From Synechocystis sp. PCC 7509 (GTDB lineage: Bacteria; Cyanobacteriota; Cyanobacteriia; Cyanobacteriales; Chroococcidiopsidaceae): a DNA stretch of 64,000 nucleotides. The notes under the pieces are model-generated. The model ran no database searches and was not told the origin of the DNA. It saw only the letters and a list, made by a program, of their open reading frames with translations. Positions 1-64,000 of the stretch are shown piece by piece; within the stretch, counting starts at the first letter, position 1, and each line of letters opens with the position of its first letter. The translations under genes and the position numbers were made by a program. Location of the stretch: assembly GCF_000332075.2 (NCBI RefSeq), contig NZ_ALVU02000001.1, positions 2,802,324 to 2,866,323 of the forward strand, given 5' to 3'.

Positions 1-49
1 TGGCAATAGTAAAGGGCCTCAGTCTATTTCTATTGACTAATTATTTTTG

Positions 50-74
50 GCGGTAAGCAGACGTTGCTTACCGC
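50..74. terminator. Hairpin at left edge, probable terminator of an upstream gene
   Basis: Perfect 9-bp inverted repeat GCGGTAAGC / GCTTACCGC with a 7-nt loop. T-rich runs lie on both sides (TTATTTTT before, TATTTTTG after), so it could end transcription in either direction. No gene is visible in the first 300 bases, so it most likely ends a gene left of the window. Confidence 0.6.
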
Positions 75-166
75 AATCAGTATTTTTGTATTCCAGATAA
101 CCTTGGAGTCAGGTAAAGATAAGCTATTATGGGGCGGTATGTTTAAGTTCAGCCGCATCTTTGGTC

Positions 167-214
167 AAAATCTAGACTTGCTGACTATTTAACTAGACAA
201 AAATCTAGACTTGC
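167..214 (+). promoter_or_regulatory. Direct repeats in the leader of the RNA-binding protein gene
   Basis: The 15-mer AAAATCTAGACTTGC occurs at 167-181 and again at 200-214, exactly 33 bp apart. A related TCTAGACT is at 279-286. The spacing of about three helical turns would suit a regulator binding twice on the same face, or a structured 5' leader. The role is inferred only. Confidence 0.4.
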
Positions 215-303
215 CATTGATTAATTTAGATAGATTTTATTAAGGTGTTATCTATCGGTCTGAAGCTTTTGCTAATCGTCTAGACTAAACTTGCGATCGC
301 GTT

Positions 304-594
304 ATGACTATTTACGTTGGAAACCTCTCTTACCGTGCTACCGAAGAAGACTTAAGAACAGTATTTGCGGAGTACGGCGCAATCAAAAGAATTGTTTTGC
401 CTACAGACCGAGAAACCGGACGGCTGCGAGGTTTTGCCTTTGTTGATATGAATGAAGATGCCCAAGAAGACACCGCCATTACCGAGTTAGATGGCGCAGA
501 ATGGATGGGCCGTCAGTTGAGAGTAAATAAAGCCAAGCCGAAAGAGGACAACCGACGGGAGGGCGGCGGAGTTTCTAGGAGAAGCGAATATTAA
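304..594 (+). CDS. RRM-domain RNA-binding protein (cyanobacterial Rbp type)
   Basis: A single RNA recognition motif fills residues 1-80. RNP2 is IYVGNL at residues 3-8 and RNP1 is RGFAFVDM near residue 42. A short charged tail (KPKEDNRREGGG) follows. The 96-residue length is typical of cyanobacterial Rbp proteins, which bind RNA and are often cold- or light-regulated. The gene stands alone. A HIP1 site (GCGATCGC, 295-302) lies just before the ATG, the leader contains direct repeats, and a strong hairpin terminator follows. The family is certain; the target RNAs are unknown. Confidence 0.93.
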   Translation: MTIYVGNLSYRATEEDLRTVFAEYGAIKRIVLPTDRETGRLRGFAFVDMNEDAQEDTAITELDGAEWMGRQLRVNKAKPKEDNRREGGGVSRRSEY

Positions 595-643
595 GTAAAA
601 TAGTTTTTCTCAGCACAGACTAAAACGCCATAGTATTGCACAG

Positions 644-693
644 CCGACTTGCTAGGACAAATTAAGTAAATGTCCCAGCGAGTCGGTATTTTT
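644..693 (+). terminator. Rho-independent terminator after the RNA-binding protein gene
   Basis: A 16-bp stem pairs CCGACTTGCTAGGACA with TGTCCCAGCGAGTCGG, with two G-U pairs and an 11-nt loop. TATTTTT follows. It lies 50 bp after the stop codon at 594. Confidence 0.85.
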
Positions 694-932
694 GATGGGT
701 TGGCGCGATCGCACTTTTTCAATAATTCAACTACAGTTTAGGTTCTAGTTGATAGTATAAATTAAGAATTTTTAGACAGTAATAAATAACACAAAGTCTT
801 ACTTAAGAGATGAAGTTGCAGAGATAATCTTGATAAAGCGATCGCTTTATATATTTTTTGGGAATACTAAAATTGTAGTTTGATTTATTTTCAACGCAAT
901 GATGCGATCTGCAAGCGATGTGGTTAAGTTAA
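694..932 (+). other. AT-rich leader of the exopolysaccharide block
   Basis: No open reading frame is supported here. The stretch holds HIP1-like sites near 704 and 840 and the 11-mer GGGAATACTAA at 860-870. The same 11-mer recurs at 9374-9384, before the other long start gap in the exopolysaccharide block. A promoter is expected here, but no convincing -35/-10 pair can be assigned. Confidence 0.35.
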
Positions 933-2300
933 TTGATAATACGCGTAGTCAAAAATTTTCTTCAGGGTCATGATACGCCAGAAGGTCGCGGCAAGAAAAG
1001 AGTCCGCAAAGCTGCTCTAACTGGGGTAGCAACTTTGGCTGTTAGGGGAGTAACTATTGGCGCAGGTCTAATTTCAATTCCCCTCACAGCCCGTTATCTT
1101 GGCACTGAGCGCTTTGGTTTGTGGCTAACATTAAGTAGCTTACTAAGCTGGATTAGTATCGCCGATCTGGGATTGGCAAATAGCTTAACTAATGCACTGG
1201 CAACCGCCGATGGTAAGCAAAATCAGCAGCAGGCGCGGGAAGCAGTTTCTAGTGCTTTTTGGTTAATGATGGGTGTAATGGGCATAGTTATTCTAGTTTT
1301 TACTCTAGCTTACCCCTTAGTGCCTTGGGAAAAAGTATTTAATGTCACTTCAGAACAAGCCAAGGTAGAAGCCGGACTTGCTGTTTTAGCTGGCTTTATA
1401 TTTTTTGCTCTACGTTTGCCTTTGTCGATTCCCAGCCGTATTTATGGGGCTTATCAAGAAGGATATTTTTATCAAATTTGGAGCGGTATAGGTAGTCTTT
1501 TATCAATAGTGGCTTTGCTGATAGCTATCAATTTTAAAGCTGGCTTACCGCAATTAGTGGGGGCTTTTTTTGGTACTTCATTATTAGCAGATTTATTAGC
1601 AGCAGTGCATATATTTGGTTGGCAACGACGCTGGCTAAAACCTAATATTCAAAACTTTAACTGGATAACATCAAAGTGGTTGCTTAAAACTGGGGCGCAG
1701 TTTTGGATTGTGCAAATAAGTGCGATCGCTTTTCTCCAAACCGATCTAATTATCGTTGCTCAGTTATTTGGAGCTAGTGCTGTTGCCAGCTATGGCGTTT
1801 TGCTCAAATTATTTTCAATAATTGGTATTGTCCAAACTGCTTTCCTTGCTCCTTTTTGGCCTGCTTACTGTGAAGCATTAGCTAAAAAAGATACTAATTG
1901 GATTTTTCAAACTTTTAAAAAATCTATATTTTTGAGCTTGTTATGGTCATGCCCTATGGGTATTTTGTTACTGTATTTAGCACCAAAAATAATTCAAGTA
2001 TGGATTGGCTCGGAGTCCGTGCCAAAGGAGTCTTTAATTATAGCAATGCTATTTACAGTTATAATAAGCGCTATTGCTCAGTGTATTGGCACACTTTTAA
2101 CTGGGATGAATCAAATTATGATTCAAGTTATTTGTGCTTCACTAGCAGCGACATTTAATATAGTAATTGCTATATCTTTAGCAAAGTTAATTGGTTTACC
2201 AGGGGTAGCGATCGCCACAGGAATAACATTATTTATATTCTCAATTTTAATCGGCGGTCTTTATATAAAAATCAAAATTAAAAATTTTGTCACTACATAA
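933..2300 (+). CDS. Polysaccharide flippase (Wzx / MATE-like membrane protein)
   Basis: This 455-residue protein is almost entirely hydrophobic, with about 12-14 membrane segments after a basic N-terminal tail (GRGKKRVRKAALTG). The motif TARYLGTERFGLWLTLSSLL near residue 55 is typical of Wzx/RfbX polysaccharide exporters, which flip lipid-linked repeat units across the inner membrane. The only available start is TTG at 933, because a stop codon (TAA, 930-932) immediately precedes it in frame. It leads the exopolysaccharide block, consistent with a Wzx/Wzy pathway whose polymerase candidate is at 10865-13411. Confidence 0.85.
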   Translation: MIIRVVKNFLQGHDTPEGRGKKRVRKAALTGVATLAVRGVTIGAGLISIPLTARYLGTERFGLWLTLSSLLSWISIADLGLANSLTNALATADGKQNQQQAREAVSSAFWLMMGVMGIVILVFTLAYPLVPWEKVFNVTSEQAKVEAGLAVLAGFIFFALRLPLSIPSRIYGAYQEGYFYQIWSGIGSLLSIVALLIAINFKAGLPQLVGAFFGTSLLADLLAAVHIFGWQRRWLKPNIQNFNWITSKWLLKTGAQFWIVQISAIAFLQTDLIIVAQLFGASAVASYGVLLKLFSIIGIVQTAFLAPFWPAYCEALAKKDTNWIFQTFKKSIFLSLLWSCPMGILLLYLAPKIIQVWIGSESVPKESLIIAMLFTVIISAIAQCIGTLLTGMNQIMIQVICASLAATFNIVIAISLAKLIGLPGVAIATGITLFIFSILIGGLYIKIKIKNFVTT

Positions 2301-2347
2301 CTCAAAACATACATTTTTATTACACAAACAAAAGTAAATTCACACTT

Positions 2348-2887
2348 ATGTTAGAAAAAATACTTGCTAAATTTAAGTCAAATGATAGTCAGCTTTGGTC
2401 TAAAACAGAGGAATTTGATGCAAGCTGGAAAACCCGTATTGCTTTAATGGCATCTTATATAGACGTTCCAGGTACTGTAGCAGATTTTGGCTGTGGCATG
2501 ATGTGGTTAGAAGCATACTTAAGCAAAGATAATCCTTACCTGCCAATTGACTATATTCAGCGAGATAGCCGCACCATTGTACTTGATTTGAATCGCGATT
2601 CTATCCCTAATTTGAATGCTGACATAGCATTTTTAAGTGGAATTCTAGAATATATAGAAGATTTAGATAGTTTTTTACAGCAATTAATTGAGTGTAAGTT
2701 CAAAAAAATATTAGTCTCTTATTGTACTATTGAAAATCTCAGTAGTATCAAAATACGTAAAAAATTAAATTGGGTAAGTCACGAATCAATTTTTATAATT
2801 CTCTCTGTTTTTTGTAAAAAATATACGTTGGTTCACATAGATCGTATAAGCAATAACACTATACTTATTTTTAATAATAAACTATGA
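2348..2887 (+). CDS. Small class I SAM-dependent methyltransferase-like protein
   Basis: The 179-residue protein has a SAM-binding loop, VADFGCGMMWLE, near residues 46-57. An acidic LDLNRDS strand and a motif IV-like stretch (ADIAFLSGILEYIEDL) follow. It is short for the family and lacks a clear C-terminal substrate domain. Its stop overlaps the next start by 4 bp (ATGA), so the two are translationally coupled. It probably modifies a sugar in the exopolysaccharide, but the substrate is unknown. Base composition is clearly more AT-rich than in the flanks. Confidence 0.65.
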   Translation: MLEKILAKFKSNDSQLWSKTEEFDASWKTRIALMASYIDVPGTVADFGCGMMWLEAYLSKDNPYLPIDYIQRDSRTIVLDLNRDSIPNLNADIAFLSGILEYIEDLDSFLQQLIECKFKKILVSYCTIENLSSIKIRKKLNWVSHESIFIILSVFCKKYTLVHIDRISNNTILIFNNKL

Positions 2888-3849
2888 AAATTTGTTTGTT
2901 CGATCCAGGAATAGAAAATCATACTGGTAAACCAAGCTCAAATTTAGGAGATTTAATTATTCAAGAAGCTGTTAATAGGGAAATCAACAATATATTTCCA
3001 AATAGCAATATTATTCGCTACTCAACGCAGCAGTTTTTAGAAAAATCTCATGTAACTGATATTGTTAGCTGTCCTTTAATTTTAGTTGGAGGAACTAATT
3101 TACTATCATCGCATATATTAAAATATCAACAGTGGAAATTGTCCCTTATTGATGCTATCCGAATAAAAAACGTTGTTTTACTAGGAGTTGGTTGGTGGCA
3201 ATATCAAAAATCCCCCGACTTGTATACAAAGTTTTTTTTAACATCTGTTTTGAACAAAAATAAATTTCATTCAGTTAGAGATGATTACACAAAATCTATG
3301 CTAGAAACAGCAGGAATCAGAAATGTAATTAATACTGGATGCCCTACTATGTGGGGTCTTACAGATATGAAATCCGATGATATTCCCACTACTAAAGCTG
3401 ATAATGCTCTATTAATGCTTACGGACTATTCAAAAAATATTGACTTAGACAAAAAGCTGATACAGCTATTAATTAATAATTATCAAAAAGTGTATGCTTG
3501 GCCTCAAGGAAGAAGCGATAAAGAGTATCTATCTAATTTGGGATTTTCTGGAATATTTTTAGATCATTCCTTACCTGCTCTTGATGAATTTCTTAATTCA
3601 AAAATATCTTTTGATTACATTGGGACAAGATTGCATGGTGGAATCAGATGTATTATGAATAAAAGACGCTCCTTAATACTGGAAATAGACAATCGTGCTA
3701 AAGAAATAGCCAAAAATACTGGACTTCCTACAATCAATAGAGCAGATTTTGACTATATTAAAAATTGGATTATACAAGGTTCAATTACAAAAATAAATAT
3801 AGATCCATTTCCAATTAAACAATGGAAACAACAATTTTTAGTTAACTAG
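2884..3849 (+). CDS. Polysaccharide pyruvyl transferase family protein
   Basis: The 321-residue protein matches the CsaB/WcaK-type pyruvyltransferase fold. It has an N-terminal NLGDLIIQEAV segment, a central LVGGTNLLSSH motif near residue 70, and a C-terminal GTRLHGGIRCIMNKRRSL signature near residue 250. These enzymes transfer pyruvate from phosphoenolpyruvate to form ketals on surface glycans, adding negative charge. The start overlaps the previous gene by 4 bp. The substrate sugar cannot be inferred. Confidence 0.82.
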   Translation: MKICLFDPGIENHTGKPSSNLGDLIIQEAVNREINNIFPNSNIIRYSTQQFLEKSHVTDIVSCPLILVGGTNLLSSHILKYQQWKLSLIDAIRIKNVVLLGVGWWQYQKSPDLYTKFFLTSVLNKNKFHSVRDDYTKSMLETAGIRNVINTGCPTMWGLTDMKSDDIPTTKADNALLMLTDYSKNIDLDKKLIQLLINNYQKVYAWPQGRSDKEYLSNLGFSGIFLDHSLPALDEFLNSKISFDYIGTRLHGGIRCIMNKRRSLILEIDNRAKEIAKNTGLPTINRADFDYIKNWIIQGSITKINIDPFPIKQWKQQFLVN

Positions 3850-3859
3850 GAATTAATTG

Positions 3860-4591
3860 ATGTTTAAATTCATATTAGAAAAAGTAAAGATTTTTTATTT
3901 TAATGCAAAATGCAATATTTTATTGCGTAACCGTCAAGACGTTTTGATGGTAGTTAAAAAAGTTATTAAAGGGCATTTAACTTATTTAGATATTAATGCG
4001 CTTTATGATATTGTTCAGACAGTTTTTGCTATTGAACAAAAGAACCTAAATGGAATATTAGTTGAAACTGGCTGCGCTCTAGGTGGCTCGGCAATAGTGA
4101 TAGCAAGTGCTAAAAACAAAGAGAGAAATTTGCTAATTTATGATGTGTTTGATAGGATTCCTCCTCCCTCAGAAAAGGATAGCCAAGATATTCACGATCG
4201 TTATGAAATAATTGCTAGTGGACAATCTAAGGGACTTGGAGAAAATCTTTATTATGGTTATGAAAACGATCTTTATCATAAGGTGTTGCAAGCACTTAGT
4301 AAATTTAGAGTTGAGGCTAATGAAAATAATATTCAGCTTATAAAAGGATTGTATCAAGATACTCTTAAAATTGATTCTCCAGTAGCTTTTGCACACATTG
4401 ATTGTGATTGGTATGATTCGGTGCTAACTTGTTTGCAACAAATTGAGCCGCATTTAGTTAGTGGTGGAGTATTAATAATTGATGATTACTATACGTGGTC
4501 AGGCTGTAAAAAAGCAGTAGATGAATATTTTTTTAATAAAAACAACTATAAGTTTATTAATAAAACCCGTTTGCATATTATCAAACAATGA
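3860..4591 (+). CDS. TylF/MycF family O-methyltransferase
   Basis: A VETGCALGGSAIVIA motif near residue 67 forms the SAM site. HIDCDWYDSV near residue 178 and GGVLIIDDYYTWSGCKKAV near residue 207 are the TylF-type metal and substrate motifs. The family methylates sugar hydroxyls in macrolides and in surface glycans. An in-frame TTG lies 3 bp before the ATG at 3860; ATG is preferred because it follows an AGG at a suitable distance. The stop overlaps the next start by 4 bp. Confidence 0.82.
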   Translation: MFKFILEKVKIFYFNAKCNILLRNRQDVLMVVKKVIKGHLTYLDINALYDIVQTVFAIEQKNLNGILVETGCALGGSAIVIASAKNKERNLLIYDVFDRIPPPSEKDSQDIHDRYEIIASGQSKGLGENLYYGYENDLYHKVLQALSKFRVEANENNIQLIKGLYQDTLKIDSPVAFAHIDCDWYDSVLTCLQQIEPHLVSGGVLIIDDYYTWSGCKKAVDEYFFNKNNYKFINKTRLHIIKQ

Positions 4592-5415
4592 AGCTTTTAA
4601 ATATTGGCTGTGGCTCGGTTTTTCATCATTCATGGAGCAATATTGATGTATTATCATCCTCGCCAGAGGTGCAAACTTATGATATTAAAAAAGGTTTGCC
4701 TTACGCCGATAGTTACTTCAATGCTTGTTATAGTTCACATCTGTTAGAGCATTTGACTCAAACTGAAGCTGAAAAGTTTTTGCTGGAATGTTGGCGTATT
4801 TTGCAGCCTCAAGCTGTTATTAGAATAGTAGTGCCTGATTTAGAAGCTATAGTTATTAATTACCTTGAAGTATTAGAAAAAAGCCAGACTGATAAGAGTG
4901 AAGAAGCAAACTATAAATGGATAATATTAGAGCTTTACGATCAAGCAGTACGATCATTTAGTGGTGGCGAAATGGGTCATTATCTAAGTAACAATAATAT
5001 TGAGAACAAAGAATTTATAGTTGCTCGTATTGGTCAAGAAGCTGAAAAATATTGGTGGCAGCAGGAAAATAATATTAAGACTTCTATTTGGGAGAAAATT
5101 AAATCTAAAAAACCTGAGTGGTTTTTTAAAACTTTTAGAATTGGGGTAGCTAAAGTTTTAGTTAAATTAGTTGCAGGTCAAGAAGCAAAACAAGCTTTTG
5201 AAGAAGGTTTATTTCGTAATACAGGAGAAATTCATCGTTGGATGTACGATCGCTTCTCTCTAAAATGTATGCTTGAACAATCTGGATTTGTAGATGTGAA
5301 AGTTTGTCGCTCTGATGAGAGTCAGATCCCCAACTTTAATAGCTATGGCTTAGATATGGTTGATAATAAAATCCGCAAGCCAGATTCTTTATTTATGGAA
5401 GCAATCAAACCATGA
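4588..5415 (+). CDS. Class I SAM-dependent methyltransferase (Methyltransf_11 type)
   Basis: LLNIGCGSVFHHSW at residues 3-16 is the SAM-binding loop. LPYADSYFNACYSSHLLEHL near residue 36 is the family motif that follows it, and the ILQPQAVIRIVVPDLE strand comes after. The C-terminal half (about residues 100-275) is longer than in minimal methyltransferases and carries Trp-rich helices, perhaps for acceptor binding. The gene overlaps both neighbours by 4 bp (4588-4591 and 5412-5415). A glycan methyltransferase is the likely role. Confidence 0.75.
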   Translation: MKLLNIGCGSVFHHSWSNIDVLSSSPEVQTYDIKKGLPYADSYFNACYSSHLLEHLTQTEAEKFLLECWRILQPQAVIRIVVPDLEAIVINYLEVLEKSQTDKSEEANYKWIILELYDQAVRSFSGGEMGHYLSNNNIENKEFIVARIGQEAEKYWWQQENNIKTSIWEKIKSKKPEWFFKTFRIGVAKVLVKLVAGQEAKQAFEEGLFRNTGEIHRWMYDRFSLKCMLEQSGFVDVKVCRSDESQIPNFNSYGLDMVDNKIRKPDSLFMEAIKP

Positions 5416-6656
5416 AAACTTTAATTCTTAGTACCTCCGATATTGGTGGCGCAGGACGTGCGGCTTATAGACTGCATCAGGGATTGCGGGGAAAAGGGAT
5501 TGAGTCTCAAATGCTTGTGCAAGATAAATTTGGCGATGATACAACAGTAATTGAGCCAAGTAATAAGGTAAACAAAGGAATTGCTAAACTAAAGCCAACT
5601 CTAGATAAAATACCTTTGCAATTTTATCAGCAGCGCGATCGCACAACTTATTCTGTACAATGGTTTCCAGATAAAATTGCTACCCAAGTTGCCCAATTTA
5701 ATCCAGATATCGTCAATTTACATTGGATAAATGAAGGTTTTGTTCAAATAGAAACTCTAGCTAAATTAAATAAGCCTATAGTTTGGACATTGCATGATAT
5801 GTGGGCATTTACAGGCGGATGTCATTACAATCAAGAGTGCGATCGCTTTACTAAGTCCTGTGGTGAGTGTCCTCAATTGCATAGTCATAAAAATTGGGAT
5901 TTGTCGCGCTGGATTTGGCAGCGTAAAGCTAAAGCTTGGCAGAATTTGAAGTTCACAATTGTTACTCCGAGCCACTGGTTAGCTAAGGAAACTATTTCTA
6001 GTTCTCTGTTTCAAAATCAACAAGTAACAGTTATTCCTAATGGTGTCGATACGCAAATTTATAAGCCAATTGATAAAAAATTTGCCCGACAAATACTTAA
6101 CTTACCTGAAGATAAGCAGCTAATTTTGTTTGGAGCAATGAATGCTACTAGCGATGTACGCAAAGGGTTTTATTTATTACAACTAGCTTTAAAAAACTTA
6201 CGTCAATCTAGTTATGTAGATCAATTTGAATTAGTAGTTTTTGGAGCATCTGCGCCAGTAAATGAAGTTGATTTGAGTTTTAAAACTCATTACTTAGGGA
6301 GATTAAACGATGATATTTCCCTCTCGCTTGTCTACTCCTCTAGTGATGTTTTTGTTGCACCTTCATTACAAGACAACTTACCGAATACAGTCATGGAATC
6401 CTTAGCTTGTGGAACACCTTGTATTGCGTTTAATATTGGTGGTATGCCAGAGATGATCGAACATCAAAAAAATGGTTATTTAGCCCAACCTTTTGATACA
6501 GAAGATTTAGCAAAAGGCATTGTTTGGGTTGTAGAAAATAGAGAACGATATCAAAAATTAGCTGCTAGAGCGCGGGAAAAAGTACAGCAAGAATTTACTT
6601 TAGACTTACAAGCAAAACGCTATTTGTCTTTATTTAATGAAATTACGAAGATTTGA
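5412..6656 (+). CDS. Glycosyltransferase family 4 (GT-B fold)
   Basis: The N-terminal half starts with LILSTSDIGGAGRAAYRLHQ, a signature of family 4 enzymes that handle surface polysaccharides. HDMWAFTGGCHYNQECDRFT and a CGECPQL Cys cluster follow around residues 130-160. The C-terminal donor domain includes IPNGVDTQIYKP, then PSLQDNLPNTVMESLACGTP, the E-x7-E region that holds the nucleotide sugar. The 414-residue length is normal. It overlaps the upstream methyltransferase by 4 bp. Confidence 0.87.
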   Translation: MKTLILSTSDIGGAGRAAYRLHQGLRGKGIESQMLVQDKFGDDTTVIEPSNKVNKGIAKLKPTLDKIPLQFYQQRDRTTYSVQWFPDKIATQVAQFNPDIVNLHWINEGFVQIETLAKLNKPIVWTLHDMWAFTGGCHYNQECDRFTKSCGECPQLHSHKNWDLSRWIWQRKAKAWQNLKFTIVTPSHWLAKETISSSLFQNQQVTVIPNGVDTQIYKPIDKKFARQILNLPEDKQLILFGAMNATSDVRKGFYLLQLALKNLRQSSYVDQFELVVFGASAPVNEVDLSFKTHYLGRLNDDISLSLVYSSSDVFVAPSLQDNLPNTVMESLACGTPCIAFNIGGMPEMIEHQKNGYLAQPFDTEDLAKGIVWVVENRERYQKLAARAREKVQQEFTLDLQAKRYLSLFNEITKI

Positions 6657-6661
6657 TTACT

Positions 6662-7552
6662 ATGCTTGACAAAGAACCTGTGTATGTAATTATTCCCGTT
6701 CATAATCGTAAAAGTATCACACTTAGTTGCTTAGATAACTTAAAAAAATCTGGTGATTTAGAGCGTTATTATCTAATAGTTGTAGATGATGGTTCAACCG
6801 ACGGTACTACTGAAGCAATCAAAGATTTATACCCAAAAGTAATAATTTTACCCGGAGATGGTAATTTGTGGTGGACTGGCGCAATTAAAAAAGGAATGGA
6901 ATATGCTTTTGACAAAGGAGCAGAATTTATTGTTTGGTTAAATGATGATTGTCAATTTTCTGAAGGTGCGATCGCTAAATTGGTCAATTGTAGTCAAAAT
7001 AATCAAGGTGCGATCGCAGGTTGTCAGGGTTTTGAATTGAATCAGCCTACCCAACTTGCTTTTGGGGGAAAAATTAAAACTTGGAAAGGATACAAATTTA
7101 TAAATGCTCCCTCTGGTGCAATTGTACCGTGCGACCTTTTGAGTGGTAACTTAGTTTGTATTCCTCGCGCTGTTATTACCCAAATTGGTTATCCTACTCC
7201 TGATGTTACGCCGCATTATGGTGGTGATTCTTTATATTTAATTAGGGCAAAACAAGCAGAATTTAGCCTTTTAGTTGATGCTAGAAGTACAGTTTTTAAT
7301 CATCCAGGAGAACCAAGACTTTATCCTACTTCTTGGTTATTAACGGAAGGAGAACCCTTAAAAATAATTAAATTGGTATTTGTACCGCAGTCAGGTTTAA
7401 GTTGGCGTGTTTGGTGGAATTTAAACTACCAAGCTTATTCTTATTGGGGTATCTTCATGTTTTTAAAAAAATACTTATTTATTTTAGCAATTACAATAAT
7501 TAGATTTTTACCAATCTCCTTTAGAATGAGTTTATTTAAAAAGACAACATAA
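6662..7552 (+). CDS. Glycosyltransferase family 2 (GT-A fold)
   Basis: YVIIPVHNRKSITLSCLDNL opens a GT-A domain. VVDDGSTDGT and VWLNDDCQFS supply the acidic UDP-sugar and metal residues. One or two hydrophobic helices close the protein (residues about 265-295), suggesting membrane attachment. An in-frame TTG at 6653 overlaps the previous stop, but ATG at 6662 is preferred because sequence similarity to the family begins just after it. It is a member of the exopolysaccharide block; donor and acceptor are unknown. Confidence 0.85.
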   Translation: MLDKEPVYVIIPVHNRKSITLSCLDNLKKSGDLERYYLIVVDDGSTDGTTEAIKDLYPKVIILPGDGNLWWTGAIKKGMEYAFDKGAEFIVWLNDDCQFSEGAIAKLVNCSQNNQGAIAGCQGFELNQPTQLAFGGKIKTWKGYKFINAPSGAIVPCDLLSGNLVCIPRAVITQIGYPTPDVTPHYGGDSLYLIRAKQAEFSLLVDARSTVFNHPGEPRLYPTSWLLTEGEPLKIIKLVFVPQSGLSWRVWWNLNYQAYSYWGIFMFLKKYLFILAITIIRFLPISFRMSLFKKTT

Positions 7553-7553
7553 A

Positions 7554-8474
7554 ATGCTGAATAATAATACTATTAGTATAGTTATCACTTGTTTTAATGA
7601 AGGTTTACTAATCTCCGATGCTGTAACTAGCATTTTAGAACAATCATTATTGCCTTTAGAAATTATTATTGTTAACGACGCATCCAAAAATGAATTGACA
7701 ATTAGCACTTGCAAAGAGCTTGAGCAGAATTCGTTAATTAAGGTTATTTGGCGCAGCCTTAACGGAGGTACAGCCGCCGCGAGAAACGATGGATTTCAAG
7801 CAGCAAAGGGAGAAATATTAGTGCCTCTTGATGCTGATGATGTTCTACCTAAAGATGCTTTGAAACTGATCTCTACATCCTTTGCAGCACACCCAGAAGC
7901 AGGGTTTGTTTATGGTGATTATATCAGGCAAGATAAACCCGATAGTCACTTAAAAATAAAAATGAAGCTCGTTTCACTAGCAACAATGCTAAGTAGTAAA
8001 AAGTTTTCCTTTAGCTCTCAATGGACATTAATCGGAACTACACCCTTAAAGCGAAGTTTATGGGAATCTATTGGTGGTTACGATCCTGATTTTGGCAATC
8101 AAGACTTACATGATGTAGAATTTTGGCTCAGAGCGCTGGCGACTAATTGCAGTTACTACTATATTCCAGAAAATATTTATACTTGGCGCAAATATTTGGG
8201 TAGTAATAGTCGTCGCGTTACTCTACTTTCTTGGGATCGAATAGTCAAAAAACACTTTGATATATATTGCCAATTAGGGCTAGAATATCGTGCTTATGAG
8301 TTACTATTGCTAAGTAGTAAGTGGTTGAATAACAAGGAAGAAGTAAAGCTATACACAAAAAGAATAATTGGCTGTGTCAGACAAGGAAAGTATCAACTAT
8401 CGACTTTAATTGCCTTGGCGATTCCAACTTGGCTTTTACAATTTCTTGCTCAACGTGCTAGTTTGAGACGCTAA
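7554..8474 (+). CDS. Glycosyltransferase family 2 (GT-A fold)
   Basis: ISIVITCFNEGLLISDAVTS begins the nucleotide-binding fold. IIIVNDASKN, NGGTAAARNDGFQAAKGEIL and LDADDVL are the classic GT2 motifs, with the DxD-type metal ligand. FGNQDLHDVEFWLRAL near residue 178 is the catalytic-base region. Start is ATG one base after the preceding stop. It is 306 residues long. It is related to but clearly different from the previous GT2, so it probably adds another sugar. Confidence 0.86.
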   Translation: MLNNNTISIVITCFNEGLLISDAVTSILEQSLLPLEIIIVNDASKNELTISTCKELEQNSLIKVIWRSLNGGTAAARNDGFQAAKGEILVPLDADDVLPKDALKLISTSFAAHPEAGFVYGDYIRQDKPDSHLKIKMKLVSLATMLSSKKFSFSSQWTLIGTTPLKRSLWESIGGYDPDFGNQDLHDVEFWLRALATNCSYYYIPENIYTWRKYLGSNSRRVTLLSWDRIVKKHFDIYCQLGLEYRAYELLLLSSKWLNNKEEVKLYTKRIIGCVRQGKYQLSTLIALAIPTWLLQFLAQRASLRR

Positions 8475-8482
8475 ATAAGAAT

Positions 8483-9277
8483 ATGGATAGTCACAATATA
8501 CCTACAAAATCTGTTCTTATTCTAGGTGTTGGCGTTCATGCAACAAGCTATAAAGATACTTGCGATCGCATTATCATTTGGGCTAGAAATAAAACTTCTT
8601 GCTACATTGTGGCGGCAAATGTTCATGTAGTGATGACAGCTTACTGGCAACCACGCTATCAACAAATTATCAATAAAGCAGAAGTCGTAACACCCGACGG
8701 AATGCCCTTAGTGTGGGCGTTAAGGCTACTGGGAGTCTCTGGACAGACGCGAGTGTATGGGCCGGATTTGATGTTGGCATTGTGCGAAAAAGCCGCTAAT
8801 GGGGGGATTCCGATTTACCTATACGGCGGTACGGAGGCGGTGCTTATTAAATTACAAACCAATTTATTACAACGTTTTCCTAGTTTGGAGATTTCTGGCG
8901 TTCATTCTCCTCCTTTTCGAGCTTTGACACCAGAAGAAGAAACTTTTGATATTAACCGCATTCATGCTTCCGGTGCGGCGATTGTATTTGTAGGTTTAGG
9001 TTGTCCAAAACAAGAAGAATGGATGACAAGACAACAAGGAAAATTACAAGCTGTAATGGTGGGAGTAGGTGCAGCCTTTAGCTTTCATAGTGGCGACGTT
9101 TCCCAGTCTCCGCGCTGGATGATGAATTTGGGTTTAGAGTGGCTTTACCGCTTTGCTACCGAACCTGGGAGGTTGTGGCGACGATATTTAGTCAATAATC
9201 CAGCTTTTGTAGTTTTGTTTGGACTGCAACTGTGCAAACATCTTTTTTCTGCCAAAAAATCGGGTGTTGCTGATTGA
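8483..9277 (+). CDS. WecG/TagA/CpsF family glycosyltransferase (GT26)
   Basis: The protein contains the hallmark AANVHVVMTAYWQPRYQQII and TPDGMPLVWALRLLG motifs near residues 44-85. GPDLMLALCE, YLYGGTEAV and FVGLGCPKQEEWM follow in family order. Enzymes of this family transfer ManNAc-type or glucose residues to lipid-linked intermediates on the cytoplasmic face. The 264-residue length is standard. It ends the first run of tightly packed exopolysaccharide genes; a 139-bp gap follows. Confidence 0.9.
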   Translation: MDSHNIPTKSVLILGVGVHATSYKDTCDRIIIWARNKTSCYIVAANVHVVMTAYWQPRYQQIINKAEVVTPDGMPLVWALRLLGVSGQTRVYGPDLMLALCEKAANGGIPIYLYGGTEAVLIKLQTNLLQRFPSLEISGVHSPPFRALTPEEETFDINRIHASGAAIVFVGLGCPKQEEWMTRQQGKLQAVMVGVGAAFSFHSGDVSQSPRWMMNLGLEWLYRFATEPGRLWRRYLVNNPAFVVLFGLQLCKHLFSAKKSGVAD

Positions 9278-9373
9278 ACCTATGAATTTTGGCAAGGAGA
9301 CGTTGCATTGCAACGGCTCTAATATTGGATTTGCAAAACAGTTTATTTCTAAGTCAGATTTTCTAAGCTTTTG

Positions 9374-9384
9374 GGGAATACTAA
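9374..9384 (+). promoter_or_regulatory. Recurrent GGGAATACTAA motif before the glycosylphosphotransferase gene
   Basis: The same 11 bases occur at 860-870 before the flippase gene. Both copies are preceded by a T-rich run. They are the only two sizeable gaps inside the exopolysaccharide block, which suggests a shared control element. Chance recurrence is not excluded. Confidence 0.25.
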
Positions 9385-9416
9385 GGTAGTCGCTCCCAAT
9401 AGTCAGCCATGCAGTT

Positions 9417-10856
9417 ATGAATAAACTATGTAGTAAGCCGCGCTACAAAAATGATATTCGCGCCCCCGGTAAGTTTCAACTACAGCAAATATTTAACAGC
9501 TTTGCTTACCAAGTAATGGCATTGTTATTAAGCGATTTACTGGCGCTGGCTTTGGCGTGGCGATTTGCAGAACATTGGAATAAATTGTACTCTCCAGTTC
9601 CGCCTCAACTAGCTTGGTGGGAATGGCTGGGGTTGCCTAGTTTATTTTGGCTATTTGCAGCTTGTACATTTTTACTATTTGCTTACCGAGGGCTTTATAG
9701 CTTCTCTACCCAACAGAAAAACTATATCCTTTCTGGTCAATTGGTGAGCGTAGTTTACCTAATGTCTTTGGTGCTTTGCTACTTCTACGATCCTAAATTA
9801 GATCCACCGCGATCGCTCTTTTTTACGGCTTGGTTTAGTAGTATCTTTTTAGTAATTGGTTTGCGGCTAGTTACAACCTTGATTTTGCGGCAATTTGATA
9901 GGTATCATCCGCCAGTTTCTGTATTTTTGATTGCTAATGGCGATCGCCTTCCCATTTTGGGTAAAGTATTACAAAGGCGATCGCAATATATTGTAGTAGG
10001 GGCAGCTCTTGCTTGTACTGCCAATGCTACAACTACTATTGAAAAAATCAAAGCATCCCAAGCACGAGAGGTATTAGTTGAAAACTTACCGCCAACGGAG
10101 TTAGCTTCTACTTTATATTGGCAATTGCGGCGGCTAGGAATTACTATGCGTTTGATTCCCTCTAGCTTGGAAATGCTGCATCGGCGTGGAGTTCCTGAAG
10201 TTTTTGCCGGATTACCAACGTTACTATTAGAGTTTCCCTTAATTAGCGGTTGGGATTACAGGTTTAAGCGGTTGTTAGATATTTTTGGGGCGTTATTGGG
10301 CTTGATTATATTATCGCCGATATTTATTGCTAGTGCGATCGCTATCAAACTTTCTTCCCCTGGTTCTATCTTCTTTTGTCAAGAACGAATGGGTTTGCAT
10401 GGCAAAGTATTTCAAGTCTGGAAGTTTCGCACTATGGTAGCTAATGCTGTTACTTTGCAACAAACTTTAGAACAAAATAATGAAGTAAATGACGGTGTGA
10501 TGTTCAAAATCAAAAACGACCCGCGAATTACTTTTGTTGGTCGTTTTCTAAGACGCACTAGCATTGATGAATTACCACAATTAGTTAATGTTTTATTAGG
10601 GCAAATGAGCTTAGTCGGCCCGCGCCCTTTACCTTTACGAGACGTGGAACGTTTTGCAACTTGGCATCATATTCGCCATCAAGTTTTGCCTGGTATTACT
10701 GGACTTTGGCAAGTTTCGGGGCGTTCTAATATTAATGATTTTGCTGATGCTGTACGTTTGGATCTTTATTACATTGATAATTGGTCGTTTAACTTAGATT
10801 TAGATATTTTAGTCGATACTGTAAGAATTGTTCTGTTTGGCAAAGGTGCTTATTAG
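9417..10856 (+). CDS. Exopolysaccharide polyprenyl glycosylphosphotransferase (WbaP/CpsE-like)
   Basis: The N-terminal half has four to five membrane helices and a CoA-binding-like domain. The C-terminal bacterial sugar transferase domain begins at about residue 285 with YRFKRLLDIFGALLGLIILS. It carries FFCQERMGLHGKVFQVWKFR, FVGRFLRRTSIDELPQLVNV and GPRPLPLRDVE, which hold the catalytic Asp-Glu pair. It loads the first sugar-1-phosphate onto undecaprenyl phosphate to start the glycan repeat. At 479 residues the length is typical. Start is ATG at 9417. Confidence 0.92.
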   Translation: MNKLCSKPRYKNDIRAPGKFQLQQIFNSFAYQVMALLLSDLLALALAWRFAEHWNKLYSPVPPQLAWWEWLGLPSLFWLFAACTFLLFAYRGLYSFSTQQKNYILSGQLVSVVYLMSLVLCYFYDPKLDPPRSLFFTAWFSSIFLVIGLRLVTTLILRQFDRYHPPVSVFLIANGDRLPILGKVLQRRSQYIVVGAALACTANATTTIEKIKASQAREVLVENLPPTELASTLYWQLRRLGITMRLIPSSLEMLHRRGVPEVFAGLPTLLLEFPLISGWDYRFKRLLDIFGALLGLIILSPIFIASAIAIKLSSPGSIFFCQERMGLHGKVFQVWKFRTMVANAVTLQQTLEQNNEVNDGVMFKIKNDPRITFVGRFLRRTSIDELPQLVNVLLGQMSLVGPRPLPLRDVERFATWHHIRHQVLPGITGLWQVSGRSNINDFADAVRLDLYYIDNWSFNLDLDILVDTVRIVLFGKGAY

Positions 10857-10864
10857 AGGTAGTT

Positions 10865-13411
10865 ATGAAAGATGAAATGCGCCTTGATAGTCAAAATTCT
10901 GAAGGTAAAATAATTGGGTTATTAGTAGCGGTTTTTTATGGCATACTTACACTTTTACCTGATAGCAATACTCAATTTGTAACTTGGTCTTGGGTTTTCT
11001 TATGGCAAGCAGGTTTGATGATACCTTGCTTTTGGCTATTGTGGCAGTTATGGCAACAAAAAACAATTCAATTATTAGGTAATAAATTAGACTGGATTGT
11101 GGGGGTTTTAGCTATTATATTAATAGTTTCCGCAGCGATCGCAAATTATCCAAATCAAGCCCGATGGTATAGTTGGGCAGCTTTAGGTTTTTTGGCGGCT
11201 TTATACGCTGTTAATAATTGGCTAGGGCAATCATCAGGACGCTATTACAAATTATTAGTATTACAAGGTTATTTAAACTTAGCATTTATTATTATTAGTC
11301 TGCTTTTATGGTTCAGCCAAATAGTATCACCTGAATTAAACCGTTTAAGTGAAATTAACCAACAATATAACATCAGTTTGCCCTTTGATTTTTCGATAAT
11401 TGAGTTACGAAATGGCTTTCCAATTGGACATCAAAATTATGTTGCTGGCTATTTAGTTTTAGTAATTCCTTTACTAATTGCTCTAAGTATGATTCAAACT
11501 GGTTGGCGACGCTTAACGTGGATAAGCGGCGTAATTTTAGGTTTAATCGATTTGTACTCTACCAGTTCTAGGGGTGGATGGCTGGGGTTAGTTGTGGTTG
11601 TTTCTATTAGTTTTATTGTTTTAATAATACATAGTAGATTACCGCGACTTTGGCTTGCTTTAGGTGGTGCGGTAATATTAGCTATACTGACGCTTTTGGT
11701 ATTAGCAAACAATCGTTTAAATACTTTAATCACAGCAATATTTACTGGTTCAAGTAGTGGAGAATTTGCTTACCGAATAATTACAGCAACTACAGGCTGG
11801 AAAATAGGGACTAGCAATCTAATTTTTGGCGCAGCGCCGGGAAGCATACCCTTACTATATCAACAATATCGTCCTTCTTGGGCGGGACGAGAAGCAGAAC
11901 TTGCTTATCAATTACATAGCACTCCGGCGCAACTTTGGGCGGAATTAGGATTAAGTGGAATTGTAATATTATTATGTGCGATCGCACTTTTATTTTATCT
12001 TGGTTGGAAATGGCTTCGCGCCTCCAATTCCTCAAATACCGAGCAAATTTTTGTTTATAGTATCTATGCTGGTTTAACTGCTTACGGCATAAATAGTCTC
12101 ACAGATTATCAACTAGATAATGTTTGTATTAGCGGCACAATTATAATTTATATTGCCATATTAGCTACAATTTTTCGTTCAAGTTTAGTCAAAGAGCAAT
12201 TATTAATTCAACCTCAAGTAGCTTACGGATTGACTTTAGGCGGATTGGGAATACTTGTAGCAATAATAGTTTGGTCATTTCCCATTCATGCTGCTTGGAA
12301 TTCTTCTAGTATTGGATTTTTGGCTTTAAGTTCCCAAACAAATAATCAAACTCCTGAAAAAAGAGCGCAATTAGTAACAGAATTTACCCAGCAACTAACT
12401 AAAGCAAATCAACTAGCGCCTTGGGAATCTTATTACCCCTATCAACTAGGCTGGAATTTGGGCGATATGGGCTTACAAACTAGCAACCCCCAAGAAAGAC
12501 AAAAATTAATTACTTCGGGAATTGATTGGTTTAATAAAGGCATAGAAGTTTCCCCAAATCAAGAATTTGGACATACAAATTTAGCTTGGTTGTTGATGGC
12601 TAAAGGCGATGTATCAACAGCTACAAAAGAATTTGCACGTTCCACTCAATTAATGAGTGCAAAGCGGGGTGTATTTTATGGATTGGGTTTAAGCTTATTA
12701 GCCCAAGGAAAAACCGATTTAGGCATTGAAGCTATTACTTTAGAAGCCTTGCGCGATCCAATTATTATTACTAGCCCAATTTGGCAATCACCACAGTTAA
12801 AACCAGTTTACGATCGCGTTCTTAGCAACCTAACAGTAAAATATGCCACCTTACTTCAAAAACCTTCCTCATTAAACAGTTACTTGCGTTATTGCTTAGG
12901 TGGATTGCATTGGTGGCAAGGCAATTATCAAGCATCTCGCGCTGATTGGGAAGCTTCCAAAGCAGTTTTAGGTTTGCAAGTATTAGATTTAGCCGAAGGT
13001 AAACCAATATTAGCAAACCAAGCAGCAAATAAAGTAATCGCCGCTTGGCTAGATCCACCCAACAGACAAACATTATTACAATCGGCTCTAATTACTGCTA
13101 GTTCTACTATTCCATCACCGCAATTAGTTCAACAATTAGCTGCTAGTATGGATGCTTCTACAACCTTCGAGCAGTGGCTAAAACAAAAAGCTCCAACTCA
13201 ACAATATCGCCGCAGTCGTGCGGGTTTTGGAGTGATTAGCCGTCACAATGACGGCCCATCGCCAGTAGATTTTTTGCCCGTGGTTGAAAACGGAGTAGTA
13301 GCGAATTTATTTACTGAACTATTCCCCTCAACCGTATACGAACCCCAACTAGACAAAGCATTGCAGCCTTGGCGGGATACGTTACTAAAAAATATTTCTG
13401 TAAATCCTTAA
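10865..13411 (+). CDS. O-antigen ligase/polymerase-like membrane protein with TPR-like C-terminus
   Basis: About twelve membrane segments fill residues 15-480. The Wzy/WaaL-type periplasmic loop has GFPIGHQNYVAGYLVL and YSTSSRGGWLGLVVVV near residues 185-245. A soluble C-terminal part (about 500-848) looks like TPR helices, for example EVSPNQEFGHTNLAWLLMAK. Proteins of this layout polymerise or ligate lipid-linked glycans. It lies 8 bp after the glycosylphosphotransferase and is likely the Wzy-type partner of the flippase at 933-2300. The polymerase role is inferred. Confidence 0.85.
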   Translation: MKDEMRLDSQNSEGKIIGLLVAVFYGILTLLPDSNTQFVTWSWVFLWQAGLMIPCFWLLWQLWQQKTIQLLGNKLDWIVGVLAIILIVSAAIANYPNQARWYSWAALGFLAALYAVNNWLGQSSGRYYKLLVLQGYLNLAFIIISLLLWFSQIVSPELNRLSEINQQYNISLPFDFSIIELRNGFPIGHQNYVAGYLVLVIPLLIALSMIQTGWRRLTWISGVILGLIDLYSTSSRGGWLGLVVVVSISFIVLIIHSRLPRLWLALGGAVILAILTLLVLANNRLNTLITAIFTGSSSGEFAYRIITATTGWKIGTSNLIFGAAPGSIPLLYQQYRPSWAGREAELAYQLHSTPAQLWAELGLSGIVILLCAIALLFYLGWKWLRASNSSNTEQIFVYSIYAGLTAYGINSLTDYQLDNVCISGTIIIYIAILATIFRSSLVKEQLLIQPQVAYGLTLGGLGILVAIIVWSFPIHAAWNSSSIGFLALSSQTNNQTPEKRAQLVTEFTQQLTKANQLAPWESYYPYQLGWNLGDMGLQTSNPQERQKLITSGIDWFNKGIEVSPNQEFGHTNLAWLLMAKGDVSTATKEFARSTQLMSAKRGVFYGLGLSLLAQGKTDLGIEAITLEALRDPIIITSPIWQSPQLKPVYDRVLSNLTVKYATLLQKPSSLNSYLRYCLGGLHWWQGNYQASRADWEASKAVLGLQVLDLAEGKPILANQAANKVIAAWLDPPNRQTLLQSALITASSTIPSPQLVQQLAASMDASTTFEQWLKQKAPTQQYRRSRAGFGVISRHNDGPSPVDFLPVVENGVVANLFTELFPSTVYEPQLDKALQPWRDTLLKNISVNP

Positions 13412-13526
13412 ATTTAGATAATTTGTCTAACTCCAGATTCCATCTTTAAAATAGAAATCAGAAACATAATAACGCCTACGCAAGTTCCGTAAATAAGCAA
13501 AGCGATCGCACTTGGAGAACAAAATA

Positions 13527-14594
13527 ATGGCTGACGTGCAACAACTACAAGAGGATGGGTACGCCTTAGATCGCGACTGTACAACCTTATCGCGTCACGT
13601 ATTAGAGCAACTGCAAAGTTTTGGCGCAGATGCTCAAGACCTTAGTGCTTTAATGAATCGGATAGCTTTAGCTGGAAAGCTAATTGCTCGTCGTCTCAGT
13701 CGCGCGGGACTAATGGAAGGGGTACTCGGATTTACTGGAGAAACCAACGTCCAAGGAGAATCTGTAAAAAAAATGGATGTTTACTCCAACGATGTATTTA
13801 TCTCCGTATTCAAGCAGAGCGGGCTTGTATGTCGCCTAGCATCGGAGGAAATGGAGAAACCCTACTATATCCCGGAGAACTGCCCAATCGGTCGTTATAC
13901 CCTTTTGTATGACCCTATAGACGGTTCTTCCAACACCGATATCAATCTAACTTTGGGTTCAATTTTTGCAATTCGGCAACAAGTCGGTACAGATAGTGAC
14001 GGTACAGCCCAAGACTTGCTTCAAGATGGACATAAGCAAATTGCCGCCGGGTACATCTTGTACGGGCCAAGTACGATGTTAGTTTATTCTATTGGCAAAG
14101 GAGTTCATTCTTTTACCCTCGATCCCAGCCTAGGGGAGTTTATTCTTACTGAAGAAAACATTACAATTCCAAGTCATGGTGCTATTTATAGTGTCAATGA
14201 GGGAAATTTTTGGCAGTGGGATGAATCTTTTAGAGAATATATCCGCTACGTCCATCGCACGGAAGGCTATACCGCTCGTTATGGTGGCGCTATGGTAGGA
14301 GATATTCATCGAATTTTGGTACAAGGGGGTGTATTTCTCTATCCTGGTACAGAGCAAAAACCTGAAGGTAAGTTGCGATTGTTATACGAGTCTGCACCGT
14401 TAGCTTTTTTAATTGAGCAAGCTGGAGGGAGAGCAAGTACAGGGATTCAAGAAATTATGGATGTAGTACCCGAAAAATTACATCAACGCACGCCTTTGAT
14501 TATTGGCAGCAAAGACGATGTAGCTTTGGTAGAGTCGTTTATTGAAAAACAAACTCAGCACCAAATGCGCGAAAGATCCCGCATACCTCAGTAA
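13527..14594 (+). CDS. fbp: Fructose-1,6-bisphosphatase class I
   Basis: The metal-site motif [20 protein letters not shown] at about residue 125 and the C-terminal [20 protein letters not shown] are class I signatures. The enzyme removes phosphate from fructose 1,6-bisphosphate in the Calvin cycle and gluconeogenesis. ATG at 13527 is preferred over the in-frame TTG at 13512, because GGAG at 13514-13517 is a ribosome binding site placed 9 bases before it. The fbp-tal-zwf-opcA order is conserved in cyanobacteria. Confidence 0.96.
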
Positions 14595-14636
14595 AACGTG
14601 ACGCTAGAATTACAAAAACCAACTTAGGAATTAATT

Positions 14637-15779
14637 ATGGCAACCAATCATTTATTAGAGATCAAGCAATTCGGTCAAAGTATCTGGATGGACAATTTGA
14701 GCCGCGACTTGGTAAAGTCCGGGGAACTCAAAGATATGGTAGAAAATAAAGGAATTTGTGGGATAACTTCCAATCCAGCTATTTTTGAAAAAGCGATCGC
14801 CGGAAATGTTATCTACGATGCAGACATCGAAGCTGGGATCAAAGCTAAGTTACCAACTTACAAAATTTATGAGCAGCTAGTATTTGACGATATCCGCAAC
14901 GCCTGCGATATTTTGCACCCCGTTTATGATTCCTCGGAGAAATTAGACGGTTATGTAAGCATTGAAGTACCGCCAACTATTGCCCACGATACCGAAGCGA
15001 CAATTAAAGAAGCCAAACGCTACTATGCAGAGCTTGGACGGGAAAATGTGATGATCAAAATCCCCGGTACAAGTTCGGGATTACCCGCCGTAGAGGAAGT
15101 TATCGCTGAGGGGATCAATGTCAACGTTACTTTGCTGTTTTCTGTAGAAAGCTACATCGAAACCTTTTGGGCTTACATTCGGGGTTTAGAAAAACGCGCC
15201 GCCGAAGGGAAAGATATTAGTAATATTGCCTCTGTTGCTAGTTTCTTCTTGAGCCGGATTGATAGCAATATTGATGCCAAAATTGACGCAAAACTCAAAG
15301 GCGTTGATGATGCTAATTTGAAAGAGAAGCTGACCGCCGTTAAAGGTAAAGTGGCGATCGCTAATGCTAAAGTTGCCTACCAAGAGTACAAAAAGATTAT
15401 TAGTAGCGATCGTTGGAAAGCATTATCAGCTAAAGGCGCAAAAGTACAGCGCTTACTATGGGCAAGTACCAGCACCAAAGACCCCAGCTACAGCGATGTC
15501 ATGTATGTAGATGAATTAGTCGGACCCGACACCGTTAATACCTTACCTCCAAATACTATCGAAGCTTGCGCCGATCATTGCGACGTTGATAGTCGAGTAG
15601 AAACTAAAGTTGATGAAGCTTATCAGCTAATTGAAAGCCTCAAAGATCCCGATATCAATATTGACATCGACAAAGTAATGGAAGAATTGCTCGTTGATGG
15701 GATTGATAAATTTGTCAAACCGTTTGAATCGTTGATGAGTTCTTTAGAAGATAAAGTTAGCAACTTATCACCCGTGTAA
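14637..15779 (+). CDS. tal: Transaldolase
   Basis: The protein starts with a [20 protein letters not shown] segment and [14 protein letters not shown]. The catalytic Schiff-base lysine is in [20 protein letters not shown] near residue 140. [20 protein letters not shown] and [16 protein letters not shown] near residue 275-310 complete the long (about 380-residue) transaldolase type. It exchanges three-carbon units in the pentose phosphate pathway. It lies 42 bp after fbp on the same strand. Confidence 0.96.
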
Positions 15780-15786
15780 ACAACCG

Positions 15787-15809
15787 AGGGAAGGAAAAAA
15801 ACCTTCCCT
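15787..15809 (+). terminator. Hairpin between tal and zwf
   Basis: AGGGAAGG and CCTTCCCT pair over 8 bp with a 7-A loop, 8 bp after the tal stop. It lacks a T run, so partial termination or transcript-end stabilisation is more likely than a full stop. Confidence 0.4.
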
Positions 15810-15843
15810 TACCTTCCTTTGTCCCTTCATCACTCAAACAAAT

Positions 15844-17373
15844 ATGATTAAGTTGCTAGAAAATCCTTTGCGCGTAGGGTTGAAGCAAGAAAAACTACCC
15901 GAACCGCAAATAATCGTAATTTTTGGCGCTTCAGGAGATTTAACTCAACGCAAATTAGTTCCCGCCCTTTACAAACTACGTCAACAAAGACGTATCTATC
16001 CAGAAACTACCATTGTTGGCGTGGCGCGTCGAGATTGGAGCGATCAATATTTCCGCGACAAAATGCGCGAAGGAGTCGAACAATTTTCTGACGGTGTTGG
16101 CTCAGAAGATTTATGGCAAGATTTTTCTCAAGGACTATTTTACTGTTCTGGAGACATTGACAACCCGGAAAGTTATCAAAAACTTAAAAAACTCCTCAGC
16201 GAACTAGACGAGAAACGCTCCACCAAGGGAAACCGAATGTTTTATCTTTCGGTGTCGCCAAACTTCTTTCCCGAAGCAATTTCTCAACTGGGAAAAGCCG
16301 AAATGCTGGCAGATCCGGTTAAGACGCGCTTATTAATTGAAAAACCCTTTGGACGCGATTTGAGTTCGGCGCGAGTTCTCAACCGAGTAGTGCAGCAAAC
16401 TTGCAGAGAAGAACAAGTTTATCGCATCGACCACTATTTAGGTAAAGAAACCGTCCAAAACTTGCTCGTATTTCGCTTTGCTAATGCAATTTTTGAGCCG
16501 TTGTGGAATCGCCAATTTGTCGATCACGTCCAAATTACCGTCGCTGAAACCGTCGGCGTAGAAGATCGGGCGGGATATTATGAAAGTTCTGGCGCATTGC
16601 GAGATATGCTGCAAAACCACTTAATGCAACTATTTTGTTTGACAGCAATGGAGCCACCAAACTCCCTAGATGCGGATAGTTTGAGAACAGAAAAAGTAAA
16701 AGTAATTCAAGCTGCTCGTTTAGCTGACGTAGAGAACTTACAAAAATCTGCTGTACGCGGTCAATATAGTGCTGGCTGGATGAAAGGTAAAAAGGTAGCT
16801 GGCTATCGTCAAGAACCAGGAGTAGATCCAAATTCTACTACACCTACTTTTGTAGCGATGAAGTTTTTGGTTGATAACTGGCGCTGGCAAGGCGTACCCT
16901 TTTATTTGCGTACAGGTAAGCGGTTGCCGAAAAAAGTTTCAGAAATATCAATCCACTTTCGGGAAGTTCCCCATTTAATCTTTCAATCGGCGGCGCAACA
17001 AGTAAATGCAAATATACTAGCAATGCGGATTCAACCTAACGAAGGTATTTCTTTGCGGTTTGAAGTAAAAATGCCAGGTACATTAGTTAGTACGCGATCG
17101 GTAGATATGGATTTTAGCTATGGTTCTTTTGGTATCCAAGCAACAGGGGATGCTTACGATCGCTTGTTAATGGATTGTATGATGGGAGATCAAAGTTTAT
17201 TTACTAGAGCCGATGAAGTAGAAGCCGCTTGGCAACTGGTTACGCCAGCAATGACTGTTTGGGATTCCCCCAGCGATCCCGCTCAAGTGCCTCAATACGA
17301 AGCGGGAACTTGGGAACCAGCCGAAGCTGAACTACTAATCAATCAAGATGGTCGCCGTTGGCGCAGACTTTAA
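15844..17373 (+). CDS. zwf: Glucose-6-phosphate 1-dehydrogenase
   Basis: [20 protein letters not shown] near residue 25 binds [24 protein letters not shown] near residue 195 holds the substrate and catalytic His motif, and [14 protein letters not shown] near residue 355 is also conserved. The 509-residue length is standard. The enzyme starts the oxidative pentose phosphate pathway, the main night-time source of NADPH in cyanobacteria. It is followed by opcA, its allosteric partner. Confidence 0.97.
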
Positions 17374-17479
17374 AAAATTGCCCTAGAAAACTTCGTAATA
17401 ATTATAGTTTTACCATCGTAAAACTTGGCTAATACTCAATTTTTTTCAAGCTTTCCTACTCCTAACGCAGCAAATATAT

Positions 17480-18859
17480 ATGTCTACAAAATCTGCTCCT
17501 ATTGTTTCCTTACAACCGCCTAAAGATGTTTCTTTAAGCGATATTGAAGCGGAATTGAGTCAAATTTGGCAAAGCTACGGGATGGCGGGGGACAATGCTG
17601 GAATTCCTCCCGCTACACGCGCAACTACTTTTAGCTTAATTGTTTACGAACCGGAAGAAACTCAACAATTATTAGCAGCTTTGGGCGTATATAGAGGACC
17701 CATTGATGGCATTCCTGGCCCGCAAACCGAGGCAGCACTAAGGGAAATCCAGAAAAAATATGGATTGTCGATAACGGGAACTGGAACCCCCGAAACTTTG
17801 CAAAAATTGCGCGAAGAAGTAGCTAAACGCGGTGGTAATGAAGATACCAATGACGGCTCAAAGGGTTCAATTGACCTAGCTTACAGCCTCAGCAATCAAA
17901 ATCCTACCATTGCCGATGCGATCGCCCTGCGTAATCCTTGTCGCATTGTGGCACTATGTCCGATGGCTGGAGAAGATGAAGGGGTAAAAGTTCAAGTATC
18001 AGCTTATTGCCCTTTGCAAAAGCAAGCAACAAATACCTTAATTTGCTGCGAATACATTACCCTCAAAGGTACAGCCACCGCCTTAGAAAGAGTTGGGGGT
18101 TTAGTCTCTGCTTTATTAATTGGCGACTTGCCTAAGTTTTTGTGGTGGAAAGCAACGCCCGATCCCAATAATGAGTTATTTAAGCGTCTAGCCGAAGCTT
18201 GTAATTCAGTAATTTTTGACTCTAGCAACTTTACCGAAACCGAGGCTAATTTAGTCAGGTTGCAAGCATTACTCAAAGCGGGTACACCCCTTGCCGATCT
18301 CAACTGGCGGCGCTTATCGGCTTGGCAAGAATTGACGGCGGAAGCTTTCGATCCCCCAGAGCGTCGCCTAGCCTTAAGAGAAGTCGATCGCGTTACCATT
18401 GACTACGAAAAAGGCAACCCCGCTCAAGCTTTGATGTATTTAGGCTGGTTAGCAAGTCGGTTAAACTGGCATCCTACAGGGTTACAAGAAGAAAGCGGAG
18501 ATTACGATCTCAAGCGCATTCATTTTGTTGCTGACGATCAGCGCCTGGTAGAAGCGGAGATTGCTGGAGTCCCAATTACCGATGCGGGGCAAATTCCAGG
18601 GGATTTGATGGCTTTGCGCTTGACTTCAACAAACATAGAAGCTGATTGTTGTACGGTACTGTGTTCGGAAACTAGCGGTTGTATGCGGATGGAATCGGGC
18701 GGCGGCGCTCAATCTTGTCGGTTTCAGCAAGTATCTTCTTTAGCTGACCAAAAAGCCGAACTTTTACTTAGCGAGCAGTTGCAACGCTGGGGTAGCGATC
18801 CTCTGTACGAGGAGAGTTTGGCGATCGCGGCGGAAATTTTGGCCCTGGGTAAGTATTAG
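17480..18859 (+). CDS. opcA: Glucose-6-phosphate dehydrogenase assembly protein OpcA
   Basis: The protein aligns in order with cyanobacterial OpcA. A peptidoglycan-binding-like segment sits at residues 60-115 (LGVYRGPIDGIPGPQTEAAL), and conserved KFLWWKATPDPN and CRIVALCPMAGEDEGVKV lie further on. Two cysteine patches occur near the C-terminus (ADCCTVLCSETSGCMR). OpcA activates G6PDH under redox control, and cysteines of this region are thought to be the thioredoxin switch. It follows zwf by 106 bp. Confidence 0.95.
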   Translation: MSTKSAPIVSLQPPKDVSLSDIEAELSQIWQSYGMAGDNAGIPPATRATTFSLIVYEPEETQQLLAALGVYRGPIDGIPGPQTEAALREIQKKYGLSITGTGTPETLQKLREEVAKRGGNEDTNDGSKGSIDLAYSLSNQNPTIADAIALRNPCRIVALCPMAGEDEGVKVQVSAYCPLQKQATNTLICCEYITLKGTATALERVGGLVSALLIGDLPKFLWWKATPDPNNELFKRLAEACNSVIFDSSNFTETEANLVRLQALLKAGTPLADLNWRRLSAWQELTAEAFDPPERRLALREVDRVTIDYEKGNPAQALMYLGWLASRLNWHPTGLQEESGDYDLKRIHFVADDQRLVEAEIAGVPITDAGQIPGDLMALRLTSTNIEADCCTVLCSETSGCMRMESGGGAQSCRFQQVSSLADQKAELLLSEQLQRWGSDPLYEESLAIAAEILALGKY

Positions 18860-18877
18860 GGTAGCGACTTCTAAATT

Positions 18878-20221
18878 ATGGTCGTAATTGCTGGAGAACG
18901 CAGTGGGGTAGGGAAAACAACTGTAACCCTCGCCCTACTGTCTTTTTTGTGTCGCCAGGGTCATCGGGTACAGTCTTTTAAGGTTGGGCCAGATTACATC
19001 GATCCGATGTTTCATCAGCACGTTACCGGGCGCTTTTGTCGCAACTTAGATCCGGTACTTACTTCTATTGATTACCTTCAACAGTGTTTCGCCTTTCATA
19101 CTCAACAGGTAGATTACGCCTTGGTTGAGGGGGTAATGGGCTTATTTGATGGCGCAAGTGGAGACTTTTTTGCTAGTACCGCTCATGTCGCTTTATCGCT
19201 CAATTTACCTGTTGTATTAGTTATTGATTGCAGCCGTTTGTCGGGAAGTGTCGCCGCGATCGCACATGGTTATCGATCTCTAGATCCGCGATTGCAAATA
19301 GCTGGAGTTGTGTTAAATCGGGTGGGTAGCGATCGCCACTTGCAACTACTTCAAGACGCGTTGCAGCCTCTAGACTTGCCCGTTGTGGGAGTTTTAAGAC
19401 GGCAAGACGATATAACTATTCCCGATCGCCATTTAGGTTTAATTCCTACAGGTGAAATCAACAAAATTGATCGCATTATTGAGCGGTTGGCGACTATTGG
19501 CGAAACTTGTTTTGATTGGGAGAAATTATTACCTCTAGTACGAGCGCCACGTATTGCGCCTCTCCCCATTGCACCCCGGATTGCGCCCCTCCCCATTGCA
19601 CCCCGGATTGCGATCGCCCGCGATCGCGCTTTTAATTTTTACTATCAAGACAATTTAGATATTCTGGTACAACTAGGGGCAGAATTAGTTTTTTGGAGTC
19701 CGCTTACTGAATGCGTACCCAATAATGTTCAAGGATTATATTTTGGCGGTGGTTTTCCTGAAGTTTTTGCCGCCGAATTAGCTGCAAATCGCCCAGGTTT
19801 AGAGTCGGTTAAGCAAGCAATAAGCGCAAAAATGCCTACTTATGCTGAGTGTGGCGGGTTAATGTATTTGTGCGATCGCCTTGTAGATTTTGAACAGACT
19901 GCCCACAACATGGTAGGAGTTATCCCCGCAACGGCAATTATGGGAAAACGCTTAACTTTAGGTTATCGCCACGCCACAGCCTTGCAAGCTACGCCTTTAG
20001 TCACTCCTGGCTCGGTAGTATGGGGACACGAATTTCATCGTTCTAGTTTGTCGGTAGAGCCACTAGAGCCATTGTTTCAAGCGCGAGGCTACGAGGCTTT
20101 ATCACCGATTTTTACCGAAGGATGGCGATCGCCCGATCTCCATGCTTCCTACATTCATACCCATTTTGGCAGTAATTTAGACTTGCCTAAAAGATTTATC
20201 GAGCGCTGCATCCAAGGATAA
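18878..20221 (+). CDS. cobB: Cobyrinate a,c-diamide synthase
   Basis: An N-terminal P-loop (VVIAGERSGVGKTTVTLALL) is followed by FKVGPDYIDPMFHQHVTGR, the synthetase-type dethiobiotin fold. The C-terminal class I glutamine amidotransferase half has YFGGGFPEVFAAELAANRP and TYAECGGLMYLCD, with the nucleophile Cys, and SYIHTHFGSN with the His. It amidates cobyrinic acid in vitamin B12 synthesis. The linker between halves contains a tandem RIAPLPIAP repeat (19550-19612). It lies 18 bp after opcA. Confidence 0.93.
   Translation: MVVIAGERSGVGKTTVTLALLSFLCRQGHRVQSFKVGPDYIDPMFHQHVTGRFCRNLDPVLTSIDYLQQCFAFHTQQVDYALVEGVMGLFDGASGDFFASTAHVALSLNLPVVLVIDCSRLSGSVAAIAHGYRSLDPRLQIAGVVLNRVGSDRHLQLLQDALQPLDLPVVGVLRRQDDITIPDRHLGLIPTGEINKIDRIIERLATIGETCFDWEKLLPLVRAPRIAPLPIAPRIAPLPIAPRIAIARDRAFNFYYQDNLDILVQLGAELVFWSPLTECVPNNVQGLYFGGGFPEVFAAELAANRPGLESVKQAISAKMPTYAECGGLMYLCDRLVDFEQTAHNMVGVIPATAIMGKRLTLGYRHATALQATPLVTPGSVVWGHEFHRSSLSVEPLEPLFQARGYEALSPIFTEGWRSPDLHASYIHTHFGSNLDLPKRFIERCIQG
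19550..19612 (+). repeat. 27-bp tandem repeat in the CobB linker
   Basis: Two nearly identical 27-bp units (19550-19576 and 19577-19603) encode RIAPLPIAP twice. A partial third copy (CGGATTGCG) runs into a HIP1 site. The expansion lies between the two CobB domains, keeps the frame, and makes a Pro-rich linker. Confidence 0.85.
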
Positions 20222-20419
20222 CAAAACTTTTTAGCAAATTTTCCGAAATTTCCTCAGTGCGAGTTGTATCTATTATCAAGCTTTGTAAGAGATAAATCCC
20301 TAGTTTAAGTAGGCGCTCTAGTAGCCAAAATTCCAATAGCTATAACTTTTGCTATCAGACGTATTAGGTAAGCTGTATCGGGGTATTGTTACTAATTTTT
20401 TTTAATTGAGCAACAAACA

Positions 20420-21424
20420 ATGAATACTTCAATACTGGTTGTAGGTAGTTACGAATTTTACCAAGCATTGCCAAAGCAAATTCGTCAACAAACAAGTTTT
20501 AGTGTAGAAATCGCCACCAGTGTAGATGAAGCTTCATCGTGGGCGCAAATTCGCCCGCCAGATATTTTATTAGTGCAAGCAAGTGTACATAACAGTGAAA
20601 AATTTTGCCAGTGGAGCAAAGCTCAACCGAGCTTAACTTATTCTTACTGCGTATTGGTAGAAGATCGTTTTGAAGCGGATCTTTTAAACTGCACTGGGGA
20701 AATTGAACAAACCGCCGCCATGCTAGAAAATATTGCTGATGCTTATGTACACTTTTTTTGGTTAAAAAGCAACGAAGCCCAACAAATAGTAAACAATCGG
20801 CTGCTTTTAGCCCATATTCAAGTAGGACAACGCCATTGCCAGAAGTACAAAGAATTAATTGACAAAAACAATACTCTATCGACGATCGCTTTAGCCGATC
20901 CTTTGACACAATTAAGTAATCGTCGGGCAATGGAACGAGATTTACCAGCACAGATTTTAGAAAGCCGTACCAACACCAACCCTTTAAGTTTACTAATTTT
21001 AGATGTAGACCGTTTCAAAATAATTAATGATACCTACGGTCATTTAGTTGGTGATCGCGTTTTACAGTTGCTCAGTTATCGGTTAAAGCACAACTTGCGA
21101 TCGCAAGATTTGCTATTTCGCTACGGCGGAGAAGAATTTGTAATTGTCTTGAACAATACCGATTGCCAACAAGCTCTATTTATCGCCAATCGTTTGCGTC
21201 GTCTAATCGAAGAGCAAGTTTTTACTTTAGACTCCGCACTCAACTTAAATATAACTATCAGTATTGGATCGGCTTGTTTGCAAAGCCTAGACGATCGAGG
21301 GGGAATCACCTTACTTACTCGCGCCGATCGCTGCTTGTTGAGTGCCAAAGTTGCCGGACGCAACTGTGTTATGGGTTGTACAGAACAATTGTGCGAACCT
21401 AAAAAATTGGCGATCGCCCGATAA
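20420..21424 (+). CDS. Diguanylate cyclase with degenerate receiver domain
   Basis: Residues 1-120 look like a response-regulator receiver (TSILVVGSYEFY, DILLVQAS), but Gln53 replaces the phospho-accepting Asp and the N-terminal acidic pair is missing. A coiled linker leads to a GGDEF domain from residue 160: DPLTQLSNRRAMERDL, ILDVDRFKIINDTYGH and an intact RYGGEEF active site. The upstream RSQD is a product-inhibition I-site. It should make cyclic di-GMP, but its input is not classical phosphorylation. Start is ATG at 20420. Confidence 0.9.
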   Translation: MNTSILVVGSYEFYQALPKQIRQQTSFSVEIATSVDEASSWAQIRPPDILLVQASVHNSEKFCQWSKAQPSLTYSYCVLVEDRFEADLLNCTGEIEQTAAMLENIADAYVHFFWLKSNEAQQIVNNRLLLAHIQVGQRHCQKYKELIDKNNTLSTIALADPLTQLSNRRAMERDLPAQILESRTNTNPLSLLILDVDRFKIINDTYGHLVGDRVLQLLSYRLKHNLRSQDLLFRYGGEEFVIVLNNTDCQQALFIANRLRRLIEEQVFTLDSALNLNITISIGSACLQSLDDRGGITLLTRADRCLLSAKVAGRNCVMGCTEQLCEPKKLAIAR

Positions 21425-21438
21425 GGCTTTCTAAAGAG

Positions 21439-21466
21439 CGTTTGGTAGCTCGTTGGTTGCTAAACG
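21439..21466. terminator. Hairpin between convergent genes
   Basis: CGTTTGGTAGC and GTTGCTAAACG form an 11-bp stem with G-U pairs and a 6-nt loop. It lies between the diguanylate cyclase stop and the kinase stop on the other strand. There is no clear T run on either side. Confidence 0.35.
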
Positions 21467-21488
21467 AAAAATCTTAACTAAATATCAA

Positions 21489-23570
21489 CTACTGGCTAGG
21501 TGAGGTTTCTGTAGGTGTAGGTGTAGGTGGTGTTTCCGGCACACTTGGCTCAATTATTGGCTCCGGGGCTTTATCTTCTACACTCAAATTAAGCTGATAA
21601 TCCATCGGTGCAGAAGCGTTTGTTACTACTACTATTTCGTAGTAACCATCTTCAGGTAAAGTTTCTGACCAAGCACGAATTGCTGAGTCTTCTAATAATA
21701 CGGTTTTACCTGTAGGAGAATAAACAGAAATTAAAACTTGAGCCTCTGCTTGCAAATCAATTTGCATCAATTGCCCAAGAGCTAATTGAGCCACAAAAAC
21801 CTTCCCTTCACCGGGGTTGAGGCTGCCACTTAATTGAACGCTGGTAGAGCCAGGAGCAAAAGCTATTTTTTCGTAAGCTGTACCAGCAATAATATTACTA
21901 GCTTTGTCTTGGGCGATCGCATTCCAAATTTGCCCAATTGGTTGATTTGCAAAATTTTTGCCTTTTTGGTCGGGAAATAAACCAAAAAAAGTAGCGTCAG
22001 TAAGATCGTACAACGAGCGACTGCCTACAAAGACTTGATTAATTGCTTGCACCGCGCGATCGCGATCGGCTTTAGTATAACTCCCCAATTTTTGCCGCGA
22101 TGTCACGCTAATTGTTTCTAGTTTAGTTAGCAGTTGGTCAGCGATTTTGTACCATTGAACTCGGTTTTGAGAGTCGGCTGGTTCGTTCGTCAGCTTGCGC
22201 CCTTGCGAAGAAGTTGGGTATTTTGCCCAAAATAGCTGATTTATGACGTTAAAGTAATAGTTTTCATCAATGCCTAAATTCTGCCTTCTAGCAATTAAAG
22301 CATTGGCGATCGCGCTTTCGGCGGCGGATAATTGGGGTGATGGGGATGGGGTTGGTGTAATTGACGGGCTAATACTAGCTACTGGTGGGGGCGTTTCGAT
22401 TATTGGTGATGGGGATACATTAGTAGACTGCAACAAGCTACCGACTCCCCAAAAAGTCGCACTTGCTAAACCAAATAACATTAAAAATCCGAGGATAGTT
22501 TTGCCAATCGGAAATCCGGCATCATCAGGAGCGCTACTAGATATTGGTGCTTGATAAGTATTAATTACCGACGCACCCGTATAAACTGGGGCAACAGCTA
22601 AAGTATGTTCAGGGGTAGAATTTAATGCTTGCCAAACTTCGCGCGCAGTTTGGTAGCGATCGCTCATTTTTGGCTGCAACATTTTATTTAATATAGTAGC
22701 TAAGGTGTTGCTTACATTTACCTCTTGTTCCCACTGCCAAGACAACGTGCGCGGATCTATCAAAGATTGGGGTTCAATTCCTGTTAGCAATACCAAAGCT
22801 GTCACTGCTAAAGCATACAAATCGCTGTGAGGGTAAACTGTACCCGTCCGCATTTGCTCGTTAGGGGCGTAGCCTACTTTACCTAATAATGTTGCTGGCG
22901 GTGCGGCTTTTCCGGCTTCTGACTGGGCCAATTGCGATACAGTAGCGACGATTTGCTTGACTCCACCAAAATCTATTAGCACCGGGCGCGAATCAGAATC
23001 TCGCAATATTAAATTATCCGGGGAAATATCCCGATGAATTACACCTCTTGAGTGGATGTACTCTAAAACTGGCAAAATATCTAGCAATAATTGCGTTACT
23101 TCCGCTTCCAGCAATCGCGGTGGTTGACGGGAGTGCAGCAAGGAAAATAAGTTTTTGCCTTCTACATAATCTTGAACTAAAAATAAGTAGTCTTTGGCTT
23201 CCACATTGACGCGGAACAATTCGCGGAAACGGGGAATTTGGGGGTGTTGCAGTTGATAAAGTACCCCAGCTTCACGGGCAAATAGTTCTTCAGCTTTTTG
23301 TAAAACTGCGCTAGTTTGGACTTGGGGAGCAAATTCTTTCAATACGCAGTATTCATTAAATCGATTGACATCTGCCGCTAAATAAGTTCGCCCAAAACCT
23401 CCCTGTCCTAATTGCCGAATAATTCGATAGCGATTGCCTAAAATTAGTCCTGAATATATACCTTGGGGTGCGGTTGCTGACAGCATTTGTTCGCCACAAT
23501 GAAGGCAAAAGCGACTTCCTGATGGGTTTTCATGTCCTTTGGTGCAATATTGAGGAGTTGTGGGCGGCAT
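21489..23570 (-). CDS. Membrane-anchored Ser/Thr protein kinase with zinc ribbon
   Basis: An N-terminal Cys4 zinc ribbon (YCTKGH...FCLHCGEQ) precedes a complete kinase domain: GQGGFGRTYLA loop, Lys78, HRDISPDN with Asp181, and DFGG with Asp200. One membrane helix lies at about residues 356-380. The outer part has a conserved cyanobacterial module shared with the neighbouring kinase (QIWNAIAQDKAS) and a C-terminal PPC-like beta domain (residues about 590-670). The tail is Pro/Thr-rich. It probably senses an external signal. It is 31 bp from the second kinase gene on the same strand. Confidence 0.92.
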   Translation of the reverse strand: MPPTTPQYCTKGHENPSGSRFCLHCGEQMLSATAPQGIYSGLILGNRYRIIRQLGQGGFGRTYLAADVNRFNEYCVLKEFAPQVQTSAVLQKAEELFAREAGVLYQLQHPQIPRFRELFRVNVEAKDYLFLVQDYVEGKNLFSLLHSRQPPRLLEAEVTQLLLDILPVLEYIHSRGVIHRDISPDNLILRDSDSRPVLIDFGGVKQIVATVSQLAQSEAGKAAPPATLLGKVGYAPNEQMRTGTVYPHSDLYALAVTALVLLTGIEPQSLIDPRTLSWQWEQEVNVSNTLATILNKMLQPKMSDRYQTAREVWQALNSTPEHTLAVAPVYTGASVINTYQAPISSSAPDDAGFPIGKTILGFLMLFGLASATFWGVGSLLQSTNVSPSPIIETPPPVASISPSITPTPSPSPQLSAAESAIANALIARRQNLGIDENYYFNVINQLFWAKYPTSSQGRKLTNEPADSQNRVQWYKIADQLLTKLETISVTSRQKLGSYTKADRDRAVQAINQVFVGSRSLYDLTDATFFGLFPDQKGKNFANQPIGQIWNAIAQDKASNIIAGTAYEKIAFAPGSTSVQLSGSLNPGEGKVFVAQLALGQLMQIDLQAEAQVLISVYSPTGKTVLLEDSAIRAWSETLPEDGYYEIVVVTNASAPMDYQLNLSVEDKAPEPIIEPSVPETPPTPTPTETSPSQ

Positions 23571-23601
23571 TGGCAGTCAAGAAAACATCACTAATTTTTT
23601 A

Positions 23602-25146
23602 TTATCGCTTTTCTAATTTGCTAACTTGATCAAAAGCGATCGCTTCCCAAATTTGACCATAAGTATAGGGATTAAGTTTCTTGCCTCGCCTTTGGGGAAA
23701 CCATTGATAAAACTGGCGATCGATTTCTGGCTTTAACCGATGGCGGGTACTTTTACTATAAGTGCCAAGTTTTAGCCGCGCAGAGGGCGATAGACTATCT
23801 AATTTATTGAGCAAATCGTCTGCAATATTATACCAATCTGTCCTTAAGTCTGCGTCTTGGGGGGCAGGCTTCAAGCTTCTTCTATTTAACTGCGGATGTT
23901 TCTGATAAAAAGCCTCGTTGACAGTGGTATTAAAAAACCTAGAAGTAATTTTAAGGGCTTGGCGACGACGGACTAAGTTAGCAACTTGAGCGTCTGTAAC
24001 CGTTGTAGTAGGAGTAACAACAGGTATTAAAGACTTTAAAGAACTTAGTAAAGGTAGAACATTTATAACTATTAACACTAATAAACCTGTGCCTGCTACT
24101 TTCAAAAACAGGGGTTTTAGCCAACCAAAACTTGGAGTAGCAACAAGCACTTGAGTATTTCCTTGAGGCTGGCTAGGAATTGGTGGTAAGGTTTTTCGCC
24201 CGATGACATTAACTGTAGCGATCGCCGATATATTACTTATTTCTGGTAAATTATTGGGTAACTTCAAAGCTTTGGCTACATCTAACGCACATTTGTAGCG
24301 ATCGCTCGGTTTGTAAGCAAGCATTTTTTTTAAAACTTTTTCTAACTTGGCACTAACTTTAATTTCTTTCCCCCAGCGCCAAGTTCCCTTGTAGCTATCG
24401 TATAGTTCATCAGGTTCTTTACCTGTAACTAATACTAGCGCCGTCACCGCCAACGCATACAAATCGCTACTAGGCAATACTTCCCCCGATCTTAATTGTT
24501 CTTCCGGGGCGTAGCCTTGCTTGCCCAACTTAGTTAAAACCTGTCCGTTTTGGTTCAAACTAGCGGTGACTAATTGCTTGACACCGCCAAAATCAATTAA
24601 AACTGGAGTGCGATCGCTCTTGCGTAAAATTAGATTATCCGGAGAGATATCGCGGTGAATTGTCCCTTGGGAGTGAATGTAAGTTAATACTGGCAGTAAT
24701 TGACTAATTAATTTAGTAATTTCTTCTTCACTCAAAGGCTTAGGTAAATCGCTGTAAGTTGTGCCTTCAATGTAATTTTGGGCCAAAAACAAGCCCGTTG
24801 CCCCCTTGCCCAAGTCGGCGGTAAAAAACTCCCGAAATGCTGGTAACTGACCGTGTGAGAGCTTATAGAGGGCGCTGGCTTCCCGTTCAAACAACATCTT
24901 AGCTTTTTCTAACTGACTACTTGCTTGTTCTTGGGGGGCAAATTGTTTGAGTACGCAGCGCTCGTTAAAACGATGCAAATCTTCGGCTAAATAAGTCCGT
25001 CCAAAGCCACCATGTCCGAGGTGTTGAACGATGCGATAACGGCTGGCGAGAGTATACCCAGCAAGCAGCCACAAAACTTCGCCGCAACTGGTACAAAAGC
25101 CGCTTCCTGACGGGTTTATATGGTTTTTGGTGCAATATAAGGGCAT
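23602..25146 (-). CDS. Membrane-anchored Ser/Thr protein kinase with zinc ribbon
   Basis: This has the same order as its neighbour: zinc ribbon (LYCTKNH...FCTSCGEV), kinase with Lys67, HRDISPDN (Asp166) and DFGGVKQ (Asp185), a membrane helix near residues 345-370, and an outer module ending YGQIWEAIAFDQVSKL. It lacks the C-terminal beta domain, so it is 514 rather than 693 residues long. The pair looks like a tandem duplication that diverged. Substrates are unknown. Transcribed upstream of the first kinase, probably as one unit. Confidence 0.92.
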   Translation of the reverse strand: MPLYCTKNHINPSGSGFCTSCGEVLWLLAGYTLASRYRIVQHLGHGGFGRTYLAEDLHRFNERCVLKQFAPQEQASSQLEKAKMLFEREASALYKLSHGQLPAFREFFTADLGKGATGLFLAQNYIEGTTYSDLPKPLSEEEITKLISQLLPVLTYIHSQGTIHRDISPDNLILRKSDRTPVLIDFGGVKQLVTASLNQNGQVLTKLGKQGYAPEEQLRSGEVLPSSDLYALAVTALVLVTGKEPDELYDSYKGTWRWGKEIKVSAKLEKVLKKMLAYKPSDRYKCALDVAKALKLPNNLPEISNISAIATVNVIGRKTLPPIPSQPQGNTQVLVATPSFGWLKPLFLKVAGTGLLVLIVINVLPLLSSLKSLIPVVTPTTTVTDAQVANLVRRRQALKITSRFFNTTVNEAFYQKHPQLNRRSLKPAPQDADLRTDWYNIADDLLNKLDSLSPSARLKLGTYSKSTRHRLKPEIDRQFYQWFPQRRGKKLNPYTYGQIWEAIAFDQVSKLEKR

Positions 25147-25363
25147 AGGTTAAAGAGATTAATTAACCAACAAGGGCGATCGCGCTGAAAGCTAACGTTA
25201 TCCTATCAAGCGACAACGGTTAATTACCAAATTAGCAGCCTCACCTGATACTGAGCCAAAAGGAGGTGTTTATAAAATTAATATCGAAGTGATATGATAT
25301 TGGGTCTAAGCAAACACAGGTAGATAAACAGGAGCTTGACGCTACTGTAGTTAACCCTTCCCC

Positions 25364-26452
25364 ATGTCCTTCCCCCTACAAGACGACTACTGGGTTCAAG
25401 TTCGCGACTTTTTGAAAGCGCTTGTTCAGCCATTGGACGCTATTCTTGCTCCCAATGAGTTTATGGAGTTTTTTCCTGGGAACTACTCCTATAATGTCAC
25501 CTATCGGCTGCGATCGTCGCATTTTGAGTATGTCTTGTTTCATAAGGCAATGCTGGCAGAGATTGAACCCCCCTTTGGGTTAGAGGTACTGCGGACATTT
25601 CAACCGATTTTTGCCAATGAGGTGTTTGTAGTATTTGCTAAACAGCTGCCAGAAACTCTGCCACCTTTGCCGGGGGTGCATTTGCAGCCACTGTTGGATC
25701 AATTTGTTGCCGTCGCGACACAGCAGCGAGGACTGGTAAAGCGCCCTCAATATGCGGTAACGATGACTACCTACAATCGACCGGAGTGTTTGAGGCGATC
25801 TCTCCCTCAAGTTTTGAAACTGGGTGCGCCAGTGTTAATTGTAGATGATGCCTCTAAGCCAGAAAACGCTGCCGAAAATCAACGGCTTGCAGATTTCCAC
25901 CAAGTACCCCTAATCCGCATACCCCAAAACCGGGGGCTGCCTAATGCAATGAATGTGGGGATTAGCTACTGGCTAGCCGATCCTGAGATTGACTGGATTT
26001 CCTATTTTCAAGATGACGTAGATGTGCATCCCGACCTATTCCACATTCTAGAAACCATTCAAGATGCCACCGAGCGACCGATCCTCACCGGGCGTGATGC
26101 CGCCGAACACCCCACTTTTGCAACAGGCAACCTGGCTGGGCATAACGTATTATTTAAACGCTCCATGCCGGGTCCTCACCTCCATGCCCACCGTGATTAT
26201 TGGACAGGAGTAATACCCATACCCACTCCTTACCTCGGTGCGCCTAAACCTGATGGTGGCAAACCAGGACAGGGCGCAGATGAAGACTGGTGGATTACGT
26301 CATGGTCGCCTCAGTCTATTGCAAAGCAGGGTAAGTATGGGGTCTGTGTGCCAGGGTTGGTAAGATGTTTCCAACTTACAGAGGAAGGTTCGACTTGGAA
26401 CAACCTCGGCGTGCGGCGAGAGGACGAGCCACCCATCGTAGAACCCCACTAA
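25364..26452 (+). CDS. Glycosyltransferase family 2-like protein with N-terminal extension
   Basis: A GT-A domain begins near residue 130 (RPQYAVTMTTYNRPECLRRS). It has LIVDDASKPEN, NRGLPNAMNVGISYWL and YFQDDVDVHPDL with the DxD metal site. ADEDWWITSWSPQSI near residue 305 may hold the catalytic acid. About 130 residues precede the domain (FPGNYSYNVTYRLR), with no family I recognise. The gene is alone between the kinases and the nitrite reductase locus and has an AGGAGG-like site upstream at 25260. Acceptor unknown. Confidence 0.78.
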   Translation: MSFPLQDDYWVQVRDFLKALVQPLDAILAPNEFMEFFPGNYSYNVTYRLRSSHFEYVLFHKAMLAEIEPPFGLEVLRTFQPIFANEVFVVFAKQLPETLPPLPGVHLQPLLDQFVAVATQQRGLVKRPQYAVTMTTYNRPECLRRSLPQVLKLGAPVLIVDDASKPENAAENQRLADFHQVPLIRIPQNRGLPNAMNVGISYWLADPEIDWISYFQDDVDVHPDLFHILETIQDATERPILTGRDAAEHPTFATGNLAGHNVLFKRSMPGPHLHAHRDYWTGVIPIPTPYLGAPKPDGGKPGQGADEDWWITSWSPQSIAKQGKYGVCVPGLVRCFQLTEEGSTWNNLGVRREDEPPIVEPH

Positions 26453-26573
26453 CTGATGAATTGCTGGCTTGGTACAATGCTGGGATGCAGCATCCATATT
26501 GATAAAATAGAAATTTTGTGTAAGGCAATAGCTTTAATTGTATATGGCAGTTTGCCGTATATGAAACCCTTTT

Positions 26574-27143
26574 CTACTCAAAAAACCGCCCCACAGAACA
26601 AGTAAAATCAGGCAACAAGGGCGAAATTAATTCATCCTCATTTGTTAGGGTTGCTACTAACACTAAGGCGGCATTTTCTCGGCGATAAATCTCCACTGTT
26701 TCCAACCGCCAGTCTGCAATCCAATACTCCTGTACTCCTCTTAAAGAATAGAGTTTGAGTTTAATTTCCCTGTCTCTACGCTCTTGTTCTGCACCAGGAG
26801 ATAATACTTCTACTACTAATTCTGGTGCGCCTGTCAAATGTCCCACCTCATCTAGCAAAACTTCTAATCGTTCTTTACTTGCCCAAGCTACATCGGGAAT
26901 TACGTTGTCAGCATCTGTAAATATGATGCCAGGATTAATAGTAGCTCGCCCTAAACCTTTAGCTCTTGACCAATTTTGTAACTCTGTGTAAATATTGCCA
27001 CAAGTTTCTTGGTGCATCCAGTGTGGCGATTTAGTCACAAACAATTCTCCGTCAACAATTTCGTAGCGCGTACCATCGTTATTGGCTAAGAGGTCTATGT
27101 CTGCTGTAGTCCAGCGCACTCTATCGGTTGTAGTCTGGCTCAT
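26574..27143 (-). CDS. Uma2 family (DUF820) putative restriction endonuclease-like protein
   Basis: The 189-residue protein has the Uma2 order of motifs: DGTRYEIVDGELFVTKSPHW, then IIFTDADNVIPDVAWASKER, APELVVEVLSPGAEQERRDR and KLKLYSLRGVQEYWIADW. These form a PD-(D/E)xK nuclease-like fold. The family is greatly expanded in cyanobacteria and its role is not established. It follows nirD on the same strand with a 45-bp gap, but a functional link is unlikely. Confidence 0.9.
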   Translation of the reverse strand: MSQTTTDRVRWTTADIDLLANNDGTRYEIVDGELFVTKSPHWMHQETCGNIYTELQNWSRAKGLGRATINPGIIFTDADNVIPDVAWASKERLEVLLDEVGHLTGAPELVVEVLSPGAEQERRDREIKLKLYSLRGVQEYWIADWRLETVEIYRRENAALVLVATLTNEDELISPLLPDFTCSVGRFFE

Positions 27144-27188
27144 GGCGAAACTCCTGATCCTGGCATTCTATCTTCTAGGATAATGCAG

Positions 27189-27536
27189 TTAGCTTGTTGC
27201 TATTTGTACTCTATCCTCTACAACTCTCGCTGCATAGGTAGCTATGCTAACCGTTTCATCGTCTAAGCATTGTCCGGTTGCGAGGTTAAAGTTTTGCTTG
27301 TAGATTGGGGATGCTACTTTAGTTATGCCATTGCGATCGCCTACAATTCCTCTAGATAGCACAAACGCTTTGCTAAATGGATCGTAGTTACTTAGCGCGT
27401 ACACATCGTTACTATCTCCCACTCTAAAAATTGCTACTTGTTCGCCGCTAACTAATGCACAGACCCCGGTATTTGGGGCGATGTCTGCAATTGAACAAAT
27501 ATCAACCCATTTGGTTTTGGGTAAAGCTTGAACCAT
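27189..27536 (-). CDS. nirD: Nitrite reductase (NADH) small subunit NirD
   Basis: This is a Rieske-like small subunit of about 115 residues. It has KWVDICSIADIAPNTGVCAL, then VAIFRVGDSNDVYALSNYDP and ASPIYKQNFNLATGQCLDDE. As is usual for NirD, it lacks the Cys/His ligands of true Rieske proteins. The ATG at 27536 is chosen because GAGGAG lies just before it; an upstream TTG at 27566 would add ten residues across the intergenic gap. It follows nirB by 32 bp and should form the reductase with it. Confidence 0.9.
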   Translation of the reverse strand: MVQALPKTKWVDICSIADIAPNTGVCALVSGEQVAIFRVGDSNDVYALSNYDPFSKAFVLSRGIVGDRNGITKVASPIYKQNFNLATGQCLDDETVSIATYAARVVEDRVQIATS

Positions 27537-27568
27537 TTTTATGTCTCCTCTAATTTTTCCTAACAATA

Positions 27569-30106
27569 CTACGAGATTTGAGCTGTTAGTTTCTCCGACT
27601 CGTAAGCAGGGCGTTTTTGTTCTCTTTCTTCTACATAAACTAAGCTTGGATCTGGTGTGTCGGAATTAACAAAATGGCGGAATCTCTTGAGTTTTTCGGG
27701 ATCTTCGATAGTAGCTTTCCACTCGCATTCGTAGGTATTTACTAAATGCTGCATTTCTTCTTCTAATTCGGCGGCGATTCCCAATGAGTCGTGAATCACT
27801 ACTTGCTTAAGATAGTCAATTCCACCTTCTAGCTTGTTAAACCAAGTTGCAGTTCTTTCTAATCTATTGGCGGTACGAATATAGAACATTAAGAAGCGAT
27901 CTAAATACTTAATCAAGGTTTCTCTTTCTATATCTTCAGCGAGTAAAAGTGCGTGTTGTGGCTTCATTCCGCCGTTACCACAGACGTACAAATTCCAACC
28001 TTTTTCGGTGGCGATGATGCCAAAATCTTTACTTTGAGCTTCTGCACACTCCCGCGTACAGCCAGATACAGCCGATTTTAGCTTGTGGGGCGATCGCAAT
28101 CCACGATAACGTAATTCTAAATCAATTGCTAGTGTTGTAGAATCTTGTACGCCAAATCTACACCAAGTGCTACCTACACAGGATTTGATTGTTCTTAATG
28201 CTTTACCATAAGCGTGTCCCGATTCAAAACCAGCCTCAATTAATTTGCGCCAAATATGCGGTAATTGATCAACTCTTGCGCCTAATAAATCAATTCTTTG
28301 TCCCCCAGTAATTTTGGTATAAAGCCCATATTCTTTTGCTACTTCTCCTAAGACAATTAGTTTGTCTGGAGTCAATTCGCCGCCAGGTACTCTAGGAATT
28401 ACTGAATAAGTACCATCTTTTTGAATGTTTGCTAAAAATGCGTCGTTGGTATCTTGCAAACCTAAATGAGGTTGATTTAAAATGTAGTCATTCCAGGTTG
28501 AGGCGAGAATTGAAGCGATCGCAGGCTTACAAATTTCACAACCTTTACCTTGTCCGTGCTTTTCTAGCAATTTGTCAAAAGTAATAATTTTGTGAGTGCG
28601 GACTAAATGGTAAATTTCTTGTCTAGAATAAGCAAAGTGTTCGCAGAGATAATTTTTTACTTCTATCCCGGCTTTTTTCATTTCGTACTTAAGTAAATCT
28701 GTTACTAATGGTACGCAACCGCCGCAACCAGTACCTGCTTTAGTACACTTTTTGACGCTACCTATATCAGTAAAGTCGTTTTCTTGAATAGCGCTACAAA
28801 TTTGACCTTTACTAACATTATTACAAGAGCAAATCTGCGCTGTATCTGGTAAGTTTTCAACCCCCATTGCGGTTGTTGCTTTACCTTCGCGGGGTGGTAA
28901 TAATAAATCTTCTGGGTGGGGTGGTAAAGCGATATTATTTTGCACAAATTGCAGCAAAGTACCATAATTCGCCGCATCGCCTACTAAAATTCCGCCTAGC
29001 AAACGGCTTCCATCAGAACTAACAACGAGTTTTTTATAAACTCCGGTAACTGTATCTGTAATTGCAATCTCTTTCGCATCGGAGGTTTTAGCAAAAGCAT
29101 CGCCAAAACTAGCTACATCTACTCCTAAAAGTTTCAACTTTGTAGACATATCAGCGCCTTCAAAGGTGCTATTCGGAATATTGCTGATTACTTTAGCCGC
29201 TACACTTGCCATTGTATATCCGGGCGCAACTAAACCATATATTCTATTTTGATAAAGGGCGCATTCACCGATCGCATAGATGTCAGCATCGGAAGTTTGA
29301 CAATACTCGTTAATTACAATACCACCGCGATCGCCCACTTTGATGCCGCACTCTCTAGCAATTTCGTCGCGGGGGCGAATCCCTGCCGAAAATACTATCA
29401 TATCTGTCTGTAATTCCAAACCATCAGCAAAGGTCATTTTGGTAACTTTACCGTCAATGCTGACAATTTCTGTAGTGGATTTGTTGATGTGGACGCTAAC
29501 ACCTAATTCTTCTATTTTATTGCGAAGAACATTACCGCCAACATCATCTATTTGCATGGGCATTAATCGCGGTGCAAACTCCACTACATGAGTTTTTAAA
29601 CCCATGTTTTTCAGCGCGTTAGCACATTCTAAGCCTAATAAACCGCCGCCAATTACTACCCCTGTTTGGCAATTTTTGGCATACGCAGACATGGCTTCTA
29701 AGTCTTCAATCGTGCGATAGACAAAAGTCCCATCAGTATCTTTTCCTTTAATTGGCGGTACAAAAGGATAAGAACCTGTAGCTAATACTAATTTGTCGTA
29801 ACTAATTGCTAAACCGTTAGCACTATGAACTATTTTTTGTTGACGATCGATCTCTATTATGCGATCGCCTATATGAATGTTAATATTATTTGCTTGATAT
29901 AAGCCGGGTGTAACTAAAGTTAAGTCTGCGGCGGTTTTACCAGAAAAATAACCGCTTAAATTAACGCGATCGTAGGCTACGCGGGGTTCTTCGCAGAATG
30001 TTATGATATTCCAAGAATCCTTTGCCCCATTAGCAATAATTTCCTCTAGAAACTTATGCCCTACCATGCCATTTCCAACTACAACAAGGTTCTTTTTGGC
30101 TATCAT
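27569..30106 (-). CDS. nirB: Nitrite reductase (NADH) large subunit NirB
   Basis: The 845 residues match full-length NirB. An FAD/NAD(P)H oxidoreductase half comes first (LVVVGNGMVGHKFLEEI, VVIGGGLLGLECANALKNMG). Two BFD-type [2Fe-2S] domains follow (ICSCNNVSKGQIC ... CTKAGTGCGGC, then GKGCEICKP). The siroheme/[4Fe-4S] domain has SCVGSTWCRFGVQDS and CTRECAEAQSKDFG, holding the four Cys ligands. It reduces nitrite to ammonium with NADH in the cytoplasm. Most cyanobacteria use ferredoxin NirA, so this locus is notable. No NtcA site (GTA-N8-TAC) is visible in the 280 bp upstream. Confidence 0.94.
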   Translation of the reverse strand: MIAKKNLVVVGNGMVGHKFLEEIIANGAKDSWNIITFCEEPRVAYDRVNLSGYFSGKTAADLTLVTPGLYQANNINIHIGDRIIEIDRQQKIVHSANGLAISYDKLVLATGSYPFVPPIKGKDTDGTFVYRTIEDLEAMSAYAKNCQTGVVIGGGLLGLECANALKNMGLKTHVVEFAPRLMPMQIDDVGGNVLRNKIEELGVSVHINKSTTEIVSIDGKVTKMTFADGLELQTDMIVFSAGIRPRDEIARECGIKVGDRGGIVINEYCQTSDADIYAIGECALYQNRIYGLVAPGYTMASVAAKVISNIPNSTFEGADMSTKLKLLGVDVASFGDAFAKTSDAKEIAITDTVTGVYKKLVVSSDGSRLLGGILVGDAANYGTLLQFVQNNIALPPHPEDLLLPPREGKATTAMGVENLPDTAQICSCNNVSKGQICSAIQENDFTDIGSVKKCTKAGTGCGGCVPLVTDLLKYEMKKAGIEVKNYLCEHFAYSRQEIYHLVRTHKIITFDKLLEKHGQGKGCEICKPAIASILASTWNDYILNQPHLGLQDTNDAFLANIQKDGTYSVIPRVPGGELTPDKLIVLGEVAKEYGLYTKITGGQRIDLLGARVDQLPHIWRKLIEAGFESGHAYGKALRTIKSCVGSTWCRFGVQDSTTLAIDLELRYRGLRSPHKLKSAVSGCTRECAEAQSKDFGIIATEKGWNLYVCGNGGMKPQHALLLAEDIERETLIKYLDRFLMFYIRTANRLERTATWFNKLEGGIDYLKQVVIHDSLGIAAELEEEMQHLVNTYECEWKATIEDPEKLKRFRHFVNSDTPDPSLVYVEEREQKRPAYESEKLTAQIS

Positions 30107-30383
30107 TGATTTTGTTTGTATTGACTTTTTCTTATCCTAATAAGACATTTAGAATAATTCCCTAATTAATTTGTATCAAAGACAACACAAAACCCTAATT
30201 GATGCAGAAGTTGAGATTTGTTAATTCGTTTTCTGCATTTTACCGATTTTTAAGAGTCTTCTAATTAGCATCTAATAGATTTTTTAAAATCACAATACAT
30301 AAGTTCTGTCAGCAGTTTTTTATCATACAACTGTAAAATGTGCATTTTTTTGGGCGACTGCACTGGTAATTTATCGAATAAAT

Positions 30384-30516
30384 GACTTTTTGCGCATTCA
30401 TCCCGATAATGTGGTGGCGATGCAGTCATGTTTTCGGGAGCATTCTTTAGACTGTAAAGTTGTGGGAGAAGTGCAATCAGGTCAAAAACTCGTTCTCACT
30501 TCCTCTACAGAATCGA
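30384..30516 (+). pseudogene. 3' remnant of an AIR synthase-like gene, cut by an IS
   Basis: The frame reads FLRIHPDNVVAMQSCF, then a GEVQSGQKLVLTS segment. These resemble the end of the C-terminal domain of AIR synthase-related (SelD/HypE/ThiL-like) proteins, where a bound-nucleotide domain ends in GEV. No upstream part of such a gene is recognisable, and the frame runs directly into the IS end at 30517. The assignment rests on about 40 residues only. Confidence 0.35.
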
Positions 30517-31661
30517 TTAGACATCTCCAAAATCTATCAAACAGTTGCTGGCAAAGAGTTTCATCTAGAAATATAAGTTTAAGCAAATACCGAAAATCGA
30601 CGCTACAATCGAGTCTTGAGATATTTAATGTTAATATCAAGCTAAAAAATAATCGGTTGCCTCCTCAATTATTCTTGTTCCTAACCTCAGAATTAATATT
30701 AGGTAATCTTAATCCTCCAATCCTTAATCTTACAATTCTACAAATGGTGAGAATTATTTGTTTGTATTTGTATATATTTAATCTAAATCTTTCTTTGGCT
30801 ACGCGGAAGATTTGTACTAGACGAATTAAATGTTCCACAAATATTCTTTGATAAGATAGCTTTTTATTCTGGTTTTTTTGTCCAGCCGTTAACTCAAGTC
30901 TGGACTTTTTCTTTTGTGGAGTTCTAATGAACGGCTCTCCAATATAAGCCTTGTCTCCTTTAAACTTTTGCTCTCTGTTAAAATTCTTCTGCTGTTGCCA
31001 TGAACAAATTAATATCACTTTTTGTTCCCGGACTTCCTGGGATAACATCTACTATATCTATTCCCGATGGTAAGACTATAATCGTAGTTTTTAAAGTATG
31101 GTTCTTCTTTTTACCTGAGTAATATTTCTTTTGTTCTTCCTGTTCCGATGGTTTCTCTTTTGGCTGCTCCCAGCTATCTACTATTAATTCATACTCTGCA
31201 AGAAGTTCCGTAACAATCTCTTTATCACCGGAGTTTTTTACCTGCTTTAATATACTTGAAGGTAATATTTCTCTAAGAATTGGAAACCAATAGTTAAATG
31301 TATCATTGGCGCTGGTTTCATTCACTCCAAACTTATACCGAATAGCTGAAAGGTTGTCAGGTGTCTTAGATAAATTAAAGTTAAAATTATTTGCTCTGAC
31401 ACGGAGAGCTTAATCTTTCCTCCTCCTCCTGCTTTTATAACTCTAGGGTTTTCCTGTTCAATTTCTGCTGTCTTTTTGTTATGAAGTTCTTTAGCATTAT
31501 TTAATAGCTGTTGTAGTTGCTCGTACTTGAGACTTACTAATCTTTGTGATTTTTTGGGTTTTTGCTGACTGTACTCTACTATATTACTCATAGTTTCCTG
31601 GCGTTAAAAGCTCATTTAATATCCTTCTATTATAAAATACATATATTTCGGAGATGTCTAA
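30517..31661 (-). mobile_element. IS5-family-like insertion sequence with intact terminal repeats
   Basis: Terminal inverted repeats TTAGACATCTCCAAAA (30517-30532) and TTTCGGAGATGTCTAA (31646-31661) match over 15 of 16 positions. They bracket a transposase on the minus strand that is broken by frameshifts. If the ends are read as GACATCTCC...GGAGATGTC, a TA dinucleotide flanks each side. Length is 1145 bp. The element probably cannot move by itself, but its ends could respond to a related transposase. Confidence 0.8.
30665..31591 (-). pseudogene. Frameshifted DDE transposase (HTH_Tnp_4/DDE_Tnp_4 type)
   Basis: Three overlapping frames make one transposase. The first (31322-31591) is the helix-turn-helix part, ending QLFGISLE. 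The second (30978-31325) contains SANDTFNYWFPILREILPSS, ELIVDSWEQPKEKP and KYYSGKKKNHTLKT. The third (30665-31048) holds FKGDKAYIGEPFIRTPQKKK and RIFVEHLIRLVQIFRVAKER. The first break looks like one lost T in the TTTGGAGTGAATGAA stretch; the second is after SDINLF. Two lesions argue against programmed frameshifting. Confidence 0.82.
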
Positions 31662-32131
31662 ATAGAAAGATAAAAAAACAAAAACAATATTTCAGTGGTA
31701 GAAAGAAAAAGCATACTTTAAAAGCCCAAATAATTATCAATCAAAAAAACAGACAAAATTTTATGTGCTGCTTATGGAAAAGGGAAAGAGCATGATTTTA
31801 AATTATACAAAAAAGCAAAACAAGCATCAAAAAAGAAATTAAATGTTTAGCAGATAAGGGATATCAAGGTATTCAAAAATACCATCTCTTTAGTCAAATA
31901 CCTAAAAAGAAGCCGAGCAAAAGTAAGCTGTCTCCTTTAGATAAAAAAGCTAATAGAGAGCTAGCTATTGAACGAGTATTAATTGAAAACGTATTTACAC
32001 AGTTGAAAAAATTTAGGATTTTACAGGGAAGATATCGGAACAGAAGAAAAAGATTTGAATTGAGATTTAATTTAATAGCTTACCTTTATAATTATGAGCT
32101 TACTCTAGGTTTAAATCCTATTCTAACTTAA
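31662..32131 (+). pseudogene. C-terminal half of a second DDE transposase (IS5-like), frameshifted
   Basis: KIKKQKQYFSGRKKKHTLKA starts the remnant; YGKGKEHDFKLYKKAKQASK is in a different frame. ADKGYQGIQKYHLFSQIPKK and RVLIENVFTQLKKFRILQGR return to the first frame, and the reading ends LNPILT with a stop at 32129-32131. Two frameshifts are therefore needed. The N-terminal half is missing, exactly where the first IS begins, so an insertion or IS-mediated deletion removed it. The element is dead. Confidence 0.75.
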
Positions 32132-32145
32132 CTTTTGCAAGAGGT

Positions 32146-32235
32146 TTACTGTTGTAGTTTTGACCAGCATAATTCAATCGGTGACAAATCTGGTCAATAA
32201 GGAGGCAAAAAGACAACTCTCGTCTCTAATTTGCT
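32146..32235 (-). pseudogene. Short IS630-family transposase fragment
   Basis: The minus strand reads SKLETRVVFLPPY, a stop codon (TGA, where TCA for Ser is expected), then PDLSPIELCWSKLQQ. The motif FLPPYSPDLSPIE-CWSK is the classic C-terminal DDE signature of IS630/Tc1-mariner transposases. Only about 30 codons remain. Confidence 0.75.
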
Positions 32236-32554
32236 GTTTTAAGTCTTCTAGCTCCTTCGGGGCTGGTTCTTTATCTTGAGAATAGGGGATAATAGGATGG
32301 GAGAAAGTAATCGCTCTCGGCTGCCAGTAATGCTCTTTTAGAGTGGATTCCTGAACTTGAGCCGCGTTGGCTGCGATACTTTGACCAATATCTAGCTTTA
32401 CACCGTCAAATAACAAACGTAGAGGTTTGAGACTATCCGTTGAGGATACATCGCCCGACTTTAATATTGCCTTCGCTTGGGTAGTAGCAGTACAATCTGC
32501 TGAAAATGATCCTCGTTTGGTAAGTTGACACCCGCCCACTTTGCCAAAACCCAT
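32174..32554 (-). pseudogene. Unrecognised open frame running into IS630 debris
   Basis: This 126-codon frame has no family I recognise. Its middle (KLDIGQSIAANAAQVQESTL and HYWQPRAITFSHPIIPYSQD) looks protein-like in composition. The last 20 or so codons overlap the IS630 fragment in another frame, so the end is not original. A second open frame starts at an ATG 66 bp upstream (KNSQADADNIALIIVQQAIW) and would require a frameshift to join. It is probably a decayed gene; it could also be spurious. Confidence 0.3.
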
Positions 32555-32748
32555 ATAGCTTGCTGAACAATTATTAAGGCTATATTATCAGCGTCAGCTT
32601 GAGAATTTTTCATTTATGTAAAAAATATTTGTTGATAAAACTCTTTTCTAAAATCAGGGTAGCGCCTCTAAACCAAAAATCTCGTCACTAAAATCTGTCA
32701 ACGCCAACACACACGGTTGTAGATTTAAACCAAATTTAAGTTCCCCTT

Positions 32749-33702
32749 ATGATTTCCATACCTCAAGCTCCTAGCAATCAGCAAATCAAGCTTAAAGCCT
32801 TAGAAATTGGATTCCATAAAGTAGGAATTGCCAAGGTAGAGAATACGGATTTAGAAGTTTCGCACTTGCAAGAATGGCTAAACAAAGGTTATCAGGCAGA
32901 GATGGCGTGGATGAATAACCTCAAACGCCAAGATATTCGCGCCCTTATGCCTGAAGTTAAAAGTATTATTTGTGTAGCGTTAAACTATTACACCCCTCAT
33001 CAACGCCCAAATAGTCCTGAATATGCCAAAATTTCCCGCTATGCTTGGGGACGAGACTATCATAAGGTGATGGATAAAAAGCTCAAAGCTTTAAATAACT
33101 GGCTGCAAACTTATCCCGATGTGCGATCGCGTTATGCTTGTGATACCGCCCCAATTCAAGATAAAGTGTGGGCGAAAAAAGCTGGGATTGGCTGGATTGC
33201 TAAAAATGGCAATGTTATAGCAAGAGAATACGGATCTTGGTTGTTTTTGGGTGAAATTCTCACAAATCTAGACTTAACGCCCGATATCCCTCATACTGAA
33301 CACTGTGGTAGTTGTACTCGTTGCCTTGATGCTTGTCCGACAGGAGCTTTCGCCCAGCCTTTTGTAGTTGATGCCAATCGATGCATTGCTTATCATACGA
33401 TTGAAAACCGCGCAGAAAAGTTACCCGAAGCAATTTCTGCTAATCTTCAAGGTTGGGTTGCTGGTTGCGATATCTGCCAAGATGTTTGTCCTTGGAATCA
33501 GCGTTTTGCTAAAGAAACTGATATAGTCGAGTTTCAACCTTACCCAGAAAATATTGCGCCGAAGTTAACCGATTTAGCAGAAATTTCTAATGATGAATGG
33601 AATAGACGGTTTACAGCTTCCGCATTGCGACGGATTAAACCCCAAATGTTGCGACGAAATGCCAAAGCAAATTTATCAACAGCCACTCAAACAAACGATT
33701 AA
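32749..33702 (+). CDS. queG: Epoxyqueuosine reductase QueG
   Basis: This is a 317-residue cobalamin- and iron-sulfur-dependent enzyme. Conserved RYAWGRDYHKVMDKKLKAL lies near residue 97, and YACDTAPIQDKVWAKKAGIG with the catalytic Asp near 130-150. Two [4Fe-4S] motifs follow: CGSCTRCLDACPTGAF and CDICQDVCPWNQRF. It makes the last step of queuosine synthesis in tRNA. The ATG at 32749 directly follows the IS graveyard, so the promoter region may have been rebuilt. It is slightly short of the longer HEAT-containing QueG form. Confidence 0.94.
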   Translation: MISIPQAPSNQQIKLKALEIGFHKVGIAKVENTDLEVSHLQEWLNKGYQAEMAWMNNLKRQDIRALMPEVKSIICVALNYYTPHQRPNSPEYAKISRYAWGRDYHKVMDKKLKALNNWLQTYPDVRSRYACDTAPIQDKVWAKKAGIGWIAKNGNVIAREYGSWLFLGEILTNLDLTPDIPHTEHCGSCTRCLDACPTGAFAQPFVVDANRCIAYHTIENRAEKLPEAISANLQGWVAGCDICQDVCPWNQRFAKETDIVEFQPYPENIAPKLTDLAEISNDEWNRRFTASALRRIKPQMLRRNAKANLSTATQTND

Positions 33703-33719
33703 CACCTTTTTTAACCACC

Positions 33720-34370
33720 ATGAATCCAAAAGTAATTATTTTTGATTTTGATGGTACTATTGCTGACTCTTTAGAAGTGCTAGTAAACATTAGTAATCGT
33801 TTGGCTGTGCAATTTGGTTATAAACAAACTAGCATTGACGAACTTGCTCAAATTCAAAACTTAACTTCTAGAGAAATTATTAAGCAGTCTGGTATTTCTA
33901 TTTTTAAAGTTCCCTTTTTAGTTAAAAAAGTTAAAGCTGAGTTGAGTTCAGAAGTTAAAAGTTTAAGCTTATTTCCGGGAATGAAAGAAGCTTTAATTGA
34001 ACTACATGGATTAGGCAATAAGCTAGTAATTATTAGTTCTAATTCTAAGCCTAATATTGTGGCATTTTTAGAACACAATAATTTAGCAGAAATATTTTAT
34101 TATATTTATTCTGGCTCTACTATTTTTGGGAAAGACAAGGTAATTAATAGATTCATTAGGCAAGAAAATATTGATGTCGATGATGTGATTTATGTAGGAG
34201 ATGAGACTAGAGATATAGAGTCGGCTAAAAAAAGTAAAGTAATTGCGATCGCCGTTAGTTGGGGTTTTAATACTAAAGAGGTATTGGCAAAACAACAACC
34301 AGATTTTTTAATAGAGCAACCGTCTGAATTAATAGATATTCTGAAAAAGCAAGAAGTTACGGCTGGGTAA
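33720..34370 (+). CDS. HAD-superfamily hydrolase (phosphoglycolate phosphatase-like)
   Basis: The family motifs are in order: VIIFDFDGTIADSLEVLV with nucleophile Asp, VIISSNSKPN with the Ser, the Lys in GKDKVINRF, and VIYVGDETRDIESAKKSKV with the metal acids. A small helical cap lies at residues 20-85. The 216-residue length suits Gph-like phosphatases, which could remove 2-phosphoglycolate made by Rubisco. The substrate is not proven. It follows queG by 17 bp. Confidence 0.88.
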   Translation: MNPKVIIFDFDGTIADSLEVLVNISNRLAVQFGYKQTSIDELAQIQNLTSREIIKQSGISIFKVPFLVKKVKAELSSEVKSLSLFPGMKEALIELHGLGNKLVIISSNSKPNIVAFLEHNNLAEIFYYIYSGSTIFGKDKVINRFIRQENIDVDDVIYVGDETRDIESAKKSKVIAIAVSWGFNTKEVLAKQQPDFLIEQPSELIDILKKQEVTAG

Positions 34371-34409
34371 TAATTGCGCTTAGTTTTTACGATCCATAGC
34401 GCAATTATT
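34369..34409. terminator. Bidirectional terminator between convergent genes
   Basis: AATAATTGCGCT (34369-34380) and AGCGCAATTATT (34398-34409) form a perfect 12-bp stem with a 17-nt loop. It overlaps the HAD hydrolase stop codon and precedes the stop of the acidic protein on the other strand, so it can end both. Confidence 0.7.
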
Positions 34410-34419
34410 CACTAAAAGC

Positions 34420-34791
34420 TTACTTACCAGGTTGACCTTTTTCTAAAGCTTTTTGGATCAGATCGTCATCAACATTACCTGCCGCACCAGTGGAAGTGCC
34501 AACATCTTTTGCCATAGCCATGTAATCGCTAGGATCGCCGGTGGACAATGATTCTGTTGTGGTGTCAGAGGGAGTTGTAGTTGCAAATTGATTAGCAGTA
34601 GCTTTATCCGCAGCTTCTGCGCCTTCGTTAGTGCGATCGATATCGCTAACACTGAATTGTTGAGCAGCGGCGTAATCTGCATCAACGTCAACTTTAGGCA
34701 TTTTTTCTTTACCTTCAGTCATACTTTCGGCAGCTAATTGAGCATCTTGAGTTGTAGCTTGGGTAGCATCGGGTTTTATTTCGTTGGTCAT
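34420..34791 (-). CDS. Small acidic, Thr/Ala-rich hypothetical protein
   Basis: The 123-residue protein has no recognised domain and no membrane segment. It is rich in Asp, Glu, Thr and Ala (DATQATTQDAQLAAESMTEG, NQFATTTPSDTTTESLST). The composition suggests disorder, as in stress-linked hydrophilic proteins, but no LEA repeat is visible. ATG at 34791 is convincing. It is divergent from the helical carotenoid protein gene, with a shared 204-bp promoter region that includes AT-rich TATA-like stretches. Co-regulation is inferred only. Confidence 0.7.
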   Translation of the reverse strand: MTNEIKPDATQATTQDAQLAAESMTEGKEKMPKVDVDADYAAAQQFSVSDIDRTNEGAEAADKATANQFATTTPSDTTTESLSTGDPSDYMAMAKDVGTSTGAAGNVDDDLIQKALEKGQPGK

Positions 34792-34995
34792 AGTAACAAC
34801 TCCGAGAATGATTTTTGTGAGTGAAATTATCTTACAAAGCGATCGCCTCTGCCCATAACCCTACTAAGATAGATTTTTTGATGCTGGATAAAGTAATCGC
34901 CTAACTAATAAAATCTCTCTCTTGGAGGGGGAATTAAAGCATTAATCTCTGCTAATTCTAAGCTTAAGTAATTGAATGTAAAGTAGGAATAAATT

Positions 34996-35526
34996 ATGGC
35001 TTCAAGTCATGCAGCAAATCAGCCTCAAGCACTTACGGGCGAAACTCAAGACGCGGTTAAAGCCTTTGAAAGCTTGGATACCGATCCTAAACTAGCTGTG
35101 TTTTATTATATTTATGAAAAGATGGGAGATTCAATTACTCCGGCTGCTCCGGCGGCAACAGAGCCAGAATTAGCGCCTAGATTGTTGGGTGATTATTACA
35201 ATTTATCAAAAGATGAGCAATTGGCAATTATGCGGCAAATTGTCAATAGTGAAGACACAGAATATTCGCGGGCTTATGGAGCTTTGAAAGAGAATAATCA
35301 ATTAATGGTTTGGTATGCTTGGGCGCAAGCGATGGGGGATTCCGTAGTAGGGATGCCCCAAAATCATGAGAAAACCCAAACTCTTAGTGGCGTATTGTCG
35401 CAGATAGAAGCATTGAACTTTGACGATCAAATTTCGGTCTTGCGAACCGTTGCCGGAAACATGGGTTGTAGCGATGTGCAGCCAATTGAAACTCAGGCGC
35501 AGACAGGGAAAACTTCGAGTTTTTAG
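34996..35526 (+). CDS. Helical carotenoid protein (OCP N-terminal domain homologue)
   Basis: The 176 residues are all-helical and match the N-terminal carotenoid-binding domain of the orange carotenoid protein without its C-terminal sensor. Motifs in order: AVKAFESLDTDPKLAVFYYI, EKMGDSITPAAP, YNLSKDEQLAIMRQIVN, NNQLMVWYAWAQAMGDSVV and LNFDDQISVLRTVAGNMG. The conserved Trp/Tyr residues suggest a bound carotenoid. HCPs quench singlet oxygen and in some cases phycobilisome energy. The paralogue class is not assigned. No OCP C-terminal homologue or FRP gene is adjacent. Confidence 0.9.
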   Translation: MASSHAANQPQALTGETQDAVKAFESLDTDPKLAVFYYIYEKMGDSITPAAPAATEPELAPRLLGDYYNLSKDEQLAIMRQIVNSEDTEYSRAYGALKENNQLMVWYAWAQAMGDSVVGMPQNHEKTQTLSGVLSQIEALNFDDQISVLRTVAGNMGCSDVQPIETQAQTGKTSSF

Positions 35527-35593
35527 GGAATTAGAAATTGGGAATTGGTCAATTGGAAATTGAAATTATTACCAGTTACCAATAACCCATTTA

Positions 35594-36355
35594 CTAGGAA
35601 GCCGCAACTTGGGCAATATCTGCGGGGGTAAGGTGGGAGTGGACAACTTGTCCATCGCGAAACCAAACTATGCGCCGAGTTTGACGTGCTACATCGGATT
35701 CGTGAGTAACCATAACAATAGTGATTCCGGTAGCATTGAGTTCAGTGAAAATGTCCATTACTTCAGTAGTAGTGCGGGAATCGAGAGCGCCTGTAGGTTC
35801 ATCAGCAAGGAGGAGGACAGGACGATTAACGATCGCTCTTGCGATAGCAACACGTTGTTGTTGACCGCCAGACAATTGATTGGGGCGATTATTGAGGCGA
35901 TTATCTAAGCCCACACGTTGGAGAGCAACAGTTGCGCGATCGCGTCTTTCTTTACCATTAATGCCTGCATAAACCATAGGTAGCATGACATTTTCTAGGG
36001 CGCTAAGTTGGGATAAAAGGTGAAATTGTTGGAAAACGAAGCCAATTTTAAGATTGCGAATACTTGCCAAATCGCCGTCATCTAAAGCAGCGACATCGAC
36101 AGTATCGAGGTAGTAATGACCGCTTGTCGGGCGATCGAGACAGCCAATCACATTCATAGCTGTAGACTTTCCCGAACCCGAAGCGCCCATAATCGCGCAA
36201 TATTCGCCAGCTTCCACAACCAAATTGACATCCGCCAGCGCTCTTACTTCCGTTTCGCCAGCACCATAAATTTTAGAAATATTTTCGAGGCGAATAATCG
36301 TCGTCGAGGCAGAAGTAATTGGTGGTATTTGAGCTATAAATTTGTTGTCTAACAT
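35594..36355 (-). CDS. ABC exporter ATP-binding protein (DevA/MacB-type)
   Basis: Walker A is GASGSGKSTAMNVIGCLDRP, the ABC signature is LSGGQQQRVAIARA, and Walker B with the catalytic Glu is LLLADEPTGALD. The H-loop is VTHE. The sequence is of the LolD/MacB/DevA class that pairs with an FtsX-type permease. It is the last of three genes (fusion protein, permease, ATPase) on the minus strand. A 202-bp gap holding a GC-rich repeat separates it from the permease, which is unusual for such an operon. Confidence 0.92.
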   Translation of the reverse strand: MLDNKFIAQIPPITSASTTIIRLENISKIYGAGETEVRALADVNLVVEAGEYCAIMGASGSGKSTAMNVIGCLDRPTSGHYYLDTVDVAALDDGDLASIRNLKIGFVFQQFHLLSQLSALENVMLPMVYAGINGKERRDRATVALQRVGLDNRLNNRPNQLSGGQQQRVAIARAIVNRPVLLLADEPTGALDSRTTTEVMDIFTELNATGITIVMVTHESDVARQTRRIVWFRDGQVVHSHLTPADIAQVAAS

Positions 36356-36401
36356 TAGTTTAAATAATTTTATTTACGACGGATTTTACTGATTCCCAAT
36401 A

Positions 36402-36540
36402 GCCCTCACCTGAATACTGCTAGGACGCACAGGACTTGCCTCCTCACAGATATGACATTGTTTGCAGGGGGTTTGGGGGAGGCAACTCGTCCCCCAATGG
36501 GGGGTTTGGGGGGCAGACCCCCCAAGTCTTGGTTTTTCTT
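36402..36540. repeat. Composite repeat: 68-bp-type unit plus GC-rich double hairpin
   Basis: The first part (36402-36460) resembles the 51337-51542 tandem units: CCCTCACCT...ACTGCTAGGACGCACAG, then ACAGATATGACATTG. The second part (36464-36540) holds two hairpins, TTTGGGGGAGG...CCCCCAA and TTTGGGGGGCAGACCCCCCAA, ending TTGGTTTTTCTT. It lies between the ABC permease and ATPase genes. Confidence 0.9.
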
Positions 36541-36557
36541 AGCAAAAGATATCAACT

Positions 36558-37775
36558 TCAAGCACTACGCAAAGCCACAATCGGGTCAAGTTGAGCCGCA
36601 CGTCGAGCGGGAATAACGCCAAAAAATAAGCCAATCCCACCAGAAACCCCCACAGCTAAAGAAATTGCTACTGGAGAAATCCCCGCTTGCAAAGGAGTTA
36701 GCGCCCCAACCAACAAAATACCGCCAACACCCAAGCCCGTACCAAGTAAGCCCCCGGCGGCGGAGAGAATCACAGCTTCAATCATAAACTGCACCAAAAT
36801 ATCTTGTTGAGTAGCACCAATAGCTTTACGCAGTCCAATTTCTTGAGTGCGTTCAGTCACCGAAACTAGCATAATATTCATAATGCCGATACCACCGACA
36901 AACAGAGAAATAGAAGCGATCGCACCGAGCATAATAGTTAAAGCGCCAGTAACTTTACCCACCGTTTCTAGAGCATCTTTTTGGGAACGAATTGTAAAAT
37001 CATCTTCCCCATTTAGCTTGTGGCGCAGCCTTAGTAAATTGCGTAGTTGAAACTCCGCCGCTTCCACGCTTTCGGTATTTTTGGCAGAAGCCACCAGATA
37101 AGTTAAGGGAATACCGTAGGGAGAAGTGCGCCCCACAATGCGATTTGCCATCGTGGTAATGGGGACAAAAGCTGCATCATCGTAATCTGTGCCAAAGCCC
37201 GATCCTTTAGACTCTAATACACCCACTATTTGATAGGTAGCATTTTTGAGGCGTATTTGCTGACCAATGGGGGAAGAAGTAGCAAATAGTCTAGCGGCTA
37301 AGTCTGAACCTAACACAGCTACTTGATTGCTGCGGTTGATGTCTATTTGGGTAAGAAATCGCCCTAACCGAGTTTCAAAATCGCGCACGGTGAGAAAGCT
37401 GGGGGTAGTGCCAATTACATTAACATCAGTGTTTTTGTTTCGGTAGGTAACTATAGCTCTACTATTGACTTCGGGGGCGACTCCTACCACTGTTGGGACT
37501 TGATCGGCGATCGCTTCTGCGTCAGCTAGTACCAAAGTTTTCGGCAAATCGAAAGTAATGCGCTGAGTTTCACGATTTCCAGGAATCACAAATAAAACAT
37601 TTGGACCCAACGATTCTAATTCCCCAGCAATGTACTTTTGCGCCCCTTCACCAATGCCAATCATGGCAATTACTGAAGCGTTACCGATAATAATGCCTAG
37701 CATTGTTAGACTACTACGCAATTTGTTGGCGAGGAGAGTAGTCACCGCCATTTTGACGCTTTCTACAGGATTCAT
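36558..37775 (-). CDS. ABC exporter permease (MacB/DevC-like, FtsX family)
   Basis: The 405 residues have one N-terminal membrane helix (LRSSLTMLGIIIGNASVIAM), a large periplasmic domain of about 220 residues and three C-terminal helices. The conserved LVSVTERTQEIGLRKAIGAT loop that couples to the ATPase is near residue 305. The stop of the upstream fusion protein is directly adjacent (37776). DevC and MacB export lipids or peptides; the cargo here cannot be inferred. Confidence 0.9.
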   Translation of the reverse strand: MNPVESVKMAVTTLLANKLRSSLTMLGIIIGNASVIAMIGIGEGAQKYIAGELESLGPNVLFVIPGNRETQRITFDLPKTLVLADAEAIADQVPTVVGVAPEVNSRAIVTYRNKNTDVNVIGTTPSFLTVRDFETRLGRFLTQIDINRSNQVAVLGSDLAARLFATSSPIGQQIRLKNATYQIVGVLESKGSGFGTDYDDAAFVPITTMANRIVGRTSPYGIPLTYLVASAKNTESVEAAEFQLRNLLRLRHKLNGEDDFTIRSQKDALETVGKVTGALTIMLGAIASISLFVGGIGIMNIMLVSVTERTQEIGLRKAIGATQQDILVQFMIEAVILSAAGGLLGTGLGVGGILLVGALTPLQAGISPVAISLAVGVSGGIGLFFGVIPARRAAQLDPIVALRSA

Positions 37776-39230
37776 TTATTCGTTACTCTCTAGTTTGTAA
37801 TTGGGGGGAGGAGAAAGAAAAATGCGATCGCCCGTTTTGACTCCCGATACAATTTGAGTTTTATCTTGAATTGCCGAACCAATTTCAATCGGGCGAAACT
37901 GAGCTTGGTTTTTCTCACCGGGAATTAGTACCCCAGTTTGTCCTTGCTTATCGGTAACAATGGCGGCGGTAGGAACTACCAAAGCATCTTTTACGGCGGC
38001 TCCCACAATAGTTAAATCGACATTCATGCCCGATTTTAATTGTTCTTGACCTGTCGTTAAGGCAATTCTGACTTGAAAGGAAGTTACATTTTGCTCTACT
38101 ACCGCCTCTGGGGAAATTAGCCGTACTTGTCCTTTAAATATTTGATTTGAGTAAGCATCGGCGACAATTTCTACCATTCTGCCTTGCTTAACTTGTCCGA
38201 TATCGACTTCGGGAACTTGGGCGAGAACTTCTAAGCCGCGAGATACGGCAACAATTGAGCTAGAAGTTGCTGAAGCTGTATTAGAGGCGGAAGTTGTGGG
38301 GGTAACAAACGCGCCCACGGTGGCGTATTTTTGGGTAATTATCCCAGAAAAAGGAGCGCGAATAATCGTGTCATCTAGCTGCACTTGGACGGCTTTAAGT
38401 TCGCTTTGGGCGGCGGCTACTGATGCCTCAAGTTGATCTATTTGTTCGGGGCGCGAACCATTTTGAAGTTGTTGCAATGCTTGCTCTTGTTCGGCTACGA
38501 AAGCTTGCCTTTGATCGATTTCTTCGGTGCGGCTACCGCTTTTTAGGTCTACAAGCCGTCTTTGAGCTTCAAGTAAGTTTGCTTTGGCGCTGCTGTCGTC
38601 GGCAATTACTTCCTCTAGAGCGTCTTGGGAAATCGCTCCCGAATTGGCTAAGTTTCTGTTGCGTTGCACTCGGCTAGAAGTCAGGTTTACTCGCGCTCTA
38701 GCGGCTTCTACTTGAGCTTGTGCCTGGGCTATTTCTTCAGGACGATTCCCTGCACGAGCTTGGTTTAGTTGCGCCCGCGCCCCGTTTAGACGCGCTCTAG
38801 ATTGGGCAATTTCTTCGCTTCGAGTCCCGGCGCGAGCTTCGGCTAGTTGGGCTTGTACTTGGGCTAGACCCGCGCGGGCTTTGCTTAGTTGCGCTTGCAA
38901 GTTAGAGTCGTCCATCCGGGCGATAATTTGCCCTTGCTCTACGGTGTCTCCTTGCTCTACAAGTAGTTGTGCCAAAACGCCGGAGTTTTTGGGGCTGAGG
39001 TTGACGCTTTGGACTGGTACTACTTTGCCACTGGCGCTAATGCGAAGGGTGACATCGGCGGCGGCTACGGGGACGGTTAAGGCGGCTATATCTAGTTTGG
39101 GCGAGGCTTGCCTGTTTAGCGTCCAGTAGGTCAGTCCGCTTACTAAAATACCAGCGCTTAATAGCCCAATTAACCACCGGGACGGATGTTTGACTTTGCC
39201 AATTAAAGGAATTTGAATCGGGGTGGTCAT
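37776..39230 (-). CDS. Membrane fusion protein (HlyD/MacA/DevB-like)
   Basis: After one membrane helix (WLIGLLSAGILVSGLTYW), a lipoyl-like half motif, a long coiled-coil hairpin (residues about 110-290) and a beta-barrel tail follow. The hairpin carries four related turns: AGTRSEEIAQ, AGNRPEEIAQ, SGSRTEEIDQ and NGSRPEQIDQ. These are about 30-60 residues apart and suggest internal duplication. ATG at 39230 is preferred; a GTG at 39242 would add four residues without a ribosome site. It links inner-membrane exporter to an outer-membrane channel that is not encoded here. Confidence 0.9.
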   Translation of the reverse strand: MTTPIQIPLIGKVKHPSRWLIGLLSAGILVSGLTYWTLNRQASPKLDIAALTVPVAAADVTLRISASGKVVPVQSVNLSPKNSGVLAQLLVEQGDTVEQGQIIARMDDSNLQAQLSKARAGLAQVQAQLAEARAGTRSEEIAQSRARLNGARAQLNQARAGNRPEEIAQAQAQVEAARARVNLTSSRVQRNRNLANSGAISQDALEEVIADDSSAKANLLEAQRRLVDLKSGSRTEEIDQRQAFVAEQEQALQQLQNGSRPEQIDQLEASVAAAQSELKAVQVQLDDTIIRAPFSGIITQKYATVGAFVTPTTSASNTASATSSSIVAVSRGLEVLAQVPEVDIGQVKQGRMVEIVADAYSNQIFKGQVRLISPEAVVEQNVTSFQVRIALTTGQEQLKSGMNVDLTIVGAAVKDALVVPTAAIVTDKQGQTGVLIPGEKNQAQFRPIEIGSAIQDKTQIVSGVKTGDRIFLSPPPNYKLESNE

Positions 39231-39290
39231 GCAATAACTCACTTAAAAATGAGCAAGCAGTAGCGATTGCTGACTCCTCAAGGGCTTTTT

Positions 39291-39380
39291 AGGAAAAACC
39301 AGGACTTGGGGGGTCTGCCCCCCAAACCCCCCATTGGGGGACGGTTGCGTCCCCCAAACCCCCTCCAAAAGGGTCTTGTT
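39291..39380. repeat. GC-rich double-hairpin repeat, inverted copy
   Basis: This copy reads the reverse complement of those at 36464, 44951 and 51545: AAAAACCAGGACTTGGGGGG, then TCTGCCCCCCAAACC...CCATTGGGGG, and ends CCCCCTCCAAAAGGGTCTTG. It is located upstream of the membrane fusion gene. It differs from the others inside the first loop (ACGGTTGCGT for ACGAGTTGCC). Confidence 0.9.
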
Positions 39381-39557
39381 TGTGGAGAGTTGAGGAGGGC
39401 TTGAGGTATTCGTATTGTTGCTTTGTATCTTTATTTTAACAAGTTGTACAGCCCTATGTGCTTTCTAGGCGCGATCGCACGAGAACGGTGATAACTATTT
39501 TTCTTTTAATAAATTGTGGTAGTTACAATAAAAAAAAGAACGTAGTAATGTGGTTGA

Positions 39558-40508
39558 ATGACTATTTCTGAGCATTGGCAACAAAGGGTTGGTTTTCAAC
39601 GCGATTGGATCTGGCGTGGCTGGCAAACTCGTTATACTTATGTGCGATCGCTTCAAAAAACAAGTACACCACTAATTTTGTTGCACGGGTTTGGCACTTC
39701 TATCGGTCATTGGCGCAATAATTTAACGGTTTTGGGTGAGTCTCATACCGTCTATGCTCTCGATATGCTGGGTTTTGGCGCTTCGGAAAAACCCACGATT
39801 AATTACAATGTCGAGCTTTGGGTTGAGCAAGTTTACGACTTTTGGCGGACTTTTATTAATACTCCAGTAGTATTAGTTGGTAATTCTACGGGTTCATTGG
39901 TAACTTTGGCGATCGCTCAAGCTTACCCGGAAATGGTTGCAGGTATCGCTATGTTGAGTTTGCCCGATTTGTCTGTGCGTGAGGAGGCTGTACCCAAATT
40001 TCTGCGCCCAATTGTTTCTACTCTTGAAAGTTTGGTGGCTTCAAAGCTGTTGTTTAAAACCGTTTTTCGCGTTGTCAATAGACCGGGAATTGTCAAAAAG
40101 TGGGCGGCTATGGCTTATTCTAATCCGGCAGTAGTGACCGATGAATTAGTTGATATTTTACTCGCTCCAGCCCAAGATCGAGGTAGTGCTAATGCTTTTG
40201 CAGGAATTTTAAAAGCAATGGTTGGCGCGGGGTTTGCTCCTAGAGTAAAAAATGTGTTGCCCAACTTAAAAGTACCGATATTATTAATTTGGGGTCAGCA
40301 AGACCGGATGGTTCCTCATAGTTTTGCGCGTCAGTTTGCAGATTACAATCCTCAATACGCCCAGCTAGTTAGTCTGGAAAATGTCGGGCATTGTCCCCAT
40401 GATGAATGTCCTGATACTGTTAATCAAGCACTTTTAGACTGGATTACTGGTTTTAGTGATAAAAATGATCTTGGCGCATTGGTGCAAAGTGTACCTCAAG
40501 GAAATTAA
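39558..40508 (+). CDS. Alpha/beta hydrolase
   Basis: The fold is clear: LILLHGFGTSIGHWRNNLTV (oxyanion HG), nucleophile Ser in VGNSTGSLVTL, the acid in WGQQDRMVPHSFARQF and His in NVGHCPHDECP. At 316 residues it matches cyanobacterial proteins annotated as hydrolases or thioesterases. The substrate is unknown. It converges with tyrA; only 3 bp separate the stops (40508 and 40512). No terminator hairpin is visible between them, so opposing transcripts may overlap. Confidence 0.85.
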   Translation: MTISEHWQQRVGFQRDWIWRGWQTRYTYVRSLQKTSTPLILLHGFGTSIGHWRNNLTVLGESHTVYALDMLGFGASEKPTINYNVELWVEQVYDFWRTFINTPVVLVGNSTGSLVTLAIAQAYPEMVAGIAMLSLPDLSVREEAVPKFLRPIVSTLESLVASKLLFKTVFRVVNRPGIVKKWAAMAYSNPAVVTDELVDILLAPAQDRGSANAFAGILKAMVGAGFAPRVKNVLPNLKVPILLIWGQQDRMVPHSFARQFADYNPQYAQLVSLENVGHCPHDECPDTVNQALLDWITGFSDKNDLGALVQSVPQGN

Positions 40509-40511
40509 ATA

Positions 40512-41600
40512 TTAGGCGATATTAGCTCTTTGGGTTTCGGCGACTTTTGCCGCAAGTAAAAGGCTGAGGCTGTCGATAATGTGGTTGCTTTCGGCTATAG
40601 CTTGATTTGCTCCTTGGGCAAAAGTGCCAGCAGTAGCTTCAAATTCACGCTTTAAGCCTGCCCCGTCTTTGTTTTCTACTAATTGCGCTAGACGAGTATA
40701 AGTTTCTACTAATCTCGAAATCGCTTGACGGCGTTCCTCGGCAGTGAGCATGATATCTACATACAAAGCCGGATCTTGAGCAAATAAGCGGCTAACTATA
40801 TCAATTTCTAAGCGGTATAGCGGACTAGAAAAGTCTAGACTGCGATTAATATCAATGCCTTCTTCCGCTAAAAATACGCCTAAGCTAAAGGTTGTAAAAT
40901 GACGGATTGCCTGAATTGCTACCATCATGCGATCGTGTTCTTCGGGCGTACAGGCGATTAGTTTACCGCCACTATTTTCAATTAAGTCTAGTAGCCATTT
41001 AAAGACTTGCTCTTGCCGACCTGGACAAACTATAACGTTTTGCGATAAAAATGATTGGACTCCTGGCCCAAACATTGGATGCAGGCTTAAAACTGGCCCA
41101 AGATGTTGCTTGAGTAATTCTTGAACTATGGGGGTTTTGACGCTGGTAATGTCTGCTAAAGCTGTATCTGCTTTGAGGTAAGGGGCGGCTTGTTGAATTA
41201 CGCTGATGGTGTATTCGATGGGAACGCAAACTAATACTAATTCGGCTAATCCTAATAGTTGTGGGGCTTTGTCCCAGTTATCATGTTCGAGGATGCTAAT
41301 GTTATGTCCAGCATTGGCTAGTTGTTGGCTAAAAAAACGTCCTAGTTTGCCATTACCACCAATTATCGTAACTTTTCGGGGTTTAGCTGGGAGAGAAGCA
41401 GTAGAGGAAGCGATCGCCGCCGCGCAGCTAATTGTAATACTTTTCCAGACAAATTCTGGTACTCCAGCTTGGTCTAAAAGTTTGGTTGTATCGCCCGATT
41501 CTGCTTGTAACGATAGGTTTGAGTTATTTAAAATCGCAATTCTTTTACTAAGTAAGTTAATTATTTCTCGATCAATTTCTTTGAGAATCAAAGGCATCAT
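40512..41600 (-). CDS. tyrA: Prephenate/arogenate dehydrogenase, TyrA type, with vestigial mutase-like N-terminus
   Basis: VTIIGGNGKLGRFFSQQLAN near residue 77 binds NAD(P). HPMFGPGVQSFLSQNVIV and AIQAIRHFTTFSLG follow, as in E. coli-type TyrA. The first 60 residues start like a chorismate mutase helix (LKEIDREIINLLSKRIAI), but the Lys-bearing region after it is missing. The enzyme converts prephenate to 4-hydroxyphenylpyruvate, one of the two scytonemin precursors. It is the last gene of the supercluster on the minus strand. Confidence 0.88.
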   Translation of the reverse strand: MMPLILKEIDREIINLLSKRIAILNNSNLSLQAESGDTTKLLDQAGVPEFVWKSITISCAAAIASSTASLPAKPRKVTIIGGNGKLGRFFSQQLANAGHNISILEHDNWDKAPQLLGLAELVLVCVPIEYTISVIQQAAPYLKADTALADITSVKTPIVQELLKQHLGPVLSLHPMFGPGVQSFLSQNVIVCPGRQEQVFKWLLDLIENSGGKLIACTPEEHDRMMVAIQAIRHFTTFSLGVFLAEEGIDINRSLDFSSPLYRLEIDIVSRLFAQDPALYVDIMLTAEERRQAISRLVETYTRLAQLVENKDGAGLKREFEATAGTFAQGANQAIAESNHIIDSLSLLLAAKVAETQRANIA

Positions 41601-41676
41601 GATTAAATTGCGAGGCTATGGTGAATTAGCAGAAAAAGGGGAAATTAATCCCCTAATTTTCGATCTCTTTGAGCAA

Positions 41677-42753
41677 TTAGTGCATAAACTTAACTAATTG
41701 CTCTAGTTTTGACCAGGCTGCACCACTGCGGAGAATATCACGCGCGATCGCAATTCCCTTGACATAATCCTCAGAAGTAATTGCTTTTCCTACACACAGT
41801 GCTAAGGCGGTGTTTAAAGCAACTACATTTTGTTGCGCTTCTGTGCCTTTCCCTTGTAATACGTCTTTGAGAATTTGAGCATTTTCGCTTACATTTCCCC
41901 CTCTAATCTCGGCGGTGGCGGCTTTTTGCAAACCGAGTTCTTCAACGTCTAACGTCATTAAGCGCACTTTATTGTTCTCTAGTATCGCTAAATCGTTAAT
42001 GTCTGCTAACCCAGCTTCGTCTAGCTTTTCTCTACCGTGAACAACGATCGCTCTTTCTATCCCTAGCTGCGATAATGCAATAGCGATCGTTTCCACTAAA
42101 TTAGGATCACAAACTCCAATAATTTGCCCCGTAGGTTGCATGGGATTAACTAATGGCCCTAGTAAGTTAAACACTGTACGCACTTTTAAGGTTTTGCGTA
42201 ACCCTGCTACACTCTTTAACGCTGGATGCCACCCCGGTGCAAATAAAAATGTAATCCCTACTTCCTCTACGGCGGCGGTTACTTTCTCCTGTTCGGAATT
42301 AAGGTTTATTCCCAGGGCTTCTAATACGTCAGCAGAACCTGTTTTACTAGAAGCAGAGCGATTGCCGTGTTTGGCAACTCTCACCCCGGCGGCGGCGGCT
42401 ACAAAGGCAACGGCGGTTGAAATATTGAAAGTAGATGCTCCATCTCCTCCCGTCCCGCAGGTGTCAATCAACGGTGTGGAATTGGGGATGTTTTTGGCAA
42501 TGGCTGATTGAGCGTGTAAAACTTGCGCCATCCCTACCAATTCGGCGGCGGTTACTCCTTTAGTTTGGATGGCGGCGAGAATTGCTCCCGATAGTACGGG
42601 TGGGATTGCCTCGGTTAACCAACCTTGCATCAAATCCGCCGCCGTCGGAATGCTGAGACTTTGTCCTGCTAGTAATTGTTGCAGTAACAAAGACCATTCA
42701 ATTTCGCTCGGTACAATTACATTGTCAACGGTTGCTTGGGTTACAGCTATCAT
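41677..42753 (-). CDS. trpD: Anthranilate phosphoribosyltransferase
   Basis: Motifs in order: [20 protein letters not shown] (phosphoribosyl pyrophosphate loop), [40 protein letters not shown] and [20 protein letters not shown]. The 358-residue length is normal. It transfers the phosphoribosyl group to anthranilate in tryptophan synthesis. It sits 20 bp after trpB and 76 bp before tyrA. As part of the scytonemin cluster it is probably a dedicated copy; a housekeeping trpD may exist elsewhere. Confidence 0.96.
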
Positions 42754-42773
42754 GGCGCTTTTTTATTATTTAG

Positions 42774-44018
42774 TTAACCGTCTTTGTGTAAAGCTTTTGC
42801 TACTGTCTGTACGTCTTTGTCCCCGCGTCCGGAACAGTTAATCACAATTTTGGGGCTACCTGTTAGCTGAGGACAAAGAGTGTCTAAATAGGCGATCGCA
42901 TGAGCGGTTTCTAAAGCAGGAATAATCCCTTCTCGTTGCGATAGTAATTGCAATGCGTCTAATGCCTGCTGGTCGGTAACGCTGTAGTATTCTACCCGTC
43001 CTAGTTCTTTGAGGTAACTATGCTCTGGGCCCACTCCGGGATAGTCTAACCCGGCGCTAATAGAGTGTGCCTCTATTACTTGTCCCTCATTGTCTTGCAA
43101 CAAATAACTCATTGCCCCGTGCAGTACGCCAACTCGTCCTTTTGTCAAGGTGGCGGCGTGTTTATCTGTGTCTACACCTTCTCCGGCGGCTTCAACGCCA
43201 ATCATTCTAACGCTGGAATCGCTGACAAATTCATGAAATAGTCCCATTGCATTAGAACCACCACCTACACAAGCAAGTAAAATGTCTGGCAATCCGCCCC
43301 ATTTTTCCTCAGCTTGCCAACGAGTTTCTTGTCCAATTACAGCATGAAAATCGCGTACTATCATCGGGTAAGGGTGAGGGCCAGCTACCGAACCTAAAAT
43401 ATAGTGAGTATTTTCGACGTTTGTTACCCAGTCTCGGATTGCTTCGGAAGTCGCATCTTTAAGCGTTCCAGTCCCCGCAGTTACGGGGCGAACTTCTGCG
43501 CCCATTAGTCGCATCCGAAAAACGTTAAGGCTTTGACGTTCCATGTCTTGAACGCCCATATAAATTACGCACTCAAAACCAAACCGAGCGCATACGGTGG
43601 CTGTAGCAACTCCGTGTTGTCCCGCTCCAGTTTCGGCGATAATCCGCTTTTTACCCATGCGTTTTGCTAATAATACTTGCGCTAAAGCATTATTAATTTT
43701 GTGTGCGCCTGTATGGTTTAAGTCTTCGCGCTTGAGGTAAATTAACGGGTTGCTGTTTGGGCTGGCATAGTGGGCGGTAAGGCGTTCGGCAAAATATAAA
43801 GGTGTTGGGCGACCTACATAATCTTTGAGCAAACCTTGCAATTCTTCTTGAAAGCCTGATTCGTTGCAATACTTATCAAAAGCTGCTTCTAGCTCCTCCA
43901 AAGCAGGCATTAAGGTTTCTGGAACGTACTTCCCACCAAATTTACCAAACCTACCTAAAGCATCGGGTCTTTTGGGGTCGGAGGCTGTTACATTGTAAAT
44001 TTCTTGAATGCTGACCAT
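42774..44018 (-). CDS. trpB: Tryptophan synthase beta chain
   Basis: The PLP lysine lies in [20 protein letters not shown] near residue 98. Further TrpB1 motifs are [40 protein letters not shown] and [16 protein letters not shown]. The sequence is 414 residues long, standard for TrpB1. It condenses indole and serine to tryptophan, with TrpA. It follows trpA by 25 bp on the minus strand. Confidence 0.97.
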
Positions 44019-44043
44019 TAGTTAAAATCCTCTATATTTTTAC

Positions 44044-44871
44044 TTAAAGTGATGCAACAGGTTGTTTTACGGGCGCGATCGCACTTTTTAATTCTTGACA
44101 CAGTTTTTCTACGGCTTGCAATCCCTCTGTTGGCGTTCCGGTTTCTAACGCTCTAACAAAAGCACTACCAACAATTACCGCGTCTGCGCCCCATTCCATT
44201 ACTTGCTTTGCTTGTTCGGGTTTAGAAATACCAAAACCAACGCCAATTGGCTTATCTGTAACTTCGCGCATTTCCACCAATAAATCTTTGACTCGGCTTT
44301 GGATTTGACTTCGCATTCCCGTTACTCCAGTAACACTAACTAAATAAATAAAGCCTTGAGATTTAGCTGAGATTGCTTTAATTCTAGTTTCCGAACTTGT
44401 CGGCGCAACTAACAAAATTACTTCAATTCCCACTTTAGCCGCAGCTTCTAATAACTCGTCTGCTTCTTCTAAAGGTAAATCTGGTACTACTAAACCTTTA
44501 ACCCCCACTTTAGCGATTTGCTCTAAAAATGGTTTAATTCCCCGGTTCAAAATTGGGTTGTAGTAAGTAAATAAAATAATTGGCGCTTGAATTTCGGGGC
44601 TAACTTTGGCAACTATTTCTAGTACCTGTTCTAATTTTGTACCTTTGTGCAGAGCGCGAGTGGCGGCGGCTTGAATTACTGGGCCATCGGCTAAAGGGTC
44701 GGAATAGGGAACACCTAATTCAATTAAGTCTGCACCGTTACGATCTAGCACCTTTAAAGCTGCGGCGGTGGTTTCTAAATCTGGATCTCCTGCTGTAATA
44801 AAGGGAATTAAAGCGCATTGTTTAGCTTGGCGTAAAGTTTTGAGGCGTTGGGAAATAGCATTCATGGTCAT
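44044..44871 (-). CDS. trpA: Tryptophan synthase alpha chain
   Basis: The catalytic Glu is in [20 protein letters not shown] and the Asp in [20 protein letters not shown], with phosphate-site residues [13 protein letters not shown] near residue 215. It is 275 residues long. An internal ATG two codons later gives nearly the same protein. It splits indole-3-glycerol phosphate to indole. A GC-rich repeat lies in the 180-bp gap to trpC. Confidence 0.96.
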
Positions 44872-44950
44872 AATTTACCTAAAAAGTAAGAAGTAATTAG
44901 AAATTACAAGACTTACGAACCTTCCTTTTCACAAACTTGATTGCTCAGAG

Positions 44951-45040
44951 ACAAGACCCTTTTGCAGGGGGTTTGGGGGAGGCAACTCGTCCCCCAATGG
45001 GGGGTTTGGGGGGCAGACCCCCCAAGTCCTGGTTTTTCTT
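44951..45040. repeat. GC-rich double-hairpin repeat between trpA and trpC
   Basis: It starts ACAAGACCCTTTTGCAGGGG and continues as the copy at 36464, with almost no changes, to TTGGTTTTTCTT at 45040. Two long G/C stems (TTTGGGGGAGG...CCCCCAA and TTGGGGGGCAGACCCCCCAA) would fold in the RNA of either strand and could affect expression of the genes downstream of trpC. Confidence 0.9.
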
Positions 45041-45051
45041 AAATAAATTTG

Positions 45052-45885
45052 TTAGCTTGTTTTATTGTCCAACAAACTCCGCACCGCTTGTTCAACATCG
45101 GGTTGTTTGATCAAAGATTCACCTACTAATACACTCCGAACCCCAGCAGAGGCGACAAAAGCCAAATCTGCGGACGAATACAAACCAGATTCACTAACAA
45201 CAGTTAGACCTAAGCTTGTCAAAGGCTGGGATCTTTCTTGCATTAGCTGGCTAGTTGTTGCCAAATCAACGTTAAAGGTTTCCAAGTTTCGGTTGTTTAT
45301 TCCCATTAAACGCAAATCAGCAAGCTTTAAAACGCGATCGCATTCGGCTAGTGTATGCACTTCTACTAAGGCATTCATCCCCAATGAATGAATTAAGTAC
45401 AAAAATTCTTGCAGCTTTTGGTCGCTTAAAATAGCTGCAATCAAAAGCACCGCATCCGCGCCCGCTACTCGCGCTTTATAAATTTGATATGGGTGGATAA
45501 CAAATTCTTTGCACAATAGCGGGACTGCTACAGTAGGGCGGATGTTTTGCAGATTTTCAAAGCTACCTTGAAAAAATTTGCTATCAGTAAGCACCGATAA
45601 ACAAGCTGCGCCGCCACGCACATAACCTGTGGCAATTTCTACCGGATCGAAGTCTTGGCGAATTATGCCTTTACTTGGAGATGCTTTTTTTACTTCCGCA
45701 ATTAAGCTGGGGTAGTTGGGACTATTTTGTAAAGCATGGAGAAAGTCGCGCACCGGAGGGGCAGCTTTTAACTGACGTTGCAAATCTCCGAGCGTCAACT
45801 GCTGGCGCATTTGGGCTATTTCTTGCTCTTTGTGTTGAACAATTTGGGCGAGAATCTGGCGTGGATTTATCTGCGTCGCAGTCAC
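45052..45885 (-). CDS. trpC: Indole-3-glycerol phosphate synthase
   Basis: The catalytic Lys is in LIAEVKKASPSKGIIRQDFD near residue 62. PLLCKEFVIHPYQIYKARVA, GINNRNLETFNVDLATT and VVSESGLYSSADL give the other active-site loops. The gene starts with GTG at 45885, after GGAG at a good distance. It is 277 residues long and follows the trpE-G fusion by 85 bp. In Nostoc punctiforme the equivalent trpC belongs to the scytonemin operon. Confidence 0.96.
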   Translation of the reverse strand: MTATQINPRQILAQIVQHKEQEIAQMRQQLTLGDLQRQLKAAPPVRDFLHALQNSPNYPSLIAEVKKASPSKGIIRQDFDPVEIATGYVRGGAACLSVLTDSKFFQGSFENLQNIRPTVAVPLLCKEFVIHPYQIYKARVAGADAVLLIAAILSDQKLQEFLYLIHSLGMNALVEVHTLAECDRVLKLADLRLMGINNRNLETFNVDLATTSQLMQERSQPLTSLGLTVVSESGLYSSADLAFVASAGVRSVLVGESLIKQPDVEQAVRSLLDNKTS

Positions 45886-45970
45886 TTCATAACTCCTGTG
45901 GGATTGGCGAATAAAGGAAATAAACGGTGTGTTTTAAGAAGAATTTTTTAATTGGGCAGGGGCGCATATT

Positions 45971-48199
45971 CTAGGAATTGGAAAACACTATACCGTTTAA
46001 TACTTGGTGTTGTGGAGGTCTGTCTTTGGCGTAAGTGCAAACAATATTGGCAATAATTGCTAATCCAACTTCTCCAGCTAGACTCATAATTGATTCTGGA
46101 TGAAACTGTACCGCCGCAATGGGTAAGGTTTGGTGTTCAATGCCCATAATTACGTCGTCATGGGAGATTGCGGTTACTTTTAGTTCTGGGGGAAGTTTTT
46201 GCGGTAAAGCAAATAAAGAGTGGTATCTACCTACTTCAAAAGATTCTGGTAAACCTTGAAATGTCCCAGAGTCTGGATCTGTGACTATAATCCGCGATGA
46301 TTTGCCATGTTGAGGATAATCTAAAACTCCCAATTCACCGCCGAAAGCTTCCACAATTCCTTGCAAACCCAAACAAACCCCAAAAATTGGCAATTGCCGA
46401 CGAACGCAAGCTTTTACAGTATCTGGTACGCCAAAATCATCAGGTCTACCAGGACCCGGAGATAAGACAACTAAATCGGGATCTTCGTCGTCCAAAACTG
46501 ACTCAGCAAAACCATGACGTAAGGTAGTTACTGTTGCCCCAGTTTGACGCAGGTAATTAGCTAAGGTGTGAACAAACGAGTCTTCGTAGTCAATTAATAA
46601 AACACGCTTGGTTTTTCCCTGAACCCCAGGATCGCTAATACTTACATATTCATTGTTAGGTAAGCTGCTGTTGGGGATAATCTTGGCGCGGCTAATTGTC
46701 TCAAATAAGGCGGCGGCTTTGGTTCTGGTTTCTTGTTCCTCTGCTTCGGCTATAGAATCATAAAGCACCGTAGCCCCGGCTCTAACTTCCGCGATGGAGT
46801 CTTTTAGTCTAATTGTGCGCAAAATTAAACCTGTATTCAAGTCGCCATTAAATGTCAAACAGCCTACCGCCCCACCGTACCACCGCCGGACGCTATGCTC
46901 GTGCTGTTCTAAAAATTGCATTGCTGCTCGTTTTGGTGCGCCGGTAACCGTCACTGCCCAAGTGTGGGTCAAAAAAGCATCTAAAGCATCAAATTCCGGT
47001 CTTAGTAAGCCTTCTACGTGGTCTACCGTGTGAATTAAGTGGCTATATAGTTCAATTTGTCGTCGTCCAATTACTCGTACTGAACCTGGTTCGCAAATTC
47101 TTGATTTGTCGTTGCGGTCTACATCCGTACACATGGTTAATTCGGCTGCGTCTTTGCCAGAGTTGAGTAAGATCAAAATTTGATCGGCATCATCGATCGC
47201 ATTTTGTCCCCGGCTAATTGTGCCGCTAATCGGGCAAGTTTCAATTCTTTTTCCTTCTACTCTGACAAACATTTCTGGCGATGCGCCAATTAAATACTCT
47301 CCCCCCAAGTTAAATATAAAACCGTAAGGGCTAGGATTGATTTGCTGTAATGTTTGAAATAACTTACTGGGTGCTTCTTCACAAGCGGCGTAGAAGTTTT
47401 GACTAGGGACAACTTCAAACAAATCGCCTCGGCGAAAGTATTCTAAGGCTGTATGCACTTTGCTTGCATATTCGCCGGGTGCGTGATCGACGTTGCGCTC
47501 TACGATCGCGCGACTTCCTCTATAATCAATTGCTTCCCCTAATCTTGGCAACCCTGTTGTATTTCCGTACTGGGTTTCAAATTCGTACTGCAATAGATAA
47601 GCACTTTGCAAGTAGTAATCAACTATTACTAATTCATCGGGCAAATACAGAACTAAATCGCGCTGATCTTCTGGTCTAGTTTGGGTTTTGGGTACAGACT
47701 CAAATTGATAAACTAAGTCGTAACCAAACGCGCCGTATAGCCCCAAATGTTCGTCTTCGTGACTATAAAAAGCATGGAGAATTTCGCGGACAATGCTAAA
47801 AGCAGATGGTTGTCTGCTACGTTCTTCTTCAGCAAATAAGCGATCGCTTTGTACAATTGAACCTGCAATACAATTTGCGTCTACAGTAATAGTTTCAAGT
47901 TGGGACTTTTTGGTTAATTTCTCCGCTAAAAAAGCAATTAGAATTTTACCGCGTTTGTTTAGAGCTTTAATTGTAAAATTGCGATCACACGTACTTAATT
48001 CCAAGGGTGGGTTTACAAATCCCATCGCCCATCTTTTGTATCTTCCTGGATATTCGTAACTACTACCTAATAAGCCTCCTCTTTGAGAGTTGAGACTCCA
48101 TAAAATATCTTCTAAAGCTGTCTCTAGCGCTACTTCAGTAGCTTTGCGCGATACATTAATGCCGCTTTTGGTTGTATAGCAGTGGGAGTCAAACATCAT
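45971..48199 (-). CDS. trpE: Anthranilate synthase, fused components I and II (TrpE-TrpG)
   Basis: Residues 1-510 form component I (SPYGFIFNLGGEYLIGASPE, ETCPISGTISRG, LTMCTDVDRNDKSRICEPGS and GAPKRAAMQFLEQHE). Residues 535-742 are the glutamine amidotransferase (VVLSPGPGRPDDFG; nucleophile Cys in GVCLGLQGIV; AVQFHPESIM). Such fusions occur in Rhizobiales and in some cyanobacteria. It makes anthranilate from chorismate and glutamine. The N-terminal tract SSYEYPGRYKRW belongs to the fused type. It starts the aromatic gene run after a 374-bp gap, so it may have its own promoter. Confidence 0.96.
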   Translation of the reverse strand: MMFDSHCYTTKSGINVSRKATEVALETALEDILWSLNSQRGGLLGSSYEYPGRYKRWAMGFVNPPLELSTCDRNFTIKALNKRGKILIAFLAEKLTKKSQLETITVDANCIAGSIVQSDRLFAEEERSRQPSAFSIVREILHAFYSHEDEHLGLYGAFGYDLVYQFESVPKTQTRPEDQRDLVLYLPDELVIVDYYLQSAYLLQYEFETQYGNTTGLPRLGEAIDYRGSRAIVERNVDHAPGEYASKVHTALEYFRRGDLFEVVPSQNFYAACEEAPSKLFQTLQQINPSPYGFIFNLGGEYLIGASPEMFVRVEGKRIETCPISGTISRGQNAIDDADQILILLNSGKDAAELTMCTDVDRNDKSRICEPGSVRVIGRRQIELYSHLIHTVDHVEGLLRPEFDALDAFLTHTWAVTVTGAPKRAAMQFLEQHEHSVRRWYGGAVGCLTFNGDLNTGLILRTIRLKDSIAEVRAGATVLYDSIAEAEEQETRTKAAALFETISRAKIIPNSSLPNNEYVSISDPGVQGKTKRVLLIDYEDSFVHTLANYLRQTGATVTTLRHGFAESVLDDEDPDLVVLSPGPGRPDDFGVPDTVKACVRRQLPIFGVCLGLQGIVEAFGGELGVLDYPQHGKSSRIIVTDPDSGTFQGLPESFEVGRYHSLFALPQKLPPELKVTAISHDDVIMGIEHQTLPIAAVQFHPESIMSLAGEVGLAIIANIVCTYAKDRPPQHQVLNGIVFSNS

Positions 48200-48573
48200 A
48201 GAAATTTTCTCACAGATTTACTGCTTAAAGGTATTGGCAATTACTTTTTTATAAAAATGCTGACAAAAAACGCAATTTACATAAATATTTTGTTCGTAAT
48301 TATAATTTAATGACGATAACTAATTTGTTTTGCAGTCTTTTTGCAAGAGATCGGCTATAAAGTAGTTGCTCTCTTTGCCAGAATAATTGTTATCAATAAA
48401 GATTAACAATGAATTTTCTTTTGATTGACTTGCCAATTACTTTGATATTGAAAATTTAATCCTCTATCAAAGAATACAAAAAATAAAAACTGATTTTACA
48501 TCTTTCTTTAGAGATATCTTAGTAAGAATAAATTAGTTTATAAGCTAGAAAAAATGCGATCGCACTTAATTAT
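48200..48573 (-). other. AT-rich gap between eboF and trpE
   Basis: No reading frame is supported. The stretch is strongly AT-rich, with TATA-like tracts. A weak stem ATTGTTATC (48386-48394) / GATTAACAAT (48401-48410) is the only structure seen. As the gap precedes trpE on the minus strand, it is the likely place for an internal promoter of the aromatic genes. No known operator is recognised. Confidence 0.5.
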
Positions 48574-49944
48574 TTATTCGGTAAGATGCCGGATAAGTAA
48601 CTTACATACATCGGTGGCAGCAATAGTATTTACATCTAACAAATTAGACTTTTGAGTAATAAATATTGGCTGATCTTGAGGGGAAACATTAATAGCACCA
48701 TGAGAACCACGTACTAAATTAGCATCCATTGGTATAACATCCATTAAGTAGCGAAAACCTAGCTTTTTTTGTAATAGTTTTAAACCAACTTTAAGTTGAG
48801 GAACTTTGATTTGTGGATCGATAAATAATTCCACCGGATCGTAGCCTGGTTTGCGGTGAATATCGACAGTAGAGGCAAAATCAGGAGCGCAAGCGTCATC
48901 TAACCAATAATAATAAGTAAACCAACTATTTGAAGATGCGATCGCTACCAATTCTCCAGAACGAAAATGATTGAGATGATAAGCTGTTTTTTCATCTTCT
49001 AGAACCTGCGCCACACCGGGGGTTGATTCTAAGATATCGCGGACTTTGGGTATATAACTAGGGTCATTTACATAGATATGGGCAACTTGATGATCGGCAA
49101 CCGCAAAAGCCGAACTAGCACCAGGATCGAGCAATTCGCGCCCTAATTCTTCTCTTACTGCTAATAAACCATTTTCTCGCAACACGCGATTTAGGTGGAC
49201 TGGTTGCGAAACATCGGTAATACCATATTCTGATAGTACAATTACTTGAGCATTTCGAGCTTCATAGTAAGCAATCAAATCGCCACAAATAGCGTCAATT
49301 TCTTGCAAATCTTGGTGAATTAAGCTGTTTTTAGTGCCAAGACGCTGCAATACGTAATCTAAGTGAGGTAAATAAACTAAAGTTAGCGTCGGATTGTAAC
49401 GTTCTTCCGTCCACTTAGCACTATCTGCAATCCACTGACTAGAAGTTATGTTTGTATTGGGTCCCCAGAAGTTAAATAAGGGAAATTGACCTAAATCATT
49501 GGTAATATGCGATCGCATTTCCCCAGGTTGGGTATAAATATCGGGAATTTTGCGACCATCGGCGGGATATAAAGGGCGCGGTGTAATAGCGTAATCTACC
49601 GAGGAGTACATATTGTACCACCAGAACAAATTAGCACAGGTAAAAGACGAATCGAGCGATCGGGCCATATCCCAAATTTTCGGCGCTTGGACTAATTTAT
49701 TTGATTGTTTCCAAAATTTCACTTCGCATTCATCGCGGAAGTACCACCCATTCCCAACAATGCCATGTTCGTCAGGTAATTTGCCAGTTAAATAAGTTGC
49801 TTGTGCTGTACAAGTAACTGCTGGGAGTACGGGTTTAATATTGGCTAGTTGTCCATTTTTTGCCCAACGGGATAAATGAGGGGTGTGTTCTCCAAGTAAG
49901 CTAGGGGTTAAGCCAACGACATTTAAAACAACTGTTTTTTGCAT
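48574..49944 (-). CDS. eboF: EboF-like alkaline phosphatase superfamily protein
   Basis: Nucleotide pyrophosphatase-type fold: VVLNVVGLTPSLLGEHTPHL at the N-terminus, the nucleophile Thr region AVTCTAQATYLTGKLPDEHG, DSAKWTEERYNPTLTLVYLP and RGSHGAINVSPQDQPIF with metal His residues. ATG at 49944 is chosen; the longer frame begins at a TTG in non-coding-looking sequence and would add 16 residues. The gene is the last of the ebo set. Ebo proteins are linked to export of scytonemin intermediates; the phosphatase activity is inferred from the fold. Confidence 0.85.
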   Translation of the reverse strand: MQKTVVLNVVGLTPSLLGEHTPHLSRWAKNGQLANIKPVLPAVTCTAQATYLTGKLPDEHGIVGNGWYFRDECEVKFWKQSNKLVQAPKIWDMARSLDSSFTCANLFWWYNMYSSVDYAITPRPLYPADGRKIPDIYTQPGEMRSHITNDLGQFPLFNFWGPNTNITSSQWIADSAKWTEERYNPTLTLVYLPHLDYVLQRLGTKNSLIHQDLQEIDAICGDLIAYYEARNAQVIVLSEYGITDVSQPVHLNRVLRENGLLAVREELGRELLDPGASSAFAVADHQVAHIYVNDPSYIPKVRDILESTPGVAQVLEDEKTAYHLNHFRSGELVAIASSNSWFTYYYWLDDACAPDFASTVDIHRKPGYDPVELFIDPQIKVPQLKVGLKLLQKKLGFRYLMDVIPMDANLVRGSHGAINVSPQDQPIFITQKSNLLDVNTIAATDVCKLLIRHLTE

Positions 49945-50052
49945 AGTTTTTATGGGAGTTAATTTAAAAAATTGCGGTTTGTAGGGGCGCAATGTATTGC
50001 GCCCCTACGCTTTTTGGGGGGAAAACATGGAATAATCTTGTTTAGAAAATCC

Positions 50053-51291
50053 TTAGGAGATCGCAGCAGGTTGTGGTTGAATCGCCAAGCCTTTTTGTAA
50101 TACCCACTCATACTCTCTTTGGATAGATGCGAGTATATCGATTTTCATTTCTGGTGGTAAAACATCCCAAGTATAGGTTTCAATTTCTAGATGCTGACAA
50201 ACAGGATTTGCTTGGAGTAATTGCAAAACTGCCACAATATCATCTTGGGTAGATTGCAAAAGTTGATAATCGTGGATAAAAATAGGTACGTGAAAATGCG
50301 ATCGCCATTCTTGAGCTTTTGAATTTTTTAGATGTGGTAAAGCTGTAACTAAATCGGGGTAATGATGCAATGAACCATCTGAGTAACGTTCGATAACTTG
50401 ATGCAAGTAAGTAGATTCAGCAAAAGGACACAAACGTGCTAGTAAAACCTCTCTATTTGTAGGTAAAGCAACTTTTATTGCTGCACTTAGCTGAATTTTA
50501 CCGATTTTGATGTCAGAGTCCTGAAAACGAGCAAAAACCGTAGCCGGGTTTTCGTATTCCACTGCAAAATGACAAGTATCGTAGCAAATACGAATATGTT
50601 CGAGTAATTGCGTCTTGGCTAATTTGGGAGAGATACCCAAAGATTTAGATAGAATTGCGCCGCTAACTGGGAGTAACCAGTTAGTAAAAAAATCAATTAC
50701 TTCTGTTGTATTTTCGAGCAATCCATCGGGTTCAGGTTCTATATCTAGATGTATGAGTTTCCCGGTTTGCTGGCGAATTGTGATTAATTCAGCAGTGAGG
50801 GAAGCAAGATTAAGACAACTAGAATTGAAAATGTGACTTTCGGCAATGCGATCGCCTTTCCACCAGGGTTTGTAAGATATAGGTAAAGTAGAAATCCCCC
50901 CTTCCATACCTTGAGGTAATAAAGCGGAGAGAATTTTAGCTAAATTGATTGTGTAATCTAAACGTTCTTGTGTAGACCAATCCGGCGAATAAACGGCATC
51001 TTTGACAACTTGGTGATGAAATCCGCCATAAGGAAAGCCATTGAGAGTAAATACATACAAGTCTTGATTTGTTAACCAAGACTGAAATTGAGTTAAATTA
51101 TCTTTTTCTAATAGTTCTTTTGCAGCAATGTTTGCTAAACGCAGTCCAATCCCAAAAGAGTTTTCTGGAGATAAGCGCGACTTTAGAACAGGGATATAAT
51201 GCTTTAAATTGGCAAAAACTTCATTCCAACCTTCGCCAGGATGAATATTAGTGCAGTAAGTTAGATGGATATTGTCTTTACCGATTTGCAT
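50053..51291 (-). CDS. eboE: EboE-like TIM-barrel metabolite traffic protein
   Basis: It is a sugar isomerase-like TIM barrel: HLTYCTNIHPGEGWNEVFAN, FTLNGFPYGGFHHQVVKDAV, GKLIHLDIEPEPDGLLENTT and ICYDTCHFAVEYENPATVFA, with Glu, Asp and His at barrel ends that could bind a metal. It is 412 residues long and matches the EboE family by motif order. It follows eboD by 350 bp, a gap filled by tandem repeats, and precedes eboF by 108 bp. No enzymatic activity has been established for the family. Confidence 0.87.
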   Translation of the reverse strand: MQIGKDNIHLTYCTNIHPGEGWNEVFANLKHYIPVLKSRLSPENSFGIGLRLANIAAKELLEKDNLTQFQSWLTNQDLYVFTLNGFPYGGFHHQVVKDAVYSPDWSTQERLDYTINLAKILSALLPQGMEGGISTLPISYKPWWKGDRIAESHIFNSSCLNLASLTAELITIRQQTGKLIHLDIEPEPDGLLENTTEVIDFFTNWLLPVSGAILSKSLGISPKLAKTQLLEHIRICYDTCHFAVEYENPATVFARFQDSDIKIGKIQLSAAIKVALPTNREVLLARLCPFAESTYLHQVIERYSDGSLHHYPDLVTALPHLKNSKAQEWRSHFHVPIFIHDYQLLQSTQDDIVAVLQLLQANPVCQHLEIETYTWDVLPPEMKIDILASIQREYEWVLQKGLAIQPQPAAIS

Positions 51292-51336
51292 AATTTTTGT
51301 TTTCGATCGTAAAAAAGTCGATATAAAAGGCGGAAA

Positions 51337-51542
51337 TTTTCTAAACCCTCACCTAACTACTGCTAGGACGCACAGAGATCGAACATTTACAGATAAGACA
51401 TTAATTTTCTAAACCCTCACCTAACTACTAGCTAGGACGCACAGAGATCAAACATTTACAGATATGACATTAATTTTCTAAACCCTCACCTAACTACTAG
51501 CTAGGACGCACAGAGATCGAACACTTACAGATATGACATTGT
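51337..51542. repeat. Three tandem 68-69-bp repeats between eboD and eboE
   Basis: Units start at 51337, 51405 and 51474 with TTTTCTAAACCCTCACCTAA. They continue through CTAGGACGCACAGAGATC and end in ACAGAT(A/T)(A/T)GACATTAA-type sequence. The second and third carry a CTAG insertion. The third joins directly to the GC-rich element at 51545, as does the related single unit at 36402, so the two repeat types travel together. Confidence 0.9.
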
Positions 51543-51544
51543 TT

Positions 51545-51616
51545 GCAGGGGGTTTGGGGGAGGCAACTCGTCCCCCAATGGGGGGTTTGGGGGGCAGACC
51601 CCCCAATATTTGGTTT
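51545..51616. repeat. GC-rich double-hairpin repeat after the tandem array
   Basis: This is the fourth copy, reading TGCAGGGGGTTTGGGGGAGG, then CAACTCGTCCCCCAATGG and GGGGTTTGGGGGGCAGACC, and ending CCCCAATATTTGGTTTT. It lies in the leader of eboE, just after the eboD stop (51642 is its last base in the other direction). Confidence 0.9.
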
Positions 51617-51641
51617 TATATTGAAAATTTAGAAAAGCATT

Positions 51642-52835
51642 TTAAAGCGCCAACAGTTCCCTAATAGCGTCCAAATAAATAGAGACATCAACCTCATGCA
51701 CCTCGACCCCTTGACCGATTCCTTCTAAAAGCATCAAAGTCAATTCGCCCCCTAAATGCTCTCTAAACTCCATCAACCCGCCAAGTAAACACCGAGAAGT
51801 AGGAGGAGAATTTAGTTGTTCAGCAAGTTCTGGAACAGATAAAGTAAACCCAATAGCCACAAGCGTATTAATAATTTGTTGCCATTCGGTTCGAGATAGC
51901 AGCCCAGACAAGTAAGAATAAGTGCTATCAAGGGCAATACCAATTGCTACCGCTTCCCCATGCCGCAAGCGAAAATCAGTTAATTGTTCTAACTTATGCG
52001 CCGCCCAGTGACCAAAATCGAGAGGACGAGAAGAACCCATTTCAAAAGCATCGCCGCTAGTAGCAATATGTTCTAAATGTAACTGAGCGCAACGATAAAT
52101 CAATTGCTGCATAACTTCCATGTCTCGCTGCGCTAACTGTTTGGCATTAGACACAATAAAATCAAAAAAGTCAGCATCTTTAATTAAAGCTACCTTAATT
52201 GCTTCAGCAATGCCCGATCGCCAATCGCGATCGCTCAACGTAGTCAAAAAGTTAAAATCATTGAAAACTGCGTAAGGTGCGGCAAAACTGCCTAAAAAGT
52301 TCTTCTTTCCAAAAGCATTAATTCCATTTTTTACCCCCACACTCGAATCATTTTGCGCCAATGCAGTTGTAGGAATGCGAATAAGCCTAACACCCCGATG
52401 AGCGGTAGCGGCGGCGTAACCTACCATATCTAACACTGCGCCACCACCAATTGCTAAAACGTAGGAATGACGACACAACCCAACATTGTTGATAACTTCG
52501 TGAATCTGCGTTAATAACTGGGGGTCATTTTTGGCTGATTCTCCTCCAGGAACTACCATTGGTTCGGTAGCTAAAGTTAGTACCTCGCCGTAAAAATTGA
52601 TGTAGTCAGTGATTTGAGCAAGTATCTGGGGATGATGCTCCATTAAACCAGAATCTACAACTGCGATCGCTCTAGTGGTTTCCCCACCCTCAGCAACAAT
52701 CGTTTGCGCTAGTAATGGATTTCCTACTTGAAATAGTCCATTTGTAAACAGAACATCATAACGAAAACTAACCGGGACGCATTGCTCAATTGGTTTTAAA
52801 TTGTAAGAGATTTTTGATTTAGTATTAGTCGCCAT
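51642..52835 (-). CDS. eboD: EboD-like 3-dehydroquinate synthase family protein
   Basis: The dehydroquinate synthase fold has AIGGGAVLDMVGYAAATAHR, RIPTTALAQNDSSVGVKNGI, GIAEAIKVALIKD (metal Glu), FGHWAAHKLE and RHGEAVAIG (metal His residues). It is 397 residues long, with an N-terminal stretch that housekeeping AroB lacks (YNLKPIEQCVPVSFRYDVLF). It belongs with EboD, placed right after a DsbA-like gene. It is thought to act on a cyclic or sugar-like metabolite; the substrate is unknown. Four of the ebo genes lie within a few bp of each other. Confidence 0.87.
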   Translation of the reverse strand: MATNTKSKISYNLKPIEQCVPVSFRYDVLFTNGLFQVGNPLLAQTIVAEGGETTRAIAVVDSGLMEHHPQILAQITDYINFYGEVLTLATEPMVVPGGESAKNDPQLLTQIHEVINNVGLCRHSYVLAIGGGAVLDMVGYAAATAHRGVRLIRIPTTALAQNDSSVGVKNGINAFGKKNFLGSFAAPYAVFNDFNFLTTLSDRDWRSGIAEAIKVALIKDADFFDFIVSNAKQLAQRDMEVMQQLIYRCAQLHLEHIATSGDAFEMGSSRPLDFGHWAAHKLEQLTDFRLRHGEAVAIGIALDSTYSYLSGLLSRTEWQQIINTLVAIGFTLSVPELAEQLNSPPTSRCLLGGLMEFREHLGGELTLMLLEGIGQGVEVHEVDVSIYLDAIRELLAL

Positions 52836-52840
52836 AGTTA

Positions 52841-53470
52841 TTAAATAGCGGAAAATTCCGGTTGCATTGCTTGGATAAATACTTCTACCGATTGCGAACC
52901 ACTGATGCTAACTTTGTTGTTGATGACAAAAAATGGCACGCTGCTGATACCTCGATTTCTTGCGGCTTCTGCTGCTGTCATTACTTCAGCTAATGCCGCA
53001 TCGCCGCTTAATTGCTGCTTTAGCTTGCTTTCGTCAAAGCCAAAATCTTTACCTATACGCGCTAAAACGTTAACATCGCCAATATTTAGCCCATCTTCAA
53101 AGTAAGCTTTATAAACGGCTTCAACAATGACGTTTTTATGGGTTTTTGGTGTCAGCGCAATTAGCTGATGAGAAAGCGTTGTATTGACAGCCAAAAGAAC
53201 TTTGTCAAAATCTAGCTTGACTCCAGCTTTTGCCCCCGATTGGGTTGCATAGTTAAATAGCTGCGTCAATTGATTTGCACCTATACCTTTTCGCAGCTTC
53301 ATAAAGGAGCGAAACCCTACACCTTGAGCCGGAATTGTGTCATCTAAAAGAAAAGGATGCCAACGTATATCTATTGTCTCGTGTTCTATAAGCGCGATCG
53401 CATCAAACAGTTGTTTTTTGCCAATCCGACACCAAGGACAAGCCGTATCGTGAAAAATGTCAATTAACAT
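52841..53470 (-). CDS. DsbA/FrnE family thiol oxidoreductase
   Basis: This is a thioredoxin-like fold with helical insert: FHDTACPWCRIGKKQLFDAI gives the CPWC active site at residues 11-14, and the cis-Pro loop is GISSVPFFVINNKVSISGSQ near residue 180. There is no signal peptide, so it is cytoplasmic as in FrnE/2-hydroxychromene isomerase-like members. Its homologue is part of the Nostoc punctiforme scytonemin operon. Here it is inserted between eboC and eboD (5 and 3 bp gaps), so it is co-transcribed with ebo genes. Confidence 0.85.
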   Translation of the reverse strand: MLIDIFHDTACPWCRIGKKQLFDAIALIEHETIDIRWHPFLLDDTIPAQGVGFRSFMKLRKGIGANQLTQLFNYATQSGAKAGVKLDFDKVLLAVNTTLSHQLIALTPKTHKNVIVEAVYKAYFEDGLNIGDVNVLARIGKDFGFDESKLKQQLSGDAALAEVMTAAEAARNRGISSVPFFVINNKVSISGSQSVEVFIQAMQPEFSAI

Positions 53471-53473
53471 GAT

Positions 53474-54376
53474 TTAAGTTACAGCAAAGACTTTTGCTAA
53501 AGCTATAGAACCAAAAGACAAACCCAGCACTAGCAAGCCGTAGACAAAGCCAGCAAAACCCGCCGCCATACTCGCATCTAAAATAATTAGCGACAAAACC
53601 CCAGCTTTTACAGCTTTACGGATAATATCGGCACTGGGATTGTAAGTAGCAGCAATAAAAGGCGGAAATACTCGCACTGTTAATAAAGCTAAAAATGGTA
53701 AAACTGCCAAAATAAAGTAGTTTGGCAACAATCCTAAAGCCAAAACTCCACAAAGCGCGATCGCCAGTAATAATAAAGCTAGTTTCCCTGTGCTACTTTT
53801 ACCGCCATGTACTTCGCCGCGACTAATGGCTGTAACTGCGGCAATATAAAAAATAGGAATGAGTGCTAAAAACCATAGTTCCCCAACCATTGCAGGGGTT
53901 GCACTCACACCCAAGAGTAAATTGCCACCACGACAAAGACCCATATTTATAGGACTTGCGATCGCATTGTGTTTGTTCCAGGCATCATAAATTAATGCCC
54001 CCATTGCCACAAATGCCGCAATTACCGCGCTAATTAACGAAACTTGCGCCGCCGCCACTATACCTATAGTTAAAAGTACAACTCCTAATATAGTTGCCCC
54101 AAAAACCGAAGCTTTACCCGTAGGAATTGGTCTTTCGGGGCGCTCTATTGCGTCTAACTGGGCATCAAAAACATCATTAAACACCACTCCGCCGCCATAA
54201 AGTCCCGTTGTAGCCAGGATTAGCCAAGCTAGAGGAGTATCTATTGCTGCGCCGGAAGCTGCAAAACCTGTAAGAATATCCGCCCAAGCTGTAACAATAT
54301 TTGCCGGACGCATTAGTTGCAAATACGCCCAAATACGAGTATTTAAGCGGTAATTAGGCTTTAATACAGTAGTCAT
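53474..54376 (-). CDS. eboC: EboC-like UbiA-family prenyltransferase
   Basis: Seven to nine membrane helices and the first Asp-rich motif, NDVFDAQLDAIERPERPIPT near residue 66, define the UbiA family. A weaker second motif lies in the GEVHGGKSSTGKL loop near residue 187. It is 300 residues long. Such enzymes attach isoprenoid tails to aromatic acceptors or other soluble compounds; in the ebo set it may make a lipid carrier. The product is not known. Confidence 0.88.
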   Translation of the reverse strand: MTTVLKPNYRLNTRIWAYLQLMRPANIVTAWADILTGFAASGAAIDTPLAWLILATTGLYGGGVVFNDVFDAQLDAIERPERPIPTGKASVFGATILGVVLLTIGIVAAAQVSLISAVIAAFVAMGALIYDAWNKHNAIASPINMGLCRGGNLLLGVSATPAMVGELWFLALIPIFYIAAVTAISRGEVHGGKSSTGKLALLLLAIALCGVLALGLLPNYFILAVLPFLALLTVRVFPPFIAATYNPSADIIRKAVKAGVLSLIILDASMAAGFAGFVYGLLVLGLSFGSIALAKVFAVT

Positions 54377-54385
54377 TTAGTACCT

Positions 54386-55291
54386 CTACTCAATTAAGGC
54401 GTAATTACTCGCCGTTTCTACTACTGGCTCTTGTCCGCGCAGGACGGAGTTATCATTAAAAGATTGACGTTGATCTATTGGTTGCGGGTTTAACCAGTCC
54501 GATTCTTTCATTTGTCCGCTTTGACTGTAAGCTGTTAAAGCATTTTTGTAACAAACAGTATTGACATAGTCGGCAGAAATATCCCGATCTAACATTAACT
54601 GCGCTGTTTTTGGCACTGCTAAGGGGTCGCTAATGCCCCAATCGGCGCTGCTATCAACAATAATGCGATCGCATCCATACTGACGTACAACTTCCACCAT
54701 CCGCGCATTACCCATCTTTGTATGCGGGTAAATTGTAAAAGCTGCCCAAAAACCCCGATCTAAAACTTCTTTGACCGTTTCCTCATTATTGTGGTCAATA
54801 ATTACTTTAGTTGGATCTACCCCATGCTCTATGCAGACATCCATACTCCGGCTTGTCCCAGCTTTTTTATTGCGGTGGGGAGTGTGAATTAACACCACCA
54901 TATCTAACTCTTTGGCAAGTTCTAATTGCGCTCGAAAACATTTATCTTCAGCTTGGGTCATGTCATCGTAGCCAATCTCACCAATGGCAACTACACCCTC
55001 TTTACAAGCAAATAAAGGCAATAATTCCAATACCTGCGCCGCCAAGGCTTCATTATTTGCTTCTTTGGGATTTAAGCCCATAGTGCAGTAATGTTGAATC
55101 CCAAATTGGTTAGAACGAAACCGCTCCCAGCCTACCAAGCTACTAAAATAATCTTGAAACGATCCGGCATTAGTGCGGGGTTGTCCTAGCCAAAAAGCCG
55201 GCTCAATTACTGCCACAATGCCTGATTCGCGCATAATCAGATAATCGTAAGTTGTCCGCGCGGTCATGTGGATATGAGGATCTATAAACAT
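54386..55291 (-). CDS. eboB: EboB-like TatD-family metal-dependent hydrolase
   Basis: The metal motif HIHMT is near the start (FIDPHIHMTARTTYDYL), followed by IGEIGYDDMTQAEDKCFRAQ, LIHTPHRNKKAG and IDHNNEETVKEVLD; the last Asp is in IIVDSSADWG. ATG at 55291 is chosen: it begins FIDPHIHM and lies 5 bp after the eboA stop. A longer frame from 55333 would overlap eboA by 37 bp. The family is a TIM-barrel hydrolase; the substrate is unknown. Confidence 0.88.
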   Translation of the reverse strand: MFIDPHIHMTARTTYDYLIMRESGIVAVIEPAFWLGQPRTNAGSFQDYFSSLVGWERFRSNQFGIQHYCTMGLNPKEANNEALAAQVLELLPLFACKEGVVAIGEIGYDDMTQAEDKCFRAQLELAKELDMVVLIHTPHRNKKAGTSRSMDVCIEHGVDPTKVIIDHNNEETVKEVLDRGFWAAFTIYPHTKMGNARMVEVVRQYGCDRIIVDSSADWGISDPLAVPKTAQLMLDRDISADYVNTVCYKNALTAYSQSGQMKESDWLNPQPIDQRQSFNDNSVLRGQEPVVETASNYALIE

Positions 55292-55296
55292 AGTTG

Positions 55297-55995
55297 TTAT
55301 GGTTTTGATTTTATAAGTTCTACTAATTGCCAAAGTTCCGGCGATACCGTGCGATTAGCTGCCAATCGTTCGTTGGCGTAGTCGGTTAACATTTGACCAA
55401 GGGTTGGATTAGCGCGAAGTTCTAAGCCTTGAATATCTCGCAAAGGACTACCTACAAACAGCGCTTTGAGTACCATTTGATTCCACGCCAATTCGTCAAA
55501 ATAATCTTGCGGGTAAGGATTGTATAATGCGATCGCATTAAATACGGGAATCATATTACTACGCACCCCTTCAGTTGCCCGAAATCGGTACTGTTCGGGG
55601 TATGGTAAAAGCGGCAAAGCTTGATAAAGGGCGACCAATTCCCCCATATCTGCGGTGGTAAAAAGCTGCTCCAAAACTTTTAAATATTCTGCCGCGTCAT
55701 TGTGAGGTAGCGCTAATAATAGTAAAATTCGCGCCGCTCCGTCGCTAGTCCAAAATTGCGGATGCCAATGCGATCGCACTTTTTGGGCTGATTGTAATTG
55801 CTCCATTGTTAGCGATAACTTTTCTTTGCCTACATAGCGAGGTACAGCGCTAAAAGCTGTGAAAAATACCCGCAATGCTGCACCATCAACAATTGGTTGG
55901 CATTTACTATCTAGCCAAGCCAAACCTTGAGTAGTGGTATGCTGGGCAACCCAGTCACGAAGTAAATTGCTAGTGGTAGCGATCGCAGTTTTCAT
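55297..55995 (-). CDS. eboA: EboA-like protein
   Basis: The 232-residue soluble alpha-helical protein matches EboA by length, position and motifs such as AALRVFFTAFSAVPRYVGKE, DGAARILLLLALPH and YNPYPQDYFDELAWNQMVLK. EboA has no known biochemical activity; the ebo set is linked to scytonemin monomer export and, in other bacteria, to polyprenyl metabolite traffic. It is first of the ebo genes, after a strong hairpin that separates it from the PEP-CTERM genes. Confidence 0.85.
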   Translation of the reverse strand: MKTAIATTSNLLRDWVAQHTTTQGLAWLDSKCQPIVDGAALRVFFTAFSAVPRYVGKEKLSLTMEQLQSAQKVRSHWHPQFWTSDGAARILLLLALPHNDAAEYLKVLEQLFTTADMGELVALYQALPLLPYPEQYRFRATEGVRSNMIPVFNAIALYNPYPQDYFDELAWNQMVLKALFVGSPLRDIQGLELRANPTLGQMLTDYANERLAANRTVSPELWQLVELIKSKP

Positions 55996-56046
55996 TAAAG
56001 TACCTCGAACTACTAAAATAGTTACTGTTTGGGCGCGTTTAAGTTA

Positions 56047-56080
56047 AAACACTAATTTTTATCAGTAAAAATTAGTGTTT
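56047..56080. terminator. Perfect 14-bp hairpin before eboA
   Basis: AAACACTAATTTTT and AAAAATTAGTGTTT pair perfectly over 14 bp around a 6-nt loop (ATCAGT). On the minus strand the right arm ends GTGTTTTAA, as in a terminator. It separates the PEP-CTERM repeat gene (stop at 56102) from eboA (start at 55995). It may end the scy/PEP transcript or only attenuate it. Confidence 0.7.
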
Positions 56081-56101
56081 ACTCAACAAAATTCCTAACT
56101 C

Positions 56102-57142
56102 TTAGTTATTCAACTTAAGCTTTTCTTTTGCCTTAAACTTCTTCGCCCATAGAAAATAAACTAATCCCAACCCAAGAAGCGATAGCGCCGAAGATGGTTC
56201 GGGAACGGGTTTTGTCGGTACAGAACCACCGCTATCAGGACAGGCTATAAAGCACCTAGGATCGCCCTTGGGAAAGTCACCAGAAATCCCATTTAAGGAA
56301 GCAAAAAATTGTGACAAATCGCTTTCAGAAAAAGATTCTAGCGTCGAGCCATTACCTTGAGAAAGGATAAGTTGCTCCAAAGTTTTGCTTTGGGCGGCAT
56401 CAAAATCAGTAGTAAAGCCAGTGAATTCTTTGCCAAATTCGCCCATTATCGAACCAACTAGACTATCAACATCTGACTTCAACTCTGGAAACAGTGTTTT
56501 TAAGGTGTCAATATTTTGACTTGCGGTAGATTTACCATCTAAAAACCAGTTGCCATTACCAATAATTACGTTGTTATCAGTAAATAACCAATTGCCATTA
56601 CCAATAATTACGTTATTTTTACCAAAATTCCAATTACCATTGCCAATGGTTGAATTATCTTTGCCAAAACTCCAATTACCATTACCAAGAGTGGAATTTT
56701 TGCTACTAGAGTTCCAATACCAGTTGCCATTACCAATAGTTGAATTATAGCTTGCCTCATCTCGAAGCCAATTCCCATTACCAATAGTACCGTTGTAACT
56801 TGCTGAATCTATATTCCAATTACCATTACCAATAACGGCATTGTTACTACTCAAGTTCCAATTTCCATTACCAATAGTGGCATTGTTGCTGCCCAAGTCT
56901 TGGTTTGCCCCAAAAGGATTTTCACCATTAGTAAAGGGGTTTTCACCATTAGCAAAAAGGTTATAAATATCGCCGTTAGCAAAAGGATTTTCACCATCAG
57001 CAAAAAACTTAGAAATATCACCATCAGTCAAAGGACTGCCACCACCAGCAAAGGGATTACTACTACCCCCACCATTGCTGTAAGGATTGTTATTACCATT
57101 GCCAACAAAAAAGTTACTAATGCTAGATTCATTAGTTGCCAT
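56102..57142 (-). CDS. PEP-CTERM protein with eight NxxIGNGNW repeats
   Basis: I do not recognise a family. The 346 residues divide into an N-terminal Gly/Asn-rich module (1-80; NPFANGDIYNLFANGENPF), a repeat block (86-203; eight N-x-x-[IL]-G-N-G-N-W units of 14 or 16 residues), a helical part (210-285) and a C-terminal sorting signal (VPEPSSAL, one membrane helix from about 318, then KKFKAKEK). The first 30 residues are polar, so no Sec signal peptide is visible, although PEP-CTERM proteins normally have one. A good AGGAGG precedes the ATG. Alternating repeats suggest a beta-solenoid or fibre. It lies between scyF and eboA, so a sheath or pigment-binding role is plausible but unproven. Confidence 0.85.
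   Translation of the reverse strand: MATNESSISNFFVGNGNNNPYSNGGGSSNPFAGGGSPLTDGDISKFFADGENPFANGDIYNLFANGENPFTNGENPFGANQDLGSNNATIGNGNWNLSSNNAVIGNGNWNIDSASYNGTIGNGNWLRDEASYNSTIGNGNWYWNSSSKNSTLGNGNWSFGKDNSTIGNGNWNFGKNNVIIGNGNWLFTDNNVIIGNGNWFLDGKSTASQNIDTLKTLFPELKSDVDSLVGSIMGEFGKEFTGFTTDFDAAQSKTLEQLILSQGNGSTLESFSESDLSQFFASLNGISGDFPKGDPRCFIACPDSGGSVPTKPVPEPSSALSLLGLGLVYFLWAKKFKAKEKLKLNN
56534..56887 (-). repeat. Eight-copy NxxIGNGNW-coding repeat
   Basis: Codons 86-203 contain eight units. Copies 1 and 5-8 are 14 residues long and copies 2-4 are 16. The GNGNW core is invariant in all eight. Even-length periods are what a stacked beta-strand arch would give. DNA copies differ at third positions, so the repeat is kept at protein level. 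Confidence 0.9.
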
Positions 57143-57186
57143 AAGTAAGAGTCCTCCTATTTGCCAATTATGTTATCGAACAAATC

Positions 57187-57247
57187 AAGATTAAAAAGAC
57201 AAATTATTTATGTCTTTGGATACATTTATTATTTGTCTTTTAATCTT
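57187..57247. terminator. Long hairpin between the two PEP-CTERM genes
   Basis: AAGATTAAAAAGACAAAT (57187-57204) pairs with ATTTGTCTTTTAATCTT (57231-57247) with one bulged base; the loop is 26 nt. It lies just after the stop of the 57258-57833 gene and before the ATG of the next. It should stop or dampen read-through on the minus strand. Confidence 0.6.
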
Positions 57248-57257
57248 TTAGTTGCGT

Positions 57258-57833
57258 TTATTTATTAAAGACTCTTGCCGTCCGTCGTTGATGTTGCTTG
57301 AATTTAGTTGCAGCAATTCCTAAACCAATTACTGCTAAACCTAGTACAGAAGAAGGTTCGGGAACTGGGGTACTTGAGCCATTAGTAGGAAATCCTTGGG
57401 GGCTGTTACCACCAGCAAAAATAGGTATGTTATTGCTAGAAAATTCTGCTGGATTTACGCCGCCACCAAAAATCTCCCAAAAGCTGTCATCATTAGCAAA
57501 AGGATTGACTGGAGTACCATTACTACCACTAGGAATTCCACCGCCAGCAGGAGCGTTACCTGTAGTGTTAGAAGGGTTAACACCGCCAGCAAACAAGTTC
57601 CAGAAATTGTCACCCGCAAAAGGATTACCACCGTAGGGCGAATTTCCACCAAAACCAGCGCCACCAGCAAAAGGATTACTACCACCGGGCGCACCAAGAT
57701 TACCAAAAATATCCCCTACTGTAACCTTACTACCATCAGCTTTTTCGATATCTAACAATGGGCCAAAGGGTGATTGCCGTAGGAGTTCATTTAAGTCTTG
57801 AGTATTGCTACCTGTAGTCGTGTTATCAGCCAT
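57258..57833 (-). CDS. Small Gly/Asn-rich PEP-CTERM protein
   Basis: No family is recognised. The 191 residues carry an internal duplication: NPFAGDNFWNLFAGGVNP (70-87) and NPFANDDSFWEIFGGGVNP (110-128). The same NPFA pattern is seen in the neighbour at 56102-57142. The tail VPEPSSVLGLAVIGLGIAAT plus KFKQHQRR is a typical PEP-CTERM sorting signal for exosortase. The N-terminus (ADNTTTGSNTQDLNELLRQ) is polar with no signal peptide. A strong AGGAG site precedes the ATG. It follows scyF, so it may be exported with ScyD-F. Confidence 0.82.
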   Translation of the reverse strand: MADNTTTGSNTQDLNELLRQSPFGPLLDIEKADGSKVTVGDIFGNLGAPGGSNPFAGGAGFGGNSPYGGNPFAGDNFWNLFAGGVNPSNTTGNAPAGGGIPSGSNGTPVNPFANDDSFWEIFGGGVNPAEFSSNNIPIFAGGNSPQGFPTNGSSTPVPEPSSVLGLAVIGLGIAATKFKQHQRRTARVFNK

Positions 57834-57919
57834 TTGTCTTACTCCTATTGGGTTGGATTCAAAAAATTGTGCAGACAGTTAATTTGAGCGCAATAGACTT
57901 CTTGTATAAATCCAATATC

Positions 57920-57979
57920 GCCCCCCTAAATCCGGGACTTCCGATCCGATTCTCCCCAGAATTGGGGGGCTAGGGGGGC
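57920..57979. repeat. GC-rich inverted repeat between scyF and the PEP-CTERM genes
   Basis: GCCCCCCTA (57920-57928) and TAGGGGGGC (57971-57979) are perfect inverted repeats, with an inner CCCC...TTGGGG pair. This CCCCCCTAAATCC type of small palindromic repeat is widespread in cyanobacterial intergenic DNA. It differs from the double-hairpin family seen at 36-52 kb. It may also act as a terminator for scyF. Confidence 0.65.
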
Positions 57980-58078
57980 AAAAGATCGTTTACGCAAGAG
58001 GTCTAATAGCATCTGCTCTTTTTTGTCGGAGCAAAGGAATTCAAGTTATCTTAGGATGCTCCTCTTTTTGGATGGCGC

Positions 58079-59242
58079 TTAAGCTTTTACTGCTTTTTGC
58101 TTTTGACGTTGCTTTAATTTGCCCATTAATGCACCACCACCTAAAACAGCTAAACCTAACATCGAAGTAGGTTCAGGTACGGGTTCAGTTCTATTGACGT
58201 TTAATACTTGAACGCGACCTTGGAAGAAATCGCCTACATAAAGCTTGTCATCTACTAGGTCTGAACCTGCCGTCCAATTAAACTTCCCTGGTTCGAGGTC
58301 TAGGGGATCGCCATAGGGAGAGGGTGCGCCCAACGCTAAAGGTGGTACGACATTTCCTTCTGCATCACGGGCAGGTTCGCCAAAGGCACTCAGAAAGTTA
58401 CCACTTTTATCGAATATTTGGACGCGGCTATTGATAGAATCCGTCACGTAGATGTTGCCTTCCTCGTCTACTTCAGCATCAATCGGCTGATTGAACTCTC
58501 CGTCTCCAGTGCCTTGTTTGCCAAAAGTTAGCAGCGCCTTGCCTTCTTGATCGATCACTTGAATGCGGTTGTTGAACTGGTCAGTTACGACTAAATTTCC
58601 ATCAGGCGTGATTCCTACGCCTGATGGTCCTTGAAATTGTCCTGGCGCAGTGCCGTTGCTACCAATAGAACCAGTTACTTCGCCACTTGATGAATTAAAT
58701 TTCAAGATGCGATCGCTACTATAATCACCCACGAATCCATTGCCGTTATTATCAAATACAATCCCCGATGGGCCGTAGAAAGGTCTGCCTTCAACTAATC
58801 CGCTAAATTGACCTTGAGCAATGGATTTGAGATAGTTACCTTGGGGATCGAATATATTAATGCGGTTGTTGACAACATCACCCGCATAGAAATTTCCAGT
58901 ATTCGGTTCAAAGGCGATCGCTGATTGCCCGTCAAATTGCCCAGGCCCGCTACCCTTACCGCCAAAGGCTTGAAGAAAATTACCCTCAGAATTGAACACC
59001 TGGATTTGATCGGTTACGTCATTAGCCACGAAGACGTTTCCTGTTCCTTCCTGTACCGCAATGCCTTGGGGGATGGCAATCGTACCTGGAGTAAACGGAT
59101 TTTCTCCGGCGGCGAAGTTAGCTGGTCTACCGATGGAACTATCGTAAGATAAACTTATTGATGCTGCTTGAGCTTGGGTTGTAACTAAAAACATTAGTCC
59201 CGAACTTACGATCGCAAATGAGAGATTTTTTACTAATTCCAT
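58079..59242 (-). CDS. scyF: ScyF-like NHL-repeat protein, PEP-CTERM
   Basis: A signal peptide (KNLSFAIVSSGLMFLVTTQA) is followed by about six NHL beta-propeller repeats (GSGPGQFDGQSAIAFEPNTG, GTAPGQFQGPSGVGITPDGN, GTGDGEFNQPIDAEVDEEGN). The tail VPEPTSMLGLAVLGGGALMG plus KLKQRQKQK is a PEP-CTERM signal. ATG at 59242 is chosen because AGGAG lies 9 bases before it; TTG at 59251 is too close to that site. ScyF is a predicted periplasmic protein of the scytonemin cluster with no assigned reaction. Confidence 0.9.
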   Translation of the reverse strand: MELVKNLSFAIVSSGLMFLVTTQAQAASISLSYDSSIGRPANFAAGENPFTPGTIAIPQGIAVQEGTGNVFVANDVTDQIQVFNSEGNFLQAFGGKGSGPGQFDGQSAIAFEPNTGNFYAGDVVNNRINIFDPQGNYLKSIAQGQFSGLVEGRPFYGPSGIVFDNNGNGFVGDYSSDRILKFNSSSGEVTGSIGSNGTAPGQFQGPSGVGITPDGNLVVTDQFNNRIQVIDQEGKALLTFGKQGTGDGEFNQPIDAEVDEEGNIYVTDSINSRVQIFDKSGNFLSAFGEPARDAEGNVVPPLALGAPSPYGDPLDLEPGKFNWTAGSDLVDDKLYVGDFFQGRVQVLNVNRTEPVPEPTSMLGLAVLGGGALMGKLKQRQKQKAVKA

Positions 59243-59280
59243 GATTTTCAACTCCTATTTGTGTATGGTTTATGCGGACT

Positions 59281-59339
59281 AAGCCTAGTGCGATCGCCCA
59301 AAATTTATTAAGGGCGATCGCCAGTTATTGACTAGGCTT
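59281..59339. terminator. Nested hairpin with HIP1 arms between scyE and scyF
   Basis: AAGCCTAGT (59281-59289) pairs with ACTAGGCTT (59331-59339), and inside it GCGATCGCCC (59290-59299) pairs with GGGCGATCGC (59312-59321). A 12-nt loop closes the inner stem. The outer right arm overlaps the scyE stop codon. On the minus strand this should pause or end transcription before scyF, or protect the scyE message end. Confidence 0.6.
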
Positions 59340-60711
59340 TGAATTTTTGCATTTGCATTTTCAACTTGCTCTTGAACTTAGAGCCAAGTCCCGCCGCACT
59401 CAAAGCTAATATTCCCAACACAGAAGTAGGTTCGGGTACGGGTTCTGCGCCTCTATTTACCCGCACGACGCTGCCGTTACTGGGTCCAACGCCACGAGTT
59501 GTAACGTAAATCTGGTTATCGGGCCCAATCGCCAAACCATCCGCCGATTCTAGTCCTTCTCCCGCCGATACTAAAGTTGTGCGCGTTCCATCGGGAGCTA
59601 GTTGGATCAAAGAACCTGGTAAGTTGGTGATATCTGGACTGCCAATTTGGGAAACGTCGCTAAATTGGAGAACTAGCAAGTTGCCATCCTTGTCAAAAGT
59701 TAGTTCCGTAATCGCGTTAAACCCTTCAGCAAAAACTTCGGGTACACCGTCTTCATCAATGCGGAAGATCCGCGCCTGGTCTTGGGGATAAGGAAAGCCT
59801 GAATATTCACCAACATACAATGCTCCATCCGGTCCAATCGTGCCACCAGTGGGTACAGATTGAATGGTGATCCGAGGATTACCGTTTTCATCAGGAGGCA
59901 AGAAGTTGATTAGTCCTGGTGGCAATTCTGCTCCTGGGGGAAGTTCTGGAAGTTGCGGGTTGGTAATAACGTTTAATGGTAGTGGGGTTGCTTTCACTTC
60001 ACTGCTATCGAGCTTAATGTTGTAAGCCACGTTGCCGCCGCCATCAATCACGTAAGCTGTATCACCACTAATAGTTAGATCGTAAGGATTAGTAACTATA
60101 TCCCCACCATCAGGATTATTAGCAATTTCGTATTTGGCAAAGTCAAATATTTCTGTCAGCGCTCCAGTTTCTAAGTCAGCCTTAAATAGTTTTGCTAAGT
60201 TTGGGGTGTTTAAAACACTGTCCGGTGTTGATGGAGGAAAAGTAACAAGTTGTGTTTCTGGGATGGGATATTTTGAACCTAAAGCTAAAGTTTCGGTGTC
60301 ACGGTTTCCTGGATAGCCAGCAAATCCACTAAGTAAGTAAGCATTACCAAAAGAATCAAATTGTAGGTCTTGTGGCCCTGCTCCCTGGTTGCCCGAAGGT
60401 TGTTCGGCTAAAGACTGAAAACCATTAAATATGCGATCGGTTTGACCGTCAGTTTTAACTCTGACAACCGAACCAGAATTGCCCGCACAAATTGGCTGAA
60501 ACAGCGTACTAGGAGAAGGTTGGCAATTTCCACTACCGCCAATACCTGGTTCTGCGACGTAGAGCGTACCATCAGGCCCAAAGCTTACACCCCGCGCGTT
60601 ACTAACTCCAGAAACAATGGTAGTTAGAGAAACCGCTTGAGCTGTGGGTCCACTAACAACCGTAGCAAAACAGAAAGACAAAAAGGTAAAAGCAGATAAC
60701 TTGAAGTTCAT
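59332..60711 (-). CDS. scyE: ScyE-like periplasmic protein, PEP-CTERM
   Basis: Signal peptide FKLSAFTFLSFCFATVVSGP, then a beta-propeller-like body of the ScyD/ScyE type: VSGVSNARGVSFGPDGTLYV, GPQDLQFDSFGNAYLLSGF, AYVIDGGGNVAYNI and GLAIGPDNQIYVTTRG. C-terminal signal VPEPTSVLGILALSAAGLGS plus KFKSKLKMQ. It is 459 residues. It is a paralogue of ScyD next door. In N. punctiforme scyE is reported as needed for normal scytonemin production; the reaction is unknown. Confidence 0.9.
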   Translation of the reverse strand: MNFKLSAFTFLSFCFATVVSGPTAQAVSLTTIVSGVSNARGVSFGPDGTLYVAEPGIGGSGNCQPSPSTLFQPICAGNSGSVVRVKTDGQTDRIFNGFQSLAEQPSGNQGAGPQDLQFDSFGNAYLLSGFAGYPGNRDTETLALGSKYPIPETQLVTFPPSTPDSVLNTPNLAKLFKADLETGALTEIFDFAKYEIANNPDGGDIVTNPYDLTISGDTAYVIDGGGNVAYNIKLDSSEVKATPLPLNVITNPQLPELPPGAELPPGLINFLPPDENGNPRITIQSVPTGGTIGPDGALYVGEYSGFPYPQDQARIFRIDEDGVPEVFAEGFNAITELTFDKDGNLLVLQFSDVSQIGSPDITNLPGSLIQLAPDGTRTTLVSAGEGLESADGLAIGPDNQIYVTTRGVGPSNGSVVRVNRGAEPVPEPTSVLGILALSAAGLGSKFKSKLKMQMQKFKA

Positions 60712-60773
60712 ATTTTCAACTTTGATGTACTGATAGGTTGAGAAATTTGGTTAATGAGAAAACTTCTACAAAG

Positions 60774-62030
60774 CTATATTCGCCAGTGGCGATTAAAAAG
60801 TCGCTTTTTGTGCCACTGTTTAAGTCCCAAAGCGCTAAAAGCTAGTACGCCGAGAACGGACGTAGGTTCGGGAACTGGCTTCGGGTTGTCAAGTTTGAGA
60901 ATTTGGCTTAAGCCTGGGCGATCGCTTTGATTGGTGATATAAACTTCACCATCGGGGCTAACCGCCAAACTAGAAGGCGACACTAGCCCTTCTCCACTCA
61001 GGAGCGTTGTCTGTGTCCCATCGGGGGATATTTGAATGACTGAGCCATCAAAATTCCCCTTCCAGGCTGACTCGTTGGCGTACTGCAAGGCATACAAGTT
61101 GCCTTCAGCATCAAATTCCAAGTCAGTCAGTTGAGTAAATCCGTCAGCATAGATGCTGGTTTCCCCCTCCGCATCGATGCGATAGATCCTCGCTCCACCT
61201 TCAGGAAAAGGAAAGCCAGTAAACTGACTGACATAGTAAGCACCGTCGGGGCCTTTGGCTACGCCAGTGGGTGTAGCTTGAATGGCAAATTCTGCGGCGG
61301 GTGGCGCTGCTTCCGGTGGTGGAACTTGAGTAGGATCAAACGGGACAGAATCCGTTGGGGGAAAGAGGGGATTAGTTAAGACTTCTTGAGCAAAAGTAGC
61401 AATTGGTTGTAAGTTGCTACCATTGATTCCGACGCTGAGTAGAGCGTTTGCTCCCGCATCAACGGCGATCGCACGGTTTCCATCAAGAACAAAAGCTGTA
61501 GGATTGCTGCCAACATCTGCGTTATCGGGATTATTAGCTAATTCGTAGTTAGAGAAATCGGCAACAACTTCCCACGAATTAGTAGTAAAGTCTGCTGCAA
61601 CTAGCTTGCCCAAGTCAGGACTATTTAAAGCTGTGTCTCTCAAAGCTGGATCGGCGGCGTAGCCAATCAGCACATAAGGATTGCCCGTCAGAGAATCGAA
61701 CTTAATGTCTTGAGCGCCAAAGGAGCTAGTACCATCAGCTAAAGCTATAGAAGGTAGATTTGTCAAAACGCGATCGCTTTTACCATTAGCAATTTTGGTA
61801 ACGGCACCGCTAGTTCCGTAGCACAAATTGCCACCAGTGGGCGAGGGAACGCAAGCCCCCGTACCACCCGATCCGGCTTCAGTAACGTAGAGAGCGCCAT
61901 CGGGAGCAAAACTCAAACCTCTAGCATTATCTAACCCCTCTACAACTACCGAGAAGGTTGCAGCTAAGGCATTTTGCGGAAACAAAGCCGCAAAGATAGC
62001 TAGAATGAGTAACTTCTTTCTGCTCATCAT
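60774..62030 (-). CDS. scyD: ScyD-like periplasmic protein, PEP-CTERM
   Basis: Signal peptide KKLLILAIFAALFPQNALAA, then a ScyD/ScyE-type propeller with VVEGLDNARGLSFAPDGALY, GAQDIKFDSLTGNPYVLI and SSLAVSPDGEVYITNQSDRP. The PEP-CTERM tail is VPEPTSVLGVLAFSALGL followed by KQWHKKRLF. ATG at 62030 directly follows the scyC stop (62032) and is preferred; a GTG at 62042 would overlap scyC by 11 bp. It is about 418 residues. Homologous to ScyE; reported as not essential for pigment in N. punctiforme. Confidence 0.88.
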   Translation of the reverse strand: MMSRKKLLILAIFAALFPQNALAATFSVVVEGLDNARGLSFAPDGALYVTEAGSGGTGACVPSPTGGNLCYGTSGAVTKIANGKSDRVLTNLPSIALADGTSSFGAQDIKFDSLTGNPYVLIGYAADPALRDTALNSPDLGKLVAADFTTNSWEVVADFSNYELANNPDNADVGSNPTAFVLDGNRAIAVDAGANALLSVGINGSNLQPIATFAQEVLTNPLFPPTDSVPFDPTQVPPPEAAPPAAEFAIQATPTGVAKGPDGAYYVSQFTGFPFPEGGARIYRIDAEGETSIYADGFTQLTDLEFDAEGNLYALQYANESAWKGNFDGSVIQISPDGTQTTLLSGEGLVSPSSLAVSPDGEVYITNQSDRPGLSQILKLDNPKPVPEPTSVLGVLAFSALGLKQWHKKRLFNRHWRI

Positions 62031-62031
62031 C

Positions 62032-62994
62032 CTACTTTGCACCTACTAAGGAGCGAGGAATATAGCTCATCCCACGCGCAAAAGTTTCGGTATTACCTGC
62101 TTTTGCTTCGAGAGTGCGCTTGATATTCATGCTTTCCGCGCCATAGTCTTCAATTTGAAGCTTGCCATGAGGCAGAGTTTCGCCTACTTTCCAAAAACTA
62201 ATCCGATGCTGAATAAATCCCGATGCGGAAGGATCGTTAAAAGCATAAGCACAAGGAATCAAAATCGCTGGCGACTTCTGGTAATAGTTGTAGTCAGGAT
62301 AAAAATATTCCTGTTCGAGTAGGTAGTATTTACTCAAATTATTTATACGGAATTTAACTTGGACTTTTTGCCCGTATTCATCGACAAATTCTCCTGATTC
62401 GGGCATAATTTCGCCCCTAGGATGCAATAAGTGCGCCCACTCGTCTAGATTGCGGACATCTTTTAAATATTCAGCTCCCATTTCTACGGGTGCATCAATA
62501 TACATAGTGTCTACATCAATGTAGTAGCGCCCCTTGGCTGCTTGAGTAAGTCCAGCTTTGCGCTCTAAGTTGCCCTTCAAAGAACGACACTCGGAACTAT
62601 GCACCGTATGAATCCCTTCCATAATCATCTGTGGGCGACGAATCGGATCGACAAAGCTCAACCAGTGAAAGTAAACTCCTTGCTCGTCAGTTCCCGGTTC
62701 TATATATTCGGGAGGAAAAAGCAACACGGGGTAAACTTGAAAGTATTGGTTGTACTCAACGCCACAGTGCCACTCAATGCCGTAAAAAAGCGGGTGCTGT
62801 AACTTTTTGATGTGATAATACAAATTGTTTTGATAGCCAGAAGCTGTACCCAGCCAGGTATCTGCGTCAATTTGTTCGATCATGCGGCTAAATAATGTCC
62901 ACTCGTCTAGGTTCTCCAACTTAGACAGGTAGTCAAAAGCCGTTTCTGGGGTTGTGGCGATAAAAGCAGAGGTAGCAAATGTATTTTTTTCCAC
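62032..62994 (-). CDS. scyC: ScyC, scytonemin pathway cyclase
   Basis: The 320 residues fold as two related halves: TPETAFDYLSKLENLDEWTL (about 14-33) and DAPVEMGAEYLKDVRNLDEW (about 170-189), both SRPBCC-like helix starts. ScyC closes the acyloin formed by ScyA to a tricyclic ketone in the monomer pathway. The gene starts with GTG at 62994, with AGGAG overlapping the scyB stop (62998), so translation is coupled. There is no signal peptide, as expected for a cytoplasmic enzyme. Confidence 0.93.
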   Translation of the reverse strand: MEKNTFATSAFIATTPETAFDYLSKLENLDEWTLFSRMIEQIDADTWLGTASGYQNNLYYHIKKLQHPLFYGIEWHCGVEYNQYFQVYPVLLFPPEYIEPGTDEQGVYFHWLSFVDPIRRPQMIMEGIHTVHSSECRSLKGNLERKAGLTQAAKGRYYIDVDTMYIDAPVEMGAEYLKDVRNLDEWAHLLHPRGEIMPESGEFVDEYGQKVQVKFRINNLSKYYLLEQEYFYPDYNYYQKSPAILIPCAYAFNDPSASGFIQHRISFWKVGETLPHGKLQIEDYGAESMNIKRTLEAKAGNTETFARGMSYIPRSLVGAK

Positions 62995-62997
62995 CGA

Positions 62998-64000
62998 TCA
63001 CTCCTGTGTTTTTAGACTTTTAGCTTTAGCAATCCGCTCCTGGGCTAAACGCCGAGAAGCTTCATAGGTAGTAATTTCTGCATGATGGGCGATCGCAAAA
63101 ATCTCTGACAAGGTGTCGTAAATGTTGTTTAGTTGTTGAAAAGCTTTGGTTTCGTCATAACCAATCATTTCGTTGTAAACATTAATCAGTCCGCCGCCAT
63201 TGATCACGTAATCTGGGCAATATAAAATGCCCATTAATCTCAATGCTTGGCTGTGCTGTTGCTCGTTTTCTAGCTGATTATTTGCCGCTCCAGCAACAAT
63301 GGGCGCTTTGATTTGCCCGATAGTCTCGCTATTTAAAATCCCTCCCAAAGCACAAGGGGCAAAAACATCAACGTCTAAGCCATAAATTTCGTCAGGGTCA
63401 ACAACTTTAGCTGCGTACAATGAAGCTGCTTGTTCTGCTTTTTCCCGGTTGACATCAGTAACGTATAGCTCCACCCCATGCTCGTGTAGGTACGCACACA
63501 GATTTCCTCCCACATTCCCCAAGCCTTGGACGGCAACTTTTAGCCCTTCTAGACTTCGGTTTTGCAAGCGAAAATTGACGGCGGCTTTGATGCCTAAAAG
63601 CACTCCTCTAGCGGTAATTGGCGCTGGGCCTCCAGATTTTTCGGAAGTCCCCACTACATAGCTAGTTTGGCGGCGGATTGTGCAAACATCTTGAGGGGTA
63701 ATATTGACATCTTGTCCGGTGATAAAACGCCCGTTCAGATTCTCAATAAATCGCCCGTAAGCCTCAAATAACTCATCGGATTTTTCGGCGGGATTGGCAA
63801 TAATTACCGCTTTACCGCCGCCGACAGGAATGTTGGCGCAAGCAGCTTTGTAGGTCATACCGCGACTTAGACGCAAAACGTCTTTTAAAGCGGCAGATTC
63901 ATCAACATAAGGCAGCATCCGGGTTGCTCCCATCGCTGGCCCTAAGCTCGTATCGTGGATAGCAATAATTGCTTTGATGTTTGGGTTTTGTCCGTGGCAA
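62998..64000 (-). CDS. scyB: ScyB, leucine dehydrogenase-like enzyme (5' end beyond the window)
   Basis: The frame stays open through the right edge: upstream of the first in-frame ATG (63933) it reads IIAIHDTSLGPAMGATRMLP, which is the conserved substrate-binding region, so that ATG is internal. AACANIPVGGGKAVIIANPA holds the catalytic Lys region, and VAVQGLGNVGGNLCAYLHEH binds NAD. ScyB converts tryptophan to indole-3-pyruvate. About 334 codons are visible, and roughly 15-20 are missing at the start. The stop is 3 bp before scyC. ScyA is expected further right. Confidence 0.93.
   Translation of the reverse strand, partial: CHGQNPNIKAIIAIHDTSLGPAMGATRMLPYVDESAALKDVLRLSRGMTYKAACANIPVGGGKAVIIANPAEKSDELFEAYGRFIENLNGRFITGQDVNITPQDVCTIRRQTSYVVGTSEKSGGPAPITARGVLLGIKAAVNFRLQNRSLEGLKVAVQGLGNVGGNLCAYLHEHGVELYVTDVNREKAEQAASLYAAKVVDPDEIYGLDVDVFAPCALGGILNSETIGQIKAPIVAGAANNQLENEQQHSQALRLMGILYCPDYVINGGGLINVYNEMIGYDETKAFQQLNNIYDTLSEIFAIAHHAEITTYEASRRLAQERIAKAKSLKTQE

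Follow-up and report, generated by a model that had tools for sequence, protein, structure and literature searches.

The open reading frame at 56102-57142 of the 64,000-nucleotide stretch of DNA analysed here (the window) lies on the minus strand, begins with ATG and encodes a 346-residue protein, P0001, whose repeat domain is predicted to be a beta-roll. The fold is of an established type, and the family has no model. The association of this family with the scytonemin genes is well supported. The explanation we consider best, to which we give a probability of roughly 40%, is that the protein plays an accessory structural part in the scytonemin system, as a beta-roll with an aromatic ladder that would contact the pigment.

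The repeat gene and its neighbours

Eight strict matches to N-x-x-[ILV]-G-N-G-N-W were found in P0001, starting at residues 87, 101, 117, 133, 149, 163, 177 and 191 and thus separated by 14, 16, 16, 16, 14, 14 and 14 residues. None of 10,000 shuffles of its residues contained more than one strict motif. Motif scan, spacing and shuffles therefore agree with the first-pass annotation, which had described eight N-x-x-[IL]-G-N-G-N-W units of 14 or 16 residues between an NPFA-rich head and a PEP-CTERM tail. The two flanking parts were recovered as well: the head contains four NPF motifs (residues 29, 52, 68 and 75), two of them NPFA, and the tail at residues 312-334 matched Pfam PF07589 with 21.7 bits against a cut-off of 20.7, while NCBIfam TIGR02595 stayed just below its own (15.5 against 16). 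The best hydrophobic 10-mer in the last 45 residues scored 2.39, and a basic end is visible in the sequence. No paralogue was found in the host genome except a chance match at E 0.5, and the search for plasmid-borne relatives gave no match. The features of the gene and its surroundings are as follows.

58079-59251, minus strand: scyF, upstream neighbour (NF035926, 537.8 bits)
57258-57833, minus strand: partner gene P0002, 191 aa, NPFA-rich with a PEP-CTERM tail, no hydrophobic N-terminus
56102-57142, minus strand: GNGNW-repeat protein gene P0001, 346 aa (ORF, motif scan)
56906-57142, minus strand: head, residues 1-79, rich in NPF and without a hydrophobic signal-peptide core; most pLDDT values below 50
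56531-56884, minus strand: eight 14/16-residue coils, residues 87-204, predicted beta-roll
56348-56530, minus strand: C-terminal stretch common to subfamily I, residues 205-265, low-confidence helices
56240-56254, minus strand: CFxxC, residues 297-301, conserved throughout the five Aliterella-type members collected
56141-56209, minus strand: PEP-CTERM sorting tail, residues 312-334 (PF07589)
55297-55995, minus strand: eboA, downstream neighbour (NF035937, 367.3 bits)

The genes run scyB-C-D-E-F-[NPFA gene]-[repeat gene]-eboA and share the minus strand. scyC, scyF and eboA scored above their NCBIfam cut-offs, and scyD and scyE above that of the ScyD/ScyE family; scyB reached 584 against a cut-off of 600 and lacked the first 38 profile positions, probably because the gene extends beyond the window end. 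The placement between scyF and eboA given earlier is thus correct as to position, with the addition that P0002 intervenes between scyF and the repeat gene. The tail of P0002 scored above the TIGR02595 cut-off, and Pfam gave no match to this protein apart from the tail. By a strict rule, an NPFA-type partner adjoins the repeat gene in 28 of 62 places, some of which are the same gene fetched twice; several Nostoc-type loci unlinked to scy genes are included, indicating that the repeat/NPFA pair tends to travel together. The common motifs of the partner proteins resemble (L)RQSPFGxLxD(I)...DIFGN and NPFAGDNFW(N/D)IFAGG, and motifs of the partner type were also seen in the heads or C-termini of repeat proteins. 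The CFxxC just before the PEP-CTERM tail occurs in the five Aliterella-type members and in none of the other members among 57 family proteins. A gene at 52841-53470 of the same cluster appears DsbA/FrnE-like. Two AU-rich hairpins in the gaps on either side of the repeat gene, one toward eboA (56047-56080, z -3.9) and one toward the NPFA gene (57181-57254, z -3.5), are possible mRNA processing or stability elements.

The family and its association with scytonemin genes

After removal of duplicates, the collected loci yielded 57 distinct family proteins; contig ends cut off the N-terminus in two of them and the C-terminus in one. Subfamily I ([ILVF]GN[GA]N[WF]) comprises 33 of them and subfamily II, with another residue preceding GNGNW, the remaining 24. 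Among the named genomes scanned, nine relatives were found, six in isolates (Chlorogloea, Aliterella atlantica, Plectonema, Hassallia, Iningainema and Microseira) and three in MAGs (Aliterella, Spirirestis and a cyanobacterium). Core-to-core distances across the family were mostly 14 (251 cases) and 16 (54), those of 7 (62) being looser half-coil matches, and the register 14/16/16/16/14/14/14 was identical in the Aliterella-type, Spirirestis, Plectonema and Hassallia members. In three of four Aliterella-type genome pairs the repeats gave dN/dS values of 0.087, 0.159 and 0.115, and dS was saturated in the remaining pair; the head gave 0.06-0.20 and the C-terminal stretch and tail 0.30-0.49 in those three. 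The repeats are under purifying selection. A chance low-complexity repeat was ruled out by the exact spacing shared across genera together with the repeat dN/dS of 0.09-0.16.

Besides the tail, no Pfam or NCBIfam family matched P0001 above cut-off, and no mention of the repeat protein was found in the scytonemin/ebo literature searched, mainly open-access papers, which upholds the view that it belongs to no recognised family. The cluster descriptions in the accessible parts of PMC2726228, PMC4870267, PMC6282210, PMC12188702, PMC5133447 and PMC7997468 list scy (scyA-F), ebo and aromatic amino acid genes, and a P0001-like protein goes unmentioned there; literature matches to the text 'GNGNW' were unrelated, judged by title. 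NpR1259 of N. punctiforme, the last cluster gene of unknown role, is credited in the accessible scytonemin/ebo literature with two putative transmembrane domains and is therefore probably different from the repeat protein.

In the order sample (388 genomes), 42 genomes carried the repeat gene at E<=1e-8 and 52 carried scyC, with 40 having both, two the repeat only, 12 scyC only and 334 neither (Fisher p 3e-41, kinship of genomes ignored). Three of the 12 scyC-only genomes (G492, G558 and G565) turned out to contain a genuine member within their scy or trp locus, and in a fourth (G005) the repeat gene is a tail fragment at a contig edge, so that eight scyC genomes remain without it after recheck. 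The two repeat-only genomes are a 65%-complete MAG with ebo genes on the contig and a genome with a truncated copy (G433), two congeners of which have scyC and intact repeat copies. Likewise, a protein search at E<=0.001 in the genomes of 100 relatives found 13 repeat carriers and 12 scyC genomes, 12 being shared, although one of the shared genomes (G005) holds the tail fragment only; the thirteenth carrier is the 65%-complete MAG mentioned above, with ebo genes on its contig. In the class sample (388 genomes), eight carriers, counted as matches at E<1e-10 without stops, and ten scyC genomes were found, seven of them shared. Before filtering, 30 of 388 had matched at E<=0.001. Of these, 22 weaker matches (E 1e-3 to 1e-7) were dropped; GN[GA]NW is absent from every frame of the sequence retrieved for them, and four are YadA-type repeats. 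These four, YadA-head-like with NTAVGMQNRA-like units, come from scyC-negative cyanobacteria with small genomes of 2.5-2.7 Mb (L061, L064, L068 and L069) and are matched weakly by the family profile.

The genes are also close to one another. The best repeat match lies within 40 kb of scyC in 24 of the 40 order-sample genomes with both, against 0.5 expected from random placement; among the other 16, it is far away on the scyC contig in six and on other contigs in ten. Within the supercluster, the repeat gene was found between scyF and ebo, between scyF and trpE, downstream of trp/aroG, between divergent trpE and scyA, and downstream of eboF. A Nostoc-like genus (g63, 53 genomes) gave a different picture: 33 genomes carry the repeat gene and 46 carry scyC (45 above cut-off), with 32 having both, 14 scyC only, one the repeat only (a genome with 7% contamination) and six neither (Fisher p 0.009, kinship ignored). 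Repeat gene and scyC lie within 40 kb on one contig in just one (G718) of the 32 genomes with both, many of these assemblies being fragmented, so the repeat module can sit away from scy genes. The expectation that homologues would lie near scy/ebo genes more often than by chance thus meets with a mixed result, being borne out in the order sample and not clearly so in this genus. Since the genus is mostly unlinked and 14 of its 46 scyC genomes lack the repeat gene, the module is not essential for having scy genes.

Two large subfamily II members (L149 and L154; 1205 and 1070 aa) lie upstream of scyA and contain long Gly/Ser/Met-rich stretches, and scyE-matching frames of 1126 and 1109 aa are found near their genes. 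At L045:9341-13071, also upstream of scyA, five small proteins, mostly Gly/Ser-rich and starting MAEN, MAEE or MAES, are encoded in tandem; the first has GNGNW repeats, and the run looks like local gene multiplication. In three scyC-positive genomes (G628, G576 and G200; loci L167, L168 and L169), few or rearranged scy genes surround scyC on the fetched stretch, and a search of these genomes did not find the repeat gene.

Predicted fold and possible tryptophan ladder

An AlphaFold2 run on the core with ten sequences produced an eight-coil beta-solenoid with a block pLDDT of 78-89 over the first 120 residues, one three-residue strand per coil and low-confidence helices after the repeat. One of the five models was good (mean 70.4), the other four reaching 46.6-55.7, and in the full-length run the repeat scored about 60-77 and most of the head and tail below 50. 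Foldseek gave no match at E<=0.001; its ranking placed trimeric-adhesin heads at ranks 1, 3 and 8 and the ryegrass protein at rank 34. The top VIA-align match was ryegrass 3ult (Z 17.1, rmsd 1.1 A, 113 of 114 residues aligned, 26% identity), followed mostly by trimeric-adhesin (YadA-type) heads at Z 12-15, a range that touches the values under about 13 at which repeats may share only a common arrangement. Hexapeptide-repeat enzymes and curli CsgA (VIA-align Z about 10) were read as general solenoid likeness and set aside. Of the two forms suggested in the first-pass annotation, the beta-solenoid is accordingly what the model predicts, as a single chain matching 3ult; an amyloid-like fibre is the more speculative of the two.

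Sequence comparison points weakly in the same direction. Both subfamily II proteins searched reached 3ult, at E 0.065 and 0.88, and two of six family proteins matched Pfam PF21300 'Grass antifreeze beta roll' below cut-off (E 0.0014 and 0.0084; 19.1 and 16.6 bits against 30), these being two of three from subfamily II and none of three from subfamily I. P0001 itself had no PF21300 match at E<=1; against the PDB by sequence it gave weak matches alone (best E 0.43), and the family profile gave none at E<=10. The ryegrass protein, Lolium perenne LpAFP/LpIRI (3ult, PF21300 LbR_Ice_bind), resembles P0001 in being a beta-roll of 14-15-residue coils with N-x-V-x-G half-coils, although three of the P0001 coils have 16 residues; unlike P0001, it is a plant protein without a Trp ladder, NPF head, PEP-CTERM tail or scy link. 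The Pfam name LbR hints at a left-handed roll. The accessible text of PMC5744647 describes the grass ice-binding protein as right-handed. YadA-type heads of trimeric autotransporters (1p9h, 3wp8, 3pr7, 3s6l) share the 14-residue parallel coils, but their repeats are of the NTAVG type against the GNGNW core of P0001, which matched neither the YadA_head nor the anchor Pfam families at E<=1 and has no signal peptide. ScyD, ScyE and ScyF, encoded in the same cluster, carry the same kind of PEP-CTERM tail; in contrast to the predicted beta-roll, they are beta-propellers (NHL/SGL-type) with hydrophobic N-termini, which P0001 lacks.

The orientation of the tryptophans was considered on 204 distinct 14-mers of subfamily I and 177 of subfamily II; the pattern used to collect them already fixes G at position 5 and N at position 8. 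Trp fills position 9 in 155 of the former and 90 of the latter, and its replacements are mainly Arg, Thr, Ser and Asn. Among 328 instances with Trp at position 9, 293 have Phe, Leu, Tyr or Trp at position 11. When a subfamily II protein is aligned to 3ult, Trp falls on an X position of NXVXG, which is solvent-exposed in the grass protein according to the available part of PMC5744647; this speaks for a row of aromatic residues facing outward. The subfamily I coils often have Asp (37 of 204), Asn, Tyr or His at position 10, positions 4 and 11 avoid charge, and an inward-facing Trp would fit the position 10 Asp together with uncharged positions 4 and 11. A Trp/Phe ladder is possibly exposed on the outside of the beta-roll.

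The closest solved structure being an ice-binding protein, and the repeat gene lying mostly apart from scy in the Nostoc-like genus, the protein might give general protection against desiccation or ice as in grasses and follow scy merely because terrestrial, drought-hardy strains have both. We consider this very unlikely: a common habitat would not lead one to expect that 24 of 40 genomes have the gene linked to scyC, with several positions represented, and the outward Thr/Ser/Val of the grass protein, as given in the accessible text of PMC5744647, are largely Trp/Phe here if the 3ult register holds.

Export and possible role

Judged by hydropathy alone, the best hydrophobic 10-mer in the first 45 residues of P0001 scores 0.49, against 2.3-3.2 for ScyD/E/F. 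When ORFs were cut to the first M[AESDTK], the start shared among relatives, no Sec-like N-terminus was seen in the 55 proteins (of 57) that are complete at this end (maximum 1.83 against 2.3-3.2). The longest-ORF test, run as well, found a hydrophobic stretch in two of 57 (L117 and L143), which is probably untranslated, since it precedes the start codon that their relatives share. A missed signal peptide in P0001 was rejected, the open frame reaching only about 10 codons upstream. A PEP-CTERM-like tail was present in 19 of 57 proteins, all among the 33 of subfamily I, and absent from 38, one of them C-terminally cut; the single subfamily II match came from a contig-cut protein (L120) and was spurious. 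The host genome has two PF09721 matches above cut-off, which represent exosortase genes. Of the features of a PEP-CTERM/exosortase substrate, P0001 thus has the tail and the genomic exosortase and lacks the N-terminal Sec signal, which complicates a simple story of secretion to the sheath. Export would have to proceed with a tail and without a Sec signal.

The missing Sec-like N-terminus and the 38 tailless members would suit a protein that stays inside the cell, either gathering the trp/aro/ScyA-C enzymes or keeping the monomer, which dissolves poorly, in a protein-rich droplet, as would the position of many members directly after trp/aroG genes or beside scyA and the low model confidence of the NPF/Gly-rich head of P0001. 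We regard such a cytoplasmic scaffold as unlikely, considering that the tail of the 19 other members has no evident cytoplasmic use and that the partner P0002 also bears one.

The same 19 tails speak for an organiser of sheath polysaccharide, whose ladder would stack on exopolysaccharide sugars and build the matrix in which scytonemin lodges, with no pigment contact. PEP-CTERM proteins are linked to cell-surface exopolysaccharide in the accessible part of PMC12188702, and, according to a published abstract, an exosortase mutant of N. punctiforme loses both biofilm and scytonemin. This role seems to us somewhat unlikely: the carriers track scyC closely, which would be unexpected of a general matrix function, and subfamily II has no tail, yet is the one beside scyA. 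WspA, which the available text of PMC12157317 describes as a protein of the pigment-bearing Nostoc sheath, a beta-galactosidase limited to some Nostoc, may be a functional parallel to P0001.

In the preferred explanation, in which the protein supports the scytonemin system structurally, the eight repeats would form a rigid beta-roll rod, which the flexible NPF-rich head and, in this lineage, the exosortase-type tail could place beyond the inner membrane or within the matrix. Trp and the aromatic residue two positions later would probably share the outer edge of one sheet, giving a regular aromatic ladder, and this ladder may stack on the planar aromatic pigment (scytonemin or its monomer) and help to hold, order or pass it on. 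We infer the outside position of the ladder, the export and the pigment contact. How scytonemin moves from the periplasm to the matrix is an unanswered question in the accessible text of the review PMC7997468. A more specific form, in which a beta-roll of the ice-binding-protein type uses an outer Trp/Phe ladder to order stacked scytonemin toward or in the sheath and, together with the NPFA partner, is the missing piece that places the sunscreen, appears doubtful.

The two-gene module, tied to scyC across many genera, is a direct knockout target, and its simple repeat domain lends itself to purification and to assays of pigment binding. If the pigment is bound, the repeat would offer a designable aromatic-ladder material.
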